Source: Streptomyces atroolivaceus
GTDB taxonomy: Bacteria; Actinomycetota; Actinomycetes; Streptomycetales; Streptomycetaceae
Direction of reading: 5' to 3'
Assembly: GCF_000717025.1 (NCBI RefSeq)
Contig: NZ_JNXG01000017.1
Coordinates: 186,001 to 250,000, forward strand
DNA: 64,000 nt
The notes beneath the pieces were generated by a model. That model was given only the letters and a program-made list of their open reading frames with translations, had not been told where the DNA came from and did not search any database. Numbering within the stretch: position 1 is the first letter of the stretch; each line of letters opens with the position of its first letter. Below are positions 1 through 64,000 of the stretch, one piece after another. The position numbers were made by a program, and so were the translations under genes.

Positions 1-3210
<3,210 letters not shown>

Positions 3211-3542
3211 GCGTACCCCTCGCCCATCGTCAGTGCTCCTTCGCCCTTCGCCCGGGATGCCCGAACCACGGCACGCCGGTGCTCGTCAACAAGAACGAGC
3301 GGGCTCCCCGCGCGGCACGAAACGCGCGCGCAGGCATACATTCTCGCGGCCGTTCGCCGCCGCGACAGACAGTTCTGCCTCGGCTCGCTGTGGACTGCGC
3401 CACGTTGCGCGTCCCCCGGTTGCGCCGTACCACATCGCGGACCAAAACGGTCCACTTTTCCGGACATTGACGAACGAACCGTCGAACAGCCGGGCGCGGT
3501 ACAACGATCGGTCAGCCTACCTCGCGCTCCCCCGCGAACAGT
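3211..3542. other. 332-bp gap between cobT and cobL; probable cobT promoter region
   Basis: No convincing gene is seen. It holds an inverted repeat GGACC-AAAAC-GGTCC at 3439-3453 that could be an operator for cobT. No B12-riboswitch-like box was recognised. An 86-codon minus-strand frame here has atypical composition and overlaps the cobT start, so it is not called. Confidence 0.5.
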
Positions 3543-4757
3543 TCAGGGGGCGAGAGCGGGGCGCACCGCGGAAAGCAGGAACACGACGGAGCGTTCGCGT
3601 TCCGCCCAGCCTGATGTGTCCATCTCCACGGACTGGAGCAGCGCGCACTCGACCGTGTACCCGTTCTCCGCGAGGGCCGCGCCCAGCGCCTCCGCCTCGT
3701 CCCGGTTCGAGGCATGGGTGACGATGCGTTCCGGCCGCCGGTCGGCCACCGCCGTGACGACGGGGACCCCGCCGCCACCGATCCGTACGACATCGGGTTC
3801 GGGCAGGCGTTCCAGGACGCGCGGGGCCGTGCCCCTGACGACCTGGACGCCCACCCGGAAGGTCCGGGCGGCTGCCGCGGTACGCGCGCAGGCGTCGGGG
3901 TCCTTGTCCACGGCGAGCACCGCGGCGCCGAAGCGGGCCGCCTCCACGGCGAGGGCGCCGCTGCCGGAGCCGATGTCCCAGACGAGATCACCGGTGCGCG
4001 GCCCGAGGCGGGCAAGCTGGGCGGCGCGCAGGCCTGGCGACTCCCCTTCGCCTCCCTCCCCCGTGCCGCCGTACGACGCGGCGGGCAGGGCCCAGCCCCG
4101 GACGCCGTCGGGACTGCGGCCGGCTATCCAGGCCCCGTTGGCCGTGGCCTCGGGGCCGCTCCCGATGACGATGACGACGTTGGGGTCGCGCCAGGTGTGG
4201 TCGGCGGTCCTGTCGGAGGTGAGGACGGTGACCCGCTCGCGCTCGGTGCCGAGCTCCTCGCAGATCACGAAGGTGCGGTGGACGCCTTCCAGCAGCAGGG
4301 CGAGCTCGGCGGGACCCGCTCCGGGCGAGGTGAGCACGGCCACCTTGTGATGGGCACGGATGACGTTGACCGCGCGGCGCAGGGTGCGCGGGTGGGCGAC
4401 GACGGTCTGTGCGTCGTCCCACGGCATGCCGGCGCGGGCGAAGGCGGTGGCGACGGACGAGACGGCGGGGACCACCTCGACCTCGAGACCGTGCTCGGGC
4501 TTGCGCAGGGTGCGTACGACGCCGAAGAATCCGGGGTCGCCGTCGGCGAGGACCACGGCACTTCCGCGGTGGCCGGCGATCCTGCGGGCGGCCAGGTCGA
4601 CACTGCCGAGACGGATGCGCTCCGCACGCTCGGGCACTTCGGGCAGTGCGAGGTGGTGGGCCGCACCGGCGACGAGCGTGGCGGCCGAGAGCGCGGCTGT
4701 GGCCGCTCTGGTCAGTGGCGAGCCGTCCCAGCCGATCACCGTGACCCGGTCGGCCAT
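3543..4757 (-). CDS. cobL: precorrin-6Y C5,15-methyltransferase (decarboxylating), CbiE-CbiT fusion
   Basis: Corrin-ring enzyme that methylates C5 and C15 of precorrin-6B with loss of the acetate carboxyl, using S-adenosylmethionine. It is 404 aa from the ATG at 4757 (MADRVTVIGWDG), which has AGGAGA about 10 nt upstream; a start further up would add 28 unrelated residues. The N-terminal half is the CbiE-type methylase (LADGDPGFFGVVRTL, then VVPAVSSVATAFARAGMPW). The C-terminal half is the CbiT Rossmann methylase with the SAM loop VWDIGSGSGALAVEAARFG near residue 235 and RIGGGG further on. It lies upstream of the BluB-CobT gene on the same strand, separated by 332 bp, so co-transcription is possible but not shown. 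Confidence 0.93.
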   Translation of the reverse strand: MADRVTVIGWDGSPLTRAATAALSAATLVAGAAHHLALPEVPERAERIRLGSVDLAARRIAGHRGSAVVLADGDPGFFGVVRTLRKPEHGLEVEVVPAVSSVATAFARAGMPWDDAQTVVAHPRTLRRAVNVIRAHHKVAVLTSPGAGPAELALLLEGVHRTFVICEELGTERERVTVLTSDRTADHTWRDPNVVIVIGSGPEATANGAWIAGRSPDGVRGWALPAASYGGTGEGGEGESPGLRAAQLARLGPRTGDLVWDIGSGSGALAVEAARFGAAVLAVDKDPDACARTAAAARTFRVGVQVVRGTAPRVLERLPEPDVVRIGGGGVPVVTAVADRRPERIVTHASNRDEAEALGAALAENGYTVECALLQSVEMDTSGWAERERSVVFLLSAVRPALAP

Positions 4758-4877
4758 CGTCGTCAGTCTCCTGGGGTGTGGGCAGGCGGGGCTCCCCTCG
4801 GGATGGGCGGAGCAAGGGTGAGCGTATCCGGTCCGTACCAACGCCCTGCCGGGGGCTCCCGGAGCCCGGGCGTCAGG

Positions 4878-5516
4878 TCACTTCCAGTCGTTGTACGTGC
4901 CGTAGCCGCCCGCGTCGGCCAGCTGCTCCGCGACGCCCTCCAGGTCCTCGGGCAGGAGCCCCCACACGATGAGGTCGGTCCTGATGTCGGCCCAGCCTCC
5001 GTCCTCGGTGGCGGTCCTGGCTATGCGGGCGTTGCGCAGGACCCCCTCGCTGATGCATCCGAGTTTCTGGGCGACCTGCTGGGCGGCGGTGTTCCCTGCG
5101 GGGGTGCGCAGTTCGATCCGCTCGAAGCCCTGGTCGCGGAAGAGCCACTCGGCGAGGGCCAGCACGGACTCGGTGGCGTATCCCTCACCGCGCGCCCAGG
5201 GGGCGGTGATGTAACGGACCTCGGTGGCCAGGGTGCGCCGGTCGGTGTTGAGGAGCCGTACGGAACCGACGAGGCGCTGGGTGAGGAACTCGGTGACGGC
5301 GAAGACCATCCCGTTGCCCTGGGTGCGTTCGGCGGGCGCGATCCTGCGCACCCAGCGTTCGGCGTCGACCTGGGTGTAGGGGTGCGGTGCGTCCGTCCAG
5401 GCGGTGACCAGCTCGTCGTTCATCATCTCGATGTAGGCGGGGACGTCCGCCATGTCGAAGGGGCGCAGCACCAACCTGTCCGTGCTGATGGAGATGGACG
5501 GGAAGGTGGTAGTCAT
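4878..5516 (-). CDS. GNAT acetyltransferase, RimJ/RimL type
   Basis: 212-aa N-acetyltransferase with the RimJ/RimL pattern: N-terminal ISTDRLVLRPFDMADVPAY, then the beta-bulge and acetyl-CoA loop region APWARGEGYATESVLALAEW, then the Asn-containing helix GNTAAQQVAQKLGCISEGVL. In this family the acceptor is often a protein N-terminus or a small amine; the substrate here cannot be told. The start at 5516 is chosen because GGAG sits 6 nt upstream; an in-frame ATG at 5528 and a longer frame also exist. It is downstream of metNIQ, but a strong hairpin at 5601-5633 separates the two. Confidence 0.85.
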   Translation of the reverse strand: MTTTFPSISISTDRLVLRPFDMADVPAYIEMMNDELVTAWTDAPHPYTQVDAERWVRRIAPAERTQGNGMVFAVTEFLTQRLVGSVRLLNTDRRTLATEVRYITAPWARGEGYATESVLALAEWLFRDQGFERIELRTPAGNTAAQQVAQKLGCISEGVLRNARIARTATEDGGWADIRTDLIVWGLLPEDLEGVAEQLADAGGYGTYNDWK

Positions 5517-5600
5517 GCGCAGCTCCATGCAGAAGACCGTGTAAAGGCACCAGCATGCAGCATCGGGCCGTGGATGTGCATGGCCGGGTCCGCACGGCGG

Positions 5601-5633
5601 AGCCCCGCGCACCGTGGCGGGGTGTGCGGGGCT
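5601..5633 (-). terminator. terminator after metQ
   Basis: Stem of 13 bp (AGCCCCGC outer arm at 5601-5608 pairing with 5626-5633, continuing inward through one G-U pair) around a 7-nt loop. It lies directly after the metQ stop on the minus strand and before the GNAT start. No T-run follows, which is usual in Streptomyces. Confidence 0.75.
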
Positions 5634-5657
5634 CGTGGGGCAAGTGGTGCCCGGGCG

Positions 5658-6524
5658 TCAGGACTTGGCGGGCTCACCGAAGGCGGGGGTGATCGAACCC
5701 TTGTAGGTGTCCTCGATGAACTTCTTGACCTCGTCGGAGTTCAGGAGCTTCGCGAGCTTCTGGACACGGGGGTCGTCCTCGTTGCCGTCCCTCACCGCCA
5801 GGAAGTTGGCGTACGGGTTGCCGTCGGCCGCCTCCAGCGCCAGGGAGTCCTGACCCGGCTTCAGGCCGGCCTCGATGGCGTAGTTGCCGTTGATCACGGC
5901 GGCGTCGACGTCGTCCAGGGCACGGGGCACGGTCGCGGCCTCGACCTCCTTGAACTCCAGGCCCTTCTTGTCCGTGATGTCGCTGAGCTTGGCGTTGGTG
6001 CCGACGCCGTCCTTGATGGTGATCAGACCGTTCTCGGCGAGCAGCTGGAGCGCACGGCCCTCGTTGGTGGTGTCGTTCGGGACGGCGATCGTCTGGCCGG
6101 CCTTGATGCCCTTGATGTCCTTGACCTTCTTGGAGTAGAGGCCGAGGGGCTCCAGGTGGACGTTGACGACCGGCACGATGTGGGTCTTGTTCTTCTTGTT
6201 GAAGTCGTCCAGGTAGGGCTTGTGCTGGAAGAAGTTGGCGTCGACCTGACCGCTCTCGGTCGCGGTGTTCGGCAGGACGTAGTCCGTGAACTCCTTGACC
6301 TCCAGCTTGAGGCCGGCCTTGTCCGCCAGGTTCTTCTTGACGTAGTCCAGGATGTCGGCGTGCGGCGTCGGGGACGCGGCGACGACGAGGGCCTTCGAGG
6401 TGTCCGCACCGGCACCGGTCTCGCCCTTGGCGGCCGGATCGGAGTCCGTGCCGCAGGCGCTGAGGCCGAAGGCGAGGGCGGCGGCTGCGGCGGCGGCAGC
6501 GGTGATCTTGATGTTCTTGCGCAC
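5658..6524 (-). CDS. metQ: methionine ABC transporter substrate-binding lipoprotein
   Basis: 288-aa NlpA/MetQ-family lipoprotein that binds methionine (or a related sulphur compound) outside the membrane and delivers it to MetNI. It starts at GTG 6524 with AGAGG 9 nt upstream. The signal peptide is VRKNIKITAAAAAAAALAFG, followed by the lipobox LSAC, so the mature protein starts at that Cys. Typical family stretches are SPTPHADILDYVK, VDANFFQHKPYLDDFN and NDTTNEGRALQLLAENGLI. It is the last gene of metN-metI-metQ, 71 bp after metI, and is followed by a strong hairpin. Confidence 0.94.
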   Translation of the reverse strand: MRKNIKITAAAAAAAALAFGLSACGTDSDPAAKGETGAGADTSKALVVAASPTPHADILDYVKKNLADKAGLKLEVKEFTDYVLPNTATESGQVDANFFQHKPYLDDFNKKNKTHIVPVVNVHLEPLGLYSKKVKDIKGIKAGQTIAVPNDTTNEGRALQLLAENGLITIKDGVGTNAKLSDITDKKGLEFKEVEAATVPRALDDVDAAVINGNYAIEAGLKPGQDSLALEAADGNPYANFLAVRDGNEDDPRVQKLAKLLNSDEVKKFIEDTYKGSITPAFGEPAKS

Positions 6525-6595
6525 GAAGAGTGCCTCTTTCCGGTGGTGGGTGGTGCGCCCGGACAAGGAGTTCGGGCTTCAGGGGGAGATGAGGT

Positions 6596-7267
6596 TCAGG
6601 AAGTGGTGCGCCCTCGGCGCGCCAGCAGGCGTACGGCGCCGTCGCCGATCAGCTGGACCACGGTCACGATGACGATGAGCAGCGCGACGGTGATGAGCAT
6701 GAACTGGTCGTCGAAGCGCTGGAATCCGTAGGTGATGGCCTTGGAGCCGAGTCCTTCGCCGCCGACGGCGCCGGCCATCGCGGAGTAGCCGATGAGCACG
6801 ATGACGGTGGTCGTGACGCCGGATACCAGCGAGGGCAGCGCCTGCCGGAGCAGGACCTTGCGGACGATCGTCGGGATGGATCCGCCCATCGACTGGACCG
6901 CCTCGACGAGCCCGTGGTCGACCTCACGCACCGCCGTCTCGACGAGCCGCGCGAAGAACGGGATGGCGCCGATGGCGAGCGGCACGATCATCGCGGACGG
7001 GCCGATGAAGGTGCCGACGATCCAGGTGGTGAAGGGGATCAGGGCGATCAGCAGGATGATGAACGGCAGGGAGCGGCCGATGTTCACGATCACGCCGATG
7101 ACCTTGTTCACCACGATGTTCTGCAGCAGCCCGCCCTTGTCGGTGAGGACGAGCAGAATGCCGAGCGGCAGCCCGCCGAGGACGGTGACGAGTGTGGACC
7201 AGAGCACCATGTAGAGGGTGTCGATGGTTCCCTGCGTGAGCAGTGGCTGCATTTCGGACCAGGTCAC
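6596..7267 (-). CDS. metI: methionine ABC transporter permease
   Basis: 223-aa permease with about five membrane helices and the cytoplasmic coupling loop of binding-protein-dependent transporters (VEAVQSMGGSIPTIVRKVLL). It forms the channel of the MetNIQ importer. The start is a GTG at 7267 whose GTGA overlaps the metN stop (7264-7267), so translation is probably coupled. The alternative long open frame that runs into metN is only a shadow. Highly hydrophobic from residue 15 onward, with a short basic C-terminus ending RRGRTTS. Confidence 0.93.
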   Translation of the reverse strand: MTWSEMQPLLTQGTIDTLYMVLWSTLVTVLGGLPLGILLVLTDKGGLLQNIVVNKVIGVIVNIGRSLPFIILLIALIPFTTWIVGTFIGPSAMIVPLAIGAIPFFARLVETAVREVDHGLVEAVQSMGGSIPTIVRKVLLRQALPSLVSGVTTTVIVLIGYSAMAGAVGGEGLGSKAITYGFQRFDDQFMLITVALLIVIVTVVQLIGDGAVRLLARRGRTTS

Positions 7268-8325
7268 TTCGCCACCTCCTTGGTGATCGGGGCGGGGGTC
7301 TGGGCGGGGACGCCGACGGAGGCGGCCTCCACGATCTCGGCCTGGAGGCCCTGCTCGCGGAGGAAGCCGATCGGTACGACGTTCTCCTCGAACCGGCCGG
7401 GCAGCTCGATGCGCATACGGCCGATCTGCTTGCCGCCGACGGTGTCCATCGCGGCACCGAGGATCGAGATGTCGATGTTGTACGTGCGGGAGAGCTGTGA
7501 GATCACCGGCTGGGCCGCGGCCTCGCCGTGGAAGGTGACGTCGACGACGGTGGAGCCGGGGCCGGACGCGGTGCCGCCGACGGGGAAAAGCTCGTGGGCC
7601 AGCTCGGAGCCGGGGGTGGCCAGCAGTGCGCCGACGGTGCCCGACTCCACGATGCGGCCCTTCTTCATCAGTGCGGCGGAGTCGCAGACGGTCTTGACGA
7701 CGTCCATCTCGTGCGTGATGAGCAGCACCGTGAGGCCGAGCTCCTGGTTGAGGTCGCGCAGCAGCTGCAGGATGGAGCGCGTGGTCTCGGGGTCCAGAGC
7801 GGAGGTCGCCTCGTCGGAGAGGAGCACCTCCGGGTCGCCGGCCAGGGCGCGGGCGATGCCGACGCGCTGCTTCTGGCCTCCGGACAGCTGGCCTGGGTAG
7901 GCCTTCGCCTTGTCGGCGAGACCGACGAGGTCGAGGAGCTCGAGTGCCTTGCGGGTGCGTGCCTGCCCTGAGAGCCCGAGGATCTCCAGAGGGAGCTCGA
8001 CGTTGTCCCGGACGGTGCGCGAGTCCAGCAGGTTGAAGTGCTGGAAGACCATGCCGATGCGGCTGCGTGCCCGGCGGAGTTCCTTTCCGGCGCGGCGGCC
8101 CCGGCCCGCGAGGGCCGTGAGGTCCTGGCCGGCGACCGTCACGGTGCCCGAGGTGGGCCGCTCGAGGAGGTTGACGCACCGGATGAGGGAGGACTTGCCG
8201 GCACCGCTCTGTCCGATGACGCCGTAGACCTCGCCTTCGCGGACGTGCAGGTCCACGCCGTCCAGGGCGGTGACCTCACGGCCGCGTGACTGGTAGACCT
8301 TCGTGAGGCCCGAAGTGGTGATCAC
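7264..8325 (-). CDS. metN: methionine ABC transporter ATP-binding protein
   Basis: 353-aa ATPase of the MetNIQ importer. Walker A is GQSGAGKSS (near residue 40), the Q-loop is in GMVFQHFNLL, the signature is LSGGQKQR, Walker B is VLLSDEATSALD and the switch His is in LITHEMD. The C-terminal 80 residues (FHGEAAAQPVISQLSRTYNI onward) are the NIL domain that binds intracellular methionine and shuts transport. I take GTG 8325 (VITTSGLTKVY) because it gives the usual family length and has a weak GACGGAAA upstream; an ATG at 8379 adds 18 basic residues and has no ribosome binding site. It is preceded by a Cys-containing leader peptide at 8545-8631. Confidence 0.92.
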   Translation of the reverse strand: MITTSGLTKVYQSRGREVTALDGVDLHVREGEVYGVIGQSGAGKSSLIRCVNLLERPTSGTVTVAGQDLTALAGRGRRAGKELRRARSRIGMVFQHFNLLDSRTVRDNVELPLEILGLSGQARTRKALELLDLVGLADKAKAYPGQLSGGQKQRVGIARALAGDPEVLLSDEATSALDPETTRSILQLLRDLNQELGLTVLLITHEMDVVKTVCDSAALMKKGRIVESGTVGALLATPGSELAHELFPVGGTASGPGSTVVDVTFHGEAAAQPVISQLSRTYNIDISILGAAMDTVGGKQIGRMRIELPGRFEENVVPIGFLREQGLQAEIVEAASVGVPAQTPAPITKEVAK

Positions 8326-8544
8326 AGGGTTTCCGTCACTGTCGAGTGCACGGCGCGGTGTCCGCCGGGCACGGGGCATTCGTCTGATGAGACTGTTCTC
8401 AGTGGTCGACCGGTGGGAGTCTCGGCATGATCCGGCCTCGGCCGAGCCGCCGGGCGCGGGGTATGCCCGGGCCTGCTCGATCCGCTGGGTGCGGACGGCA
8501 CGGGCTCGGTCTCGCTTCGGGGCGCGAGGCTCAGGCGGGGGCCC
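8326..8544 (-). promoter_or_regulatory. metN leader RNA between leader peptide and metN
   Basis: About 220 nt of untranslated leader. It holds a short perfect hairpin (CCGGGC at 8450-8455 with GCCCGG at 8465-8470) and several G+C-rich partial dyads that could form alternative folds. There is no T-run, so any control is more likely through Rho or ribosome access than through an intrinsic terminator. No S-box (SAM riboswitch) core was recognised. Confidence 0.45.
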
Positions 8545-8631
8545 TCAGAAGGCGCGCATTCGACACGTACAACGAGCACCGGGCGTCGGGATCGCCTCGG
8601 TCGCAGGGCTGCGGTAGCTCGTCGTGGTCAT
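8545..8631 (-). CDS. candidate 28-aa leader peptide of metNIQ with a Cys-Thr-Cys motif
   Basis: Small frame ATG 8631 to TGA 8545, starting MTTTSYRSPATEAIPTPGA and ending RCTCRMRAF. Codons 21 and 23 are both TGT, the rare Cys codon in such high-G+C DNA, separated by one Thr. Short upstream frames ending in clustered Cys codons are known before sulphur genes in actinobacteria, where ribosome stalling at low charged tRNA-Cys changes downstream expression. Placement before a methionine importer fits a sulphur-responsive role. There is no clear ribosome binding site; the sequence before the ATG (ttttacttgggcc) may be a promoter for a leaderless start. Translation is unproven. Confidence 0.55.
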   Translation of the reverse strand: MTTTSYRSPATEAIPTPGARCTCRMRAF

Positions 8632-8672
8632 GGCCCAAGTAAAACAGATTCGACGTTCCGGCAGCCCACGGT

Positions 8673-8687
8673 GTCCGCATAGCGGAC
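8673..8687. promoter_or_regulatory. perfect 15-bp palindrome GTCCGC-ATA-GCGGAC, candidate operator
   Basis: Perfect inverted repeat 40-55 bp upstream of the leader peptide start and about 210 bp from the divergent gene at 8899. The TCCGC-N3-GCGGA core is like sites bound by IclR-family proteins; NdgR, an IclR regulator of leucine and methionine genes in Streptomyces, is a possible reader. That link is inference only. Confidence 0.5.
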
Positions 8688-8898
8688 GACGGTGGACGTG
8701 TGTCCCCTATGCCTGGACGGCTGCACGCACCGCTGTGACCTGCGAAAACGCGAGCGCCTCCCCACCGCGGCGCCGACCGCGGTGCGATCACCCTGTGCCC
8801 GCCCTGTGGCCAAGGCCACGATTCCTGGACGCACACGCGGCGGCCCCGCGCCCGGGCCCGCACGCGGCGGCTCCGGCCGCCCGTAATACCCTCACTCC

Positions 8899-9258
8899 AT
8901 GCTTGACGCCCTGACGGTCGCGGTCGCCGTGACCGCGCTCGCCCTCGCCGCCTGGTGCGGATTCGCCGCCTACCGGGACCAGCCCACGAAGGACTGGCAC
9001 TTCATCGGCATGGCGGTCGTCTCCGTGCTGGCGCTGGCGCAGCTGCTCGTGGGAATCGTGCAGCTGGCACGCGGTGAGCGGCCCGACCAGGGCATGACGA
9101 TCTTCATCGCCTATCTGATCGGCGCCTTCACGGCCGTGCCCGCGGCGGGATTCCTGTCGCTGTCGGAGCGGACCCGCTGGGGTTCGGTGACGGTGGCGGC
9201 CGGTGCGGTCGTGCTCGCCGTCCTGGAAGTGCGGCTCTACGACATCTGGGGAAACTGA
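8899..9258 (+). CDS. small membrane protein, four predicted helices, unknown function
   Basis: 119 aa, not recognised as a named family. Helices at about 1-22 (LDALTVAVAVTALALAAWCG), 36-58, 67-88 and 95-115, joined by short loops with charged residues (RDQPTKDW, RGERPDQG, SERTRWG), so both termini probably face the same side. The ATG has no ribosome binding site, but TAATAC/TACCCT lies 7-12 bp before it, which fits a leaderless transcript. The next membrane gene starts 2 bp after its stop, so the two form a pair and may work together. Divergent from the metN leader. Confidence 0.75.
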   Translation: MLDALTVAVAVTALALAAWCGFAAYRDQPTKDWHFIGMAVVSVLALAQLLVGIVQLARGERPDQGMTIFIAYLIGAFTAVPAAGFLSLSERTRWGSVTVAAGAVVLAVLEVRLYDIWGN

Positions 9259-9260
9259 CC

Positions 9261-9722
9261 ATGCGCGACACCGACCGCACGGGGACCCCCGCCTCCCCGG
9301 CCCAGGAGCGGAACACCCCGCGGCAGAAGCAGCAGTTCGAGCTCGGCTCCGGGCCGGGGCGGGTACTGGTCTGGTTCTACGGGGTGTTCACCGTGGCCGC
9401 CGCGTCACGCTCGATCGTCGAGATGGTCCTCGACTTCGGCAAAGCCCCGCTCGCCTACGTCCTTTCGGCCGTCGCCGCCGTCGTGTACGGCTTCATCACG
9501 TACTCGCTGGTCCGGGGCGGGGAGAGGGCGCGCAGGGCGGCGCTGGTGTGCTGCGCCGCCGAGCTCGCGGGGGTGCTGATCGTCGGCACCTGGACGCTGC
9601 TGGAGCCGGCCGCCTTCCCCGACAGCACGGTGTGGTCGGAATTCGGCATGGGCTACCTGTTCATCCCGGTGATCCTGCCGGTCACCGGGATGATCTGGCT
9701 GCGCCGCGCACGAAACGTCTGA
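9261..9722 (+). CDS. small membrane protein, unknown function
   Basis: 153 aa with a 30-residue polar, basic N-terminus (RDTDRTGTPASPAQERNTPR) followed by four hydrophobic segments at about 37-56, 63-85, 93-115 and 128-147 (GYLFIPVILPVTGMIWLRRA). The pattern is that of the small integral membrane proteins common in Streptomyces, and no catalytic motif is visible. It starts 2 bp after the stop of the gene at 8899-9258, so it is almost certainly co-transcribed and translationally coupled with it. It runs convergent with the GNAT gene that ends at 9745. Confidence 0.75.
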   Translation: MRDTDRTGTPASPAQERNTPRQKQQFELGSGPGRVLVWFYGVFTVAAASRSIVEMVLDFGKAPLAYVLSAVAAVVYGFITYSLVRGGERARRAALVCCAAELAGVLIVGTWTLLEPAAFPDSTVWSEFGMGYLFIPVILPVTGMIWLRRARNV

Positions 9723-9744
9723 CTCCGGGCGTCCCGGGAGTCGT

Positions 9745-10248
9745 TCAGGCGCTCGCCACGTAGGCCGGCGCGGTGGCGTCCTTCTCCAGCAGGACCAGCC
9801 GGACCCCGTCACCGCCGGTGGCGTTGCCCACCCGGGCATAGCCCGCCTTGCGGTAGAGCCGCAGATTGCCTTCGCTGCGTTCCCCGGTGTGCAGGCGGAA
9901 GCGGGTGGCCGAGCGACCGTCCGCCAGCCCGGATTCCGCGGCGCGCAGGAGACGGGTGCCGAGACCGTGGTTCCGGAGCCTGGGGTGGACGCAGAGCTTG
10001 CCGATCCGCCCGGTGCCGTCCTCGTCGGCGAAGCCGCGTACCGATCCGACGACTTCGTCGCCGAGCCTGGCCACGAACACCAGATCCGCGGCGACTTCTT
10101 CCCGGACGGAGTCGAGGGTCTGGACGAGCGGGTCGATCCGGTAGTTGCCGTAGAGCTCCGCCTCGCTCTGGAAACAGAGGTACTGGAGTCTGAAGATCTG
10201 CTCGACGTCCTGCGCTGTCGCCGCCGAGATGGTCACACTCATGCCCAT
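9745..10248 (-). CDS. GNAT acetyltransferase
   Basis: 167-aa acetyltransferase. The acetyl-CoA binding motif region is KLCVHPRLRNHGLGTRLLRAAE (basic R/Q-x-x-G-x-G type: RNHGLG), followed by FRLHTGERSEGNLRLYRKAGY, which is the usual C-terminal helix and Tyr. The N-terminus (ISAATAQDVEQIFRLQYLCF) is the acceptor side. The start at 10248 (MGMSV) is chosen for GGGAGG nine bases upstream; an ATG at 10242 is the alternative. It follows the sigma-like gene by 37 bp on the same strand and may be its operon partner. The substrate cannot be told. Confidence 0.85.
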   Translation of the reverse strand: MGMSVTISAATAQDVEQIFRLQYLCFQSEAELYGNYRIDPLVQTLDSVREEVAADLVFVARLGDEVVGSVRGFADEDGTGRIGKLCVHPRLRNHGLGTRLLRAAESGLADGRSATRFRLHTGERSEGNLRLYRKAGYARVGNATGGDGVRLVLLEKDATAPAYVASA

Positions 10249-10285
10249 GTGTGCATGCCTCCCGCTCACCTGATCCACCGGTTGT

Positions 10286-10855
10286 CTACCGCTCCTTTCC
10301 CCGCAGTTCAGGAGCTACAACCTCCGCCGCGAGCATTCTGCGCAGACATCCAAGGCATCGGGAACGCATAGGACCCAAACTGCCTTGTGACATACCCAAC
10401 TCCCCTGCGATTTCCCGGTACGTCGGATCGTGGGGAGCCAGCATCGCCTCGAGTAACTGCGGGCATCTTCCGGGCAGCCGGCCCACCGCGACGCGCAGCG
10501 CTCGGCGTTCGTCGGCTCCCACCGCGATCCGTTCGGGGCAGTGGTCCCAGTCGCCCGGGGATTCGCCGCCCGCGTAAGCGTGTTCACGCCGCTTCCTGCG
10601 GCGGGCGACACGCGCCTCCGCCCGGACTGCGGCTCGGACCCGCCGGACGGGGTCGGCGGGCACCGCCGGGCCGGGGCGGGGCTCGAGCAGCCGTACCCAC
10701 ACCGCCTGTTCCAGGTCCGCGGCGTCGGCCCCTGCGGCCTGGGCCTCGGCCCTCGCCTCCGCGCGGACCAGGGCCTGCAGGGCGTGGACGACCGCTCGCC
10801 CGCGGTCGGCCGCCCCCTCCGCCTGGGCAGAGGGAACATGATCAAGAAGAGTCAT
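10286..10855 (-). CDS. sigma-70 family RNA polymerase sigma factor-like protein
   Basis: 189 aa. Residues 25-75 (VVHALQALVRAEARAEAQAA then ADLEQAVWVRLLEP) look like a short region 2, and residues 118-180 look like region 4: a helical lead VAVGRLPGRCPQLLEAMLA, then a helix-turn-helix YREIAGELGMSQGSLGPMRSR. The shape is that of a small ECF-like factor, though region 2 is weak and very Arg/Ala-rich, so promoter melting ability is uncertain. No anti-sigma gene is adjacent. GAGG is immediately before the ATG at 10855. The GNAT gene lies 37 bp downstream. The hairpin at 10867-10903 isolates it from the GDPD gene. Confidence 0.75.
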   Translation of the reverse strand: MTLLDHVPSAQAEGAADRGRAVVHALQALVRAEARAEAQAAGADAADLEQAVWVRLLEPRPGPAVPADPVRRVRAAVRAEARVARRRKRREHAYAGGESPGDWDHCPERIAVGADERRALRVAVGRLPGRCPQLLEAMLAPHDPTYREIAGELGMSQGSLGPMRSRCLGCLRRMLAAEVVAPELRGKER

Positions 10856-10866
10856 GCCTCGTCAAC

Positions 10867-10903
10867 GCTCCCCGTGCGCGGCGGGTTGCCGCACAGGGGG
10901 AGC
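10867..10903 (-). terminator. hairpin between the GDPD gene and the sigma-like gene
   Basis: GCTCCCC at 10867-10873 pairs with GGGGAGC at 10897-10903, and inner TGCG (10875-10878) pairs with CGCA (10890-10893). It sits after the GDPD stop, just upstream of the sigma-like start on the same strand. Confidence 0.55.
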
Positions 10904-10962
10904 TCCACCCGACCGGGGTACGGGAGCCGTGCGGCTGACGTGCGGGGCACGGCCCCGGGGCA

Positions 10963-12126
10963 TCAGTCCTGGACGAAGTCGGCGGCGGCGAGCAGGGCGG
11001 TGTCGGGGTTGTCGGAGAAGATCCCGTCGATGCCCGCCTCGAAGTACGCCCGGAGAGCGCCGAACACGTCTCCGTACGCGTTCGGGTCCGTGCCACGCCG
11101 GAAGTCCGCGGGCAGGAAGCTGTTCTCGTTGCGCAGCGTGTACGGGTGCAGGACCAGCCCTCGCGCGTGCGCGTCCGCGACCAGGGTGGTGGGGGTGGTC
11201 AGCCGCCCCGCGCCGTCCCTGGGGATGACCAGGTCCAGGGTGGGGCCGATGCCCTGGGCGAAGGACGCGATCCACTTCAGCCCGGCCGGCTTCACCAGAT
11301 CGGCGACGGTGCGGGGGTCGCCGGCCTCCACGAAGTCCCAGGGCCGTTCCTTCGGGCCGGACAGCAGGACGACTCGGGGCGTGGCGACGAGCTTCGACAG
11401 CCGCTGCACAGAGCTCGGCTCGAAGGACTGGAGGATCAGGGCGGAGTTCGCCCGGTGCCTGCCGTGGCGGCGCAGCAGCTTGGCGAGAGGCTCCTCCAGG
11501 CCGAGCCCGAGGCCCCGGAAGTAGGAGGGGTGCTTGGTCTCGGCGTAGAGCCAGACGGGCTTGCCGCGCCTGCGGCCCTCCTTGTCGGCCCAGCGCAGGA
11601 CCTCTTCGAAGGTGGGGATCTCCCAGCGCCCGTCGTACAGCGTGTTCTCCTGGCGGTTGCCGGGGATCCGCTCCTTCGCGCGGAGCGTCTTCAGCTCGGC
11701 GAGGGTGAAGTCCTCGGTGAACCAGCCGGTGAGCGACACCCCGTCGACCTGCTTGGTGGTCCTGCGGCTCGCGAACTCGGGGTGCTCGGCCACGTCCGTG
11801 GTGCCGGTGATGTCGTTCTCGTGGCGGCAGACCAGGTGACCGTCCCTGGTCGGTACGAGGTCCTGCTCGACGATGTGCGCGCCCATGTCCAGGGCCAGCT
11901 GGTAGGAGCCGAGGGTGTGCTCGGGGCGGTAGCCGCTGGCGCCCCTGTGGCCGATGACGGTGGGTACCGGCAGGTTCCGGTAGGAGCCGCCGCCCACGCC
12001 GCGTCCCTCCGGGGCGCCACGCCCGGCGGCGTGCGCCGCGCCGGTCGCTCCGACGGCCGAAGCCCCGAGGACGGCCGCCCCCAGGAAAGTCCGCCGGCCA
12101 GGGCCTGTCCGCGCGCGCTCTGTCAT
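10963..12126 (-). CDS. glycerophosphodiester phosphodiesterase, Tat-exported
   Basis: 387-aa secreted enzyme that splits glycerophosphodiesters to glycerol-3-phosphate and an alcohol, likely to gain phosphate or recycle lipid heads. The N-terminus carries a twin-arginine signal (GRRTFLGAAVLGASAVGATG, then AAHAA as probable cleavage site). The GDPD catalytic block is IGHRGASGYRPEHTLGSYQ (His-Arg and the metal-binding Glu), followed by GAHIVEQDLVPTRDGHLVCRHE, giving the second His region. The family's EXD is represented here by EQD. Length fits the large actinobacterial periplasmic class. AGGAG is 6 nt before the ATG at 12126. Phosphate control would be expected, but no clear PHO box was recognised. 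Confidence 0.93.
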   Translation of the reverse strand: MTERARTGPGRRTFLGAAVLGASAVGATGAAHAAGRGAPEGRGVGGGSYRNLPVPTVIGHRGASGYRPEHTLGSYQLALDMGAHIVEQDLVPTRDGHLVCRHENDITGTTDVAEHPEFASRRTTKQVDGVSLTGWFTEDFTLAELKTLRAKERIPGNRQENTLYDGRWEIPTFEEVLRWADKEGRRRGKPVWLYAETKHPSYFRGLGLGLEEPLAKLLRRHGRHRANSALILQSFEPSSVQRLSKLVATPRVVLLSGPKERPWDFVEAGDPRTVADLVKPAGLKWIASFAQGIGPTLDLVIPRDGAGRLTTPTTLVADAHARGLVLHPYTLRNENSFLPADFRRGTDPNAYGDVFGALRAYFEAGIDGIFSDNPDTALLAAADFVQD

Positions 12127-12358
12127 GAATGCTCCTCGCATGTGATGTCCGGCACCTTCGGGGCAGGCTTGATCGTAGGCAGCTACGCCATCGGTGGGGC
12201 AGCCCGTGGACGAACACGGCGGAAACACACATCAACACTGTGTATCCGCCGGGTGAACCCGATGTGCGGAGAGGCGGTACCCGCGAGTATCGTCCTCACC
12301 TGCACAGACCCTCGCGAATTCCCGCCCCGGCCGCCCGGCCACGACACCGGAGGATGCG

Positions 12359-13030
12359 TTGTCCCGACTCACGGTCATCAAGGCAGTGCTCGGACCGATC
12401 CTGCGCCTGCTCTTCCGGCCCCAGGTGGAAGGCGTCGAGAACATCCCGGGGAACGGTCCGGTGATCCTCGCGGGCAACCACCTGACGTTCATCGACTCGA
12501 TGATCATGCCGATCTGCTGTGACCGGCCGGTGTTCTACATCGGCAAGGACGAGTACGTCACCGGCAAGGGCCTCAAGGGCCGTCTGATGGCCTGGTTCTT
12601 CACCGGCTGCGGCATGATCCCGGTGGACAGGGACGGCGGCCGCGGTGGCGTCGCGGCGCTGATGACGGGCCGCCGGGTGCTGGAGGAGGGCCACGCCTTC
12701 GCCATCTACCCCGAGGGCACCCGCTCCCCCGACGGCCGGCTCTACCGGGGTCGTACGGGTATCGCGCGGCTGACCCTGATGACCGGTGCGCCGGTCGTGC
12801 CCTTCGCGATGATCGGCACGGACAAGCTGCAGCCGGGCGGCGCCGGTCTGCCCCGCCCGGGCAAGGTCACGGTCCGCTTCGGTGAGCCGATGGAGTTCTC
12901 GCGCTACGAGGGCATGGACCGCGACCGCTACGTCCTGCGGGCGGTGACGGACTCCGTCATGGCCGAGGTCATGCGGCTCTCGGGCCAGGAGTACGTCGAC
13001 ATGTACGCCACGAAGGCCAAGGCCGCCTGA
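12359..13030 (+). CDS. plsC: 1-acyl-sn-glycerol-3-phosphate acyltransferase
   Basis: 223-aa membrane-associated acyltransferase of phospholipid synthesis. It acylates lysophosphatidate to phosphatidate. The catalytic HX4D motif is NHLTFIDS (residues about 40-47) and the phosphate-binding block is YPEGTRSPDGRLYRG (near 120); GAPVVPFAMIGTDKL is the usual third block. It has no long transmembrane helix, as is normal in the actinobacterial short form. The start is a TTG at 12359 with a strong GGAGG 5 nt upstream. The C-terminus ends in a Lys/Ala tail. It is a single gene, divergent from the GDPD gene and convergent with the MFS gene, with hairpin repeats after the stop. Confidence 0.92.
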   Translation: MSRLTVIKAVLGPILRLLFRPQVEGVENIPGNGPVILAGNHLTFIDSMIMPICCDRPVFYIGKDEYVTGKGLKGRLMAWFFTGCGMIPVDRDGGRGGVAALMTGRRVLEEGHAFAIYPEGTRSPDGRLYRGRTGIARLTLMTGAPVVPFAMIGTDKLQPGGAGLPRPGKVTVRFGEPMEFSRYEGMDRDRYVLRAVTDSVMAEVMRLSGQEYVDMYATKAKAA

Positions 13031-13050
13031 GCCGGACGGGTGCTTCTTCC

Positions 13051-13126
13051 CGTACCGGGGCGGCTCCGCCCGTCCCGGTACCTCGGGGCGGCTCCGCCCG
13101 TCCCGTACCCGGGGCTGCTCCGCCCG
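13051..13126. repeat. three-copy hairpin repeat between plsC and the MFS gene
   Basis: Near-identical units ggggcggctccgcccgtccc begin at 13057 and 13085, with a degenerate third at 13111 (ggggctgctccgccc). Each unit can fold on itself (GGGCGG with CCGCCC). The array lies between convergent genes and probably acts as a terminator cluster. Confidence 0.65.
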
Positions 13127-13196
13127 GCACCCGCTCGGCGAAGGTCCGGGGCGCTGTCCGACGGGGTCACCCACTCGCCGCCCTCCGCCCGGTTGG

Positions 13197-14744
13197 TCAC
13201 TCGTCGGGGATGATGCCGTCCTCCAGCTTCTGGCCGCGCAGCAGGAACCACGCGGCGACGGCCGTCGCGAGCAGCACCACGGCGCCGACCGCCGCCGACA
13301 CCCTCAGCCCGTTGACGAAGGCCTCCTGAGCCGCGACCACGAGCTCCCCTCCCTGCTGTGCCGGTAGGTGCTCGGCCGTCTCCACGGCTCCGCCGAGCGA
13401 CTCGTGGGCCGCCGTCGCGGCAGCGGCCGGGATGCCCTCGGGGGTTCCGAAATCCTTGTAGACGCCCGTGACGATGGATCCGAGCAGGGCGATGCCGAGG
13501 GCGGCGCCCAGCTCGTACGCCGTCTCGGACACCGCTGACGCCGAGCCCGCCTGCTCCTTCGGGACGCTGGAGAGGATCACGTCGGAGGTGACGGTGAAGG
13601 CGAAGCCCGCACCCACGCCCACCACGAGGAGCAGGACACCGATCAGCGGGTAACCGGTCTCCTTGTGGATCACCGTGACCACGGCGAGCGACACGCCGAT
13701 GGCCCCGAGCCCGACGCCGACCACGGATCGTACGGAGTAGCGGCGGGCGACCCTTCCCGCCAGCAGCCCGGCGGTCACCGCGCCGACCGCCGCGGGCAGT
13801 TCGGCGAGCCCGGCCTCGAGCGGGCCCCGCCCCTGGACCAGCTGCAGGAACTGGGAGAGGAAGAAGACGATGCCGGAGAGGCCGAGGATGGTCAGCAGGT
13901 CGGCGAGGACCGCGCCGGAGAACCCCCGGTGGTGGAAGAGCCGCATGTCAAGCAGTGGAGCGGGGAGCTTGAGCTGACGGCGTACGAACCAGGCGAGGGC
14001 CAGCGCACCCCCGACGGCCACCAGGCCGGTCTGCCAGCTCGGGCCGTGCGAGGCGAGCTCCTTGATGGCGTACACGATGCCGACCATGCCGACCAGGGAG
14101 AGCCCCACGCTGAGCAGGTCCCACGGTCCCGGCGCCGGGTTCTTCGATTCGGGGATCATCTTGACGCCCACGGCGACGAGGACCGCCATCACGGGCAGGT
14201 TGATCAGGAAGACCGATCCCCACCAGAAGTGCTCCAGCAGGAGCCCTCCCACGACCGGTCCGACGGCGGCGCCCGCAGCGGCCATCGCACCCCAGATACC
14301 GACGGCGAGGCTGCGTTCGCGCGGGTCGTGGAAGAGATTGCGGATCAGGGCGAGCGTGGACGGCATCAGCGTGGCGCCCGCGACGCCGAGCAGCGCCCTG
14401 GCCAGGATCATCATCTCGGGGCTCGACGCGTAGGCGTTGAGCACGGAGACCGCGCCGAAGGCCGTGGCACCGGTCAGCAGCAGCTTCTTCCGGCCGACCC
14501 GGTCGCCGAGGCTGCCCATCGAGACCAGGAGTCCGGCGATCACGAAGGAGTAGACGTCCCCGATCCAGAGCAGCTGGGTACCGGTCGGTTCCAGGTCCTC
14601 GCTGAGGAACGGGGTGGCGAGTCCGAGGACGGTCGCGTCGACGGCGACCAGCAGCACGGCCAGGACGAGGACCGTGAGGGCGATCCACCGGCCCGGATGG
14701 TGCGGATCGCCGGTGACTCCGGCCTTCGAGAAGGTGCTGCTCAT
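13197..14744 (-). CDS. MFS drug exporter, DHA2 (EmrB/QacA) type, 14 helices
   Basis: 515-aa proton-driven efflux pump. The N-terminal half has VAVDATVLGLATPFLSEDL (motif D1 with Asp), LVSMGSLGDRVGRKKLLLTG (motif A between helices 2 and 3) and ALLGVAGATLMPSTLALIRN (motif C/B region). About 14 hydrophobic segments match the DHA2 class, which exports dyes, antiseptics and antibiotics. The ATG at 14744 overlaps the stop of the TetR gene by 4 bp (14741-14744), so pump and repressor are translated together; a TetR-controlled pump induced by its own substrate is the usual reading. The pump substrate is unknown. Confidence 0.93.
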   Translation of the reverse strand: MSSTFSKAGVTGDPHHPGRWIALTVLVLAVLLVAVDATVLGLATPFLSEDLEPTGTQLLWIGDVYSFVIAGLLVSMGSLGDRVGRKKLLLTGATAFGAVSVLNAYASSPEMMILARALLGVAGATLMPSTLALIRNLFHDPRERSLAVGIWGAMAAAGAAVGPVVGGLLLEHFWWGSVFLINLPVMAVLVAVGVKMIPESKNPAPGPWDLLSVGLSLVGMVGIVYAIKELASHGPSWQTGLVAVGGALALAWFVRRQLKLPAPLLDMRLFHHRGFSGAVLADLLTILGLSGIVFFLSQFLQLVQGRGPLEAGLAELPAAVGAVTAGLLAGRVARRYSVRSVVGVGLGAIGVSLAVVTVIHKETGYPLIGVLLLVVGVGAGFAFTVTSDVILSSVPKEQAGSASAVSETAYELGAALGIALLGSIVTGVYKDFGTPEGIPAAAATAAHESLGGAVETAEHLPAQQGGELVVAAQEAFVNGLRVSAAVGAVVLLATAVAAWFLLRGQKLEDGIIPDE

Positions 14745-15292
14745 TTCTCCACGCTCCGGCGTGCTCCGCCCAGGAGCAACTCGACGATCATGTGGGGGAA
14801 GTCCTGCGCGGCGACCCGGCCGGCCTGCACCGACCACGCGCAGCTCCCGATCAGGCCGTACAGGGCCTCGGTCAGCCAGGCCGGGGTGAGGTCGATCCTG
14901 AATTCGCCGCGCTCCTGGCCACGCCGGAAGAAGGCGGCGACCCGGGCGTCGAGACGGCTCCAGCCCTCGTCGACGTCATCGCCCTCGAAGAGCTGGTTCT
15001 CGGTGACGAGGAAGGACAACAGCCCCGCGCTGGGCTGAACGGCTGTGATGAGGCGCCGCAGCCCGTCCTCCGCACTGCCCTCGTCGAGGCCGGCTGCGTC
15101 CAGAGCGGCTTCGAACTCCTGGATGCCCAGGCTCTCCAGCGCTCCGACCAGGGCGTCCCGCCCGGCGAAGTGCCGGTGCAGGGTGGCACGGCCGATCCCC
15201 GCGGCGCGGGCGACCTCGTCCATGGTCGCGGTGGATTTCCGGGTCAGCAGCGCGGCGGCGCTCCGCAGCACCTGCTCATGATCGAAAGGCAT
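14741..15292 (-). CDS. TetR-family repressor of the adjacent exporter
   Basis: 183 aa. N-terminal helix-turn-helix: residues 8-50, with TMDEVARAAGIGRATLHRHF as the recognition region. The C-terminal part is a helical ligand and dimer domain of the kind found with efflux pumps (AVQPSAGLLSFLVTENQLFE). The start at 15292 (MPFDHEQVL) is chosen because it aligns the HTH at the normal distance from the N-terminus; an in-frame extension upstream crosses the likely operator. It is the first gene of the TetR-MFS unit. A dyad at 15310-15331 directly upstream is a probable autoregulatory operator. Confidence 0.9.
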   Translation of the reverse strand: MPFDHEQVLRSAAALLTRKSTATMDEVARAAGIGRATLHRHFAGRDALVGALESLGIQEFEAALDAAGLDEGSAEDGLRRLITAVQPSAGLLSFLVTENQLFEGDDVDEGWSRLDARVAAFFRRGQERGEFRIDLTPAWLTEALYGLIGSCAWSVQAGRVAAQDFPHMIVELLLGGARRSVEK

Positions 15293-15309
15293 GAGACGAC
15301 AGTAGCCCA

Positions 15310-15331
15310 GATGAGACAAGAACGTCTCGTC
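15310..15331. promoter_or_regulatory. candidate TetR operator GATGAGAC-N6-GTCTCGTC
   Basis: Imperfect dyad with 7 of 8 arm positions matching, 18 bp upstream of the TetR start and 215 bp before the divergent esterase gene. Size, symmetry and position fit autorepression of the TetR-MFS operon. Confidence 0.6.
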
Positions 15332-15545
15332 GAGAGTCGCCGATTGATCATCATCCAGGCGGAACACTCCGGCGACCGGTCTCGGCGGGACAACACACAA
15401 CACATTCTGTCACTGTGTGTAATCGATCCAGCTCGCCGGGTAACGATGAGGCGTCCTGTCCGGCTGTCGGCGCGGGACGCCCGACGGGGTGGTGGGCCGG
15501 CCCCCCGCGGGTCGGTCCCGTGACCGACCGGCCCCGAGGAGACAC

Positions 15546-17091
15546 ATGTCCGAGCAGAGCACGGTCGAGGTCGAAACGGCTTACGGCTCGGTGTCGGGGA
15601 AGCTGGAGGGCGGCATCGCCCGCTTCCTCGGAATGCCCTACGGCCGTGCACCGATCGGTGAGCTGCGTTTCGCCGCTCCCGCACCGCTCCAGCCCTGGCA
15701 GGGCGTGCGGACGGCTCATGCCTTCGGGCCCACGCCCCCCAAGCCCCCGCTGGGTGGCAAGCTCGGTGAGATCATGGCCGACCCGGCCATCGCGGGAGAC
15801 GAGTGGCTGAACCTCAACGTGTGGACGCCCGACACCGAGGCGGCCCTGCCCGTACTGGTGTGGATCCATGGCGGCGGATTCACCACCGGTTCGTCCGCCG
15901 TCCCCGCCTACGACGGTGCGACCTTCGCCCGTGACGGCGTGGTGTGCGTCTCCGTCAACTACCGCCTGGGGGTGGACGGTTTCGGCTATCTCCCTGATGC
16001 CCCGGCCCCGGCCAACCGTGGTCTGCTCGACCAGATCGCCGCGCTCACGTGGGTCCGCGAGAACATCGGCATTCGGAGGGGACCCGGGCAACATCACCCT
16101 GTGCGGGGAGTCGGCCGGCGCCATGAGCGTGCTCGCCCTGCTCTCGCGCGACGACGGCCTCTTCCACAAGGCGATCGTCCAGAGCGGCAACGCCCACATC
16201 GGCCAGACGCCCGAGGACGCCGCGCTGGTGATCGGCGCGGTGGCGGAGCGCCTGGGTGTCGAGCCCACCGCTGCCGCGCTGGCGGGGGTGGACATCGACG
16301 ACCTGACCGAAGCACAGAACGAGGTCTCCAAGGAGGTCAGCCAGAGCGCGGACGCGGTCGCCTACGGGGCGAGCACCATCGCCTCCTGCGGCCTGGCGTT
16401 CCTGCCTGTGGTCGACGGCGACGTGCTCCCCCGCCTGCCCGCGGCCGCGATCGCGGACGGCGCGGGTGGTCAGGTGCCGCTGTTGATGGGCACGACCACC
16501 GAGGAGTTCCGTCTCTTCATCGTGACCAGCGCACTGGTGTCCGTGCTCCTGCCGGGCCCGTTCAAAACCCGGGTGAAGGCCTACGGGGCGCCGGCCGGCG
16601 CCTACGACGAATACGCGAAGAACGACACCGCCGCCTATCCGCGCAACAAGCCCTCCGGCATCGCCGCCGCGGTGCTGACCGACCGGATGTTCCGCATCCC
16701 GACCTGTCGTGTCGCCGAGGCCCGGGGCGAGAACGACGGGGCACCGACCTACCTGTACGAGTTCGGGTGGCGCTCCCCGGTCGTCCCCAACAACGTCCAG
16801 GTCAAGCTCGGCGCCTGCCACAGCCTCGACCTGCCCTTCGCCTGGGACACCCTGTCCCTGCCGGCCAACCAGAAGTTCACCGGAACCGAGCCGCCCCAGA
16901 GCCTCGCGGACGCCCTGCACAGCACCTGGGTCGACTTCGCCAGGACCGGACAGGCGTCGTGGAAGGAGTACGACGCGCAGGAGCGCCCCGTCATGACGTT
17001 CCGCTACAACAACACCGCGTCCGACCAGGTCGTCAACGATCCCCGCAGGACCGAGCGCGAGCTGTGGGACGGCCTTCTGGACACCGTCTGA
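15546..17091 (+). pseudogene. type B carboxylesterase, interrupted by a one-base frameshift near 16072
   Basis: Would code a serine esterase of about 515 aa. The first part (ATG 15546, GAGGAG upstream) reads EGGIARFLGMPYGRAPIGELRF, VLVWIHGGGFTTGSS and VSVNYRLGVDGFGYL up to TWVRENIGI. At 16072 the family's AFGGDPGN continues only in the next frame: FGGDPGNITLCGESAGAMSV, with the catalytic Ser in GESAG, and then to TGA at 17091. Both parts are full-quality family sequence, so this looks like one missing base (probably a G after ggc) and not an old pseudogene. It may be a recent mutation or a sequencing error. If it is a mutation, the product stops being an esterase, because Ser, Glu and His are all downstream. 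The last residues run to WDGLLDTV. Confidence 0.85.
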
Positions 17092-17190
17092 CGGCTCCCG
17101 GGGCGCCTGATGCCCGAGTGATTCCCGGGGCCGTCCCGGCGCCCGGGGAAATCCATGGGTGCCGGCCGGTCCAAGGGGCACCATGGCGGC

Positions 17191-17715
17191 ATGAAGCCGC
17201 TGCTGCTGATCGACATCGACGGTCCGCTCAACCCGTACGCGGCGCTGGCCCGCCCCACCCCGCCGGAGGGCTATCTGGTGCACCGGATGCGGCCGACGGG
17301 GTGGAAGGAGGGGACACCGCTGCCCGTTCTCCTCAGCCCCGGACACGGCGCGGAACTGCTGGCTCTCGCCGGCCGGTACGAGCTGGTCTGGGCGACCACC
17401 TGGAAGGACGAGGCCAACGAGTGGATCGGCCCGCGTCTCGGGCTGCCGCCGTTGCCGTACATCGACTGGCCCGCCATGCACGCGGCCACCGTGGACGGGA
17501 CGTACTGGAAGACGCGTTACGTCGTCGACTACGCGGACGGGAGGCCTTTCGCCTGGGTCGACGACGAGATCTCCGAGGCCGACACCGCCTGGGTCTCCGG
17601 GCATCACCCGGGGCGGGCCCTGCTGCGCCGGGTCGACCCCTGGGTGGGGCTGGTGCGGGCGGACTTCGATGTGCTGGCCGCCTGGGCGTGGACCGCGAGC
17701 CCCGGCGAGGCGTGA
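17191..17715 (+). CDS. HAD-like hydrolase domain protein
   Basis: 174 aa. The N-terminus MKPLLLIDIDGPLNPYAAL carries the HAD motif I (DxDG), the nucleophile Asp being the first D. YELVWATTWKDEANEWIGP supplies the motif II Thr, and RPFAWVDDEISEADTAW resembles motif IV (acidic DDE). The protein has no cap domain of normal size, so it may act on a large substrate. The start at 17191 puts motif I near the N-terminus, as in the family. The 3' end of the gene runs into a 24-bp tandem repeat. The physiological substrate is unknown. Neighbours (esterase, aldo/keto reductase) give no clue. Confidence 0.8.
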   Translation: MKPLLLIDIDGPLNPYAALARPTPPEGYLVHRMRPTGWKEGTPLPVLLSPGHGAELLALAGRYELVWATTWKDEANEWIGPRLGLPPLPYIDWPAMHAATVDGTYWKTRYVVDYADGRPFAWVDDEISEADTAWVSGHHPGRALLRRVDPWVGLVRADFDVLAAWAWTASPGEA

Positions 17716-17790
17716 GCCGGGCGTCCCGGCGAGGCGTGAGCCGGGCGTCCCGGCGAGGCGTGGACCGCGAGCCCCGGCGAGGCGAGAGCC
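17677..17790. repeat. 24-bp tandem repeat at the 3' end of the HAD gene
   Basis: Units of the type cccggcgaggcgtgagccgg (24 bp in all) at 17701-17724 and 17725-17748 are identical. 17749-17772 and 17773-17790 are variant units, and 17677-17700 matches the third. The array covers the last 13 codons of the HAD gene and the gap before the aldo/keto reductase gene. Confidence 0.75.
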
Positions 17791-17817
17791 CGCGCCGGGG
17801 CCCACCTGGCCGGCCGC

Positions 17818-18789
17818 TCAGCTCCAGGGCAGCGAGGCGCGGTGCCGCCAGTACGCCTCCGGCTCCTCCACCAGGGCGGACAGCCGGTCCAGCCGGTCCG
17901 GGTCCAGGTCGAGCAGAGGCGCGTGCAGATTGGCCGCCAGCTGGGTGACGGTGACCGCGCCGGACAGGACGACCCCGGCCCACGGCTGACGGAGCACGAG
18001 CGCCAGGGCGACGGCGTCCGCGTCCAGTCCGGCTTCGGCACCGATCTCCCGGACGACGGCGGGCGCCTCGGTCCCGGCGAGCCGGCCGTTGGCCATGGCC
18101 TCCTTGACGATCACGGTGAGCCCTGCGTCGTGCGCCTCGGCGAGCGCCGTTCCGGCGGAGGTCTCCAGGGCGTTGTAGGTGGCCTGGACGGTACGGAAGA
18201 GGGGTTCGCCGTCCACCGTCACGGCCAGGGCGGCCCGGATGGCGTCGGCCTGGCCGGGACCGCTCGCGGAGAAGCCGAGCGTGGTACCTCCGGAGGCCAG
18301 TTCGGCGAGACGCGCGTGCAGGCCCTTGTCGCTCAGCACCGGACTGTCGGCGGTGACCGAGTGGATCTGGTAGAGATCGAGCCGGTCGCCCAGCAGCGCC
18401 GTCGTTTCGGCGTACTGCCGTTCGAAGGTGGCCGGTCCGTGGTCCTTCACCTCGTGCGTTTCGGCGTCGACCCGCCAGTCGGCGGTGTAGGTGTAGCCCC
18501 ACTTGCTGCCGATGACCACGTCCGTCACGTCGGGGCGGGCGGTCAGCCACTCGGCGAGGAACTCCTCGGCGCGGCCGTAGGAACGGGCGGCGTCGAAATA
18601 GCGGACGCCCTGGGCGTAGGCCGCGTCCAGGAGCTCGTGGGTGCGGGCACGCAGCGCCTCCACACCGCGGTCGCCGGGCAGATCGCGGTCACGGTGCGGG
18701 GTGATGTAGCCGGGCCTGCCGACGGCGGCCAGGCCGAGCCCGATGTGGGAGGTCGGGGTGGTCGCTCGGTTCAGGCGGGCGAAGGGCAT
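17818..18789 (-). CDS. aldo/keto reductase
   Basis: 323-aa TIM-barrel NADPH-dependent oxidoreductase. The family tetrad is visible: Asp and Tyr in GVRYFDAARSYGRAEEFLAE, Lys in VVIGSKWGYTYTADW, and a His in LDLYQIHSVTADSPV. The C-terminal region (LALVLRQPWAGVVLSGAVTV) is the cofactor-binding end. Length is normal for the aldo/keto reductase superfamily. The physiological carbonyl substrate cannot be inferred. Monocistronic: it ends at the 24-bp repeat and starts 63 bp from the argH stop. Confidence 0.9.
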   Translation of the reverse strand: MPFARLNRATTPTSHIGLGLAAVGRPGYITPHRDRDLPGDRGVEALRARTHELLDAAYAQGVRYFDAARSYGRAEEFLAEWLTARPDVTDVVIGSKWGYTYTADWRVDAETHEVKDHGPATFERQYAETTALLGDRLDLYQIHSVTADSPVLSDKGLHARLAELASGGTTLGFSASGPGQADAIRAALAVTVDGEPLFRTVQATYNALETSAGTALAEAHDAGLTVIVKEAMANGRLAGTEAPAVVREIGAEAGLDADAVALALVLRQPWAGVVLSGAVTVTQLAANLHAPLLDLDPDRLDRLSALVEEPEAYWRHRASLPWS

Positions 18790-18852
18790 CGCGGGCTCCT
18801 CAGGGTCGGTTCCGAACGCCTTCCCGTCAACGTAGCCCGCGATGCCTGCGAA

Positions 18853-20370
<1,518 letters not shown>

Positions 20371-20468
20371 TCAAAGCCGCTGGTCAGGGCGGAGAAAACC
20401 CCTACCCTCGCGTGGAAGCCGCCTCTACGATCGGCATCCACACACACGCCGTTCCAGGGGGGGGCCTG

Positions 20469-21695
20469 ATGAGCGACGGACACGGGCCGGCCGAACGGCT
20501 CGCTCTCGGGGTCCCGCTGGGCAAGGCGCTGGACACGACTTCTCCGGCGGCCTGGGTCGCACTGGACACCGGGGTACGCATTCTGGCCTCGCGCGCCGCG
20601 AACCGGCTGCCGACACGTCACGAACTGCGCGGACTGCCGGCCGGTCCGCCCTCCCCCGCCGCCGAGTCCCGGATCGCGCTGGCCCTCTGCCACCCCAACG
20701 GCAGGGTGCGGGAGGCGGCCCTGGAACGGGTGGCCGGAGCACGAGGGCTCCGGCCCCTGCTGGTGGTGCGCTGCGCCGACTGGGCGGCACCGGTACGAGC
20801 CCGGGCCCGTGCCGTGCTCGCGGACACCGCCGGGCCTTGGCTCCCCGCGCTCGCCCCTCTCGTCCTGCTCCTGTCCCTCCGTGACCGGGGCGGCTTCACC
20901 CTGCGTCTGATGGAGGACGTGCTGCGCGACGGTCCTGGCACGGACGCCGAGGCGCTGCTCACCGACGAGGACCGTGCGGTACGACGGCTCGCCTACCGCA
21001 TCGCGGTCGACCGGCACCTCCTGACCCCGGCGGAGCTCGCCCGCACCGCGGCCACCGCCGGAGACGACGTACGCATCCAGGTCCTCTGCGCCGAGGCCGC
21101 ACTCGCCGGGGCCGGCGAGGACGACTACGACAGCGTGTTGGCGCTCCTCCTGGCCGCCCGGTCACCACAGGTACGGTCCGCCGGCGTGACCGGGCTCCGC
21201 CGGGCCGGACGGTACGGGGAGGCGGCTGCCTTCCTCGCCGACCGGTCGGGCCTCGTGCGGGCCTGCGCCCGCTATGTGCTGCGGCAGGGCGGCACCGACC
21301 CGCTCCCCCTGTACCGGTCGATGTGCGCCGATCCCGCCCGGCACCCGGCCGCGGCGGCAGGGCTCGGCGAGTGCGGTTCCCGGGAGGACATCGAGACGCT
21401 GTGGCCCCTGTCGGCCCACCGGCTGCCCGCCGTGCGCGCACACGCGGTGCCGGCGTTGTGCGCACTCGACGCCGTGCGGCCGGACCGTATGTGTCCGCTG
21501 CTCGACGACCCGGCGCCGGCCGTGGTCCGCGCTGCCGCCCGCGCCCTGCGGCCGTACGCCGTCGAGCTGCACCAGGACTGGCTGCGTGCACGAGTCGCAC
21601 CGGACCGGCCGCGCCACACCCGGATGGCGGCACAACGGCTCCTCGATGCGCAGGAGCGTGCCTACGCGCGAGGGAGCGGGTATCCCAGGCTGTGA
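20469..21695 (+). CDS. HEAT/armadillo-like repeat protein, unknown function
   Basis: 408 aa of repeated alpha-hairpins of about 30 residues, for example GRVREAALERVAGARGLRPL, DRAVRRLAYRIAVDRHLL, VRSAGVTGLRRAGRYGEAA and VVRAAARALRPYAVELHQ. Regular Leu/Ala and Arg spacing points to a helical solenoid that binds protein or nucleic acid. No catalytic motif or export signal is seen. The ATG at 20469 follows a G-rich tract that serves as ribosome binding site. It is divergent from argH and shares its upstream region, so the ARG box could affect it. It is followed closely (42 bp) by the PPOX gene. Confidence 0.75.
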   Translation: MSDGHGPAERLALGVPLGKALDTTSPAAWVALDTGVRILASRAANRLPTRHELRGLPAGPPSPAAESRIALALCHPNGRVREAALERVAGARGLRPLLVVRCADWAAPVRARARAVLADTAGPWLPALAPLVLLLSLRDRGGFTLRLMEDVLRDGPGTDAEALLTDEDRAVRRLAYRIAVDRHLLTPAELARTAATAGDDVRIQVLCAEAALAGAGEDDYDSVLALLLAARSPQVRSAGVTGLRRAGRYGEAAAFLADRSGLVRACARYVLRQGGTDPLPLYRSMCADPARHPAAAAGLGECGSREDIETLWPLSAHRLPAVRAHAVPALCALDAVRPDRMCPLLDDPAPAVVRAAARALRPYAVELHQDWLRARVAPDRPRHTRMAAQRLLDAQERAYARGSGYPRL

Positions 21696-21722
21696 AATAC
21701 CCGGTCGCAGCCAGCCGCTCGC

Positions 21723-21735
21723 ACGACAATGTCGT
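21723..21735. promoter_or_regulatory. perfect palindrome ACGACA-A-TGTCGT at the start of the PPOX gene
   Basis: 13-bp perfect inverted repeat that ends 1 bp before the ATG at 21737. GACAAT within it could be a -10 box for a leaderless transcript, so a protein bound here would block initiation. Confidence 0.45.
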
Positions 21736-21736
21736 C

Positions 21737-22336
21737 ATGGGAAAAACATACGAACGTATTGACGGGCGTCTCCGGGCTTTCATCGAGGAACAGCCCCTGT
21801 TCTTCACCGCGACCGCGCCCCTGGACGGCGACGGCACGGTCAACCTCTCGCCCAAGGGCGTGCGTGGGTCGTTCGCCGTGGTCGACGAACAGACGGTGGC
21901 CTACCTCGACTTCGCCGGCAGCACCGCCGAGACCCTGGCCCATCTCCGGGAGAACGGGCGCATCACGCTGATGTGGTGCGCTTTCCAGGGCCCGCCGAAC
22001 ATCGTCCGTGTGCACGGCCGCGGGGAGCCGGTCTTCCGTGACGACCCACGCTTCCCCGGGCTTCTCGGTCATTTTCCAGGCATCGACCCGACCCCCCACG
22101 GGCTGCGCGCGATCATCGTGGTGACGGCCGAGCTGGTCCGGGACTCCTGCGGTTACGCGGTGCCGTTCATGGCGTACGACGAGGACCGTTCCCTGCACGC
22201 CGACCGCTTCCGGCGTGAGGACGACGAGAGCCTCAGCAGGTACTTCGAGAAGAAGCCCGACATCGCCACCAGCATCGACGGGCTGCCCGGCCTCCCCCTG
22301 CCACTGCCGGTCATGCCGACGGCAGCCGGCGGGTGA
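21737..22336 (+). CDS. pyridoxamine 5'-phosphate oxidase-family protein
   Basis: 199-aa split-barrel flavin- or F420-binding protein. The N-terminal region IEEQPLFFTATAPLDGDGTVNLSPKG and TVAYLDFAGSTAETLAHLRENGRI is typical of the PPOX subfamily seen in actinomycetes. VRVHGRGEPVFRDDPRFPGL follows. The protein lacks the C-terminal PdxH signature, so a true PNP oxidase role is unlikely; F420/FMN reductase-like activity on an unknown substrate is more probable. The ATG at 21737 has no ribosome binding site and may be leaderless. It lies 42 bp after the HEAT-repeat gene. Confidence 0.85.
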   Translation: MGKTYERIDGRLRAFIEEQPLFFTATAPLDGDGTVNLSPKGVRGSFAVVDEQTVAYLDFAGSTAETLAHLRENGRITLMWCAFQGPPNIVRVHGRGEPVFRDDPRFPGLLGHFPGIDPTPHGLRAIIVVTAELVRDSCGYAVPFMAYDEDRSLHADRFRREDDESLSRYFEKKPDIATSIDGLPGLPLPLPVMPTAAGG

Positions 22337-22401
22337 GGTACTGGGCCGTACGGAGCAGGCCCGGTGGGGAGCCGGCCGCCGCGCCCCGTACGGTCCGGAG
22401 C

Positions 22402-23103
22402 ATGCGCAGATTCCTGGTGACCGCGTCGGTCCTGCTGGCGCTGGCCGGTTCGCTCGCGGCGCGGCCCGGCGGGCCGCCGCCGCTTCCTGAGCGGCTGGCC
22501 GACACGGGCGGCGGTACACAGCTCATCACCGCCGAGGCCCCCCGCACGGACTCCACCACGGGCACGGTCACCTGGTGGGACCGGGGCCGGAGCGGCTGGG
22601 TGGCGGGGGGCTCGGCGCCCGCCCGCTTCGGGGCGAACGGCCTGGCCGAGGGTCTCACTCGCGTCCAGGGCACGAACACCACGCCCACCGGGCTGTACGA
22701 CCTGCCCTACGCCTTCGGGATCGAGGCCGCCCCGCCCGGCACCCGCTTCCCGTACCGCCGGGTCGGAGAGAGTTCGTGGTGGTGCCAGGACAACGCGTCC
22801 CGGCACTACAACCGATGGGTGGACCCACGGCCCGACGACTGCCGGGCGGACGAGGCCGAACACCTCGTCACCTACGCCACCCAGTACGCCCGTGCGCTCG
22901 TCATCGGCTTCAACTACCACCGCCCGGTGCGGGGCAGGGGCGCCGGGATCTTCCTCCACGTCGACGGAAAGGGCCCGACCGCCGGCTGTGTTTCCGTGCC
23001 GGCGGCCGCCATGGGCCGGATCCTGGCCTGGGCCGACCCGGCTCGCCGTCCGCACATCGCGGTCGGGACGGCGTCCGGCCCGACCGCGATCACCCGCTAC
23101 TGA
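22402..23103 (+). CDS. secreted L,D-transpeptidase-like protein (YkuD fold)
   Basis: 233 aa with an export signal ([20 protein letters not shown]). The C-terminal domain carries the YkuD catalytic pattern His-x-Gly/Asp ... Thr-x-Gly-Cys as [20 protein letters not shown], the Cys being the nucleophile. [20 protein letters not shown] is the usual substrate-side block. These enzymes cross-link peptidoglycan stems or cut/transfer at D-amino acids; the short actinobacterial type without a peptidoglycan-binding domain has unknown substrate. The start at 22402 is preceded by GGAG. Its last 7 bp overlap the argR stop on the other strand, so it is convergent with the arginine cluster. Confidence 0.85.
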
Positions 23104-23642
23104 GGCCCGCGGTCGTTCTGGGCCAGCCGCAGCAGGTGGTCGGCCAGTGCCTGGCCGCCGTTCGGGTCACGGCTGATCAGCATCAGCGTGTCGTCCCCCG
23201 CGATCGTGCCGAGGATCGCCTGGAGTTCGGCCTGGTCGATGGCCGAGGCGAGGAACTGCGCGGCACCCGGAGGCGTTCGCAGCACCACGAGGTTGGCCGA
23301 GGCCTCCGCGGAGATGAGCAGCTCGGCCGAGAGCCTGCGCATCCGCTCCTCCTTGGCCGACCCTCCGAGCGGTGCCTGCGGGGTGCGGAATCCACCCTCG
23401 CTCGGCACCGCGTAGATCAGCTCGCCGCCGGTGTTGCGGATCTTGACCGCACCGAGCTCGTCCAGGTCGCGGGAGAGCGTCGCCTGGGTGACGCTCAGCC
23501 CGTCGTCGGACAGGAGCCTGGCCAGCTGGCTCTGCGAGCGCACCGGCCGGCGGTTCAGGATGTCCACGATCCTGCGGTGGCGTGCCGTGCGGGTCTGTGG
23601 CACCGACGGCCCGCCGTGGTCGGTTTCCTGCGCCTCGGTCAT
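23097..23642 (-). CDS. argR: arginine repressor
   Basis: 181-aa ArgR. The N-terminal winged helix contains [20 protein letters not shown] and [20 protein letters not shown], the recognition helix of the family. The C-terminal domain ([27 protein letters not shown]) includes the GTIAGDDT arginine-binding and hexamer core. With arginine bound it represses arg genes at ARG boxes. The start at 23642 gives a normal length; upstream frames are too long. It is the last gene of argC-J-B-D-R, 25 bp after argD, so repression of the operon also limits the repressor. Convergent with the L,D-transpeptidase gene, overlapping it by 7 bp. Confidence 0.95.
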
Positions 23643-23667
23643 CGTCGTCGCCTCATTCTCCGGTTCG

Positions 23668-24864
23668 TCACTCTCCGGATCGTCCGTCCCCGTAAGCCGC
23701 GTCGAGGGCTCCCGGCAGAATCCGCAGGAACGCGTCCACCTCGGCGTCACCGATGATCAGCGGCGGCATGAGCCGTACGACGTCGGGGGCGGGCGCGTTC
23801 ACCAGGAGTCCGGCTCCCTGAGCCGCCTGCTGCACCTTCGGTGCGAGGGGCCCGGTGAGCACGATACCCAGCAGCAGTCCCGAGCCGCGGACGTGGGAGA
23901 CCAGCGGGTGCCCGAGGCCCTCGACGCCCTCCCGGATCCGCTCACCGAGCCGCTTCACGCTGTCCAGGATGCCGTCGGCGGCGAGAGTGTCCAGGACGGC
24001 GAGACCGGCGGCGCAGGCGACGGGGTTGCCGCCGAACGTCGTGCCGTGCTGGCCGGGCTTGAGCAGATCGGCCGCGGCGCCGAACGCCACGGTCGCGCCG
24101 ATCGGCAGACCGCCTCCGAGGCCCTTGGCCAGGGTGACGACGTCAGGCTCGACCCCCTGGTGGGCCTGGTGCTCGAACCAGTGGCCGCAGCGGCCGATCC
24201 CGGTCTGCACCTCGTCCAGGACGAGCAGCGTGCCGGTGGCCCGCGTGATCTCCCTGGCCGCCTCCAGATAGCCCTTGGGCGGCACGACGACGCCGTTCTC
24301 GCCCTGCACGGGCTCGATGACGAGCAGTGCGGTGCCGGTCGTCACCGCGGCCCGGAGCGCCTCGACGTCGCCGTACGGGACGTGCGTGACGTCTCCCGGC
24401 AGCGGCAGGAACGGGTCGCGCTTGCCGGGCTGACCGGTCAGCGCGAGGCTGCCCATGGTCCGGCCGTGGAAGCCGCCGTCGGTGGCGACCATGTGCGTAC
24501 GCCCGGTCAGCCGTCCGATCTTGAAGGCGGCCTCGTTCGCCTCGGCGCCGGAGTTGGAGAAGAAGACCCTGCCCGTCCGGCCGAAGAGCTGGAGGAGCCG
24601 TTCGGCGAGCGCGATGGGCGGCTCCGCGGTGTAGAGGTTGGAGACGTGGCCGAGGGAGGCGATCTGCGTGGAGACGGCCTCGACCACGGCGGGATGGGCG
24701 TGGCCGAGCGCGTTGACCGCGATACCGCCGACGAAGTCGAGGTACTCGTTGCCCTCCGCGTCCCACACCCGGGCGCCCGCGCCGCGCACCAGGGGCAGCT
24801 GCGGGGTGCCGTAGTTGTCCATCAGCGCACCCTGCCAGCGCTGTGCGAACTCCTCGTTGCTCAT
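23668..24864 (-). CDS. argD: acetylornithine aminotransferase
   Basis: 398-aa class III PLP aminotransferase that converts N-acetylglutamate semialdehyde to N-acetylornithine. Family blocks: [38 protein letters not shown] (cofactor phosphate binding), [20 protein letters not shown] (Asp pairing with the pyridine N) and the PLP Lys in [17 protein letters not shown]. It starts at ATG 24864, overlapping the argB stop by 4 bp (24861-24864), so it is translationally coupled. Such enzymes may also work in lysine and ornithine metabolism. Confidence 0.96.
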
Positions 24865-25787
24865 GACTCCCCCTCTGTTCCGTCAGGCGCGACGGGGGCC
24901 GTGTCGGGCACGACCATCGTGCCGATCCCCTCGTCGGTGAAGATCTCCAGCAGGATCGAGTGCTGGACCCTGCCGTCGATGACCCGGGCGGTCTCGACGC
25001 CGTTGCGTACGGCGTGGAGGCAGCCCTGCATCTTGGGCACCATGCCGCTGGAGAGGTCCGGCAGCAGCTTCTCCAGTTCGGTGGCGGTGAGCCGGCTGAT
25101 GACGTCGTCGCTGTTCGGCCAGTCCTCGTAGAGGCCCTCGACGTCGGTCAGGACCATCAGCGTCTCGGCGTTCAGCGCGGCGGCGAGTGCGGCTGCCGCG
25201 GTGTCCGCGTTGACGTTGTAGACGTGGTTGTCCTCGGCGGAGCGGGCGATGGAGGAGATGACGGGGATCCGGCCGTCGTCCAGCAGCGCCTGGATCGCTC
25301 CGGTGTCGATGCCCGTGATCTCACCGACGCGGCCGATGTCGACGGCTTCGCCGTCGATCACCGGGCGGTGCTGGGTGGCGGTGATCGTGTGGGCGTCCTC
25401 GCCGGTCATGCCGACGGCGAGCGGGCCGTGCTGGTTGAGCAGCCCGACGAGCTCTCGCTGCACCTGTCCGGCCAGCACCATGCGTACGACGTCCATCGCC
25501 TCGGGCGTGGTGACGCGCAGTCCGGCCTTGAACTCGCTGACCAGGCCCTGCTTGTCGAGCTGTGCGCTGATCTGCGGGCCACCGCCGTGCACGACGACCG
25601 GTTTGAGGCCGGCGTGCCGCAGGAAGACGACGTCCTGGGCGAAGGCCGCCTTCAGCTCCTCGTCGATCATGGCGTTGCCGCCGAACTTGATGACGACGGT
25701 CTTGCCGTTGTGCCGGGTGAGCCAGGGCAGCGCCTCGATGAGGATCTGCGCCTTGGGCAGCGCGGTGTGCTTCCTCGCGGCGCTCAT
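24861..25787 (-). CDS. argB: acetylglutamate kinase
   Basis: 308-aa kinase that phosphorylates N-acetylglutamate, the second step of the acetyl pathway. Blocks: [16 protein letters not shown] (nucleotide-binding GG), [18 protein letters not shown], GNxNADT-like [14 protein letters not shown], and [20 protein letters not shown]. The C-terminal part ([20 protein letters not shown]) is the usual end. The family form in actinomycetes is arginine-inhibited, and the N-terminal helix needed for that ([20 protein letters not shown]) is present. ATG 25787 overlaps the argJ stop by 4 bp and its own stop overlaps the argD start, so argJ-argB-argD are coupled. Confidence 0.96.
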
Positions 25788-26938
25788 GAGCTGTACGCGC
25801 TGTTCTCGTGGACGTACTCGGCGGTGAGGTCGTTCGCCCAGATGACGGCGGACTCGCCACCCGCCGCGAGGTCCGCGGTGATCCTGACCTCCCGGTAGCG
25901 CATGTCCACCAGGTCGCGGTCCTCGCCCACGCTGCCGTTCCTGCACACCCAGACGTCGTTGATGGCGACGTTCAGCAGGTCGGGCTCGAAGGCGGCCTTG
26001 GTGGTGCCGATCGCGGAGAGGACCCGGCCCCAGTTGGGGTCCTCGCCGTGGATGGCGCACTTCAGGAGGTTGTTGCGGGCGATGCTCCGGCCGACCTCGA
26101 CGGCGTCCTCCTCGGTCGCCGCGTTGATCACCTCGATCCGGATGTCCTTGGAGGCGCCCTCGGCGTCTCCGATCAGCTGCCGGGCGAGGTCGGCGCAGAC
26201 GCTCTGCACGGCCTGGTCGAACTCTGCCTGCGCGGGGGTGATTCCGCTCGCCCCGGAGGCGAGCAGCAGCACGGTGTCGTTGGTCGACATACAGCCGTCG
26301 GAGTCGACCCGGTCGAAGGTGGTGCGGGTGGCGGCGCGCAGCGCGGTGTCGAGGGCGGGCGCTTCCACGTCTGCGTCGGTGGTGAGGACGACGAGCATGG
26401 TGGCGAGACCGGGGGCGAGCATGCCCGCGCCCTTGGCCATGCCGCCGACGGTCCAGCCCTCGCCGCCCGCGACGGCGGTCTTGTGGACCGTGTCGGTGGT
26501 CTTGATCGCGATGGCGGCCTTCTCGCCGCCGTGCTCGCTGAGTTCCTTCGCGGCCTGCTCGATGCCCGGCAGGAGCTTGTCCATGGGGAGGCGCAGGCCG
26601 ATCAATCCGGTGGAGGCGACCGCGATCTCCCCCGCGCTGTGACCGCTGAGGACCTCGGCGGCCTTCTCGGCCGTGGCGTGGGTGTCCTGGAAGCCCTGGG
26701 GGCCCGTACAGGCGTTCGCGCCACCGGAGTTGAGGACGACGGCGGTCACTTCGCCGCCCTTGAGCACCTGTTCCGACCAGAGGACGGGTGCTGCCTTGAC
26801 GCGGTTGGAGGTGAAGACGCCCGCGGCGGCACGGCGGGGGCCGTCGTTGACCACGAGGGCCAGATCCGGATGACCGCTCTCCTTGATCCCGGCGGCGATG
26901 CCCGCCGCCGTGAATCCCTTGGCTGCCGTGACGCTCAC
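25784..26938 (-). CDS. argJ: bifunctional ornithine acetyltransferase / N-acetylglutamate synthase
   Basis: 384-aa enzyme that recycles the acetyl group from N-acetylornithine to glutamate. It self-cleaves; the cleavage Thr lies in [20 protein letters not shown], where the family ATM motif is seen. Flanking blocks: [39 protein letters not shown] and [17 protein letters not shown]. Length is normal. It starts at 26938 after an 88-bp gap from argC, and overlaps argB by 4 bp. Whether it can also use acetyl-CoA cannot be told. Confidence 0.96.
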
Positions 26939-27026
26939 TGCATCTCCTCGTTCGTCTCTCCGCCCACGCGGCGCCGCGGCGCGGCCTTCGTCGTTGCCCG
27001 CAGCCCGGCGGCTGCGCGTGCTTCGC

Positions 27027-28067
<1,041 letters not shown>

Positions 28068-28082
28068 TCATCGATGGCATGA

Positions 28083-28110
28083 CTATACGCAGTAATGCAG
28101 TGTTATGCAA
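28083..28110. promoter_or_regulatory. ARG-box-like operator upstream of argC
   Basis: Minus strand: TTGCATAACACTGCATTACTG then CGTATAG, two overlapping half-site pairs of the TGCAT type, in an A+T-rich island. It sits at the expected promoter position for the argCJBDR operon, and has the same TGCATAA and CGTATA words as the argH site at 20341-20370. Confidence 0.75.
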
Positions 28111-28337
28111 AGATCGCTCGCCTGGCCGTTCGCCGGCCGGTGCCGGAGCCGGAGGAGGTGCCGGTGCCGGTGAGCGAGGCGCCGGGGCTCGAGTGCCGGA
28201 TGCGCAGGTCTCCGGCGGTGGAATCGCCGGGCGGTCGCGGCGTCCGGTGAGGCGGGTGCGGCAGGACTTCGGTTACATGACCTGTATACCGACCGGGTGC
28301 GGAGCGGTCGCAAGACGCGGAGGCGGAGTGAGCGGCC

Positions 28338-28970
28338 ATGGGTGAGATCGCCGAGGAGGCCGGCCGTGTGCACCGGGAGGTCGGCACACGCCGCGTGGGG
28401 TCGGACGAGGCCGGCACGGTGCTGTTGCGGCGCACTTTCGACGCCCCTGCCGCCGATGTCTGGGGGGCGGTGACCTCTCCGGAGCGCATCGCCCGGTGGT
28501 TCCTCCCGGTGACGGGTGACCTCCGGGCCGGCGGGAGCTATCAGCTGGAGGGCAACGCGGGCGGCGAGATCCTCGAGTGCGTCCCCCCTGGGCGGCTGCG
28601 TGTGTCCTGGCTGTTCGGCCCCGACCCCGGATTCAGTGAGGTCGAGGTGCGCCTGGCGCCGGAGGGCGGCGACCGGACGGTGTTCGAGCTGGAGCACGCG
28701 TCCGTCATCCCGGAGGAGTTCCGGAGTCAGTTCGGGCCCGGCGCGGTCGGTGTCGGCTGGGACCTTGCACTTCTGGGGCTCGGATGGCACCTGGCGGGCG
28801 GCGGGATCGACCCGGAGGAGGCGGTGGAGTGGCACACCTCCCCCGAGGCGAAGGCCTTCGTGGCCCGCTCGGGTGAGGAGTGGGGGCGGGCGTTCGCCGC
28901 TTCAGGAGCGGATCCGGAGACCGTGACCGCGACGACGGTGGCCACGATCGCGTTCTACACGGGGTCGTAG
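28338..28970 (+). CDS. SRPBCC / AHSA1-like START-fold protein
   Basis: 210 aa. The AHSA1-type domain runs from VLLRRTFDAPAADVWGAVTS through PERIARWFLPVTGDLRAGG and GGEILECVPPGRLRVSWLFG to VFELEHASVIPEEF. The deep pocket of this fold binds a hydrophobic ligand or assists enzymes; members in actinomycetes are often paired with an ArsR regulator, but no such gene lies next to this one. The ATG at 28338 follows ggagtgagcggcc. The 228 bp before it hold no other gene. Divergent from argC. Confidence 0.82.
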   Translation: MGEIAEEAGRVHREVGTRRVGSDEAGTVLLRRTFDAPAADVWGAVTSPERIARWFLPVTGDLRAGGSYQLEGNAGGEILECVPPGRLRVSWLFGPDPGFSEVEVRLAPEGGDRTVFELEHASVIPEEFRSQFGPGAVGVGWDLALLGLGWHLAGGGIDPEEAVEWHTSPEAKAFVARSGEEWGRAFAASGADPETVTATTVATIAFYTGS

Positions 28971-29137
28971 ACCCGGCGACACGGGTGCGGGGCGGCGTTC
29001 CCGGCGCACGGCGGCGCCGTGCGTGTGCCGCGGCGGCGCGGACCTGCGGGCCGCTCCCGCCGGTCGCGCCCCGCCGGAGCCGACGGGAGTGGCACCCGGT
29101 CGGCCCGGCGCCCACGCTCGGCGTCCCCGGGGGCACG

Positions 29138-29557
29138 TCAGTCGCGGTCGGCCTGCTCCGAGCGGGCCGCGTTGCGCTCCTTGATGCGTGCCGCCTCCTC
29201 GCGGACCTCGGCCTGGGTGGCGCGTTCCTTCTGCAGCCACTCGGGCCCGTCCTGCTTCAGGGCGTCGATCTGCTCCGTGGTGAGGGGCTCCGTGACCCCG
29301 CCGCGGGCGAGGCCGGCGATGGAGACGCCCAGCTTCGAGGCGACCACCGGCCGGGGGTGCGGACCGTTGCGGCGCAGCTCCTGCAGCCACTCCGGCGGGT
29401 CGGACTGCAGCGCGTTCAGCTCGGCGCGCGAGACGACGCCCTCCTGGAACTCGGCGGGGGTGGCTTCGAGGTACACACCCAGCTTCTTCGCCGCTGTGGC
29501 GGGCTTCATCGTCTGGGTGGTCTGGTGCGACGTCATGGTGTCCAGGGTATCGAGCAT
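29138..29557 (-). CDS. DUF5997-family protein
   Basis: 139 aa. The sequence has two copies of a similar helix-rich unit: KPATAAKKLGVYLEATPAEF then VVSRAELNALQSDPPEWLQEL, and VVASKLGVSIAGLARGGVTE then EQIDALKQDGPEWLQKERA. Both end in the motif PEWLQ. The C-terminal tail is charged (RIKERNAARSEQADRD). The start at 29557 has GGAGG 8 nt upstream; an ATG at 29536 has none. It is divergent from the LysR-domain gene (37 bp gap), a pairing I recall from many streptomycetes. The function is unknown. Confidence 0.8.
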   Translation of the reverse strand: MLDTLDTMTSHQTTQTMKPATAAKKLGVYLEATPAEFQEGVVSRAELNALQSDPPEWLQELRRNGPHPRPVVASKLGVSIAGLARGGVTEPLTTEQIDALKQDGPEWLQKERATQAEVREEAARIKERNAARSEQADRD

Positions 29558-29594
29558 GTGCGCCGCCTCCGACCACGGCCGGTAACCTGGCGGA

Positions 29595-30359
29595 GTGACA
29601 GGCTCGGAAGCACCTTCGTCGTTCCGGCTCGCCTACGTCCCGGGCGTGACCCCGACCAAGTGGGTCCGGATCTGGAACGAGCGGCTGCCCGGTACCCCGC
29701 TGACCCTCGTCGGCGTACCCGCCGCCGAGGCCGCCGGCCTGCTGCGCGACGGTGGCGCGGACGCCGGTTTCGTGCGGCTGCCCATCGACCGTACGGACCT
29801 CAGCGCGATCCCCCTGTACACCGAGACCACCGTCGTCGTCGTCCCCAAGGACCACGCGGCGACGGCCGTCGAGGAGATGTCGGCCGAGGACCTGGCCGAG
29901 GAGATCGTGCTGCATCCCCTCGACGACACCCTCGGCTGGGAGCGCCCGCCGGGCCGGCCCGCGCTCGAGCGGCCCGCCACCACGGCGGACGCCGTCGAGC
30001 TGGTGGCGGCCGGCGTGGGCCTGCTCGTCGTCCCGCAGTCACTGGCCCGGCTGAACCACCGCAAGGACCTCACCTACCGGCCGCTGGCCGGCGCCCCCGA
30101 GTCACGGATCGCCCTCGCGTGGCCGGAGGAGAAGACCACCGACCTGGTCGAGGAGTTCATCGGGATCGTCCGCGGGCGGACCGTCAACAGCACCCGCGGC
30201 CGCGCCCCGACGCCGCCGCAGCCGAAGGCCAGGCGCGCCGAGAAGAAGAGCGGCGCACCGCGCAAGCCGGCACCGGGCAAGACCTCCCGGGGCGGCTCCG
30301 GCGGCGCCAAGAACCCCAAGGGCGGCGCCAAGCGCGGAAAGCCCCGCCGCCGGCCGTAG
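29595..30359 (+). CDS. LysR substrate-binding domain protein without DNA-binding domain
   Basis: 254 aa. Residues 10-190 match the periplasmic-binding-like effector domain of LysR regulators (LAYVPGVTPTKWVRIWNERL, GGADAGFVRLPIDRTD, VAAGVGLLVVPQSLARL), but the N-terminal helix-turn-helix is absent. Residues 200-254 are a Lys/Arg/Pro/Gly tail (KARRAEKKSGAPRKPAPG) that could bind nucleic acid in its place. The start is a GTG with a -10-like TAACCT 7 bp before it, suggesting a leaderless transcript. Divergent from the DUF5997 gene. It may be a sensor that works through a partner. Confidence 0.82.
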   Translation: MTGSEAPSSFRLAYVPGVTPTKWVRIWNERLPGTPLTLVGVPAAEAAGLLRDGGADAGFVRLPIDRTDLSAIPLYTETTVVVVPKDHAATAVEEMSAEDLAEEIVLHPLDDTLGWERPPGRPALERPATTADAVELVAAGVGLLVVPQSLARLNHRKDLTYRPLAGAPESRIALAWPEEKTTDLVEEFIGIVRGRTVNSTRGRAPTPPQPKARRAEKKSGAPRKPAPGKTSRGGSGGAKNPKGGAKRGKPRRRP

Positions 30360-30454
30360 CGGGTGGGCCGTGCCCTACCCGTAGTACTTCGGAGCTACGC
30401 GCCAGGTGCCCTCCCGGGCGGGACGCCGACCACAGGGGTCGCTCCATAACTTCG

Positions 30455-30484
30455 GTACCGGATTCAACGAGAACCATCCGGTAC
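30455..30484. promoter_or_regulatory. inverted repeat GTACCGGAT-N12-ATCCGGTAC before the hydrolase operon
   Basis: Perfect 9-bp arms with a 12-bp A+T-richer centre (tcaacgagaacc), ending 13 bp before the ATG at 30498, next to the ribosome binding site ggaagga. It could be an operator or an RNA hairpin that hides the ribosome binding site. Confidence 0.55.
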
Positions 30485-30497
30485 GGAAGGACATCCC

Positions 30498-31457
30498 ATG
30501 GCGTCCCGCCCATGGAGCAGCCGCGCGCGGCGCGCCCTGCTCGCCTCCCTCGTCACCGCGTCGGTGGCGCTGCCGGTGTCGGGGGCGGCCCGCCCCGCCG
30601 CCGTTCCGGCCCCCGCTCCGGCCGCCCTCGCCCCGCTGGGCACGGCGGAATCCTCGGTCCTGGAGGCCAGGTACGCCGCCGGCCGGGAGGAGATCCGGGC
30701 GGCGCGTGACATGGCCGCCCGCCACGGCGACCGTCGACGGGCCGCAGCGCTCACGGCCATGGCGGGGCCGGGGCGCACCTTCCTGATGTTCGACGGGCGC
30801 GACGGCGGACGCAGCGCGGAGGTGTTCGGGGATCTGTCCCGCGCCGGACGTATCGCCGTCCTGGTGCCGGGGGCGGGTGTCGACCTCGATCACTACTGGC
30901 GCCTACGGCGTGACGCCGACGCGCTCCTGGACGAGCTGGGCAGCGGGTCCGCCGTCATCGCCTGGCTCGGCTACCGGACGCCTGCCACGCTGGGCCCGTC
31001 GTCGCTGACGGCGGGACGGGCCGGCGAAGCGGCGCCTCGGCTCAGGGCGTTCGTCCGGGAGCTGGGCGGGGCCGTGCCCGCCGCCCGGGTCTCCCTCCTC
31101 TGCCACTCCTACGGTTCCGTGGTCTGCGCCCGGGCCGCGTCCGGCCTCGAAGTGGCGGACGTCGTGCTGTACGGGAGCCCCGGCACCGGTGCCGGGAGCG
31201 CGGCCGGTCTGCGGACCCGCGCCACGGTGCGGGCGGGCCTGGGCGGGGACGACTGGATAGCCCTGGTCCCGCACACGGCTCTCCCCCTGCCGTTCGTCAC
31301 GGTCGGGTTCGGGGCGGACCCGACGGCGCCGGAGTTCGGAGCCGAGGTGTTCGACGCGGGCGACGCCGGACACAGCGACTACCTGAGACCCGGGTCCGTC
31401 TCGCTCCGCAGCATCGCCGGGATCGTGGCGGGAACGGCTGGGACCCGTCATGGGTGA
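30498..31457 (+). CDS. exported alpha/beta hydrolase, DUF1023 type
   Basis: 319 aa with an N-terminal signal (RRALLASLVTASVALPVSGA). The catalytic domain starts near residue 95 with RIAVLVPGAGVDLDHYWRL; the nucleophile elbow is SLLCHSYGSVVCARA (Ser in HSYGS) and the likely His is in GDAGHSDYLRPGSVSL. This is the DUF1023-type alpha/beta hydrolase of actinomycetes, with lipase or esterase folds but unknown substrate. GGAAGGA precedes the ATG. Its 3' end overlaps the acyltransferase start by 8 bp, and it is the first gene of a four-gene overlapping unit ending in a two-component system. Confidence 0.88.
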   Translation: MASRPWSSRARRALLASLVTASVALPVSGAARPAAVPAPAPAALAPLGTAESSVLEARYAAGREEIRAARDMAARHGDRRRAAALTAMAGPGRTFLMFDGRDGGRSAEVFGDLSRAGRIAVLVPGAGVDLDHYWRLRRDADALLDELGSGSAVIAWLGYRTPATLGPSSLTAGRAGEAAPRLRAFVRELGGAVPAARVSLLCHSYGSVVCARAASGLEVADVVLYGSPGTGAGSAAGLRTRATVRAGLGGDDWIALVPHTALPLPFVTVGFGADPTAPEFGAEVFDAGDAGHSDYLRPGSVSLRSIAGIVAGTAGTRHG

Positions 31458-32637
31458 CCTCGTGCGGCGCATCGATGTACGTCCCCTCGTGCGGCGGATC
31501 GATGAGGCGACGCCCCGGGACCGCGACCGCGCCGTCGACGCCCTGCGCGCCTTCGCCATCCTGGGCGTGGTGTGCGGCCACTGGCTGGTCACCGCGCTGG
31601 TCACCGACAGCGGCACGGTGCGCGGCGCGAGTCCGCTCCAGCACATGCCCCGGCTCGCTCCCGTCTCCTGGGTGTTCCAGACGCTCGCCCTCTTCTTCCT
31701 GGTGGGTGGCCAGGTGGGCGCGCAGGGCTACGCCTCCGCCCGGGCCAGGGGCGAGTCCTACGGGTTCTGGCTGAGGGTCCGGATGGGCAGGCTGTTCCGT
31801 CCGGTCGCCGTCGTGACCGCCGTGTGGGCCGTGGCGGCCGGCGTGATGCTGGCCTCGGGTGTGGACGAGGGGTCGGTGCGCGTGCTGGCCGGACTGGTGT
31901 GGTCGCCGTTGTGGTTCCTGCTGGTGTTCGCGGCACTGACCGCGGCGACCCCGCTGGTGGCCCGGCTGCACCCGCTGTGGCCGCTCGCCGTCGTCCTGTA
32001 CGTCGACCTGTTCCGGCTGGGGTTCGACGGCCCGGCCGGACTGGGCTGGATCAACGTGGCCGCGGGCTGGCTGGTCCCCTACTGCCTGGGCGCGGCCTGG
32101 GCGCGGGGCGGCCTGCGCGACCGCCGGACCGGATGGGTGCTGCTGACCGGAGGCGCGGCGGCCACGGCCGGGCTGGTGCTGCTCGCCGGATATCCCGCCT
32201 CCATGGTCGGGGTGCCGGGCGGTGCCCTGTCCAACCTCGACCCGCCGACGCTCGCCGCCGTCACCTTCGGCCTCGCCCAGTGCGGGGCGGCCCTGCTGCT
32301 GCTCGGACGCCTGCGGCGGGTGCTCACGCGGCCCGCGGTGTGGGCGGCGGTGGCTCTGCTGAACCTCTCCGCGATGACCGTCTTCCTGTGGCACCAGACC
32401 GCGATGATCGTGGTCACGTCGACCGCCCTGTTCCTGAACGGCCCTCTCGCCGGACTGCACACGGTCCCCGACGGCCCCGGCTGGGTGTTCGCCCGGCTGG
32501 CCTGGCTCCCGGTGTTCGCCCTGGTGCTGCTGGTGTGCCAGGCCGCGTTCGGGGCGTACGAGCAGCGGGGCGCGGGGAGTTCGACCGTCGTACGGTCGGG
32601 TTCCCCTGCCCGGGCGCCGGAGTCGCGCCGTGTCTAA
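31450..32637 (+). CDS. membrane acyltransferase, acyltransferase-3 family
   Basis: 395 aa with about ten membrane helices. The family signature is in AVDALRAFAILGVVCGHWLV (Arg and the essential His in helix 1), with FFLVGGQVGAQGY and RMGRLFRPVAVVTAVW following. Such proteins O-acetylate or acylate cell-surface sugars and lipids, or antibiotics. The unusual Arg-rich start (GDLVRRIDVRPLVRRID) is two copies of an 11-residue motif. It overlaps both neighbours (8 bp each: 31450-31457 and 32630-32637), so it is coupled to the hydrolase and to the kinase; all four genes may serve a single envelope response. Confidence 0.88.
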   Translation: MGDLVRRIDVRPLVRRIDEATPRDRDRAVDALRAFAILGVVCGHWLVTALVTDSGTVRGASPLQHMPRLAPVSWVFQTLALFFLVGGQVGAQGYASARARGESYGFWLRVRMGRLFRPVAVVTAVWAVAAGVMLASGVDEGSVRVLAGLVWSPLWFLLVFAALTAATPLVARLHPLWPLAVVLYVDLFRLGFDGPAGLGWINVAAGWLVPYCLGAAWARGGLRDRRTGWVLLTGGAAATAGLVLLAGYPASMVGVPGGALSNLDPPTLAAVTFGLAQCGAALLLLGRLRRVLTRPAVWAAVALLNLSAMTVFLWHQTAMIVVTSTALFLNGPLAGLHTVPDGPGWVFARLAWLPVFALVLLVCQAAFGAYEQRGAGSSTVVRSGSPARAPESRRV

Positions 32638-33925
32638 GCTGAGCGGCATGACGGGGGCTGGGGGGCGGATCGCGGCGGCTCTGCGCGGGCTGCCGCGCAT
32701 GCTGCGCGAGGATCTGTGGACCGCTCCCGTCGATCCGGTGCCGCCCATGGGTGCGCCCGGATCGCCGGTCTGGCGGCCCGCCTTCGGGATGTTGCTGACA
32801 CTCGTGGTGACGGTCCTCGGCGTCTGGCACGTGCCCGACCTGGTCCCGCACGGCGCCGCGGTACCCGAGTACGTGGTGCTCCTCGTCGTCAGCCAGGCCC
32901 TGGCACTGCTCACGGGGATGTGGCACCCCCTGTACGCGTGGTGGGCATCGCTGGCCCTGATGGTCGTCAGTGTGCGGATCACGGCGTACGCCATGACGCC
33001 TGGCGAACTGTATCCGTGGACCGGCCCCGAGATCGCGCTGCAGGGCACCGCCCTGTTCCTGCTGGCACTCCGCGTGCGTCCACGCCGGGCGGGTCTCGCG
33101 CTCGTGCTGAGCCTGCTGGCGGGGCTGTCGGCCGGCTCCACCACCAGGCCCCACCACTACTCCCTGTATGTCGCCGCACTGGTCCTGTTCACGGCCGTGG
33201 TGATCGGTGCCGCCCTGCGCGCCCTGCGCGTGGCCCGCACGGAGCTGGTCGAGCAGTCCGAGCTCACGGAGGAGGAGCGGGCCCGGCGCACCCTCCTGGA
33301 GGAGCGCAACCGGATCGCGCGCGAGCTGCACGACGTGGTCGCCCACCACATGTCGGTGATCTCCATCCAGGCGCAGGTCGCACCGCACCTGGTCGAGAAC
33401 CCGTCGGACGAGCTCAGGGAGAACCTCACCGGTATACGGGAGAACGCCGTGGAGGCGCTGGCCGAGCTGCGCCGGGTGCTCGGGGTGCTGCGCTCGGAGG
33501 ACGCGGTGGCGGACGGGCTGCGGCACGCCCCGCAGCCGACCCTGGAACGGCTGGACGAACTGATCGGCAAGGTCCGGAGCGCGGGCATCACCGTCACGGC
33601 GGAGACCACGGGCCGGCGCCGCCCGCTGCCGCCGGGGGTGGAGCTGTCGGCCTTCCGCATCGTGCAGGAGGCGCTGAGCAACGTACTGCGGCACGCCCCG
33701 GGGGCGAGGGCCCGGGTGCAGGTCGGCTACCACTCCGCCGCCGTCACCGTCCGGGTCACCAACACCGCCCCGGCGTCGCCCGGCCGGAGCACGGGCGGCG
33801 GGGGCCACGGGCTGCTCGGCATGCGCGAACGGACCGCCATGCTGGGCGGCGACCTCACCCACGGCCCCACCCCCGGCGGGGGTTTCGAAGTAGTGGCGAC
33901 ACTCCCCCTGGAGGAACTCTCATGA
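32630..33925 (+). CDS. sensor histidine kinase, NarL-type (HisKA_3)
   Basis: 431 aa. Several membrane helices fill residues 45-195. After the coupling helix (LVEQSELTEEERARRTLLEE) the dimerisation/phosphoacceptor block is RNRIARELHDVVAHHMSVIS with the phosphorylated His in ELHDVVAHH. The ATPase block has FRIVQEALSNVLRHA (N box) and GGGGHGLLGMRERTAMLGG (G box). The GTG at 32630 has CGGAG upstream; ATG 32648 is an alternative. The kinase stop overlaps the regulator ATG by 4 bp. The extracellular sensor part is short, so it may sense the membrane or its neighbour proteins. Confidence 0.93.
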   Translation: MSKLSGMTGAGGRIAAALRGLPRMLREDLWTAPVDPVPPMGAPGSPVWRPAFGMLLTLVVTVLGVWHVPDLVPHGAAVPEYVVLLVVSQALALLTGMWHPLYAWWASLALMVVSVRITAYAMTPGELYPWTGPEIALQGTALFLLALRVRPRRAGLALVLSLLAGLSAGSTTRPHHYSLYVAALVLFTAVVIGAALRALRVARTELVEQSELTEEERARRTLLEERNRIARELHDVVAHHMSVISIQAQVAPHLVENPSDELRENLTGIRENAVEALAELRRVLGVLRSEDAVADGLRHAPQPTLERLDELIGKVRSAGITVTAETTGRRRPLPPGVELSAFRIVQEALSNVLRHAPGARARVQVGYHSAAVTVRVTNTAPASPGRSTGGGGHGLLGMRERTAMLGGDLTHGPTPGGGFEVVATLPLEELS

Positions 33926-34590
33926 CCATCCGCGTGCTGATCGCCGACGACCAGATGATGGTCCGCCAGGGCTTCACGGTGCTGCTGAACGCCGAGCCCG
34001 GCATCGAGGTCGTCGGTCAGGCGGTGGACGGTGTGGACGCACTGGAGAAGACGGCCGAACTCGACCCCGACGTCGTCCTGATGGACATACGGATGCCCCG
34101 CCTCGGCGGCATAGACGCCACGCGCCGCATCACCGGGGCACCCGGGGCGACCGCCCGGGTTCTCGTCCTGACCACCTTCGACCTCGACGAGTACGTGTAC
34201 GAGGCGCTGCGCTCGGGCGCCTCCGGCTTCCTGCTGAAGGACGCCTCGGCCGACGAACTCGCCCAGGCGGTGCGGGTGGTGGCGGCCGGTGACGCGCTGC
34301 TCGCCCCTCACATCACCAAGCGCCTGATCGCCGAGTTCTCCCGGGTGAGCGCCGGGCCACGCCCTCCCGACAGGGGGCGCGTCGGTGACCTGACGGAACG
34401 TGAGACGGAAGTGCTGTCCCTCATCGCGCAGGGCCTGTCGAACGCGGAGATCGCGGCCCACCTCGTGGTCGCGGAGCAGACCGTGAAGACCCATGTGAGC
34501 CGGATCCTCGTGAAGCTGGGCCTGCGCGACCGGACCCAGGCCGCGGTGTACGCGTACGAGTCCGGGCTGGTGCGCCCGGCCGGCTACTGA
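33922..34590 (+). CDS. response regulator, NarL/LuxR type
   Basis: 222 aa. The receiver has IADDQMMVRQGFTVLL (acidic pair), VVLMDIRMPRLGGIDATRR (phosphorylated Asp in LMDIRMP) and LTTFDLDEYVYEAL and FLLKDAS (Thr and Lys of the switch). The LuxR helix-turn-helix is LTERETEVLSLIAQGLSNAE with EQTVKTHVSRILVKLGLRD. It is coupled to the kinase by ATGA at 33922-33925 and should be its partner. The set of target genes is unknown; autoregulation of its own operon is plausible, and the dyad at 30455-30484 may be the site. Confidence 0.95.
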   Translation: MTIRVLIADDQMMVRQGFTVLLNAEPGIEVVGQAVDGVDALEKTAELDPDVVLMDIRMPRLGGIDATRRITGAPGATARVLVLTTFDLDEYVYEALRSGASGFLLKDASADELAQAVRVVAAGDALLAPHITKRLIAEFSRVSAGPRPPDRGRVGDLTERETEVLSLIAQGLSNAEIAAHLVVAEQTVKTHVSRILVKLGLRDRTQAAVYAYESGLVRPAGY

Positions 34591-34597
34591 CCGGGGC

Positions 34598-35749
34598 TCA
34601 CAGGGCCCCGTACACCGCGTCGATCAGCGCCATCTTGCGCGGGTCGTCGGCGATGTCCGGGCCCATGCGGTTCATGACGTAGCCGAGTGCGATCCCGGAC
34701 TCCGGGTCGGCGAGTCCGCAGGAACCGCCCGCCCCGTCGTGGCCGACGGCCCGCGGGTTGGGACCGTACGAGGCATTCGGGCCGCTCAGCCAGAGGCCGA
34801 GACCCAGCTCGGTCTCGTGGGCGAAGCCCGCACCCAGCACCAGGTCCCGGCAGCTGCCCTGCCCCTCGCGGACCCGTTCGGCGGCCTCCTCGGACAGGAT
34901 CCGCCGGCCGCCGAGGCTGCCCCGGCCGGCGAGGATCCCGTAGAGGGAGGCGACCGCGCGGGCGGTGCCGTGGCCGTTGGCGGCGGGAATCTCGGCGGCA
35001 CGCCACTCCGGGGTGTTGGCGGCGGCGGTGCCCGTGCCGGGGTTGAGCAGGGAGGCGATGGCCAGCGGCTCCATGGTGGCGAAGAGCGCGGCCTGTTGCC
35101 GGGATACGTCCTTCGGCTGGACGAGCTCGGCCACCCGGCCGGCGTCCTTCTCCGGGAGGCCGACGGTGAAGTCGATGCCGAGCGGTCCGGTGATCTCCTG
35201 CCGCAGGAACTCCCCGGGCAGCAGTCCGGTGATCCGGCGGACGACCTCGCCGACGAGGAAGCCGTACGAGATCGCGTGGTAGCCGGAGCGGGTGCCCGGC
35301 TCCCACCAGGGCTCGGTGGCCGCCAGCCGGGCCGTGGTCAGCTCCCAGTCGTAGAGCTCGGCCAGGGTGTGCGGATCGCGCAGGCCCGCGACCCCCGAGC
35401 GGTGCGACAGCAGATGGCGCACGCGCACGGATTCCTTGCCGGCTGCGGCGAATTCGGGCCAGTACGCGGCAACCGGGGCGTCCAGCTCCAGAAGACCGCG
35501 GTCGACGAGGAGGTGGGCGCAGAGCGCGGTCGGGCCCTTCGTCGTGGACCAGACGTTGACCACGGTGTCCCGCTCCCAGGCACGGGTCCGCCCCCCGTCC
35601 GCCCAGCCGCCCCAGAGGTCCACCACGGTGCGGCCGTCGAGCAGGACGGTGACCGCCGCGCCCAGCTCGTCGCGCTCGGCGAAGTTCGCCGCGAACGCGT
35701 CGCGCACCGCGGCGAACCGGTCGTCACAGTGGCCTTGGATCTGCGGCAC
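34598..35749 (-). CDS. beta-lactamase-fold serine esterase/hydrolase
   Basis: 383-aa class C beta-lactamase-like protein. The nucleophile is the Ser of WSTTKGP (S-x-x-K), the Tyr is in GYHAISYGFLVGEVV (Y-x-x of the EstB group), and the third block is the HDGAGG-type glycine stretch VGHDGAGGSCG. With no export signal it is probably a cytoplasmic esterase like EstB and not a beta-lactamase. The start is chosen at GTG 35749, which has GAGGAG 8 nt upstream; an ATG at 35776 has no ribosome binding site. It is convergent with the response regulator (7 bp gap). Substrate unknown. Confidence 0.88.
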   Translation of the reverse strand: MPQIQGHCDDRFAAVRDAFAANFAERDELGAAVTVLLDGRTVVDLWGGWADGGRTRAWERDTVVNVWSTTKGPTALCAHLLVDRGLLELDAPVAAYWPEFAAAGKESVRVRHLLSHRSGVAGLRDPHTLAELYDWELTTARLAATEPWWEPGTRSGYHAISYGFLVGEVVRRITGLLPGEFLRQEITGPLGIDFTVGLPEKDAGRVAELVQPKDVSRQQAALFATMEPLAIASLLNPGTGTAAANTPEWRAAEIPAANGHGTARAVASLYGILAGRGSLGGRRILSEEAAERVREGQGSCRDLVLGAGFAHETELGLGLWLSGPNASYGPNPRAVGHDGAGGSCGLADPESGIALGYVMNRMGPDIADDPRKMALIDAVYGAL

Positions 35750-35845
35750 GGGTCTCTCTCCTCGTCTCGGTGCCACGCACCATACCGACTGGTCGGACTG
35801 GCGGGAAGACGCCGGGCGTGAGGTTCCTGCGGCCGGGTGATCAGC

Positions 35846-36421
35846 TCAGCGCGGAACCGCTTCGATGCTGAGGCTCCAGCGGCCGGGCAGTCCGGTGATG
35901 GTCACGGTGGAGAGCGGGCGGACGTCGATGTTCCAGTACGCCGACGGCGGGGCGTTGATGGCGTACACCAGGGCCGCGCGGACGACGGCGGGTTCGGCCA
36001 CGGCGACGAGGGCGCCGTCGCGGACCGGGCGGGTGTCGAGCCAGCCGCCGATCCGGGATATGAAGGCGAGCAGGGATTCGCCGCCGTGCGGGGCGGAGCT
36101 CGGATCCGCGAGCCAGGTGTCGACACCGGCCGGCTCACGGGCGGCCACCTCGGACAGGGTCATGCCCCTCCACCGGCCCATGTCGCAGTCGCGCAGCGCC
36201 GGCTGGAGGAGCGGGGCGAAGCCGAGGGCGTCACCCGTGGCGCGGCTGCGCGGGGCGGGCGAGCAGTAGCGCAGCTCGGCGGCGCCGAGCCCCACCAGCG
36301 TATGGGCGGCGAGCTGGACCTCACGCCAGCCGGCGTGGTCGAGCGGCCGGTCGTCGTCGAACCGCTCGGCGAGGAGGGCGGAGCTGCGTGCTGCGGCGAC
36401 CAGAGACACCCGAACGCTCAT
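35846..36421 (-). CDS. histidine-phosphatase-fold protein lacking both catalytic His
   Basis: 191 aa. The fold is recognisable from YCSPAPRSRATGDALG (family SPxxRxxxTA), DCDMGRWRGMTLSEV and PHGGESLLAFISRIGGWL with the proton-donor Glu. The family's N-terminal RHG is replaced by AAARSS (VSLVAAARSSALLAERF), and the C-terminal catalytic His by VAEPAVVRA (normally V-x-H-G-G). A working phosphatase is therefore unlikely; a binding or regulatory pseudoenzyme is more probable. The start at 36421 leaves the first strand complete. The 97 bp before the beta-lactamase-fold gene show no terminator. It may be a remnant or specialised CobC-like protein. Confidence 0.82.
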   Translation of the reverse strand: MSVRVSLVAAARSSALLAERFDDDRPLDHAGWREVQLAAHTLVGLGAAELRYCSPAPRSRATGDALGFAPLLQPALRDCDMGRWRGMTLSEVAAREPAGVDTWLADPSSAPHGGESLLAFISRIGGWLDTRPVRDGALVAVAEPAVVRAALVYAINAPPSAYWNIDVRPLSTVTITGLPGRWSLSIEAVPR

Positions 36422-36490
36422 GCGAGCGATCGTGGGGCCGGGCGCCTCGCCGGTCAAGAGGGCCGTCGGCGGCGCCCGTGCGTCCGTGCC

Positions 36491-36928
36491 TCAGCCCAGC
36501 TGGAGGGCCATCCACATGTCCGGTTCGGCGAGCGGGGTGAAGCCCAGCTTGGCGTAGACCCCGTGGGCGTCCTTGGTGGCGAGCAGGAACCTGCGCACCC
36601 CCAGCGGCGCCAGCTCGTCACGGACGGCGGTGACGAGCCGGGTGCCGAGGCCGTTGCCGCGGCTCGCGCGGTCGACGTACACGTCGCATATCCATGCGAA
36701 GGAGGCGCGGTCGGTGATCACGCGCGCGTAGGCGGCCTGCCGGCCCGAGATCCGGTCGTAGGCACCGAAGTTGAGCGAGCCGGCGATCATCCGGTCCTGC
36801 TGCTCCCGGGTGCGCCCCATGGCCCAGTAGGCGTCCGTGGACAACCATGCGTGGATGCGGGCCGCGTCGAGGCGCGCGGGATCGCCGGAAACCGTGTAGC
36901 GCTGCGCGGAGGTGTCGTCGTCCTTCAT
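36491..36928 (-). CDS. GNAT acetyltransferase
   Basis: 145 aa. The acetyl-CoA loop is VYVDRASRGNGLGTRLVTAV (R-G-N-G-L-G), followed by LGVRRFLLATKDAHGVYAKLGF, with the terminal Tyr. The N-terminal block (IHAWLSTDAYWAMGRTREQQ) is the acceptor side of the short arylalkylamine-like subgroup often annotated next to MocR genes. ATG 36928 overlaps the stop of the MocR regulator by 4 bp (36925-36928), so it is translated with it. The substrate might be a compound related to the MocR effector, but this is inference. Confidence 0.88.
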   Translation of the reverse strand: MKDDDTSAQRYTVSGDPARLDAARIHAWLSTDAYWAMGRTREQQDRMIAGSLNFGAYDRISGRQAAYARVITDRASFAWICDVYVDRASRGNGLGTRLVTAVRDELAPLGVRRFLLATKDAHGVYAKLGFTPLAEPDMWMALQLG

Positions 36929-38385
36929 CCGGGGAGGCTATCGCGCTGCGTCCGCAGCTCGTCGACGGCGATGCGCAGCCTGCGGACCCCCTCGGTGATC
37001 TCGGCGGGACCCGAGACGGCCGCGAAGCTCAGCCGGACGTGGCCGGCGGGTGGTTCGGCGCAGTGGTACGGACGGCCGGGCGCGACGGCGACGCCGGCCC
37101 GCAGGGCGGCGGAGACCAGGGACGACTCGCCGGCTGCCGGGCCCGGGAGCCGGAGCCAGATGCTGCCACCACCCGACGGCACGTGCGGCAGCGCGAGTTC
37201 GGGGAGCCGGGCGCGGACCGCCCCCGTCATCTCGGTGCGACGGCTGCCGAGTTCGGCGGCCACCGTACGGAGATGGCGCTCCCAGGCGGGGGAGCCCACG
37301 AGTTCGAGCGCGGCCTCCTGGACCGGGCGCGGCACGAAGAAGCTGTCGACGACCTGGATGGCGCGCAGCCGCTCCAGGACGGGGCCGCGTGCGGCCAGCG
37401 CACCGACGCGGAGGCTGGGCGACGTGATCTTGGTGAGGGATCGCACGTGGACGACGACACCGTCCGGGTCGTGGGCCGCGAGGGGCTCGGGCAGCGGACC
37501 GGTGTCCGCGTGGACGAGCCGGCGGGCGAAATCGTCCTCGACGACGAAGGCGCCGGCCCGCCGGGCCGCCCTCACGATCCGCTCGCGCCGCTCGGGCGCC
37601 AGGATCACGCCTGTGGGGTTCTGGAAGAGCGGCTGGCAGACGAAGACCTTCGCGCCGGTGGTGCGGAACGCGGCTTCCAGCAGATCGGGCCGCACCCCGT
37701 CGGCGTCCATCGGTACGGGGACCGGTCGCAGACCGGTGGCGCGGGCGGCGGCCAGCATGCCCGGATAGGTAGGGGACTCGACGAGCACGGGGGCTCCCGG
37801 CGGGGCGAGCGCACGGAGCGCCGTGGCCAGGGCGCTCTGCCCTCCCGCCGTGATCAGGACGTCGGACTCCGCGAGCGTGCCCCCGATCTCCCGGGCGAAC
37901 CAGGCGCGCAGCTCGGCGAGCCCGTCGGTGGGGGGCCTGCCCCACGCTCCCGGCCGGCGTCCGGCCCGGGCCAGCGCGGCGGCCAGCGCCCGCTCGGGCT
38001 GGAGGCCGGGGTGGAGGTAGCCGCCGTTGAACTCGATGACCCCGGGGGGCGGTGCGGCGAGGGTGACGAGGACACCCGAGGCGTCGACGGTGCGCGGCAC
38101 GACCTCGGGTCCGGCGTCCCCGCTGAGCGAGACCTCCTGCCAGGAGGTGTCTCCCGGCGCGGGTGCGACGGCACGGGTCCCGGCCCGGAAGGCCCCGGAG
38201 CCGGGGCGGGTGACGACCAGGCCTTCGGCGGCGAGTTGCGCGACGGCGCGGGAGACCGTCACCGGACTGACCTTGAACCGTTCGACGAGTGCCCGGCTGG
38301 ACGGCAGCTTTCCACCCGGAGAGTAGCGGTCGAGCTCCGCCCGGAGGGAAGTGACCAGTTCGAACACACTGCTACGCTCATGCAT
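36925..38385 (-). CDS. MocR-type GntR/aminotransferase regulator
   Basis: 486 aa. Residues 5-70 form the GntR winged helix (KLPSSRALVERFKVSPVTVS then RAVAQLAAEGLVVTRPGSG). Residues 115-480 are a fold-type I aminotransferase with FVVEDDFARRLVHADTG (Asp binding the pyridine N), the PLP Lys in RSLTKITSPSLRVG, and SPTYPGMLAAARATGLRP. MocR proteins use PLP chemistry to sense a metabolite. Its start codon overlaps that of the divergent EamA exporter by 2 bp, a very tight arrangement that implies that it controls the exporter. It is translationally coupled to a GNAT gene. Confidence 0.93.
   Translation of the reverse strand: MHERSSVFELVTSLRAELDRYSPGGKLPSSRALVERFKVSPVTVSRAVAQLAAEGLVVTRPGSGAFRAGTRAVAPAPGDTSWQEVSLSGDAGPEVVPRTVDASGVLVTLAAPPPGVIEFNGGYLHPGLQPERALAAALARAGRRPGAWGRPPTDGLAELRAWFAREIGGTLAESDVLITAGGQSALATALRALAPPGAPVLVESPTYPGMLAAARATGLRPVPVPMDADGVRPDLLEAAFRTTGAKVFVCQPLFQNPTGVILAPERRERIVRAARRAGAFVVEDDFARRLVHADTGPLPEPLAAHDPDGVVVHVRSLTKITSPSLRVGALAARGPVLERLRAIQVVDSFFVPRPVQEAALELVGSPAWERHLRTVAAELGSRRTEMTGAVRARLPELALPHVPSGGGSIWLRLPGPAAGESSLVSAALRAGVAVAPGRPYHCAEPPAGHVRLSFAAVSGPAEITEGVRRLRIAVDELRTQRDSLPG
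38372..38383 (+). promoter_or_regulatory. -10-like TACGCT for a leaderless EamA transcript
   Basis: TACGCT at about 38373-38378, with TGACC about 17 bp further upstream, ends 5 bp before the EamA ATG at 38384. No ribosome binding site precedes that ATG, which fits a leaderless mRNA. The promoter is inside the MocR coding start, so the two genes' expression must interfere. Confidence 0.5.
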
Positions 38386-39355
38386 GACAGCTCACGATAG
38401 CGCTACTGAACCGACTGCGATAGCGGTGAACGGCGACCGGCCCCTCGTGCGCCGCGGCCCCGGGAACGGCGTCGTGCTCGCCGGGCTCGGAGTCCTCGCC
38501 TTCTCGCTGACCTTTCCCTCGACGGTGTGGGGCCTGGAGAGCTTCGGCCCCTGGTCCCTGGTCGCACTGCGCAGCGTGCTGGCGGCACTGATCGCGGGAT
38601 GCGCGCTGCTCGCCGGCCGTGTCCCGTTGCCCGCGCGCCGCCACTGGGCCGGTCTCGCGGTCGTCGCGGGCGGTGTGGTCGTGGGATTCCCCCTGCTGAC
38701 CTCACTGGCCCTGCAGACCTCCACGAGCTCGCACGCGGCCGTCGTGGTGGGGCTGTTGCCGCTGACGACCGCGCTCTTCTCGGCTCTGCGCACCGGCTCA
38801 CGCCCGCCGCGCGCCTTCTGGGTCGCGGCTCTCGCCGGCGCGGCGGTGGTGATCGCCTTCACGGTGCAGCAGAGCGGTGGAAGGCTCTCCGGCGGCGATC
38901 TCTACCTGTTCGGAGCGCTCCTGGTGTGCGCGGCGGGATACACCGAGGGTGGCCGGCTGGCCGGGGTGATGCCGGGCTGGCAGGTGATCGGCTGGGCCCT
39001 CGTCCTCTGCCTGCCGCTCGCCGTGGCCGGTGCGGCGGTGGCGCTGCCCTTCGAGCCGGTGCGCCTCACGACGCACGGGGTCGTCGGGCTGGTCTGGGTG
39101 GCCGCCGGGTCGACCTTCCTCGGGCTGTACGTCTGGTACCGGGGCATGGCGGAGATCGGGGTCCCCCGGGCCAGCCAGCTCCAACTGGCGCAGCCGCTGC
39201 TCACTCTGGTGTGGTCCTTCCTCGCCCTGGGCGAGGAGGTGTCCCCGGCCGCCCCGGTGGCGGCGGTGGCCGTCCTGGTCTGCATCGCCGTCACCCAGCG
39301 CGCGGGGAGCCGCGGCGAGCGCCGCAGGGGAGCCGACGTGCTCGTCCGGTCATAG
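38384..39355 (+). CDS. EamA/DMT-family exporter
   Basis: 323 aa with ten membrane helices in two five-helix repeats: first VVLAGLGVLAFSLTFPSTVW, ALIAGCALLAGRVPL, ASQLQLAQPLLTLVWSFLAL in the second. DMT exporters of this class expel amino acids or other metabolites. The start at 38384 is chosen because the promoter-like TACGCT ends 5 bp before it; a GTG at 38426 is an alternative but would truncate the N-terminus only by the polar part. Divergent from MocR with overlapping starts, so induction by the effector that the MocR protein senses is likely. Substrate unknown. Confidence 0.88.
   Translation: MTAHDSATEPTAIAVNGDRPLVRRGPGNGVVLAGLGVLAFSLTFPSTVWGLESFGPWSLVALRSVLAALIAGCALLAGRVPLPARRHWAGLAVVAGGVVVGFPLLTSLALQTSTSSHAAVVVGLLPLTTALFSALRTGSRPPRAFWVAALAGAAVVIAFTVQQSGGRLSGGDLYLFGALLVCAAGYTEGGRLAGVMPGWQVIGWALVLCLPLAVAGAAVALPFEPVRLTTHGVVGLVWVAAGSTFLGLYVWYRGMAEIGVPRASQLQLAQPLLTLVWSFLALGEEVSPAAPVAAVAVLVCIAVTQRAGSRGERRRGADVLVRS
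38396..38425. promoter_or_regulatory. direct repeats GATAGCG, candidate MocR operator
   Basis: GATAGCG at 38396-38402 and 38419-38425, 23 bp apart, with tgaa after both (ctactgaa, gtgaa). Paired direct repeats about two helical turns apart are the usual MocR site type. They are inside the first codons of the EamA gene, just upstream of MocR. Confidence 0.5.
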
Positions 39356-39397
39356 ACTTGTCGACATGGACCGCCACCCGTGAGGAGGTCACTCCCG

Positions 39398-39601
39398 ATG
39401 GAGGCACACGCCGGCGACCGGCTGCTGACACACGGCAGGACCGTGGGGCAGCACGACCGGGTCGCAGAGATCATCGAGGTACTCGGCGACGGGGGCAGTC
39501 CCCCGTACCGTCTGCGCTTCGAGGACGGGCACGAATCGATCAGGTCCCCGGGTCCCGACAGCGTCGTCCAGCACACCGCCCCGGAGGACCGGAACCGGTA
39601 G
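39398..39601 (+). CDS. DUF1918-family small protein
   Basis: 67 aa. HAGDRLLTHGRTVGQHDRVA and GSPPYRLRFEDGHES match the DUF1918 SH3-like small barrel, often annotated in actinomycetes and of unknown function. It is rich in charged residues and has no export signal. GAGGAGG lies 8 nt before the ATG. It is a single gene 42 bp after the EamA gene and followed by a strong bidirectional terminator (39606-39644). Confidence 0.82.
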   Translation: MEAHAGDRLLTHGRTVGQHDRVAEIIEVLGDGGSPPYRLRFEDGHESIRSPGPDSVVQHTAPEDRNR

Positions 39602-39605
39602 AGCG

Positions 39606-39644
39606 CGCGTGCGCCGGGGGCACGAGTGGTTCCCGGCGCACGCG
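39606..39644. terminator. bidirectional terminator between DUF1918 and GHL10 genes
   Basis: Perfect 13-bp stem CGCGTGCGCCGGG (39606-39618) with CCCGGCGCACGCG (39632-39644) around a 13-nt loop. It sits between the convergent genes ending at 39601 and 39680. Confidence 0.8.
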
Positions 39645-39679
39645 TCCCGCACGACGGCAGGGCCGCCGCGGCGGCCGGA

Positions 39680-40936
39680 TCAGCGAGGCGTGCGGGCCCT
39701 GACCTGGTAGTGGTCGGCCACCACCCGCGCCATGGCCCCGATGCGGTCGGCCTTCACGTGCTTGGCGGAGAAGTAGACGTGGCCGCCCACCTCCGGATGG
39801 CCGGCGGCCAGGTCGAGGTGCCGGGAGAGTTCCGCCGGGTCCTGCCAGGCCGCGGGCTGGGCGGGGTCACCGGCCTTGTAGAGCGCCTCGCCGACGTAGA
39901 GGCCGACGCCGGTGCCCCGCACCGTCTCCGCCCACCACGGCAGGAGCTTCGCGTAGTCGGCCGCGGAGAACCCGATGTTCCAGTAGATCTGCGGGCAGAT
40001 GTAGTCGATCCAGCCTTCCTTCACCCACTTCCGGGTGTCGGCGTGCAGGTCGTCGTACGTCTGCACACCGGCCGCGGTGTCGGAGCCCAGCGGATCGGTC
40101 TTCGCGTTGCGCCACACCGCGAAGGGGCTGATCCCGAACCGGACGCCACTTCTGACCGCCTTGATGCGTTCGGCCGTCTCGCGCACCAGCCGGTCGGTGT
40201 TGTCGCGGCGCCAGGCCGCTTTGGTTGCGAAGGCCCCGCCGTACTGCTCGTAGGCTGCGTCGTCGTCGAAGACCTGGCCCGCCACCGGGTAGGGGTAGAA
40301 GTAGTCGTCCCAGTGCACCGCGTCGACGGCGTAGCGGCTGACCGCGTCGAGCATCGCGTCCTGGACGAACTTCCTGACCTCGGGCAGCCCCGGGTTGTAG
40401 TAGAGCTTCCCGCCGTACGGCAGGACCCAGTCCGGGTGCAGCCGGGCGGGGTGGGAGGCGACGAGACGCGAGGGGTCCGTGTGGTTCGCGACCCGGTAGG
40501 GGTTGAACCACGCGTGCAGTTCCAGCCCGCGGGCGTGCGCCTCGCGCACCGCCGTACCCAGCGGGTCCCAGCCCGGGTCCTTGCCCTGGACACCGGTGAG
40601 GCACTGGGCCCACGGCTCGTACGAGGACGGCCACAGGGCGTCCGCGCTCGGCCTGACCTGGAGGACCACGGCATTGAGCCGCAGGGCGACCGCCCGGTCC
40701 AGATGGGCGATGAGTTCCGCCTCCTGGGCCGCAGCGCTCAGGCCTGGCGCCGAGGGCCAGTCCAGGTTGGCCACCGTGGCGATCCACACACCGCGCAGCT
40801 CGGCCGGGACGGCTCCGCGACCCCGGCGCCGAGGGGGATCCGGCCGTCGCGCCGCGACGGCGTCACCCGCTGTCATCAGCGCGGCCGCCACGCTCGCCGC
40901 GCCCATCACCAAAGACCTCCGGCCCATACGACGCAT
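39680..40936 (-). CDS. secreted glycosyl hydrolase-like protein, GHL10 (DUF187) family
   Basis: 418 aa. Twin-arginine signal MRRMGRRSLVMGAASVAAAL then ends at AVAARRP. The barrel domain begins AELRGVWIATVANLDWPSAP, has LNAVVLQVRPSADALWPSSY, HAWFNPYRVANHTDPSRLV, AVDAVHWDDYFYPYPV (Asp pair typical of the catalytic face) and WIDYICPQIYWNIGFSAADY. It is an exported enzyme likely to act on polysaccharide or peptidoglycan. The start at 40936 has AAAGG 7 nt upstream. Monocistronic. Confidence 0.92.
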   Translation of the reverse strand: MRRMGRRSLVMGAASVAAALMTAGDAVAARRPDPPRRRGRGAVPAELRGVWIATVANLDWPSAPGLSAAAQEAELIAHLDRAVALRLNAVVLQVRPSADALWPSSYEPWAQCLTGVQGKDPGWDPLGTAVREAHARGLELHAWFNPYRVANHTDPSRLVASHPARLHPDWVLPYGGKLYYNPGLPEVRKFVQDAMLDAVSRYAVDAVHWDDYFYPYPVAGQVFDDDAAYEQYGGAFATKAAWRRDNTDRLVRETAERIKAVRSGVRFGISPFAVWRNAKTDPLGSDTAAGVQTYDDLHADTRKWVKEGWIDYICPQIYWNIGFSAADYAKLLPWWAETVRGTGVGLYVGEALYKAGDPAQPAAWQDPAELSRHLDLAAGHPEVGGHVYFSAKHVKADRIGAMARVVADHYQVRARTPR

Positions 40937-41121
40937 CTGTGTACCTTTCGTCTGTCTGTTCCCGTGTGTCACGTCGGCAGTGCGTGACGCAGATCATGCC
41001 CGCCCCGGGATCTCCCGACCCGCGGCCCACCGGATGGGCGTCGCGGAGTAACGTCGTGGGGTCGAGGCGGGCACCGGAATCAAACGGGAACTGCCGCACG
41101 AAGATCAGCGAAAGGCACGAG

Positions 41122-41994
41122 GTGACGGACTCTATGGCCGACATTGCACGCGTCGGAGTGGTGGGCTGTGGCCAAATGGGCGCAGGCATCGCGGAGGTGT
41201 GCGCCCGTAGCGGCCTCGATGTCATGGTGGCCGAGACCACCGGCGAGGCCCTGGAGATAGGGCGCACCCGGCTCCACAACTCACTCTCGAAGGCCGCCGA
41301 ACGCGGCAAGATCACCCCGGAGGAACGGGACGAGACCCTCGGCCGCCTCAGCTTCACCACCGACCTCGGCGAGTTCGCGGACCGCGATCTCGTGATCGAG
41401 GCCGTCGTGGAGAACGAGCAGGTCAAGACCGAGATCTTCCAGGTGCTCGATCAGGTCGTGACCCGGCCGGACGCGATCCTGGCCTCGAACACCTCCTCCA
41501 TCCCGCTGGTCAAGCTGGCCGTGGCGACCTCCCGGCCGGACCAGGTCATCGGAATCCACTTCTTCAACCCGGCCCCCGTGCAGCGGCTCGTCGAGCTGAT
41601 CCCCGCGCTCACGACGTCCGACGAGACCATAAAGCGTGCCGAAGCCGTCGTGCAGAACGTGCTCGACAAGCACGCGATCCGCGCCCAGGACCGGTCGGGC
41701 TTCGTCGTCAACGCCCTGCTCATCCCGTATCTGCTCTCGGCGATCCGGATGTTCGAGTCGGGCATCGCCAGCCGCGAGGACATCGACAACGGCATGGAGA
41801 TGGGCTGCGCCCACCCGATGGGGCCGCTCAAGCTCGCCGACCTGATCGGCCTGGACACCGTGGCCTCGGTCGCCGACTCGATGTACGCGGAGTACAAGGA
41901 GCCGCTGTACGCCGCTCCCCCGCTGCTCCAGCGGATGGTGGACGCGGGCCGGCTCGGCCGGAAGACAGGCTCGGGGTTCTACCCCTACGAGTGA
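41122..41994 (+). CDS. 3-hydroxybutyryl-CoA dehydrogenase
   Basis: 290-aa NAD(P)-dependent dehydrogenase, 3-hydroxyacyl-CoA type. The N-terminal Rossmann domain starts VGVVGCGQMGAGIAEVCARS. The catalytic His is in QVIGIHFFNPAPVQRLVELI, and the C-terminal domain has SGFVVNALLIPYLLSAIRMF and CAHPMGPLKLADLIGLDTV. It works in butyrate/PHB metabolism or ethylmalonyl-CoA supply of the Streptomyces cell. The GTG at 41122 has AAAGG 6 nt upstream; ATG 41134 is the alternative start. A very strong terminator follows (42004-42051). Confidence 0.94.
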   Translation: MTDSMADIARVGVVGCGQMGAGIAEVCARSGLDVMVAETTGEALEIGRTRLHNSLSKAAERGKITPEERDETLGRLSFTTDLGEFADRDLVIEAVVENEQVKTEIFQVLDQVVTRPDAILASNTSSIPLVKLAVATSRPDQVIGIHFFNPAPVQRLVELIPALTTSDETIKRAEAVVQNVLDKHAIRAQDRSGFVVNALLIPYLLSAIRMFESGIASREDIDNGMEMGCAHPMGPLKLADLIGLDTVASVADSMYAEYKEPLYAAPPLLQRMVDAGRLGRKTGSGFYPYE

Positions 41995-42003
41995 CCCGCT
42001 TCT

Positions 42004-42051
42004 CCGGTGCGGCGGGGCGGACGGACCGACCCGTCCGCCCCGCCGCACCGG
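42004..42051. terminator. bidirectional terminator with a perfect 21-bp stem
   Basis: CCGGTGCGGCGGGGCGGACGG-type arm at 42004-42024 pairs perfectly with 42031-42051 across a 6-nt loop. Between the convergent 3-hydroxybutyryl-CoA dehydrogenase and NUDIX genes. Among the strongest hairpins in the window. Confidence 0.85.
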
Positions 42052-42060
42052 CATGTGGCG

Positions 42061-42591
42061 TCACCCCAGCTGCATGTGATGGAGCAGCAGCAGTCCGGCC
42101 GCCATGTTGGCCGCCGGGATCTCACCGCGCGCGACCATGTCCGGCACGAGTTTGAGCGGGACCCACTCGCGGCGGGAGGACTCGAAGTCGTCCGCCGGAT
42201 GACCGGTGTACGTCGCCTCCCGTGACCAGAAGAGATGGTGCCGGGCGTCGACGAGACCGTTGGCCGGTTCCACCGTCATCAGCGGGCGGAGCTCGCCCGG
42301 GCGCCAGCCGGTCTCCTCCTCCATCTCCCGGGCCGCCGCCGCGGCGACGTCCTCACCGTCCTCGACCACGCCGGCGGCCAGCTCCCACCCCCAGCTGCCG
42401 GTGATGAACCGGTGCCGCCACAGGAGCAGCACCTCGTTGGCCTCGTTGACCACGGTCGCCGCGGCGACGGCCCGGAGCCGGATGAGGTAGTGGTCCAGAT
42501 GCCGGCCGTCGGGGAGAAGCACATCCGCCAGATTGACCCGGAACCACGGATTCTCGTACACAGTCTGTTCGTTTAAGTTCGTCCACTGCAC
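42061..42591 (-). CDS. NUDIX hydrolase with a TTA codon (bldA-type control candidate)
   Basis: 176 aa. The Nudix box is GVVEDGEDVAAAAAREMEEETGW (G-x5-E-x7-R-E-x2-E-E-x-G), in the ADP-ribose pyrophosphatase-like group (WELAAGVVED, SREATYTGHPADDFESSRRE). It hydrolyses nucleoside diphosphate-linked compounds. The GTG at 42591 has GGAAGG upstream. Codon 6 is TTA (Thr-Asn-Leu-Asn at the start), the rare Leu codon read by the BldA tRNA in Streptomyces, so full translation may occur only when bldA is expressed. Other Leu codons seen are CTG/CTC. It lies 87 bp after the NsdA-like regulator. Confidence 0.88.
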   Translation of the reverse strand: MQWTNLNEQTVYENPWFRVNLADVLLPDGRHLDHYLIRLRAVAAATVVNEANEVLLLWRHRFITGSWGWELAAGVVEDGEDVAAAAAREMEEETGWRPGELRPLMTVEPANGLVDARHHLFWSREATYTGHPADDFESSRREWVPLKLVPDMVARGEIPAANMAAGLLLLHHMQLG

Positions 42592-42678
42592 AGTTCTGCC
42601 ACCTTCCGACTGGTCGATGGCAATATCGGAGCAGGGTCCGTCTCGCAGGGGAACGCGCGGAGGCTCCTGGGGCGAGGC

Positions 42679-44019
42679 TCACAGGGGCACGCGCAGCGCC
42701 CCGTCGATCAGGCGGGCCGCCGCCGCGGCGTCGGCACTGCCGCTCGCGGCCAGATGCTCCCGTACGGAGCGCATCCGGCCCCGGAGCCGCCGGGATTCCA
42801 TGCCCCGGGCGCGTTCCGCCATTTCCGAGGCCGTGCACGCCGCCCTGTCCGCCTCTCCCTGGAGCAGTTCGAGCTGGGTGAGCATGGCGAGCCGGTGCAC
42901 GGTCCCGCGATCGTGCGCCGGGGAGCGTACGGCCGCCGCCGCGTGCTCCCGGGCACCGGGCAGGTCCCCGAGCCGCAGCAGCGCCTCCGCCACCTGGACG
43001 TTGACGAGACCCGGCTGGACGTATCCCGTCTCGTCCGGTTCGCCTCCGCTCCGGATGCGGCCGGCCTCGGTCTCGGCTCGCCGGATGCACTCCAGGGCGC
43101 TGCGGTGGTCGCCGAGCTGGGCGTAGGCCTTGGCCTGCATCGCGTGCAGATCGGTGGCCAGGGCCGGGGTGATGTGCGGGCCCGCCGCCCGTAGGGCGGC
43201 CTCGGCGAAGGCGACGGACCGGCGGAATTCGGCCAGGTACAGCGACTGGTTCACGAGGAGCGCGATCACATAGCCGCCGAGCCCACGGTCCCCGCTGGCC
43301 TTGGCGAGGCGCAGGGCCTGATGGAAGTAGCGCTGGGCGAGTCCGTGGGCGTCGGAGTCGTAGGCGCAGATGCCCGCGACGGCCACCAGCCCGGCGGTCG
43401 CGCGGTGGAGCTGACGGCCCGTGGCGTCGCTGTACCCGCCGCGCAGAAGCGGTGCGGTCTCGGCGTTGAGGAAGCCGACGATGCGGGACCTGGTCGCGAT
43501 GCCGCCCGCCTTCCGGTACATCTGCTCGTAGTGCGCGCGGGCCGCTCGGAGCATCGCTATGTCCGCCATGCTCACGCGGGAGGGCCCGGGCCGGGAGACG
43601 TCACCGTCCTCGGGAGGGTTCTCCCACTCCCAGACCGGCATCACGGCTGTCGTACCCGTGACGGCGGGTGCGGTGACGAGGTGCGGACGCTGCTGTTCGT
43701 CGGAGCGCCACAAGGTGGTCGCACGCTCGACGAACCCGGAGAGGCCGGCGCCCTGGGCCGCCGTGTGCACCCCGTCGGTCCCCATGCCGATGTCGTCGAG
43801 CGTGACCGGCCGGTCCAGTCGGACCGCGAGGACATCGCAGATCAGGTCCGGGACCTGCCCCCGCGGGCGCTGGCCCTTCAGCCAGCGGGCGACCGCCGTG
43901 TGTTCGTAGCGCAGGCACAGCCCGCGGGCGCGGCCGGCCTGGTTGACGTGGCCGGCGAGCCCGGCACGGGACACACCCGCCTCGTCGATCAGGGATTCGA
44001 GCAGGACGTTGGGCTCCAT
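42679..44019 (-). CDS. NsdA-like TPR transcriptional regulator
   Basis: 446 aa. Residues 1-60 form a helix-turn-helix-like head (LIDEAGVSRAGLAGHVNQAG and YEHTAVARWLKGQRPRGQVP). After a linker, helices repeat as in TPR proteins: HGLAQRYFHQALRLAKASGD, RSVAFAEAALRAAGPHI, KAYAQLGDHRSALECIRRAE and VAEALLRLGDLPGAREHAAA. This layout is that of the NsdA/NsdB negative regulators of Streptomyces development and antibiotic synthesis; which member it is cannot be told. The ATG at 44019 has a G7 tract 2 nt upstream. It is upstream of the NUDIX gene on the same strand. Confidence 0.8.
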   Translation of the reverse strand: MEPNVLLESLIDEAGVSRAGLAGHVNQAGRARGLCLRYEHTAVARWLKGQRPRGQVPDLICDVLAVRLDRPVTLDDIGMGTDGVHTAAQGAGLSGFVERATTLWRSDEQQRPHLVTAPAVTGTTAVMPVWEWENPPEDGDVSRPGPSRVSMADIAMLRAARAHYEQMYRKAGGIATRSRIVGFLNAETAPLLRGGYSDATGRQLHRATAGLVAVAGICAYDSDAHGLAQRYFHQALRLAKASGDRGLGGYVIALLVNQSLYLAEFRRSVAFAEAALRAAGPHITPALATDLHAMQAKAYAQLGDHRSALECIRRAETEAGRIRSGGEPDETGYVQPGLVNVQVAEALLRLGDLPGAREHAAAAVRSPAHDRGTVHRLAMLTQLELLQGEADRAACTASEMAERARGMESRRLRGRMRSVREHLAASGSADAAAAARLIDGALRVPL

Positions 44020-44327
44020 TGCCCCCCCATGTGCGCGTCGCAATGAGCCTAGTGCAGCACGATTCACACGGGGTGTGAAAGGAATGCCCGAACCGTCCTG
44101 CTGTGCGCTCTGCCGCGCCGGGGCACCGCTCGCTTGAATGAGTGCCTCGCAAGAGGCGGCCGGGTCGTCGGCTCCCCCTCGTAACAGTTCGACGACCCGC
44201 CCCGCGCCGTTCGTTCTGCCGGCCTGCCCGACACTCCGTGGCAGGACGGGCGGCGCCGGGCCGTACAGCCCACTGCCCCGATGACAGGAGGGTCCCTGTG
44301 CGGCCCCCGGGCCGTCCGGCGAGAACA

Positions 44328-44360
44328 AAGGGGCGTATCCGGTGGCCGGATACGCCCCTT
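44328..44360 (-). terminator. pheST terminator, perfect 15-bp stem
   Basis: AAGGGGCGTATCCGG (44328-44342) pairs with CCGGATACGCCCCTT (44346-44360) over a 3-nt loop. It lies 16-49 bp after the pheT stop on the minus strand. Confidence 0.88.
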
Positions 44361-44376
44361 CTCACCGCCTGGACGA

Positions 44377-46886
44377 CTACGCGCCGCGCAGCACCGCGCC
44401 CGTGCGCTCGGTGGCCAGGGCGACCGCGGTGTCGCGGGCCGCCGAGGCCTCCTCCACGGTCAGCGTGCGGTCCGGGGCGCGGAACCGCAGCGCGTACGCC
44501 AGGGACTTCCTGCCCTCCCCGATCTGCTCCCCGGTGAAGACGTCGAACAGCCGCAGCGATTCGAGCAGCTCGCCGGCGCCTTCGCGGAGCGCCTTCTCCA
44601 CGGCGTCGGCGGGCACGTCCGAGGCGACGACGAGCGCGACGTCCTGGGTCGCCACCGGGAAGGTGGAGATCCGGGGCGCCTGGAGCGCACCGTCGACGGC
44701 CTGCTCCAGGACGTCGAGCTCGACCTCCATGGCGCAGGTCCGCTCGGGCAGGTGGAGCTCCTTGACGACGCGGGGGTGCAGTTCGCCCGCGTGTCCGAAG
44801 AGGGTCTCCTCGCCGCCGACCGTGACGTACAGCGCGGCGCAGCGGCCGGGGTGCCACGGCGCGTGCCGGTCGGCGCGGACCGTCACCTCGACGCCCGCCT
44901 CACGGGCGATGGAGCGAGCCGCCTCGACGGAGTCCGCCCAGTCGGCGGGGCGGCCCTTGCCCCACCAGCCGGCCTGCTCACGGGCGCCCGCGAGGACGAC
45001 CGCGACGCGGCGCGGCTGACGCGGGAGCGCCGCGTCCAGTCCGGCGATCTCCTCGTCGGTGGGACGGCGGTCGACGGGCAGGCGCACGGCCTTGGTCTCC
45101 TCGCCGGTGGGCCTGAAGACCAGGCCCGTCTCGAAGAGCGCCAGGTCGTGGCTGCCGCGGCCGTCGTTGCGCCGCAGTGCGCCGAGCAGGCCCGGCAGCA
45201 GCGTGGTGCGCAGAGCGGGCTCCTCGTCGGAGAGCGGATTGACGAGGGTGACCGTACGACGGCGGGCGTCCTCCTTCTCCAGACCGAGCTGGTCGAGGAC
45301 GGCCTCGCCGATGAACGGGTAGCTGAGCGACTCGACGTAGCCGGCGCCGGCGAGGGCACGGCCGATGCGGCGGTGCAGCCGCTGGCGGTCGGTGAGCCCG
45401 CGTCCGGAGGGCGGCGTCGGCAGGGTGGACGGGAGGTTCTCGTACCCCTCCAGCCGGATGACCTCTTCGGCCAGGTCGTTCGGCTCGGCGAGGTCGGGGC
45501 GCCACGACGGCACGGTGACGATCAGCTCGTCCTGCCCGTAGACGTCGCAGCCGACCTGCTGGAGACGGCGTACGACGGTCTCGCGGCCGTAGGCGACACC
45601 GGCCACCCGGTCCGGGTGGTTCGCCGGCATCGCGATGGTGCGGGGTGCGGACGGGGCGGAGATCTCCGTGACGCCGGCCTCGGCCGTGCCGCCCGCGAGG
45701 AGGACCAGCAGGTCCACCGTGCGCTGCGCGGCAGCGGCGGCGGCCTTGGGGTCGACACCGCGCTCGAAGCGCTTGGACGCCTCGGAGCTCAGCTTGTGGC
45801 GGCGCGCGGTCCGGGCGATGGCGATCGGGTCGAAGTGCGCGGCCTCGATGACGACCTCGGTGGTCCCGGCGTCCTCGGCGACATCGGCGATCTCGGTGTC
45901 GGCGCCGCCCATGACGCCCGCGAGGCCGATCGGCCCGCGGTCGTCGGTGATGACCAGGTCCTGGGCGTCCAGGACACGCTTGGCACCGTCGAGCGTGGTG
46001 AGCTTCTCGCCCTGCTCGGCGCGGCGCACCCCGATCGTCCCCTCGACACGGGTGCGGTCGTAGGCGTGCAGGGGCTGGCCGAGCTCCAGCATCACGTAGT
46101 TGGTGATGTCGACGGCCAGCGAGACCGTGCGCATCCCGGCCTTCTGCAGCCTGCGCTGCATCCAGATCGGGGAGCGCGCCTCGGGCCGCAGGCCGGTGAC
46201 CGTCCGTGCGGTGAAGTTGCTGCATCCGAACGGGTCGGACACCTTCACCGGGTAGCCGTGCGCGTTGGGCGGGGGCACGTCCAGGAGCGCCGGGTCGCGC
46301 AGCGGCAGCCCGTACGCGATGGCGGTCTCGCGGGCCACGCCACGCATCGAGAGGCAGTAGCCCCGGTCGGGCGTGACGGCGATGTCGAGGACCTCGTCGA
46401 CGAGCTCCAGGAGCTCGATCGCGTCGGTACCGGGCTCGAACTCCGGCGGCAGCACGATGATGCCGTGGGTGCCGTCGTCGCCCATGCCGAGCTCGTCGGT
46501 CGAGCAGATCATGCCGTGCGAGGTCTTGCCGTACGTCTTGCGCGCGGCGATCGCGAAGTCACCGGGCAGCACGGCGCCGGGGAGGACCACGACGACCTTG
46601 TCACCGACGGAGAAGTTACGGGCGCCGCAGACGATCTCCTGCGGTTCACCGGTGCCGTTCGCCGTGCCGACGTCGACGGTGCAGAAGCGGATGGGCTTCT
46701 TGAAGCCCTCCAGCTCCTCGATCGTCAGGACCTGTCCGACGACCAGCGGGCCCTTGAGGCCGGCGCCGGTCTGCTCGACGGTCTCGACCTCGAGGCCCAC
46801 GGAGACGAGCTTGGCCTGTACGTCTCGGCCGGTCTCCGTCGCCGGCAGGTCGACGTATTCCCGCAGCCAGGAAAGCGGGACGCGCA

Positions 46887-46887
<1 letters not shown>
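44377..46887 (-). CDS. pheT: phenylalanyl-tRNA synthetase beta subunit
   Basis: 836 aa. Order of domains: N-terminal tRNA-binding OB fold (residues 40-150, [20 protein letters not shown]), B3/B4 editing domain (about 200-390, [20 protein letters not shown]), B5 domain (410-480), the synthetase core-like domain ([20 protein letters not shown]) and the C-terminal anticodon-binding FDX-ACB domain ([20 protein letters not shown]). With PheS it forms the (alpha-beta)2 enzyme charging tRNA-Phe. Its ATG at 46887 overlaps the last base of the pheS stop, so the subunits are translated together. Followed by a strong terminator. Confidence 0.97.
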
Positions 46888-49282
<2,395 letters not shown>

Positions 49283-49421
49283 CTTCCCGTACCCCACCTC
49301 TCGAACCGGTGCAGTGGGCCCCCGAGTCCGTCACCCTACTAGGCGCCGGCGGCCGGGCGACACCCTCGGGACGGGTACCGGCGGGGAGTGGCCCGTATCG
49401 ATCGGTGGGGCGCCGGCGGGG

Positions 49422-50261
49422 TCAGCCGGCCCGCCGCGGGCGCTGGGCCCGCGCGGAGGCGTACAAGCACACGGCGGCGGCGGTGGCGAGGTTGAGGCTC
49501 TCGGCCTTCCCGTGGATCGGGACCCGGACCACGGCGTCGGCCAGGGCGCGCGTCTCCTCCGGGAGGCCCCACGCCTCGTTGCCGAACACCCAGGCGGTGG
49601 GACCGCCCATGGTTCCCGCGTCGAGCTCGTCGTCGAGGTCGTCCTCGCCCGCGCCGTCGGCCGCCAGGATGCGCACACCGGCACCCCGGAGCCCCCTCAC
49701 TGCCTGCTCCACGGGGACGCCGACGGCCACCGGCAGATGGAAGAGCGAGCCGACGGAGGCCCGGACCGACTTGGGGTTGTAGAGGTCCACGGAGGCGTCG
49801 GTGAGCACGACCGCGTCCGCGCCGGCGGCGTCCGCGCAGCGGAGCACCGTGCCCGCGTTCCCGGGGTCACGCACATGGGCGAGGACGGCGACCAGCCGGG
49901 GCTTCACCGCGAGGATGTCCTCGAAGGGCGAGTCGAGGAAGCGGCAGACGCCGATCAGGCCCTGGGGCGTGACGGTCTGCGAGACGTCGGCGAGTACGCC
50001 GGCGTCGGCCAGGTGCACGCGGGCACCGGCGGCACCGGCGGCCTCGATGATGTCGGCGTACCGGTCGGCCGCCTCGACGGTCGCGAAGAGTTCGGTCAGC
50101 GTGGGTTCGCCGTCACCGCCCCGGTGCGCGGCGGCCTCCCGCACGGCCTGCGGCCCCTCGGCGATGAACCGGCGCTCCTTGCCGCGGAAATTGCGCCTGG
50201 CCAGTCGGCGTGCGGCGGCGATTCGCGGCGATCGCGCGGAGATCAGTTCGGGGGTGCCCAT
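49422..50261 (-). CDS. SpoU/TrmH-family RNA 2'-O-methyltransferase
   Basis: 279 aa. An N-terminal RNA-binding domain (ARRLARRNFRGKERRFIAEG) is followed by the SPOUT knot: VLAHVRDPGNAGTVLRCADA (motif 1, with the catalytic Arg and Asn), AWVFGNEAWGLPEETRALA (motif 2) and RVPIHGKAESLNLATAAAV (motif 3). The enzyme methylates a ribose in rRNA or tRNA; the related thiostrepton-resistance methylase (Tsr) family shares the fold, but the target here is unknown. The gene follows rplT after a terminator and a dyad. Confidence 0.93.
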   Translation of the reverse strand: MGTPELISARSPRIAAARRLARRNFRGKERRFIAEGPQAVREAAAHRGGDGEPTLTELFATVEAADRYADIIEAAGAAGARVHLADAGVLADVSQTVTPQGLIGVCRFLDSPFEDILAVKPRLVAVLAHVRDPGNAGTVLRCADAAGADAVVLTDASVDLYNPKSVRASVGSLFHLPVAVGVPVEQAVRGLRGAGVRILAADGAGEDDLDDELDAGTMGGPTAWVFGNEAWGLPEETRALADAVVRVPIHGKAESLNLATAAAVCLYASARAQRPRRAG

Positions 50262-50286
50262 GGTCGGCGGCGAGCCTCTCTGCGTA

Positions 50287-50327
50287 AGTCAGCTTCTCTG
50301 CGTACGTTTCTCCGCGTACGGCTGACT
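50287..50327. promoter_or_regulatory. dyad AGTCAGC-N27-GCTGACT upstream of the methyltransferase gene
   Basis: 7-bp perfect arms (50287-50293, 50321-50327) around a centre with two cgtacg palindromes, directly upstream of the start at 50261 and after the rplT terminator. It could be a promoter operator or RNA structure. Confidence 0.4.
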
Positions 50328-50353
50328 ACGTACGCGACACGTGGTGCAACGCA

Positions 50354-50388
50354 CCGGACCCGCAGACGGCACACGCCTGCGGGTCCGG
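50354..50388 (-). terminator. terminator of infC-rpmI-rplT
   Basis: CCGGACCCGCAG (50354-50365) and CTGCGGGTCCGG (50377-50388) form a perfect 12-bp stem with an 11-nt loop, 27 bp after the rplT stop. Confidence 0.85.
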
Positions 50389-50414
50389 CTCGAAACGCTG
50401 GAAGACTGCCTGGG

Positions 50415-50798
50415 TCAGGCGGCCTTCGGGGCGTTGACGTCGCTCGGGAGGGCCTTCTGGGCGACCTCGACGAGGGCGGCGAACGCGTTGGCGTCGTTGA
50501 CCGCGAGCTCGGCCAGGATCTTGCGGTCCACCTCGATGTTGGCGGCCTTGAGACCCTGGATGAGGCGGTTGTACGTCATGCCGTTCTGGCGGGCAGCCGC
50601 GTTGATGCGCTGGATCCAGAGCTGACGGAAGTCGCCCTTGCGCTTCTTGCGGTCGTTGTAGTTGTAGACCAGGGAGTGGGTGACCTGCTCCTTGGCCTTG
50701 CGGTACAGGCGCGAACGCTGACCGCGGTAACCGCTGGCGGCCTCGAGGATCGCCCTGCGCTTCTTGTGGGCGTTTACTGCCCGCTTGACGCGTGCCAC
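50415..50798 (-). CDS. rplT: ribosomal protein L20
   Basis: 127 aa. Typical L20: [20 protein letters not shown] at the basic N-terminus, then [40 protein letters not shown] and [21 protein letters not shown]. It binds 23S rRNA early in 50S assembly; in other bacteria L20 also represses its own operon. The start is a GTG at 50798 with AAGGAG 6 nt upstream. Third gene of infC-rpmI-rplT; followed by a strong terminator. Confidence 0.97.
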
Positions 50799-50912
50799 TT
50801 TTAACTCCTTGCAGCGGGGCCGGGAATCGCGGTGTCGACTCACCGGCCCGGAAACGAATTGGTCCCGGTCGGATGGAGGTCGCGCCTCCGGCTCTGCCGG
50901 AGGCGGCGTCCT

Positions 50913-51107
50913 CTACTTGCCGAGAAGCTTCTTGATCTTCTTGGCGTCGGCCGGAGCCACGACGACCGTGCCGGTCAGCGAGCGGGTCTTCTTGGACGAC
51001 TTGTGCTCGAGCAGGTGGCGCTTGCCGGCCTTCTCGCGGAGCACCTTGCCGGAGCCGGTGATCTTGAAGCGCTTGCTGGCACCGCTGTGCGTCTTGTTCT
51101 TCGGCAT
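50913..51107 (-). CDS. rpmI: ribosomal protein L35
   Basis: 64 aa, normal size. [20 protein letters not shown] is the L35 N-terminal signature; [18 protein letters not shown] follows, and the tail is KKIKKLLGK. It is a small basic protein of the 50S subunit. It lies between infC (120 bp upstream) and rplT (114 bp downstream), the universal gene order. GGAG precedes the ATG. Confidence 0.97.
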
Positions 51108-51227
51108 CGCGCCGTTATCTCCTCGTCAGTGGCGCCCCTCACGGTGCGGGCACCGGACTGCAGGGGCGTCAGATCTTTGGGTGGTTCCCGAGGGACCCGG
51201 GGGCGCCTGGGTGGCGGCCCCCGGAGG

Positions 51228-51890
51228 TCACGCCTCGGAAGGTGTCTCGGCCGGAGCCTCGGCCGCTGCGGCGGGGGCCTCAGCGGTCTCACCCTCGGAC
51301 TCGGCGTCGGGGCTGTGCCCCTGGCGCTCCGCCTTGCGGGCGGCCTGGGCCTCACGGGCTTCGGCCATGGCTTCGGTCTTCTTCTTGTGCGGGCCCAGAA
51401 CCATGATCATGTTCCGGCCGTCCTGCTTCGGGTTCGACTCGATGAAGCCGAGGTCCTCGACGTCCGAAGCGAGACGCTGGAGCAGTCGGAAACCCAGCTC
51501 GGGACGGGACTGCTCACGACCACGGAACATGATCGTGATCTTGACCTTGTCCCCCTGCTTGAGGAACCGGACGACGTGACCCTTCTTGGTGTCGTAGTCG
51601 TGCGGGTCGATCTTCGGCCGGAGCTTCATTTCCTTGATGACCGTGTGCGCCTGGTTCTTGCGCGCCTCACGGGCCTTCATGGCCGACTCGTACTTGAACT
51701 TCCCGTAGTCCATGAGCTTGCACACGGGGGGACGGGCTGTCGCCGCCACCTCGACCAGGTCGAGGTCGTACTCCTGTGCGAGTTCCAGGGCCTTGGCAAG
51801 CGGAACAATCCCGACCTGCTCGCCGCTGGGACCGACAAGTCGCACCTCGGGAACGCGAATCCGGTCGTTGATGCGGGGCTCGGCGCTGAT
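51228..51890 (-). CDS. infC: translation initiation factor IF-3, start codon ATC
   Basis: 220 aa from ATC 51890 (reads [20 protein letters not shown]). The family's N-terminal motif [13 protein letters not shown] is complete only with this start; it has a perfect AGGAGG 4 nt upstream, and the first normal in-frame start (GTG 51845) lacks those residues and has no ribosome binding site. E. coli infC starts at ATU/AUU and IF-3 represses it by rejecting non-canonical starts, so the same autocontrol is likely here. N-domain 1-80 ([20 protein letters not shown]), C-domain ([34 protein letters not shown]). The C-terminal 35 residues are a Ala/Glu/Pro-rich acidic tail typical of actinomycetes. Confidence 0.94.
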
Positions 51891-52192
51891 GGATCCTCCT
51901 CGGTAGCACCACGCGACCGCCTGGCGGACAGCCGCGTAACGTCTTTCTTATGACCAACCGAGCGGGGAAAAACAGAAATGCCCCGGACGGGACACAGGCG
52001 GGGCTCCTGGAACTACCGGAACACCGCCGCGTGCAACCGCGGGGCGCAATCGGGCGGCCCCATCGTCCGTACGGAACGATGGCTGCCACCTGACCGGTGA
52101 CCCGCCGTCCCTGAGGACGGTCAGGTGGGAGATCGGAGCCTCCACTTGTGGGCCGAACACATAGATGTCCGGCCGGTCGTTACACAAGGTTA
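51891..52192 (-). promoter_or_regulatory. structured 5' leader and promoter of infC-rpmI-rplT
   Basis: About 290 nt from a -10-like TAACCT (minus strand, 52187-52192) to infC. Outer dyad CCACCTGACC (52087-52096) with GGTCAGGTGG (52120-52129) shares two bases with an inner hairpin CCGTCC/GGACGG (52106-52121), and a third hairpin CCATCGT/ACGATGG spans 52060-52082. Downstream is a hairpin with a T-tract (next entry). The layout is like L20-type attenuation leaders of Bacillus. The purpose is inferred. Confidence 0.7.
51968..52004 (-). terminator. attenuator-like hairpin with T-tract in the infC leader
   Basis: On the minus strand GCCCCG and CGGGGC (51980-51985, 51999-52004) form a stem with 13-nt loop, followed at once by ATTTCTGTTTTTCC. 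Such a T-run is rare in this genome type. It sits 78-114 bp before the infC start, so readthrough would decide expression. Confidence 0.65.
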
Positions 52193-52277
52193 GCAGCTCC
52201 CCGGGGCTGCGGCTAACCCGCTGCCCGGACGGCTCCCGCGGGAGGGACGCGTGCGGCCTGGCCTTATCGTGTGGGGC

Positions 52278-52643
52278 ATGAGCGACGCGACCACCCCCAG
52301 CACCGAGAACCCCGGCTTCGACGACATGGCCCGCGACATCGCGGAGGTTCCCGCGGTCGAGGTGATCGTGACCGTCGCCGTCAATCTGATGAGCGCGGCA
52401 GCCGTGAAGCTCGGCCTGACGGAGGAGGGCGAGCAGCACAAGGACCTCGACGAGGCCCGCAAGCTGGTCCAGGCACTGGCCGGGCTGCTCGACGCGAGCG
52501 CCACCGAGATCAGCACGTTCCACGCCTCGCCGCTCCGCGACGGGCTGAAGTCGCTGCAGCTGGCCTTCCGGGAGGCCTCGCTCGTACCGGACGAGCCCGG
52601 CCAGGGCCCTGGCGAGAAGTACACCGGCCCCGTCTACGGCTAG
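52278..52643 (+). CDS. DUF1844-family protein
   Basis: 121 aa. VPAVEVIVTVAVNLMSAAAV then KLGLTEEGEQHKDLDEARKL and LVQALAGLLDASATEISTFH match the DUF1844 pattern, an all-helical domain found next to infC in actinomycetes. A conserved position next to initiation factor 3 suggests a link to translation, but nothing is known. The ATG at 52278 has GTGGGG upstream. It is divergent from the infC leader and followed by a strong bidirectional terminator. Confidence 0.85.
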   Translation: MSDATTPSTENPGFDDMARDIAEVPAVEVIVTVAVNLMSAAAVKLGLTEEGEQHKDLDEARKLVQALAGLLDASATEISTFHASPLRDGLKSLQLAFREASLVPDEPGQGPGEKYTGPVYG

Positions 52644-52661
52644 CCCGGCCCCACACCTCAC

Positions 52662-52692
52662 GAGCCCGCCGCCTGTGACAGGCGGCGGGCTC
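52662..52692. terminator. bidirectional terminator between DUF1844 and SseB genes
   Basis: GAGCCCGCCGCCTG (52662-52675) and CAGGCGGCGGGCTC (52679-52692) form a perfect 14-bp stem with a 3-nt loop, between convergent genes. Confidence 0.87.
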
Positions 52693-52699
52693 CTGTGCG

Positions 52700-53428
52700 T
52701 CAACGGCTGAAGAGCGGCTCGCCGGGGGCCTCGGCATCGGCCGGCAGCAGCGCCAGATCGATGCCGCGCACCAGCCGGGCGCGCAGCACCTCGCTGGCCG
52801 AGAGGGCGTCGGCGACCCGGCGGGCGGCATCGGCGACAGCGGCGTCGGGGGAAAGGACCAGGGCGAGGGTGCCGTCGGCCCGGCCGGGGCCGAGGTGGGC
52901 CCGCAGCACCGCGGGTTCCGCGGCGACCGCCTCCCGGACCGCGGCGACGACGGCGGGATCGTCGAGCGGGTCGGCACTGGTGCGGTTCTCGGCCAGGGCC
53001 AGCAGCGCCGGGCCGGTCAGCTCGAAGGCGACGGGCCCCGCCAGGTCGAGCACCACCGTGTCCGCCTTCTCGTGCGCGGCGGCCTGCAGTGCCTGGTGCA
53101 GGGGTACGGCGACGGGGCGCGCCTGCGGGTCCCAGCGGGCCAGTGAGGCGGTGGACGTGAAGGCGGGCAGGGCACGCCGGTCACCGGCCTGAAGGGTCGG
53201 CACCGCCATGTCGCTGGTCTTCTCGCGGCGCAGCCCGTTCCCGTCCTCCTCGACCTCGCCCAGGACGGCGACGACCGGCACGAGCAGCCGGGCGTCGCGG
53301 AGCGCCGCGAGGACCGGGCCGACGGCCTTCCGGTCCGCGGCCCAGGCCGCGAGGGCTGCCGTCAGTTCGGGCGAGGCAGTGCCGTCGTCGTCGGAGAAAC
53401 CGGGGTCCGGGATGTTCTTGAGCGCCAC
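52700..53428 (-). CDS. SseB-family protein
   Basis: 242 aa. ALKNIPDPGFSDDDGTASPE then ARLLVPVVAVLGEVEEDG and RALPAFTSTASLARWDPQAR belong to the SseB N-terminal domain; the C-terminal part (ARLVRGIDLALLPADAE) is the second domain. Role in actinomycetes is unknown; in enterobacteria the name is shared with an unrelated type III protein. The start is a GTG at 53428; a -10-like TACGCT lies 7-12 bp upstream and no ribosome binding site is present, so it may be leaderless. It is convergent with DUF1844. Confidence 0.87.
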   Translation of the reverse strand: MALKNIPDPGFSDDDGTASPELTAALAAWAADRKAVGPVLAALRDARLLVPVVAVLGEVEEDGNGLRREKTSDMAVPTLQAGDRRALPAFTSTASLARWDPQARPVAVPLHQALQAAAHEKADTVVLDLAGPVAFELTGPALLALAENRTSADPLDDPAVVAAVREAVAAEPAVLRAHLGPGRADGTLALVLSPDAAVADAARRVADALSASEVLRARLVRGIDLALLPADAEAPGEPLFSR

Positions 53429-53609
53429 AGGACGAGCGTAGTGGGTCGGTTCTCTCACCTGGGCGACAGGTCGGGCACAGGCTGCTGCCAGCTGCTCTCC
53501 CTGACGTCCGGGCCATGCCCCGTCACAGAACGCGCAGGCCCGCGCTGTCCGGCCTCGTGACCGCCGCCGTCGTGCTGCCGGCCGGTTCCGCCGCGGGAGG
53601 CGCCGTCTG

Positions 53610-54407
53610 GTGGGTCGCACGCCGGATGGCGCGCCCGCGGCCGTGACCGCCGTATCGTCCGCTTCGAGCCCGTCCGCCGCGACGGGCCGGAGCGAGGAGC
53701 CCGAGGTGGATCTCGACGAGGAGCTGGCCGACGCGCTGGCGCCCCTGGCGGACGGCGCCGACGTCTCGGTGGCTGTGCTGGACACGGAGAGCGGCGCGGG
53801 TGCCGCGTACGGGGACGGGGCGTATGACGCCGCCAGCATCGTCAAGGTCGACATCCTGGCCGCACTGCTGCTCCGGGCGCAGGACGAGGGCCGGGAGCTG
53901 AGCGGCGCGGAGCACGCGTACGCGGAGGCCATGATCCGGCGCAGCGACAACACGTCGGCCACCGAGCTGCTCAAGGTGATCGGCGGGGAGGAGGAGCTCG
54001 ACGCGGCCAACGAGCGGCTGGGCCTGACGGGGACGAAGGCGGCCCACGCGTGGGGGCTGACCCAGACCACCGCCGCCGACCAGGTGCGGCTGCTGGAGGC
54101 GGTGTGCGGGACGGATTCGGTGCTGTCTGCGGCCTCTCGCGCGTACCTGACCGAGCTGATGGGCCAGGTCGAGGCGGACCAGCGGTGGGGGGTGTCCGCG
54201 GCGGGCACCGACGCGGTGCTGAAGAACGGCTGGATGCCCCGGACGACGACGGGGCTGTGGGACGTCAACAGCATCGGGCGGGTGGAGAGCGGCGGGCACA
54301 CCCTGCTGATCGCGGTGCTGTCACGCGGGCACGCGACGAAGGAGGCGGGCATCGCTCTGGTGGAGTCCGTCGCGAAGGCGGCGGTCGACGTGACGGAAGC
54401 AGGCTGA
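53610..54407 (+). CDS. class A beta-lactamase-fold serine hydrolase (signal peptide apparently in another frame)
   Basis: 265 aa as called from GTG 53610 (GGGAGG about 9 nt upstream). Active-site blocks: Ser-x-x-Lys in AASIVKVDILAALL, SDN in RRSDNTSATELLK and Lys-x-Gly in AVLKNGWMPRTT. The serine-hydrolase domain is complete. Enzymes of this fold are normally exported, but this start gives no signal. A signal peptide (RTRRPALSGLVTAAVVLPAG, ending GGAVWW) is encoded from ATG 53515 in a different frame and runs to a stop at 53646, so a one-base shift may have split the gene. The substrate is unknown. Confidence 0.78.
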   Translation: MGRTPDGAPAAVTAVSSASSPSAATGRSEEPEVDLDEELADALAPLADGADVSVAVLDTESGAGAAYGDGAYDAASIVKVDILAALLLRAQDEGRELSGAEHAYAEAMIRRSDNTSATELLKVIGGEEELDAANERLGLTGTKAAHAWGLTQTTAADQVRLLEAVCGTDSVLSAASRAYLTELMGQVEADQRWGVSAAGTDAVLKNGWMPRTTTGLWDVNSIGRVESGGHTLLIAVLSRGHATKEAGIALVESVAKAAVDVTEAG

Positions 54408-54439
54408 GGCGGGTGCTGCCGGCCGGCGCTCCGGTCCGC

Positions 54440-55669
54440 TCAGCGCAGGGGGCCGGTGGGGAACGGGGTGTGTCCGGGTGCGGCCGCGTTCCTGCCGCCG
54501 GGGTTCCTGCCGCGCCACAGCACCACGGCCAGGGCGAGGAGTACGGCTCCGAGACCGCCCGCCGAGGGGGCCAGCCAGCCGGCCGGACCCCCGCCGCCGC
54601 CCTGCGGGGTGGGCCCGGAGCCGAAGTACTCGTCCCGGTAACCCGCCTGGGCGGACCGCGCGCCCGGATCGCCCGGGCCCTGCTTCGCCCCGGCCTCTAT
54701 CGCGGCGGCGGGGTCGACCATGCCATAGCCCCTGGCGTCGTCGCGGCCGCCCGCGGGGGCGTCGCGGGCGGTGTCCGCGAGCAGTGTCTTGAGCTGCGCG
54801 GGCGAGAGATCCGGATGTGCGGCGCGCACGAGGGCCACGGCCCCGGAGACGAACGCCGACGCGGCGGACGTGCCCCACTCGATGTAGTAGTGCTGGTCGG
54901 GGTTGGCCACGACGATGTCGACTCCGGGCGCGCTGACGGTGGCGTACCAGCGGCGGGTGGAGAACGCGGCGTGCGTGCCGTACTGGTCGACGGCCGCGAC
55001 GGCGATCACCCCGGGGTAGGCGGCGGGGTAGGAGATGCGGTCGCCCTTCTCCCCGCTGTTGCCCGCCGACGCGACGACGGCGACGCCCTTGCCGAGGGCG
55101 TACTGCACGGCGGCGTCCTCCCCGGGCTCCGGGTGGGCCGACTCGCTGTCGTCACCGAGGGAGAGGTTGATGACGTCGGCGCCCTGGTCGGCCGCCCAGC
55201 GGATGCCGTCGGCGAGTGCGGTTCCGCGTGACTTGCGGGCCTTGGCGCGTGCCGGGTCACCGGACTCGAGGATCACCCGCACGGGAAGGATCTTCGCTTC
55301 GGGGGCGACGCCGAGAACGCCGTCGCCCCGCCCGGGGCCGTTCCCGCGGCCCGCGATGATGCCGGCCATCGCCGTGCCGTGCAGGGCCCAGGAGCGGTCG
55401 CCTCGTCCGGCACCGAAGCCGATGAGGTCCTTGCCCGGGAGCACCTGGCCGGCGAGGTCCGGGTGGGCGTCGTCGACCCCGGTGTCCAGGACCGCGACCG
55501 TGATGCCCTTCCCCTTCGTGGTCTGCCAGGCCCTGTCGGTGTGCAGGGCTTCCAGGCCCCACTGCTGGTCGCGGATGGCGTCCGCCCGGGCGGGGACGGC
55601 GGGCAGCAGCGCGAAGGCGGTGGCCGTGGCCACGGCGGCGAGTGCGCGGAGCCGGCGGGGACGGGTCAT
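54440..55669 (-). CDS. mycosin-type subtilisin serine protease, membrane-anchored
   Basis: 409 aa. An export signal (RLRALAAVATATAFALLPAV then PARADAIRDQQWGL) precedes the S8 domain: Asp in AVLDTGVDDAHPDLAGQV, His in LHGTAMAGIIAGRGNGPG and Ser in EWGTSAASAFVSGAVALVRA. Near the C-terminus GWLAPSAGGLGAVLLALAVVL is a membrane anchor. This is the shape of the type VII secretion-associated mycosins. The ATG at 55669 overlaps the upstream gene's stop by 4 bp. No EsxA/EccC gene is in the window, so it is an orphan mycosin or acts with its coupled partner. Confidence 0.92.
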   Translation of the reverse strand: MTRPRRLRALAAVATATAFALLPAVPARADAIRDQQWGLEALHTDRAWQTTKGKGITVAVLDTGVDDAHPDLAGQVLPGKDLIGFGAGRGDRSWALHGTAMAGIIAGRGNGPGRGDGVLGVAPEAKILPVRVILESGDPARAKARKSRGTALADGIRWAADQGADVINLSLGDDSESAHPEPGEDAAVQYALGKGVAVVASAGNSGEKGDRISYPAAYPGVIAVAAVDQYGTHAAFSTRRWYATVSAPGVDIVVANPDQHYYIEWGTSAASAFVSGAVALVRAAHPDLSPAQLKTLLADTARDAPAGGRDDARGYGMVDPAAAIEAGAKQGPGDPGARSAQAGYRDEYFGSGPTPQGGGGGPAGWLAPSAGGLGAVLLALAVVLWRGRNPGGRNAAAPGHTPFPTGPLR

Positions 55670-56874
55670 TCCGCCTTCTCCGTGAGGTCGGTGACGGTCC
55701 TGCGCAGGGTGCGCTCCACCCGGTCGGCCACGCCCTTCGCCTCGTGGCCGAGTCCGGCCTGGGCGGGGGCGGTGGTGGCACCGGCGGCCATGGCCTCGGC
55801 CGCGGGCTGCGGCTCGGCGACCGTACGGCCGTCGGCGAAGCCGGAGACGGCGAACACGACGACGGGCAGCTCGGTCAGGACGTGGACCGTCCAGCTGGCG
55901 CGCTGCCGGTCGCCGAAGCCGGCGGCGACGGTGTCCTCGACGGGGTAGGTGCGGGGCATCAGGTCGGAGCGCCCTGCGAGGCGCTGGGTGGTGAACCGGG
56001 CACTGAGCGCGTTCATCGCGTCGGTGTCGGCCTCGGCGAAGACCATGCCGACGGTGGTGACGCTGCTGCGCGTGGCATCGGTGTAGGTGGCGCGCACCAG
56101 GCGTTCGCAGCCGACCGGGCGGAGCGTCTTCAGCAGCAGCGGGTCGAGGCCGGCCGCACAGCCACTGTCGCTCGCGACGGCGACCCTGGTCCAGACCCGG
56201 TCCGTGGCCCCCGGGCCCGCTCCGTCGCCCTTGAGGGTGCGCGGGAAGAGGGTGTCGACGGGTACCTCGTGCCAGGCGGAACGGCTGACGGAGTACGCGC
56301 TGTCGTCGCCGGACCGGGCCGCCGAGTCCCCGGTGAGCCAGCTGCCGGTGACCGCGCCGCCGATGAGCCCGAGACCGAGCACGGCGCATACCGCGGCGGC
56401 CGCGGTCCTGACGGGGTGACGGGCCCTGACGGGGCGCAACCGGGTGGTGGTCTCGGCGGGAGTCTCGGCGTACGCGTAGTAGGCGCCGGGCGGGGCGGGG
56501 GTCGCGCCGGGGCGCGGGGTGAGATCCACCGCGCCGACGGGCCTGCGCCTGGTGGCGGACGGTGGCGGCGGGCCGGGAGGGACCGGGGGTACGGGACGGG
56601 CCTGGGCCGCGGGCGGCGGGCCCGGGTGGGCCGGAGCCGGCGGCACGGGGCGGAGCCGGGTGGTCGTCTCCACCGGCGGCACGGGCTCACCGCGCGGAAC
56701 CGGCGGCACGGGGGCCGGACGCTGTGACGGCGCCGCGGGGGCCGGACGCCGGGCCGGTGACGCGGGGGCGCCGCCTGGTGCGGGCGGCGCGGGCTCGTTA
56801 CGCGGGACCGGTGGTACGGGCGGCGGGCCGGCCGGGCGGGGCGGCACTGGAGCGCGCTGCGCTTCGGTACTCAT
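55666..56874 (-). CDS. proline-rich single-pass membrane protein, mycosin partner
   Basis: 402 aa, no family recognised. Residues 1-150 are a cytoplasmic Pro/Ala/Arg tract with repeated PVPPVP and ETTTRLRPV units. About 158-178 is the transmembrane helix (AAAAVCAVLGLGLIGGAVTG). The rest (225 residues) is extracellular: a Cys pair (SGCAAGLD and VGCERLV) probably forms a disulphide, followed by FRFSG-free beta-type strands. It is translated just before the mycosin, with a 4-bp overlap, so it is likely to be its substrate, inhibitor or scaffold. GGGGGA precedes the ATG at 56874. Confidence 0.8.
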   Translation of the reverse strand: MSTEAQRAPVPPRPAGPPPVPPVPRNEPAPPAPGGAPASPARRPAPAAPSQRPAPVPPVPRGEPVPPVETTTRLRPVPPAPAHPGPPPAAQARPVPPVPPGPPPPSATRRRPVGAVDLTPRPGATPAPPGAYYAYAETPAETTTRLRPVRARHPVRTAAAAVCAVLGLGLIGGAVTGSWLTGDSAARSGDDSAYSVSRSAWHEVPVDTLFPRTLKGDGAGPGATDRVWTRVAVASDSGCAAGLDPLLLKTLRPVGCERLVRATYTDATRSSVTTVGMVFAEADTDAMNALSARFTTQRLAGRSDLMPRTYPVEDTVAAGFGDRQRASWTVHVLTELPVVVFAVSGFADGRTVAEPQPAAEAMAAGATTAPAQAGLGHEAKGVADRVERTLRRTVTDLTEKAE

Positions 56875-57059
56875 CCGTCCCCCTGGTCCACGTCCCCGCA
56901 CCGCCCACGGGCCGCCCTTGCGCACGGGCCCGTCGGTCGATCGTGTGACGGTCACTCTACGGGGTGTACGGCGCCCCGTGGGAACGGGACCGGGGGCCCG
57001 GGAAGATCTGCACCGAACGTCCCCTACCCAGTGGTACGGCCTTCTGGCAAGCTGCGGCC

Positions 57060-58262
57060 ATGACTGTCCGCGCCGCTGACCGGAGCCGTTACGACCGGGC
57101 CACCGCCCACCTCGACGCCCCGGTGGCCGTCGTCGACCTGGAGGCCTTCGACGCCAACGCCGACGACCTGGTGCGCAGAGCGGGGGGTAAGCCGGTCCGG
57201 GTGGCGAGCAAGTCGGTACGCTGCCGTGCCCTGCTGGAACGGGTGCTCGCACGTCCGGGCTTCGCCGGGATCATGTCGTTCACCCTCGCCGAGTCGCTGT
57301 GGCTCGCCCGTGCCGGATTCGACGACGTACTGCTGGCCTATCCGTCGGCCGACCGGTCCGCGTACGCCGAGCTGGCGGCCGATCCCAAGCTGGCGGCGGC
57401 CGTGACGGTGATGGTGGACGACCACGCGCAGCTGGAGCTGATCGACGCCGCGCGGGCCGGCGGCACCGAGGAGATCCGGGTCTGCCTGGAGCTGGACACC
57501 TCGCTGCGGCTGCTCGGCGGCCGGATCAGGATCGGCGCGCTGCGGTCCCCGCTCCGCTCCCCCGCCCAGGTGGCCGAGCTGGCCCGCTCGGTGGACCGCA
57601 GGCCCGGCTTCCGGCTGGTGGGGCTGATGGCGTACGAGGGGCATGTGGCCGGAGTGGGCGACTCGGTGGCCGGACGGCCGTTGCGTTCGCGCGCGGTCCG
57701 GCTGATGCAGTCGGCGGCACGCAGGGAGCTGGCGGCCCGGCGCGCGGAGGTCGTGCGGGCGGTCCGCGCGGTGGCGCCCGGCCTGGAGTTCGTGAACGGC
57801 GGCGGCACCGGCAGTGTGCAGCACACCGCCGCCGAGTCCGCGGTGACCGAGATCGCCGCGGGGTCCGGGCTCTACGTACCGAGGCTGTTCGACAACTACA
57901 GCTCGTTCACGGGCCGTCCGGCGGCCCTGTTCGCCCAGCCCGTGGTGCGGCGGCCGGGCGTCGGCGTGGTGACGGTGCTGGGCGGCGGCTACCCGGCGTC
58001 CGGGGCGGCGGGCCCGGACCGGCTGCCGGTGCCGTACCTGCCCGAAGGGCTGCGCTACGACCCGCAGGAGGGCCCGGGCGAGGTCCAGACACCGCTGCTC
58101 GGCGCCCCGGCGGACGATCTGCTGATCGGCGACAAGGTGTGGTTCCGCCACGCCAAGGCAGGTGAGCTGTGCGAGCGCTTCGACGAGCTGCGGCTCGTCG
58201 AGGGCGAGCGGGTCACCGCCACCGTGCCGACGTACCGCGGTGAGGGCCGCACCTTCCTCTGA
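57060..58262 (+). CDS. PLP amino-acid deaminase/aldolase-like protein (alanine-racemase fold)
   Basis: 400 aa. The N-terminal alanine-racemase barrel has the PLP Lys in VRVASKSVRCRALLERVLA, with MSFTLAESLWLARAGFDDVL after it. The rest matches the D-threonine aldolase/D-serine dehydratase group in the C-terminal metal-binding half (VVTVLGGGYPASGAAGPDRL, GDKVWFRHAKAGELCERFDE: the His and Cys could bind zinc). It would act on a D-amino acid or hydroxy amino acid. No ribosome binding site is clear before ATG 57060. Divergent from the mycosin pair, convergent with the DUF2510 gene. Confidence 0.86.
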   Translation: MTVRAADRSRYDRATAHLDAPVAVVDLEAFDANADDLVRRAGGKPVRVASKSVRCRALLERVLARPGFAGIMSFTLAESLWLARAGFDDVLLAYPSADRSAYAELAADPKLAAAVTVMVDDHAQLELIDAARAGGTEEIRVCLELDTSLRLLGGRIRIGALRSPLRSPAQVAELARSVDRRPGFRLVGLMAYEGHVAGVGDSVAGRPLRSRAVRLMQSAARRELAARRAEVVRAVRAVAPGLEFVNGGGTGSVQHTAAESAVTEIAAGSGLYVPRLFDNYSSFTGRPAALFAQPVVRRPGVGVVTVLGGGYPASGAAGPDRLPVPYLPEGLRYDPQEGPGEVQTPLLGAPADDLLIGDKVWFRHAKAGELCERFDELRLVEGERVTATVPTYRGEGRTFL

Positions 58263-58270
58263 GACCCCGG

Positions 58271-59266
58271 CTAGGGGGCCACCGTGCTGCCGACGCCGCC
58301 GCCGGTGGCGTCCCCGATCGGCCGGATGCCGCGGGTGATGGTGTCCATGAGGGAGAGCGGGAGCTCGTCCCTGCCCGCGTCGAACGCGAAGCGCACGACG
58401 ACCGGTGTCTCGCTGCCCACCGCTGAGGGGAAGACGAGCGACTGCACGTAGCCGCCGGGGCCCTCTCCCGTGGTGACCTGGCGGCGCACCAGGTAGCCGG
58501 TGCGCCCCGCCACGGTCACCGACTCGGACGCGATCTCCTTCTGGGCCCTGATGCCCCCGTGGATGAGGTTGTCGATGACGTCCCGCCCGTAGGCGCGGTC
58601 GGCCGCCGTCGCGATGTCCTCCTCGGCCAGGGCCTTCATGGCCGTGAGGCCGGTGCCGCTCGCCGTCCGGACCGAGACCGTGCCGTGGTAGCAGAGGCTC
58701 CCGGAGTCGCCCGGGCAGGTGTAGGAGCCGACCGTACGCATCGTGGAGACGTCGTCGAGGGTGTTCTCCGGCTTCTCCCAGCCGTCGGGAACCGGGAGCG
58801 TGATCCCGTTGAGCTGGTCGACCAGCACCCCGGGGGCGTCCTGTGGACCCTCGGCGGGCGCCGGGGTGGCCGCGCTCGCGCTGTCCGTCGCGGTGGGCTG
58901 CGGCGTGCTGCCGGGCGCGGACCCCGGCCGCGTACCGCCGCCGTCCTCGCCCAGCAGGAGGAACCCTGTGACGGCCACGGCGACGGCGGTCAGGCCCGCC
59001 AGGGCCATGGCGGCGGCCCGGCCGCTCCGGCCGCCGCCGCCCCCGGGGGCGGCGGCGGTTCCGTGGGGTGCGTACTGCGGCTGGAGCCCCACGGACCGGG
59101 ACGCGGCGGTCGAGCGGATGTGTCCGGTCCATGCCGCGCCCAGCCCCACGGACCGGGACGCGGCGGTCGAGCGGGTGTGTCCGGTCCATGCCGCGCCGTC
59201 CCACCAGCGCTCGGTACCGGGCACGTTCACGTCCGGGTACCAGCCGGGCGGCGTCACGTTGCTCAT
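58271..59266 (-). CDS. DUF2510 membrane protein with a 19-residue tandem duplication
   Basis: 331 aa. The DUF2510 head PPGWYPDVNVPGTERWWDGAAW (residues 6-27) is followed by two copies of a 19-aa unit GAAWTGHTRSTAASRSVGL / GAAWTGHIRSTAASRSVGL. A helix at about 86-105 (AAAMALAGLTAVAVAVTGFL) is the membrane segment, then a Pro/Ala/Ser linker and an extracellular domain (VLVDQLNGITLPVPDGWEKP, TMRTVGSYTCPGDSGSLCYH with a Cys pair). Domains of this kind bind the cell envelope. The duplicated part is described separately. Substrate or partner unknown. Confidence 0.88.
   Translation of the reverse strand: MSNVTPPGWYPDVNVPGTERWWDGAAWTGHTRSTAASRSVGLGAAWTGHIRSTAASRSVGLQPQYAPHGTAAAPGGGGGRSGRAAAMALAGLTAVAVAVTGFLLLGEDGGGTRPGSAPGSTPQPTATDSASAATPAPAEGPQDAPGVLVDQLNGITLPVPDGWEKPENTLDDVSTMRTVGSYTCPGDSGSLCYHGTVSVRTASGTGLTAMKALAEEDIATAADRAYGRDVIDNLIHGGIRAQKEIASESVTVAGRTGYLVRRQVTTGEGPGGYVQSLVFPSAVGSETPVVVRFAFDAGRDELPLSLMDTITRGIRPIGDATGGGVGSTVAP
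59085..59198. repeat. 57-bp direct duplication in the DUF2510 gene
   Basis: 59085-59141 and 59142-59198 are identical except for one internal base (A at 59118, G at 59175) and the last base. It codes a 19-residue unit and keeps the frame. So high an identity at silent positions points to a very recent duplication. Confidence 0.9.
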
Positions 59267-59285
59267 GCCACCACTCTAGGGAGCG

Positions 59286-60077
59286 TCAGTCGAGCGGAGT
59301 CACGTACGCTCCCGAGATTCCGCCGTCGACGAGGAAGTCGGTGGCGTTGACGAACGAGGAGTCGTCGCTCGCCAGGAAGGCGACGGCGGCGGCGATCTCC
59401 GTAGCCTCGGCGAACCGGCCGACAGGGATGTGGACGAGCCTGCGGGCGGCACGCTCCGGGTCCGCGGCGAACAGCTCCCGGAGCAGCGGGGTGTTGACCG
59501 GACCGGGGCACAGGGCGTTGACCCGGATCCCTTCGCGGGCGAACTGCACCCCGAGTTCACGGGACAGGGCGAGGACGCCGCCCTTGGACGCGGTGTAGGA
59601 GATCTGGGAGGTGGCGGCGCCCATCCGCGCCACGAAGGACGCGGTGTTGATGATCGAGCCCCGGCCCTGGCGCCGCATGTAGGGGAGAGCGGCCTTGCAG
59701 CAGAGGTAGACGGAGGTGAGGTTGACGTCCTGTACGCGTTTCCATGCCTCCAGCCCGGTCGTGAGGATGGAGTCGTCGTCCGGCGGCGAGATTCCCGCGT
59801 TGTTGAAGGCGATGTCGACGGAGCCGTACGTGTCGTCCGCCGCCGCGAAGAGGGCTTCGACCTGGCCGGGGTCGGTGACGTCGACGCGGACGAAGGTGCC
59901 TCCCGCCTCCTCGGCGGCGGCCCTGCCCGCGCTCTCGTCGATGTCGCCGCAGACGACGTGGGCGCCCTCCGACGCCAGCCGGCGGGCGGTGGCGAGGCCG
60001 ATTCCGCTGCCCGCCCCGGTGATGACGGCGGTGCGGCCGGTCAGGCGGCGGCAGATGTTTCCGGTGTCGGTGGTCAC
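59286..60077 (-). CDS. short-chain dehydrogenase/reductase
   Basis: 263 aa classical SDR. NAD(P) motif TGxxxGxG in AVITGAGSGIGLATARRLA; NNAG in DIAFNNAGISPPDDD; the catalytic Ser in IINTASFVARMGAATSQ and Tyr-x-x-x-Lys in ISYTASKGGVLALS. The specificity Asp (GDIDESAG) suggests NAD preference. It follows the aldehyde dehydrogenase by 6 bp on the same strand, so it belongs to the gamma-glutamyl-amine cluster and may oxidise an alcohol (for example gamma-glutamylethanolamide) to the aldehyde. That step is inferred from position. Confidence 0.9.
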   Translation of the reverse strand: MTTDTGNICRRLTGRTAVITGAGSGIGLATARRLASEGAHVVCGDIDESAGRAAAEEAGGTFVRVDVTDPGQVEALFAAADDTYGSVDIAFNNAGISPPDDDSILTTGLEAWKRVQDVNLTSVYLCCKAALPYMRRQGRGSIINTASFVARMGAATSQISYTASKGGVLALSRELGVQFAREGIRVNALCPGPVNTPLLRELFAADPERAARRLVHIPVGRFAEATEIAAAVAFLASDDSSFVNATDFLVDGGISGAYVTPLD

Positions 60078-60083
60078 GTGTGT

Positions 60084-61448
60084 TCAGGCCTCCGTGCCGA
60101 TGAAGACGTTCTTGGTTTCGGTGAAGGCCGTGAGGGCGTCGGGCCCCAGTTCACGGCCGAGCCCGGACTGCGCGTACCCGCCGAAGGGGGTCCAGTAGCG
60201 GACGGCTGAGTGGGAGTTGACGGACAGGTTCCCGGCCCGGACGGCCTGGGAGACGCGCAGGGCGCGGCCCACGTCGCGGGTCCAGATGGAGCCGGCCAGG
60301 CCGTGGTCGGTGGCGTTGGCCAGACGGACGGCGTCGTCCTCGTCCTCGAAGGGGAGCACGACGGCGACGGGGCCGAAGACCTCCTCGGTGGCGACGGGGG
60401 CGTCGGGCGCGATCCCGGTGAGGACGGTCGGGGGGAACCAGAAGCCGGGGCCGGTGGGCGAGCTGCCCCGGATTCCGTCCGCGCCGTCCGGGACGAACCC
60501 GCGGACGCGCTCCAGCTGGGCCAGGGAGATCAGCGGTCCCATCTGTGTCTTCTCGTCCGACGGGTCCCCCACGACGACGGAGGCGACGGCCGGGACGAGG
60601 AGTTCCAGGAACCGGTCGTACGCGGACCGCTGGACCAGGATGCGGGTGCGGGCGCAGCAGTCCTGGCCGGCGTTGTCCAGGAAGGACATGGGCGCGGCGG
60701 CCGCCGCGGCCTCGATGTCGGCGTCGGCGAAGACGATGTTGGGGCTCTTGCCGCCGAGTTCGAGGGTGAGCCGCTTCACCCGGTCCGCGCACCTGGCCAT
60801 GATCTGCTTGCCGACGCGGGTCGAACCGGTGAAGACGATCTTGGCGACGCCCGGGTGTTCGACCAGGGCGGCGCCCGTCACGTCCCCGGCGCCCGGCAGC
60901 ACCTGGAAGAGGTGCTCGGGGAGGCCGGCGTCCAGTGCGAGCCGGGCCAGGTGGAGGGCGGTGAGCGGGGTGGTCTCGGCCGGTTTGAGAAGGACGGCGT
61001 TGCCGGCGGCGAGTGCGGGGGCGGCGCCCCATGCGGCGACCGGCATGGGGAAGTTCCACGGGGCGATCACTCCTACGACGCCCAGCGGTTCGAGGAACGT
61101 GAGGTCGACCCCGCCCGGTACCGGAATCTGGCGCCCCGTCAGGCGTTCCACTCCCCCGGCCGCGTAGTCGAGCAGGTCCCGTACGTTGGCCGCCTCCCAG
61201 CGGGCGTTGCCCAGGGTGTGTCCCGCCTCGGTGACCTCCAGCCGGGCCAGCCGCTCGGCGTGTCCGTCGACGAGCACGGCGAAGCGGCGCAGCAGCCGGG
61301 CGCGGTCGGCCGGAGCGAGGGCGGCCCAGGTGCGCTGGGCGGTGGCGGCTCGGGCGACGGCGGCGCCGACCTCGGCGGCGGTGGTGGCGGGGACCGTGGC
61401 GACGAGCTCTTCCGTCGCCGGGTTCAGGACACGGTGTTCGTTGATCAC
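60084..61448 (-). CDS. aldehyde dehydrogenase
   Basis: 454 aa NAD(P)-dependent aldehyde dehydrogenase. Asn in APWNFPMPVAAWGAAPALAA, Gly-rich FTGSTRVGKQIMARCADRVK, catalytic Glu in LTLELGGKSPNIVFADADIE and Cys in NAGQDCCARTRILVQRS; the C-terminal FGPVAVVLPFEDEDDAVRLA and TPFGGYAQSGLGRELGPDAL are usual. The start is a GTG at 61448 with GAGG 6 nt upstream, 8 bp after the GlnA4-like stop. In this cluster it would oxidise gamma-glutamyl-aminoaldehyde to the acid. Substrate inferred. Confidence 0.92.
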   Translation of the reverse strand: MINEHRVLNPATEELVATVPATTAAEVGAAVARAATAQRTWAALAPADRARLLRRFAVLVDGHAERLARLEVTEAGHTLGNARWEAANVRDLLDYAAGGVERLTGRQIPVPGGVDLTFLEPLGVVGVIAPWNFPMPVAAWGAAPALAAGNAVLLKPAETTPLTALHLARLALDAGLPEHLFQVLPGAGDVTGAALVEHPGVAKIVFTGSTRVGKQIMARCADRVKRLTLELGGKSPNIVFADADIEAAAAAAPMSFLDNAGQDCCARTRILVQRSAYDRFLELLVPAVASVVVGDPSDEKTQMGPLISLAQLERVRGFVPDGADGIRGSSPTGPGFWFPPTVLTGIAPDAPVATEEVFGPVAVVLPFEDEDDAVRLANATDHGLAGSIWTRDVGRALRVSQAVRAGNLSVNSHSAVRYWTPFGGYAQSGLGRELGPDALTAFTETKNVFIGTEA

Positions 61449-61456
61449 GGGGTGCC

Positions 61457-62818
61457 TCACAGGCGTTCGAAGGAGCGGCGGAGCTCCCAGTCGGTCACCG
61501 CTGCGTCGAAGGCCTCCAGTTCGACGCGCGCCATGTTGCGGTAGTGGGCTACGACGTCGTCGCCGAACGCCTCCCGGGCCACATCGCTGTGCTCCCAGAG
61601 CGCGGCGGCTTCGCGGAGTGTGGCCGGGACCCGGTCGTATCCGGCGGTGTAGGCGTTGCCCTCGCAGGCGTCGGGGAGTTCCAGCTCGTTCTCGATGCCG
61701 TGCAGTCCGGCGGCGACGAGTCCGGCGACCGCGAGGTACGGGTTGACGTCGCCGCCGGGCAGCCGGTTCTCGAAGCGCATGGAACGGCCGTGCCCGACGA
61801 CGCGCAGGGCGCAGGTGCGGTTGTCGTGGCCCCACGCGACGGCGGTCGGGGCGAAGGAGCCGGGCTGGAAGCGCTTGTAGGAGTTGATGTTCGGCGCGTA
61901 CAGCAGGGAGAAGTCGCGCAGGGCGGTGAGCTGGCCCGCGAGGAAGCGCCGCATCACGGGGGACATCGTCCCGCCCTCGCCCGCCATGACGCTCTGTCCG
62001 TCGGCGTCCCGGAGCGAGAGGTGTATGTGGCAGGAGTTGCCCTCGCGCTCGTTGAACTTCGCCATGAAGGTGAGCGCGACGCCTTCCTGGGCGGCGATCT
62101 CCTTGGAACCGGTCTTGTAGACGGCGTGCTGGTCGCAGGTGACGAGGGCCTCGTCGTAGCGGAAGACGATCTCGTGCTGGCCGGGGTTGCACTCGCCCTT
62201 GGCGGACTCGACGGTGAGCCCGGCGGCGGCCATCTCGTTCCGGATGCGGCGGAGCAGCGGTTCGATGCGGCCGGTGCCGAGTACGGAGTAGTCGATGTTG
62301 TACTGGTTGGCCGGGGTGAGTCCGCGGTAGTTGCGGTCCCATGCCTGCTCGTAGGTGTCCTTGAAGACGATGAACTCCAGCTCCGTGCCGACGTGCGCGG
62401 TCAGCCCGTGGGCGGCGAGCCGCTCCAGCTGCCGCCGGAGGATCTGGCGGGGCGCCGCGGCTACCGGCGAGCCGTCCTCCCAGGTGAGATCGGCCATGAC
62501 CAGGGCCGTCCCCTCGTGCCAGGGGACGCGGCGCAGGGTGGTGAGGTCGGGGCGCATCGCGAAGTCGCCGTAGCCGTTGGACCAGGACGACATCGCGAAC
62601 CCGTCGACGGTGTTCATGTCCGTGTCGACGGCGAGCAGGTAGTTGCAGCCCTCCGTGCCGTGTTCCAGCACCTCGTCGAGGAAGAAGGACGCCGCGAACC
62701 GTTTGCCCTGGAGCCTGCCCTGCATGTCCGGGAAGGCGAGGACCACGGTGTCGATCTCACCGCGCTGCACGAGCACGCGCAGCTCGTCGGTCCCCAGCGG
62801 GGGTGTTCGGTCTGCCAC
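61457..62818 (-). CDS. glutamine synthetase-like gamma-glutamyl-amine ligase, GlnA4 type
   Basis: 453 aa. Glutamine-synthetase fold: N-terminal MADRTPPLGTDELRVLVQR, beta-grasp LAFPDMQGRLQGKRFAASFF, catalytic core with VGTELEFIVFKDTYEQAWDR, AKGECNPGQHEIVFRYDEAL, EREGNSCHIHLSLRDADGQS, and NINSYKRFQPGSFAPTAVAW. It is shorter and more divergent than GlnA/GlnII. In S. coelicolor the GlnA4 enzyme (SCO1613, from memory) makes gamma-glutamylethanolamide; this gene has the same neighbourhood (regulator upstream, ALDH downstream, PuuD-like gene across). It probably does the same, with ATP and glutamate. Which amine it uses needs assay. Confidence 0.88.
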   Translation of the reverse strand: MADRTPPLGTDELRVLVQRGEIDTVVLAFPDMQGRLQGKRFAASFFLDEVLEHGTEGCNYLLAVDTDMNTVDGFAMSSWSNGYGDFAMRPDLTTLRRVPWHEGTALVMADLTWEDGSPVAAAPRQILRRQLERLAAHGLTAHVGTELEFIVFKDTYEQAWDRNYRGLTPANQYNIDYSVLGTGRIEPLLRRIRNEMAAAGLTVESAKGECNPGQHEIVFRYDEALVTCDQHAVYKTGSKEIAAQEGVALTFMAKFNEREGNSCHIHLSLRDADGQSVMAGEGGTMSPVMRRFLAGQLTALRDFSLLYAPNINSYKRFQPGSFAPTAVAWGHDNRTCALRVVGHGRSMRFENRLPGGDVNPYLAVAGLVAAGLHGIENELELPDACEGNAYTAGYDRVPATLREAAALWEHSDVAREAFGDDVVAHYRNMARVELEAFDAAVTDWELRRSFERL

Positions 62819-62844
62819 GGAGAACTCCTCGTTCGGTCTAAGGT

Positions 62845-62859
62845 ATGGGAGAGAACCAT
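62845..62859. promoter_or_regulatory. candidate FadR-type operator ATGG-N7-CCAT
   Basis: 15-bp dyad between the divergent GlnA4-like gene and the FadR-type regulator gene (start at 62881). TAAGGT just before it may be the -10 box of the regulator promoter. Position fits autoregulation and control of the catabolic genes. Confidence 0.5.
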
Positions 62860-62880
62860 TGGGGGGAAGGGGATCGGGAC

Positions 62881-63618
62881 GTGGCGGAAGAGACCGGGGA
62901 ACCCGGGCCCTCCGACCGGTTGCTGCCCGCGCTGCGGCCGGTCCGCGCGGGCAACGGCTTCGAGGAGGCGCTGGAGCAGATCCTCCAGGTGATCCGCCTC
63001 GGTCTGGTGCCCGGTGGCGGGCGGCTGCCGGCCGAGCGTGAGCTGGCCGGGCGCCTCGCCGTCAGCCGCGTCACCCTGCGCGAGGTGCTGAAGGCGCTCC
63101 AGGACCAGGGGCTGGTCGAGGCCAGACGCGGCCGCTACGGCGGCACGTTCGTGCTCCCCCGCACGGGCCCGGCCGACGATGACGAGCTGCGCCGACGGGT
63201 GGCGGACGTCGACATGGAGGACGTACTGCTCTTCCGCGAGGTCCTGGAGGCGGGGGCAGCCGGGCTCTGCGCGTCGCGCGGCCTCGACGACGAGGGAGCG
63301 GACCGGCTGCGTACGGCTCTGGCGGCGACACACGAGGCACCTCTGCCCGACTACCGCAGACTTGACACGTTCTTCCATCTGACGCTCGTCGAGCTTTCCG
63401 GCTCGCCCTCCCTCGCGGCCCGTTACGCGGCCGTGCGCGCAGGCGTCAACGAACTACTGGACTGCATACCCCTTCTGGTGCGGAACCTCGAACACTCGCA
63501 GCATCAGCACACGGCCCTCGTCGAGGCGGTGCTCGACCGCGACGAGGAGGCGGCGCGGGCGGTGACGCGCGAGCACTGCGCGGGGACGGCCGCGCTGCTG
63601 CGGGGCTTCCTGGCTTGA
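62881..63618 (+). CDS. FadR-subfamily GntR regulator of the gamma-glutamyl-amine cluster
   Basis: 245 aa. Winged helix at 30-95 with GGRLPAERELAGRLAVSRVT and LREVLKALQDQGLVEARRG. The helical FCD effector domain follows (VDMEDVLLFREVLEAGAAGL and FFHLTLVELSGSPSLAARYA, with the His/Asp metal-type ligands). GTG 62881 is chosen for AAGGGG 8 nt upstream; ATG 62845 lies inside the operator. It is divergent from the GlnA4-like operon and just before the PuuD-like gene. It probably senses a pathway intermediate. Confidence 0.9.
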   Translation: MAEETGEPGPSDRLLPALRPVRAGNGFEEALEQILQVIRLGLVPGGGRLPAERELAGRLAVSRVTLREVLKALQDQGLVEARRGRYGGTFVLPRTGPADDDELRRRVADVDMEDVLLFREVLEAGAAGLCASRGLDDEGADRLRTALAATHEAPLPDYRRLDTFFHLTLVELSGSPSLAARYAAVRAGVNELLDCIPLLVRNLEHSQHQHTALVEAVLDRDEEAARAVTREHCAGTAALLRGFLA

Positions 63619-63730
63619 TCTTGCCCTTCTGGATCCCCGCTCTTGCGCGGCGGCGCGGTACGAACAAAGGTATGACGCGACACCATTGCACCGGGCCGGT
63701 CCGCAGGCCGGCCGCCGGAGGGACCGCACC

Positions 63731-64000
63731 ATGCACGAACCGCTCATCGGCGTCACGACCTATCTGGAGCCGGCGGCTCGCTGGGGCGTCTGGGAGCTCC
63801 CCGCCGCGGTGCTCCCCTCCGCATACCCTCGGCTGGTACAGCGTTCGGGCGCGCTGGCCGCGCTGCTGCCGCCCGACGACCCCGCGAAGGCGGCCGCCGC
63901 CGTGGCCCGGGTGGACGGCCTCGTGATCGCGGGCGGAGCCGATGTCGATCCCGGTCTGTACGGCGCGGAGCGTGATTTCCGGACGGGACCGCCGGCGCAC
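63731..64000 (+). CDS. gamma-glutamyl-amine hydrolase, PuuD-like (3' end outside window)
   Basis: First 90 codons only. The N-terminus EPLIGVTTYLEPAARWGVWE and LPSAYPRLVQRSGALAALLP, then RVDGLVIAGGADVDPGLYGA, is that of class I glutamine amidotransferase-like hydrolases (peptidase C26, PuuD). The Gly-Gly turn AGGADVDP is the oxyanion-forming region. The catalytic Cys and His lie past the edge. It would hydrolyse gamma-glutamyl product of the pathway back to glutamate. ATG 63731 follows the regulator by 112 bp. Confidence 0.88.
   Translation, partial: MHEPLIGVTTYLEPAARWGVWELPAAVLPSAYPRLVQRSGALAALLPPDDPAKAAAAVARVDGLVIAGGADVDPGLYGAERDFRTGPPAH

Follow-up and report, generated by a model that had tools for sequence, protein, structure and literature searches.

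A conserved upstream reading frame with cysteine and methionine codons as a probable ribosome-sensing leader of metNIQ in Streptomyces atroolivaceus and relatives

The frame of 28 codons upstream of metNIQ in Streptomyces atroolivaceus is real and represents a conserved regulatory upstream open reading frame (uORF). It was studied in a stretch of 64,000 nucleotides, which is referred to as the window. The element to which it belongs is probably a ribosome-sensing leader of metNIQ, in which ribosomes would stall at Cys and Met codons. A single annotated leader peptide thereby becomes a defined and widely conserved actinobacterial element with testable parts, namely a mixed block of Cys and Met codons with an invariant CGA-AUG, a predicted RNA junction within a leaderless frame and a probable site for the regulator NdgR.

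The metNIQ locus and its upstream frame

The frame and the three genes behind it are located as follows:

8631-8545, minus strand: uORF (metL orthologue, see the last section), ATG frame of 28 codons plus stop codon, peptide MTTTSYRSPATEAIPTPGARCTCRMRAF
7264..8325, minus strand: metN (ATPase), GTG start; best NCBIfam match TIGR02314 MetN, below the cut-off
6596..7276, minus strand: metI (permease), start provisional; best NCBIfam match PRK10782 MetI, below the cut-off
5658..6566, minus strand: metQ (binding lipoprotein), start provisional; best NCBIfam match TIGR00363 MetQ/NlpA, below the cut-off

The initial annotation had postulated a 28-codon ATG frame upstream of metN, and this frame is present and kept at the loci of 136 relatives. 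It had also been described as ending with Cys-Thr-Cys, encoded by TGT ACG TGT; these codons do occur at 8571-8563, but they do not end the frame, as RMRAF and the stop codon come after them. A T-run downstream of the frame, which had been stated to be absent, was not seen on reading the window sequence either. Between the uORF stop codon and the GTG at 8325 lie 219 nt. Because 1-nt indels disrupt the longer frame in relatives, the ATG at 8379 was rejected as the start of metN, and the GTG at 8325 is most likely the start. Elsewhere in the window (51973-52181, minus strand), an Rfam match to the Streptomyces small RNA Scr1601 was detected with 181 bits.

Conservation of the upstream frame

A DNA search of 41 genomes gave matches in 38 genomes at 30 loci, 29 of which carried the frame; the 30th (L029) is a paralogue of 33% identity. 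With an alignment of 23 peptides, 227 of 245 genomes matched at the level of the order (E ≤ 0.01) and 125 of 249 genomes at the level of the family (E ≤ 0.001), the matches in both samples coming mostly from the window's own genus; 104 unlisted non-matching genomes of the family search were left outside the follow-up. In the own genome, this alignment yielded one strong match, followed by the next at E 1.78, and extra copies of the element in this genome were rejected on that ground. From 145 loci, 136 frames were retained (104 from the same genus, 26 from other genera of the family and 6 from family f3). The paralogue L029, the weak matches L032-L034 and L061-L063 and the duplicates L031 and L047 had been dropped before counting, and the frames at L157 and L159 were identified by visual inspection.

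All 136 loci were found via the uORF itself or via a DNA query containing it, and the frames were obtained as open translations. The orthologues found through metN are therefore the fairer test, and only these 16 can tell whether metN ever lacks the uORF. A first search with metN revealed orthologues (at least 73% identity) in 6 of 14 genomes, and 20 further genomes contributed another ten (62-83% identity); the uORF was present in 6 of 6 and 10 of 10 cases, respectively, thus upstream of all 16 metN orthologues, one of which lies outside the order. For four of these 16 genomes (G356, G514, G522, G726) a peptide match was known beforehand, and the other 12 had no earlier match. The remaining 18 of the 34 genomes had no orthologue: matches either did not exceed 50% identity or were absent at the search threshold. 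Seven of the nine genomes of the genus without a peptide match in the order-level search hold only metN-like genes of at most 50% identity, and in the other two (G323, G372) metN is present and the uORF frame has diverged. A broken uORF frame was not found among the metN orthologues examined.

A covariance model, applied to 296 genomes of the class, matched 28 of 28 genomes of the genus and additionally G279, which belongs to another family (E 1.2e-4); further matches at E 0.005-0.1, in 16 genomes that are not of the genus, were put down to chance. In 27 of the 28 genomes one match was obtained per genome, and the remaining one has a second, weak match (E 0.09). The DNA pattern CGAATGYG together with the next hairpin matched 40 of 394 genomes, its reversed control none of 394. 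Of the matching genomes, 38 belong to the genus, from which 40 had been sampled, and two to the genus g106; both g106 genomes have the uORF before metN. A known riboswitch or RNA family was rejected, as no covariance model of Rfam 15 matched the window leader at the gathering threshold; the relative L004 gave one Rfam match at E 0.88, far under the gathering score. A known NCBIfam leader family was likewise rejected, with no match among the four peptides scanned.

Cysteine and methionine codons near the stop codon

The putative sensor codons occupy the following position:

8554..8571, minus strand: TGT ACG TGT CGA ATG CGC (Cys-Thr-Cys-Arg-Met-Arg); family consensus Cys-Met-Cys-Arg-Met-Cys

Cys and Met are both present in 136 of 136 tails, and so is Arg-Met, which is followed by Cys in 116 and by Arg in 20 of them. 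At least three Cys residues occur in 99 of the 136 peptides, and the tails of family f1 contain 26.6% Cys and 18.2% Met. The second Cys codon is TGT in 110 of 130 cases before Arg-Met. Insertions in the uORF among relatives comprise whole codons, often for Cys, Met or Arg, which is partly a selection effect of frames found as open translations. Even lineages with unrelated first halves of the peptide retain the tail, for example CRCMCRSCQMCRMCGC, ACRCMCRMCRMRGC and GCRCMCRSCQMCRMCGC. The same applies to two loci of g106, outside the order (L190, L221), in which the tail reads ...CTRCRRMCGC or ...CTCRCRMCSH and the P4 hairpin described below is present as well.

A Thr codon stands between the Cys codons of the window; in relatives this place is mostly taken by Met and Arg. 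The window uORF contains one Met only besides the start. Judged from these alignments, the conserved signal is the tail of Cys plus Met (CMCRMC) and not Cys-Thr-Cys; CTC and RMR of the window appear as variants of CMC and RMC, in which one Met and one Cys have been lost. The Cys cluster had been proposed as an attenuation signal. The frame is indeed conserved and its Cys codons look regulatory, but the conserved block consists of Cys plus Met, and it would act by attenuation only conditionally on the mechanism discussed below.

The codon pair CGA-ATG (window 8562-8557) is invariant, CGA encoding the Arg of Arg-Met in 130 of 130 frames of f1, and it was found in the six loci of f3 as well. Neither pairing in the RNA helix P1 nor the need for the amino acid explains the constancy of CGA, which might be read slowly and in this way set the position of the ribosome.

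RNA structure within and behind the frame

The following structural features were predicted:

8617..8625, minus strand: 5' arm of P1 (codons 3-5, ACGACGAGC), pairs with 8577-8569 (MFE)
8569..8577, minus strand: 3' arm of P1 (codons 19-21, GCTCGTTGT), first Cys codon included (MFE and covariation)
8602..8613, minus strand: P3 hairpin CGCA...TGCG inside the junction
8578..8601, minus strand: P2 hairpin ACCG-A-GGCG...CGCC-CGGT inside the junction (codons 11-18)
8511..8528, minus strand: P4 hairpin CTCGC-GCCCCGAA-GCGAG, 3' of the stop codon (loop heptamer conservation)
8341..8510, minus strand: spacer upstream of metN, rich in C and poor in G, putative site of Rho loading

Codons 3-21 are predicted to fold into a three-way junction, which in the window has a z value of -2.27, with 5 of 200 shuffles equally good. 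For the 26 pairs of the junction and P4, 96.2% of alignment cells were paired in 125 distinct sequences, in comparison to at most 45.1% in slid controls. All 8 pairs of P2 form in 125 of 125 sequences, its loop-closing pair being GC in 122 and AU in 3. P1 is paired in 96.4% of cells, with one pair that is GC in 97 and AU in 24 sequences. P3 (92.8% of cells paired) shows compensatory changes at two of its four pairs, among them a change from CG to UA in two sequences; its innermost pair is open in 34 of 125. Cells altered on both sides (35 vs 8.2 in shuffles; 0/500) and pairs with a both-sided change (6 vs 3.0; 4/500) exceeded a shuffle control that ignores relatedness, and further pair types were not above it (15 vs 15.2; 344/500). 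The slid control at -2 reached a covariation score of 0.048 vs 0.053 for the actual structure. RNAalifold, when run unaided, reported P2 and P3 and not P1 and P4, and it offered an alternative in which codons 25-26 pair with the 5' arm of P4.

Four-fold degenerate sites in codons 1-20 of the uORF had a mean diversity of 0.019 (12 sites) in comparison to 0.278 (38 sites) in metN among 103 sequences. Frame-breaking changes or a lack of synonymous conservation in relatives, which had been named as observations that would speak against the frame, did not appear; among the metN orthologues examined no frame was broken, and the four-fold sites hardly vary. The fold of divergent lineages was not clearly more stable than that of shuffles (z -1.93 to 1.81, 14 frames), and therefore the junction is a feature of closer relatives and the tail a deeper one.

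TGT had been pointed out as a rare codon, and in metN plus metQ of the window no TGT and three TGC were counted. In P1 the final T of the first TGT is base-paired to codon 3, and the use of TGT at the first Cys can be explained by this helix rather than by rarity. Rarity as the only reason for the first Cys codon was rejected on account of this pairing, which leaves the preference for TGT at the second Cys unexplained.

The loop heptamer CCCCGAA of P4 occurs at most 70 nt from the stop codon in 119 of 136 loci, including 103 of 104 in the genus, and is missing in 17; two of the 119, from f3, are matches of the loop alone. In 94 distinct P4 sequences, which were chosen by this heptamer, the five pairs of the stem form in 87-90, one with five TA-to-CG changes. 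The constancy of CCCCGAA (window 8523-8516) exceeds the need of a plain loop, and the heptamer may be a binding site.

In the spacers of relatives, C accounts for 45.6% and G for 28.2%, and C exceeds G in 134 of 134 leaders. The window spacer contains 41% C and 31% G, and 15 control gaps of the window contain 35% C and 34% G; these gaps were delimited by a crude gene caller, that of metN is one of them, and some of the genes called are probably spurious. The distance from the uORF stop codon to metN ranges from about 110 to 340 nt among relatives, and the spacer is poorly conserved. Its richness in C is compatible with Rho and counts as weak evidence.

Promoter and NdgR-like palindrome

Two putative control sites precede the frame:

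8638..8646, minus strand: extended -10 TG-n-TTTACT, 6 nt before the ATG, putative leaderless promoter
8673..8687, minus strand: 15-bp palindrome GTCCGCTATGCGGAC, candidate operator of NdgR (IclR family), 41 nt upstream of the uORF ATG

In 128 of 136 loci the ATG is preceded, at a distance of 6-7 nt, by TGn with TTTACT or TTAACT, and the six f3 loci have TATAGT in the corresponding region. This spacing fits the leaderless start reported for metL of S. lividans.

The perfect palindrome noticed earlier at 8687-8673 (GTCCGC TAT GCGGAC) was confirmed, and its suggested role as a second input has become probable. In 113 of 136 loci at least 10 of 12 positions agree with GTCCGNNATNCGGAC, and 23 loci score under 10. 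Among these 113 loci the palindrome lies 41-44 nt from the ATG in 98, 51-53 nt in 12 and at other distances in 3; between lineages its position thus differs by roughly one turn of the helix. Both its form and its sequence agree with the motif that ChIP-seq gave for NdgR in S. coelicolor, as far as the accessible part of the report shows (PMC4340878). One of the sites given there, GTCCGCCATGCGGAC, which was assigned to leuB by gene order in the present analysis, differs from the window palindrome in one base, and L225 has exactly GTCCGCCATGCGGAC 52 nt before its uORF. The palindrome is likely an NdgR operator upstream of the leaderless promoter. Among the 19 NdgR peaks and 34 genes of S. coelicolor in the accessible part of PMC4340878, metN is absent. 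The transcripts of metNIQ in S. coelicolor rise together with cysM under oxidative stress, according to the part of PMC4991794 that was available.

With at most one mismatch, the palindrome pattern occurs ten times in the own genome in comparison to one occurrence in the control; one of the ten is metN's own site, and six others showed no link to amino-acid genes. The remaining three NdgR-like palindromes are those at L148, L149 and L147 near position 1500. Their contexts are a position about 40 nt upstream of a gene of the isopropylmalate dehydrogenase family, one between two amino-acid permease genes and one before a gene for a family 5 solute-binding protein. These palindromes form a candidate amino-acid regulon.

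Proposed mechanism and alternative explanations

From a promoter with the probable NdgR site upstream, RNA polymerase would start at the A of the ATG, as was reported by others in S. lividans. A 70S ribosome would load on this 5' ATG and read codons 3-21, which otherwise would be folded as the three-way junction, a structure supported by covariation. When too little Cys- or Met-tRNA is charged, the ribosome would stall with its A site on UGU-AUG-UGU-CGA-AUG-UGC near the stop codon, as the conservation of these codons suggests. According to the computed folds, the stalled ribosome would occupy the 3' side of both P1 and P2, which would release the two 5' strands. If the tRNAs are charged, the ribosome would finish and depart, and the junction would refold. 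After its departure, transcription would terminate prematurely, probably by means of Rho, within the C-rich spacer, the start of which would be marked by P4; a stall would permit read-through to metN.

Folding with a masked ribosome was computed for 117 leaders; the six f3 loci and the 13 f1 loci that lack the heptamer did not belong to this set. With the A site at codons 21-23, pairing of the P2 5' arm fell from 0.96 to 0.01-0.06, and 0.23-0.31 of the freed strand paired beyond the stop codon (0 when ribosome-free). The probability of P4 was 0.82 in the free RNA, 0.71-0.79 with the ribosome stalled at codons 21-23 and 0.86 with the ribosome at the stop codon; the respective values in the window were 0.77, 0.81-0.99 and 0.98. 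Two leaders of g106 gave one strong change of P4 and none, respectively. In 128 leaders the accessibility of the metN ribosome-binding site was 0.455 in the free and 0.485-0.50 in the masked state. Since P4 barely changes and this accessibility is flat, neither a simple P4 terminator switch nor a switch at the ribosome-binding site is supported by the folding, and both were rejected. The C-rich spacer makes Rho-dependent termination the best single guess for the readout, although this assignment is tentative and its probability falls somewhat short of even.

Translational attenuation, in which the metN ribosome-binding site would be masked by the uORF RNA and exposed again by a stalled ribosome, is unlikely. 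The cysteine genes of M. smegmatis are described as translation-attenuated in the accessible part of PMC13236596, and a leaderless uORF with Cys codons close to its stop would suit this mode of control. However, the pairing of the ribosome-binding site with the uORF is 0.106 in the free and 0.05-0.09 in the stalled state (128 leaders), its accessibility scarcely moves, and about 110-340 nt of poorly conserved spacer lie in between. It is quite improbable that function resides in the RNA element alone (P1-P4, to which a protein or ligand might bind) and that the frame and its Cys and Met codons are by-products. This assumption would account for the near-invariant nucleotides, synonymous sites included, for P2, which is paired in 125 of 125 sequences with one varying pair, and for the heptamer in 103 of 104 genus loci. 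But the frame and its tail survive where the first half differs wholly, and the inserted codons are often those for Cys, Met or Arg, even if the way in which the frames were found contributes to this. A single 87-nt leader, in which the junction is a ligand- or protein-sensing domain combined with a sensor of Cys- and Met-tRNA charging under the control of NdgR, is considered very improbable.

The conserved motifs CxC and RMC might also be expected of a functional Cys-rich microprotein that is made from the operon and binds metals or thiols. Such a function is hardly credible for a peptide in which residues 2-20 change at unpaired positions of the RNA and are wholly different from lineage to lineage, and in which the spacing of Cys varies. 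Regulation of the promoter by NdgR alone, with the uORF as a passive relic, is scarcely more credible. The match of the palindrome to the NdgR motif and its shift by about a helical turn would agree with it, but every metN orthologue examined has the uORF, even in f3 and at other loci where the palindrome is poor, and the 19 NdgR peaks in the accessible part of that report do not include metN. Stalling of the ribosome at the Cys and Met codons of a leader thus remains the preferred explanation.

Comparison with known systems

A leader peptide upstream of metNIQ, metL, was reported in 2021 for S. lividans TK24 with a leaderless start (PMC8079986), and therefore the existence of the uORF is not new. 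According to the accessible part of this paper, metL, given as MSTTSDRTPATEATTTPGARCMCRRMCAF followed by the stop codon, contains several Met and Thr, and it agrees with the window in its site before metNIQ and in the absence of a typical Rho-independent terminator; it has CMC and RRMC, whereas the window has CTC and RMR. When aligned by eye with one gap, 21 of 28 residues of the window peptide agree with the printed metL, and by this alignment the window uORF is its orthologue. That part of the paper describes no Cys reading, junction, conservation survey or palindrome for metL. In the literature searched, which covered few subscription papers, metNIQ, Streptomyces and a leader were treated together in PMC8079986 only, and no description of the junction, of a survey of the Cys and Met tail or of the metN palindrome was found. 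Added here are the Cys plus Met tail, the uORF at 16 of 16 metN orthologues, the junction with compensatory changes and the NdgR-like palindrome.

The polycysteine sORFs of mycobacteria have a consecutive run of Cys, which is absent from the window uORF and, for the most part, from its relatives. Work attributed to Canestrari in 2020 reportedly found these sORFs to be leaderless and the cysteine genes of M. smegmatis to be subject to translation attenuation. For mycobacterial cys operons, Cys leader peptides with a short frame, Cys codons near the stop codon and no terminator were described, and no conserved RNA element was found upstream of methionine operons, according to the accessible part of the study (Seliverstov 2005, PMC1262725). 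The window resembles these leaders in the same three properties; they belong to other operons, and no Met block or Arg-Met core is described for them in that part. The 15-bp palindromes of the NdgR regulon of S. coelicolor, which lie at cys, met, leu and ilv genes, are like that of the window, as far as given in the accessible part of PMC4340878.

Two characteristics of an attenuator, a conserved short frame before metNIQ and a block of Cys and Met codons near the stop codon, are present at this locus. In the uORF attenuator of ilvB1 of M. tuberculosis, as described in the accessible part of PMC13236596, the codons of the uORF sense the supply of amino acids, as is proposed here; that attenuator has a Rho-independent terminator, whereas no U-tract is visible in the window leader. 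The element described here bears on how the import of sulphur amino acids might be matched to tRNA charging without such a terminator.
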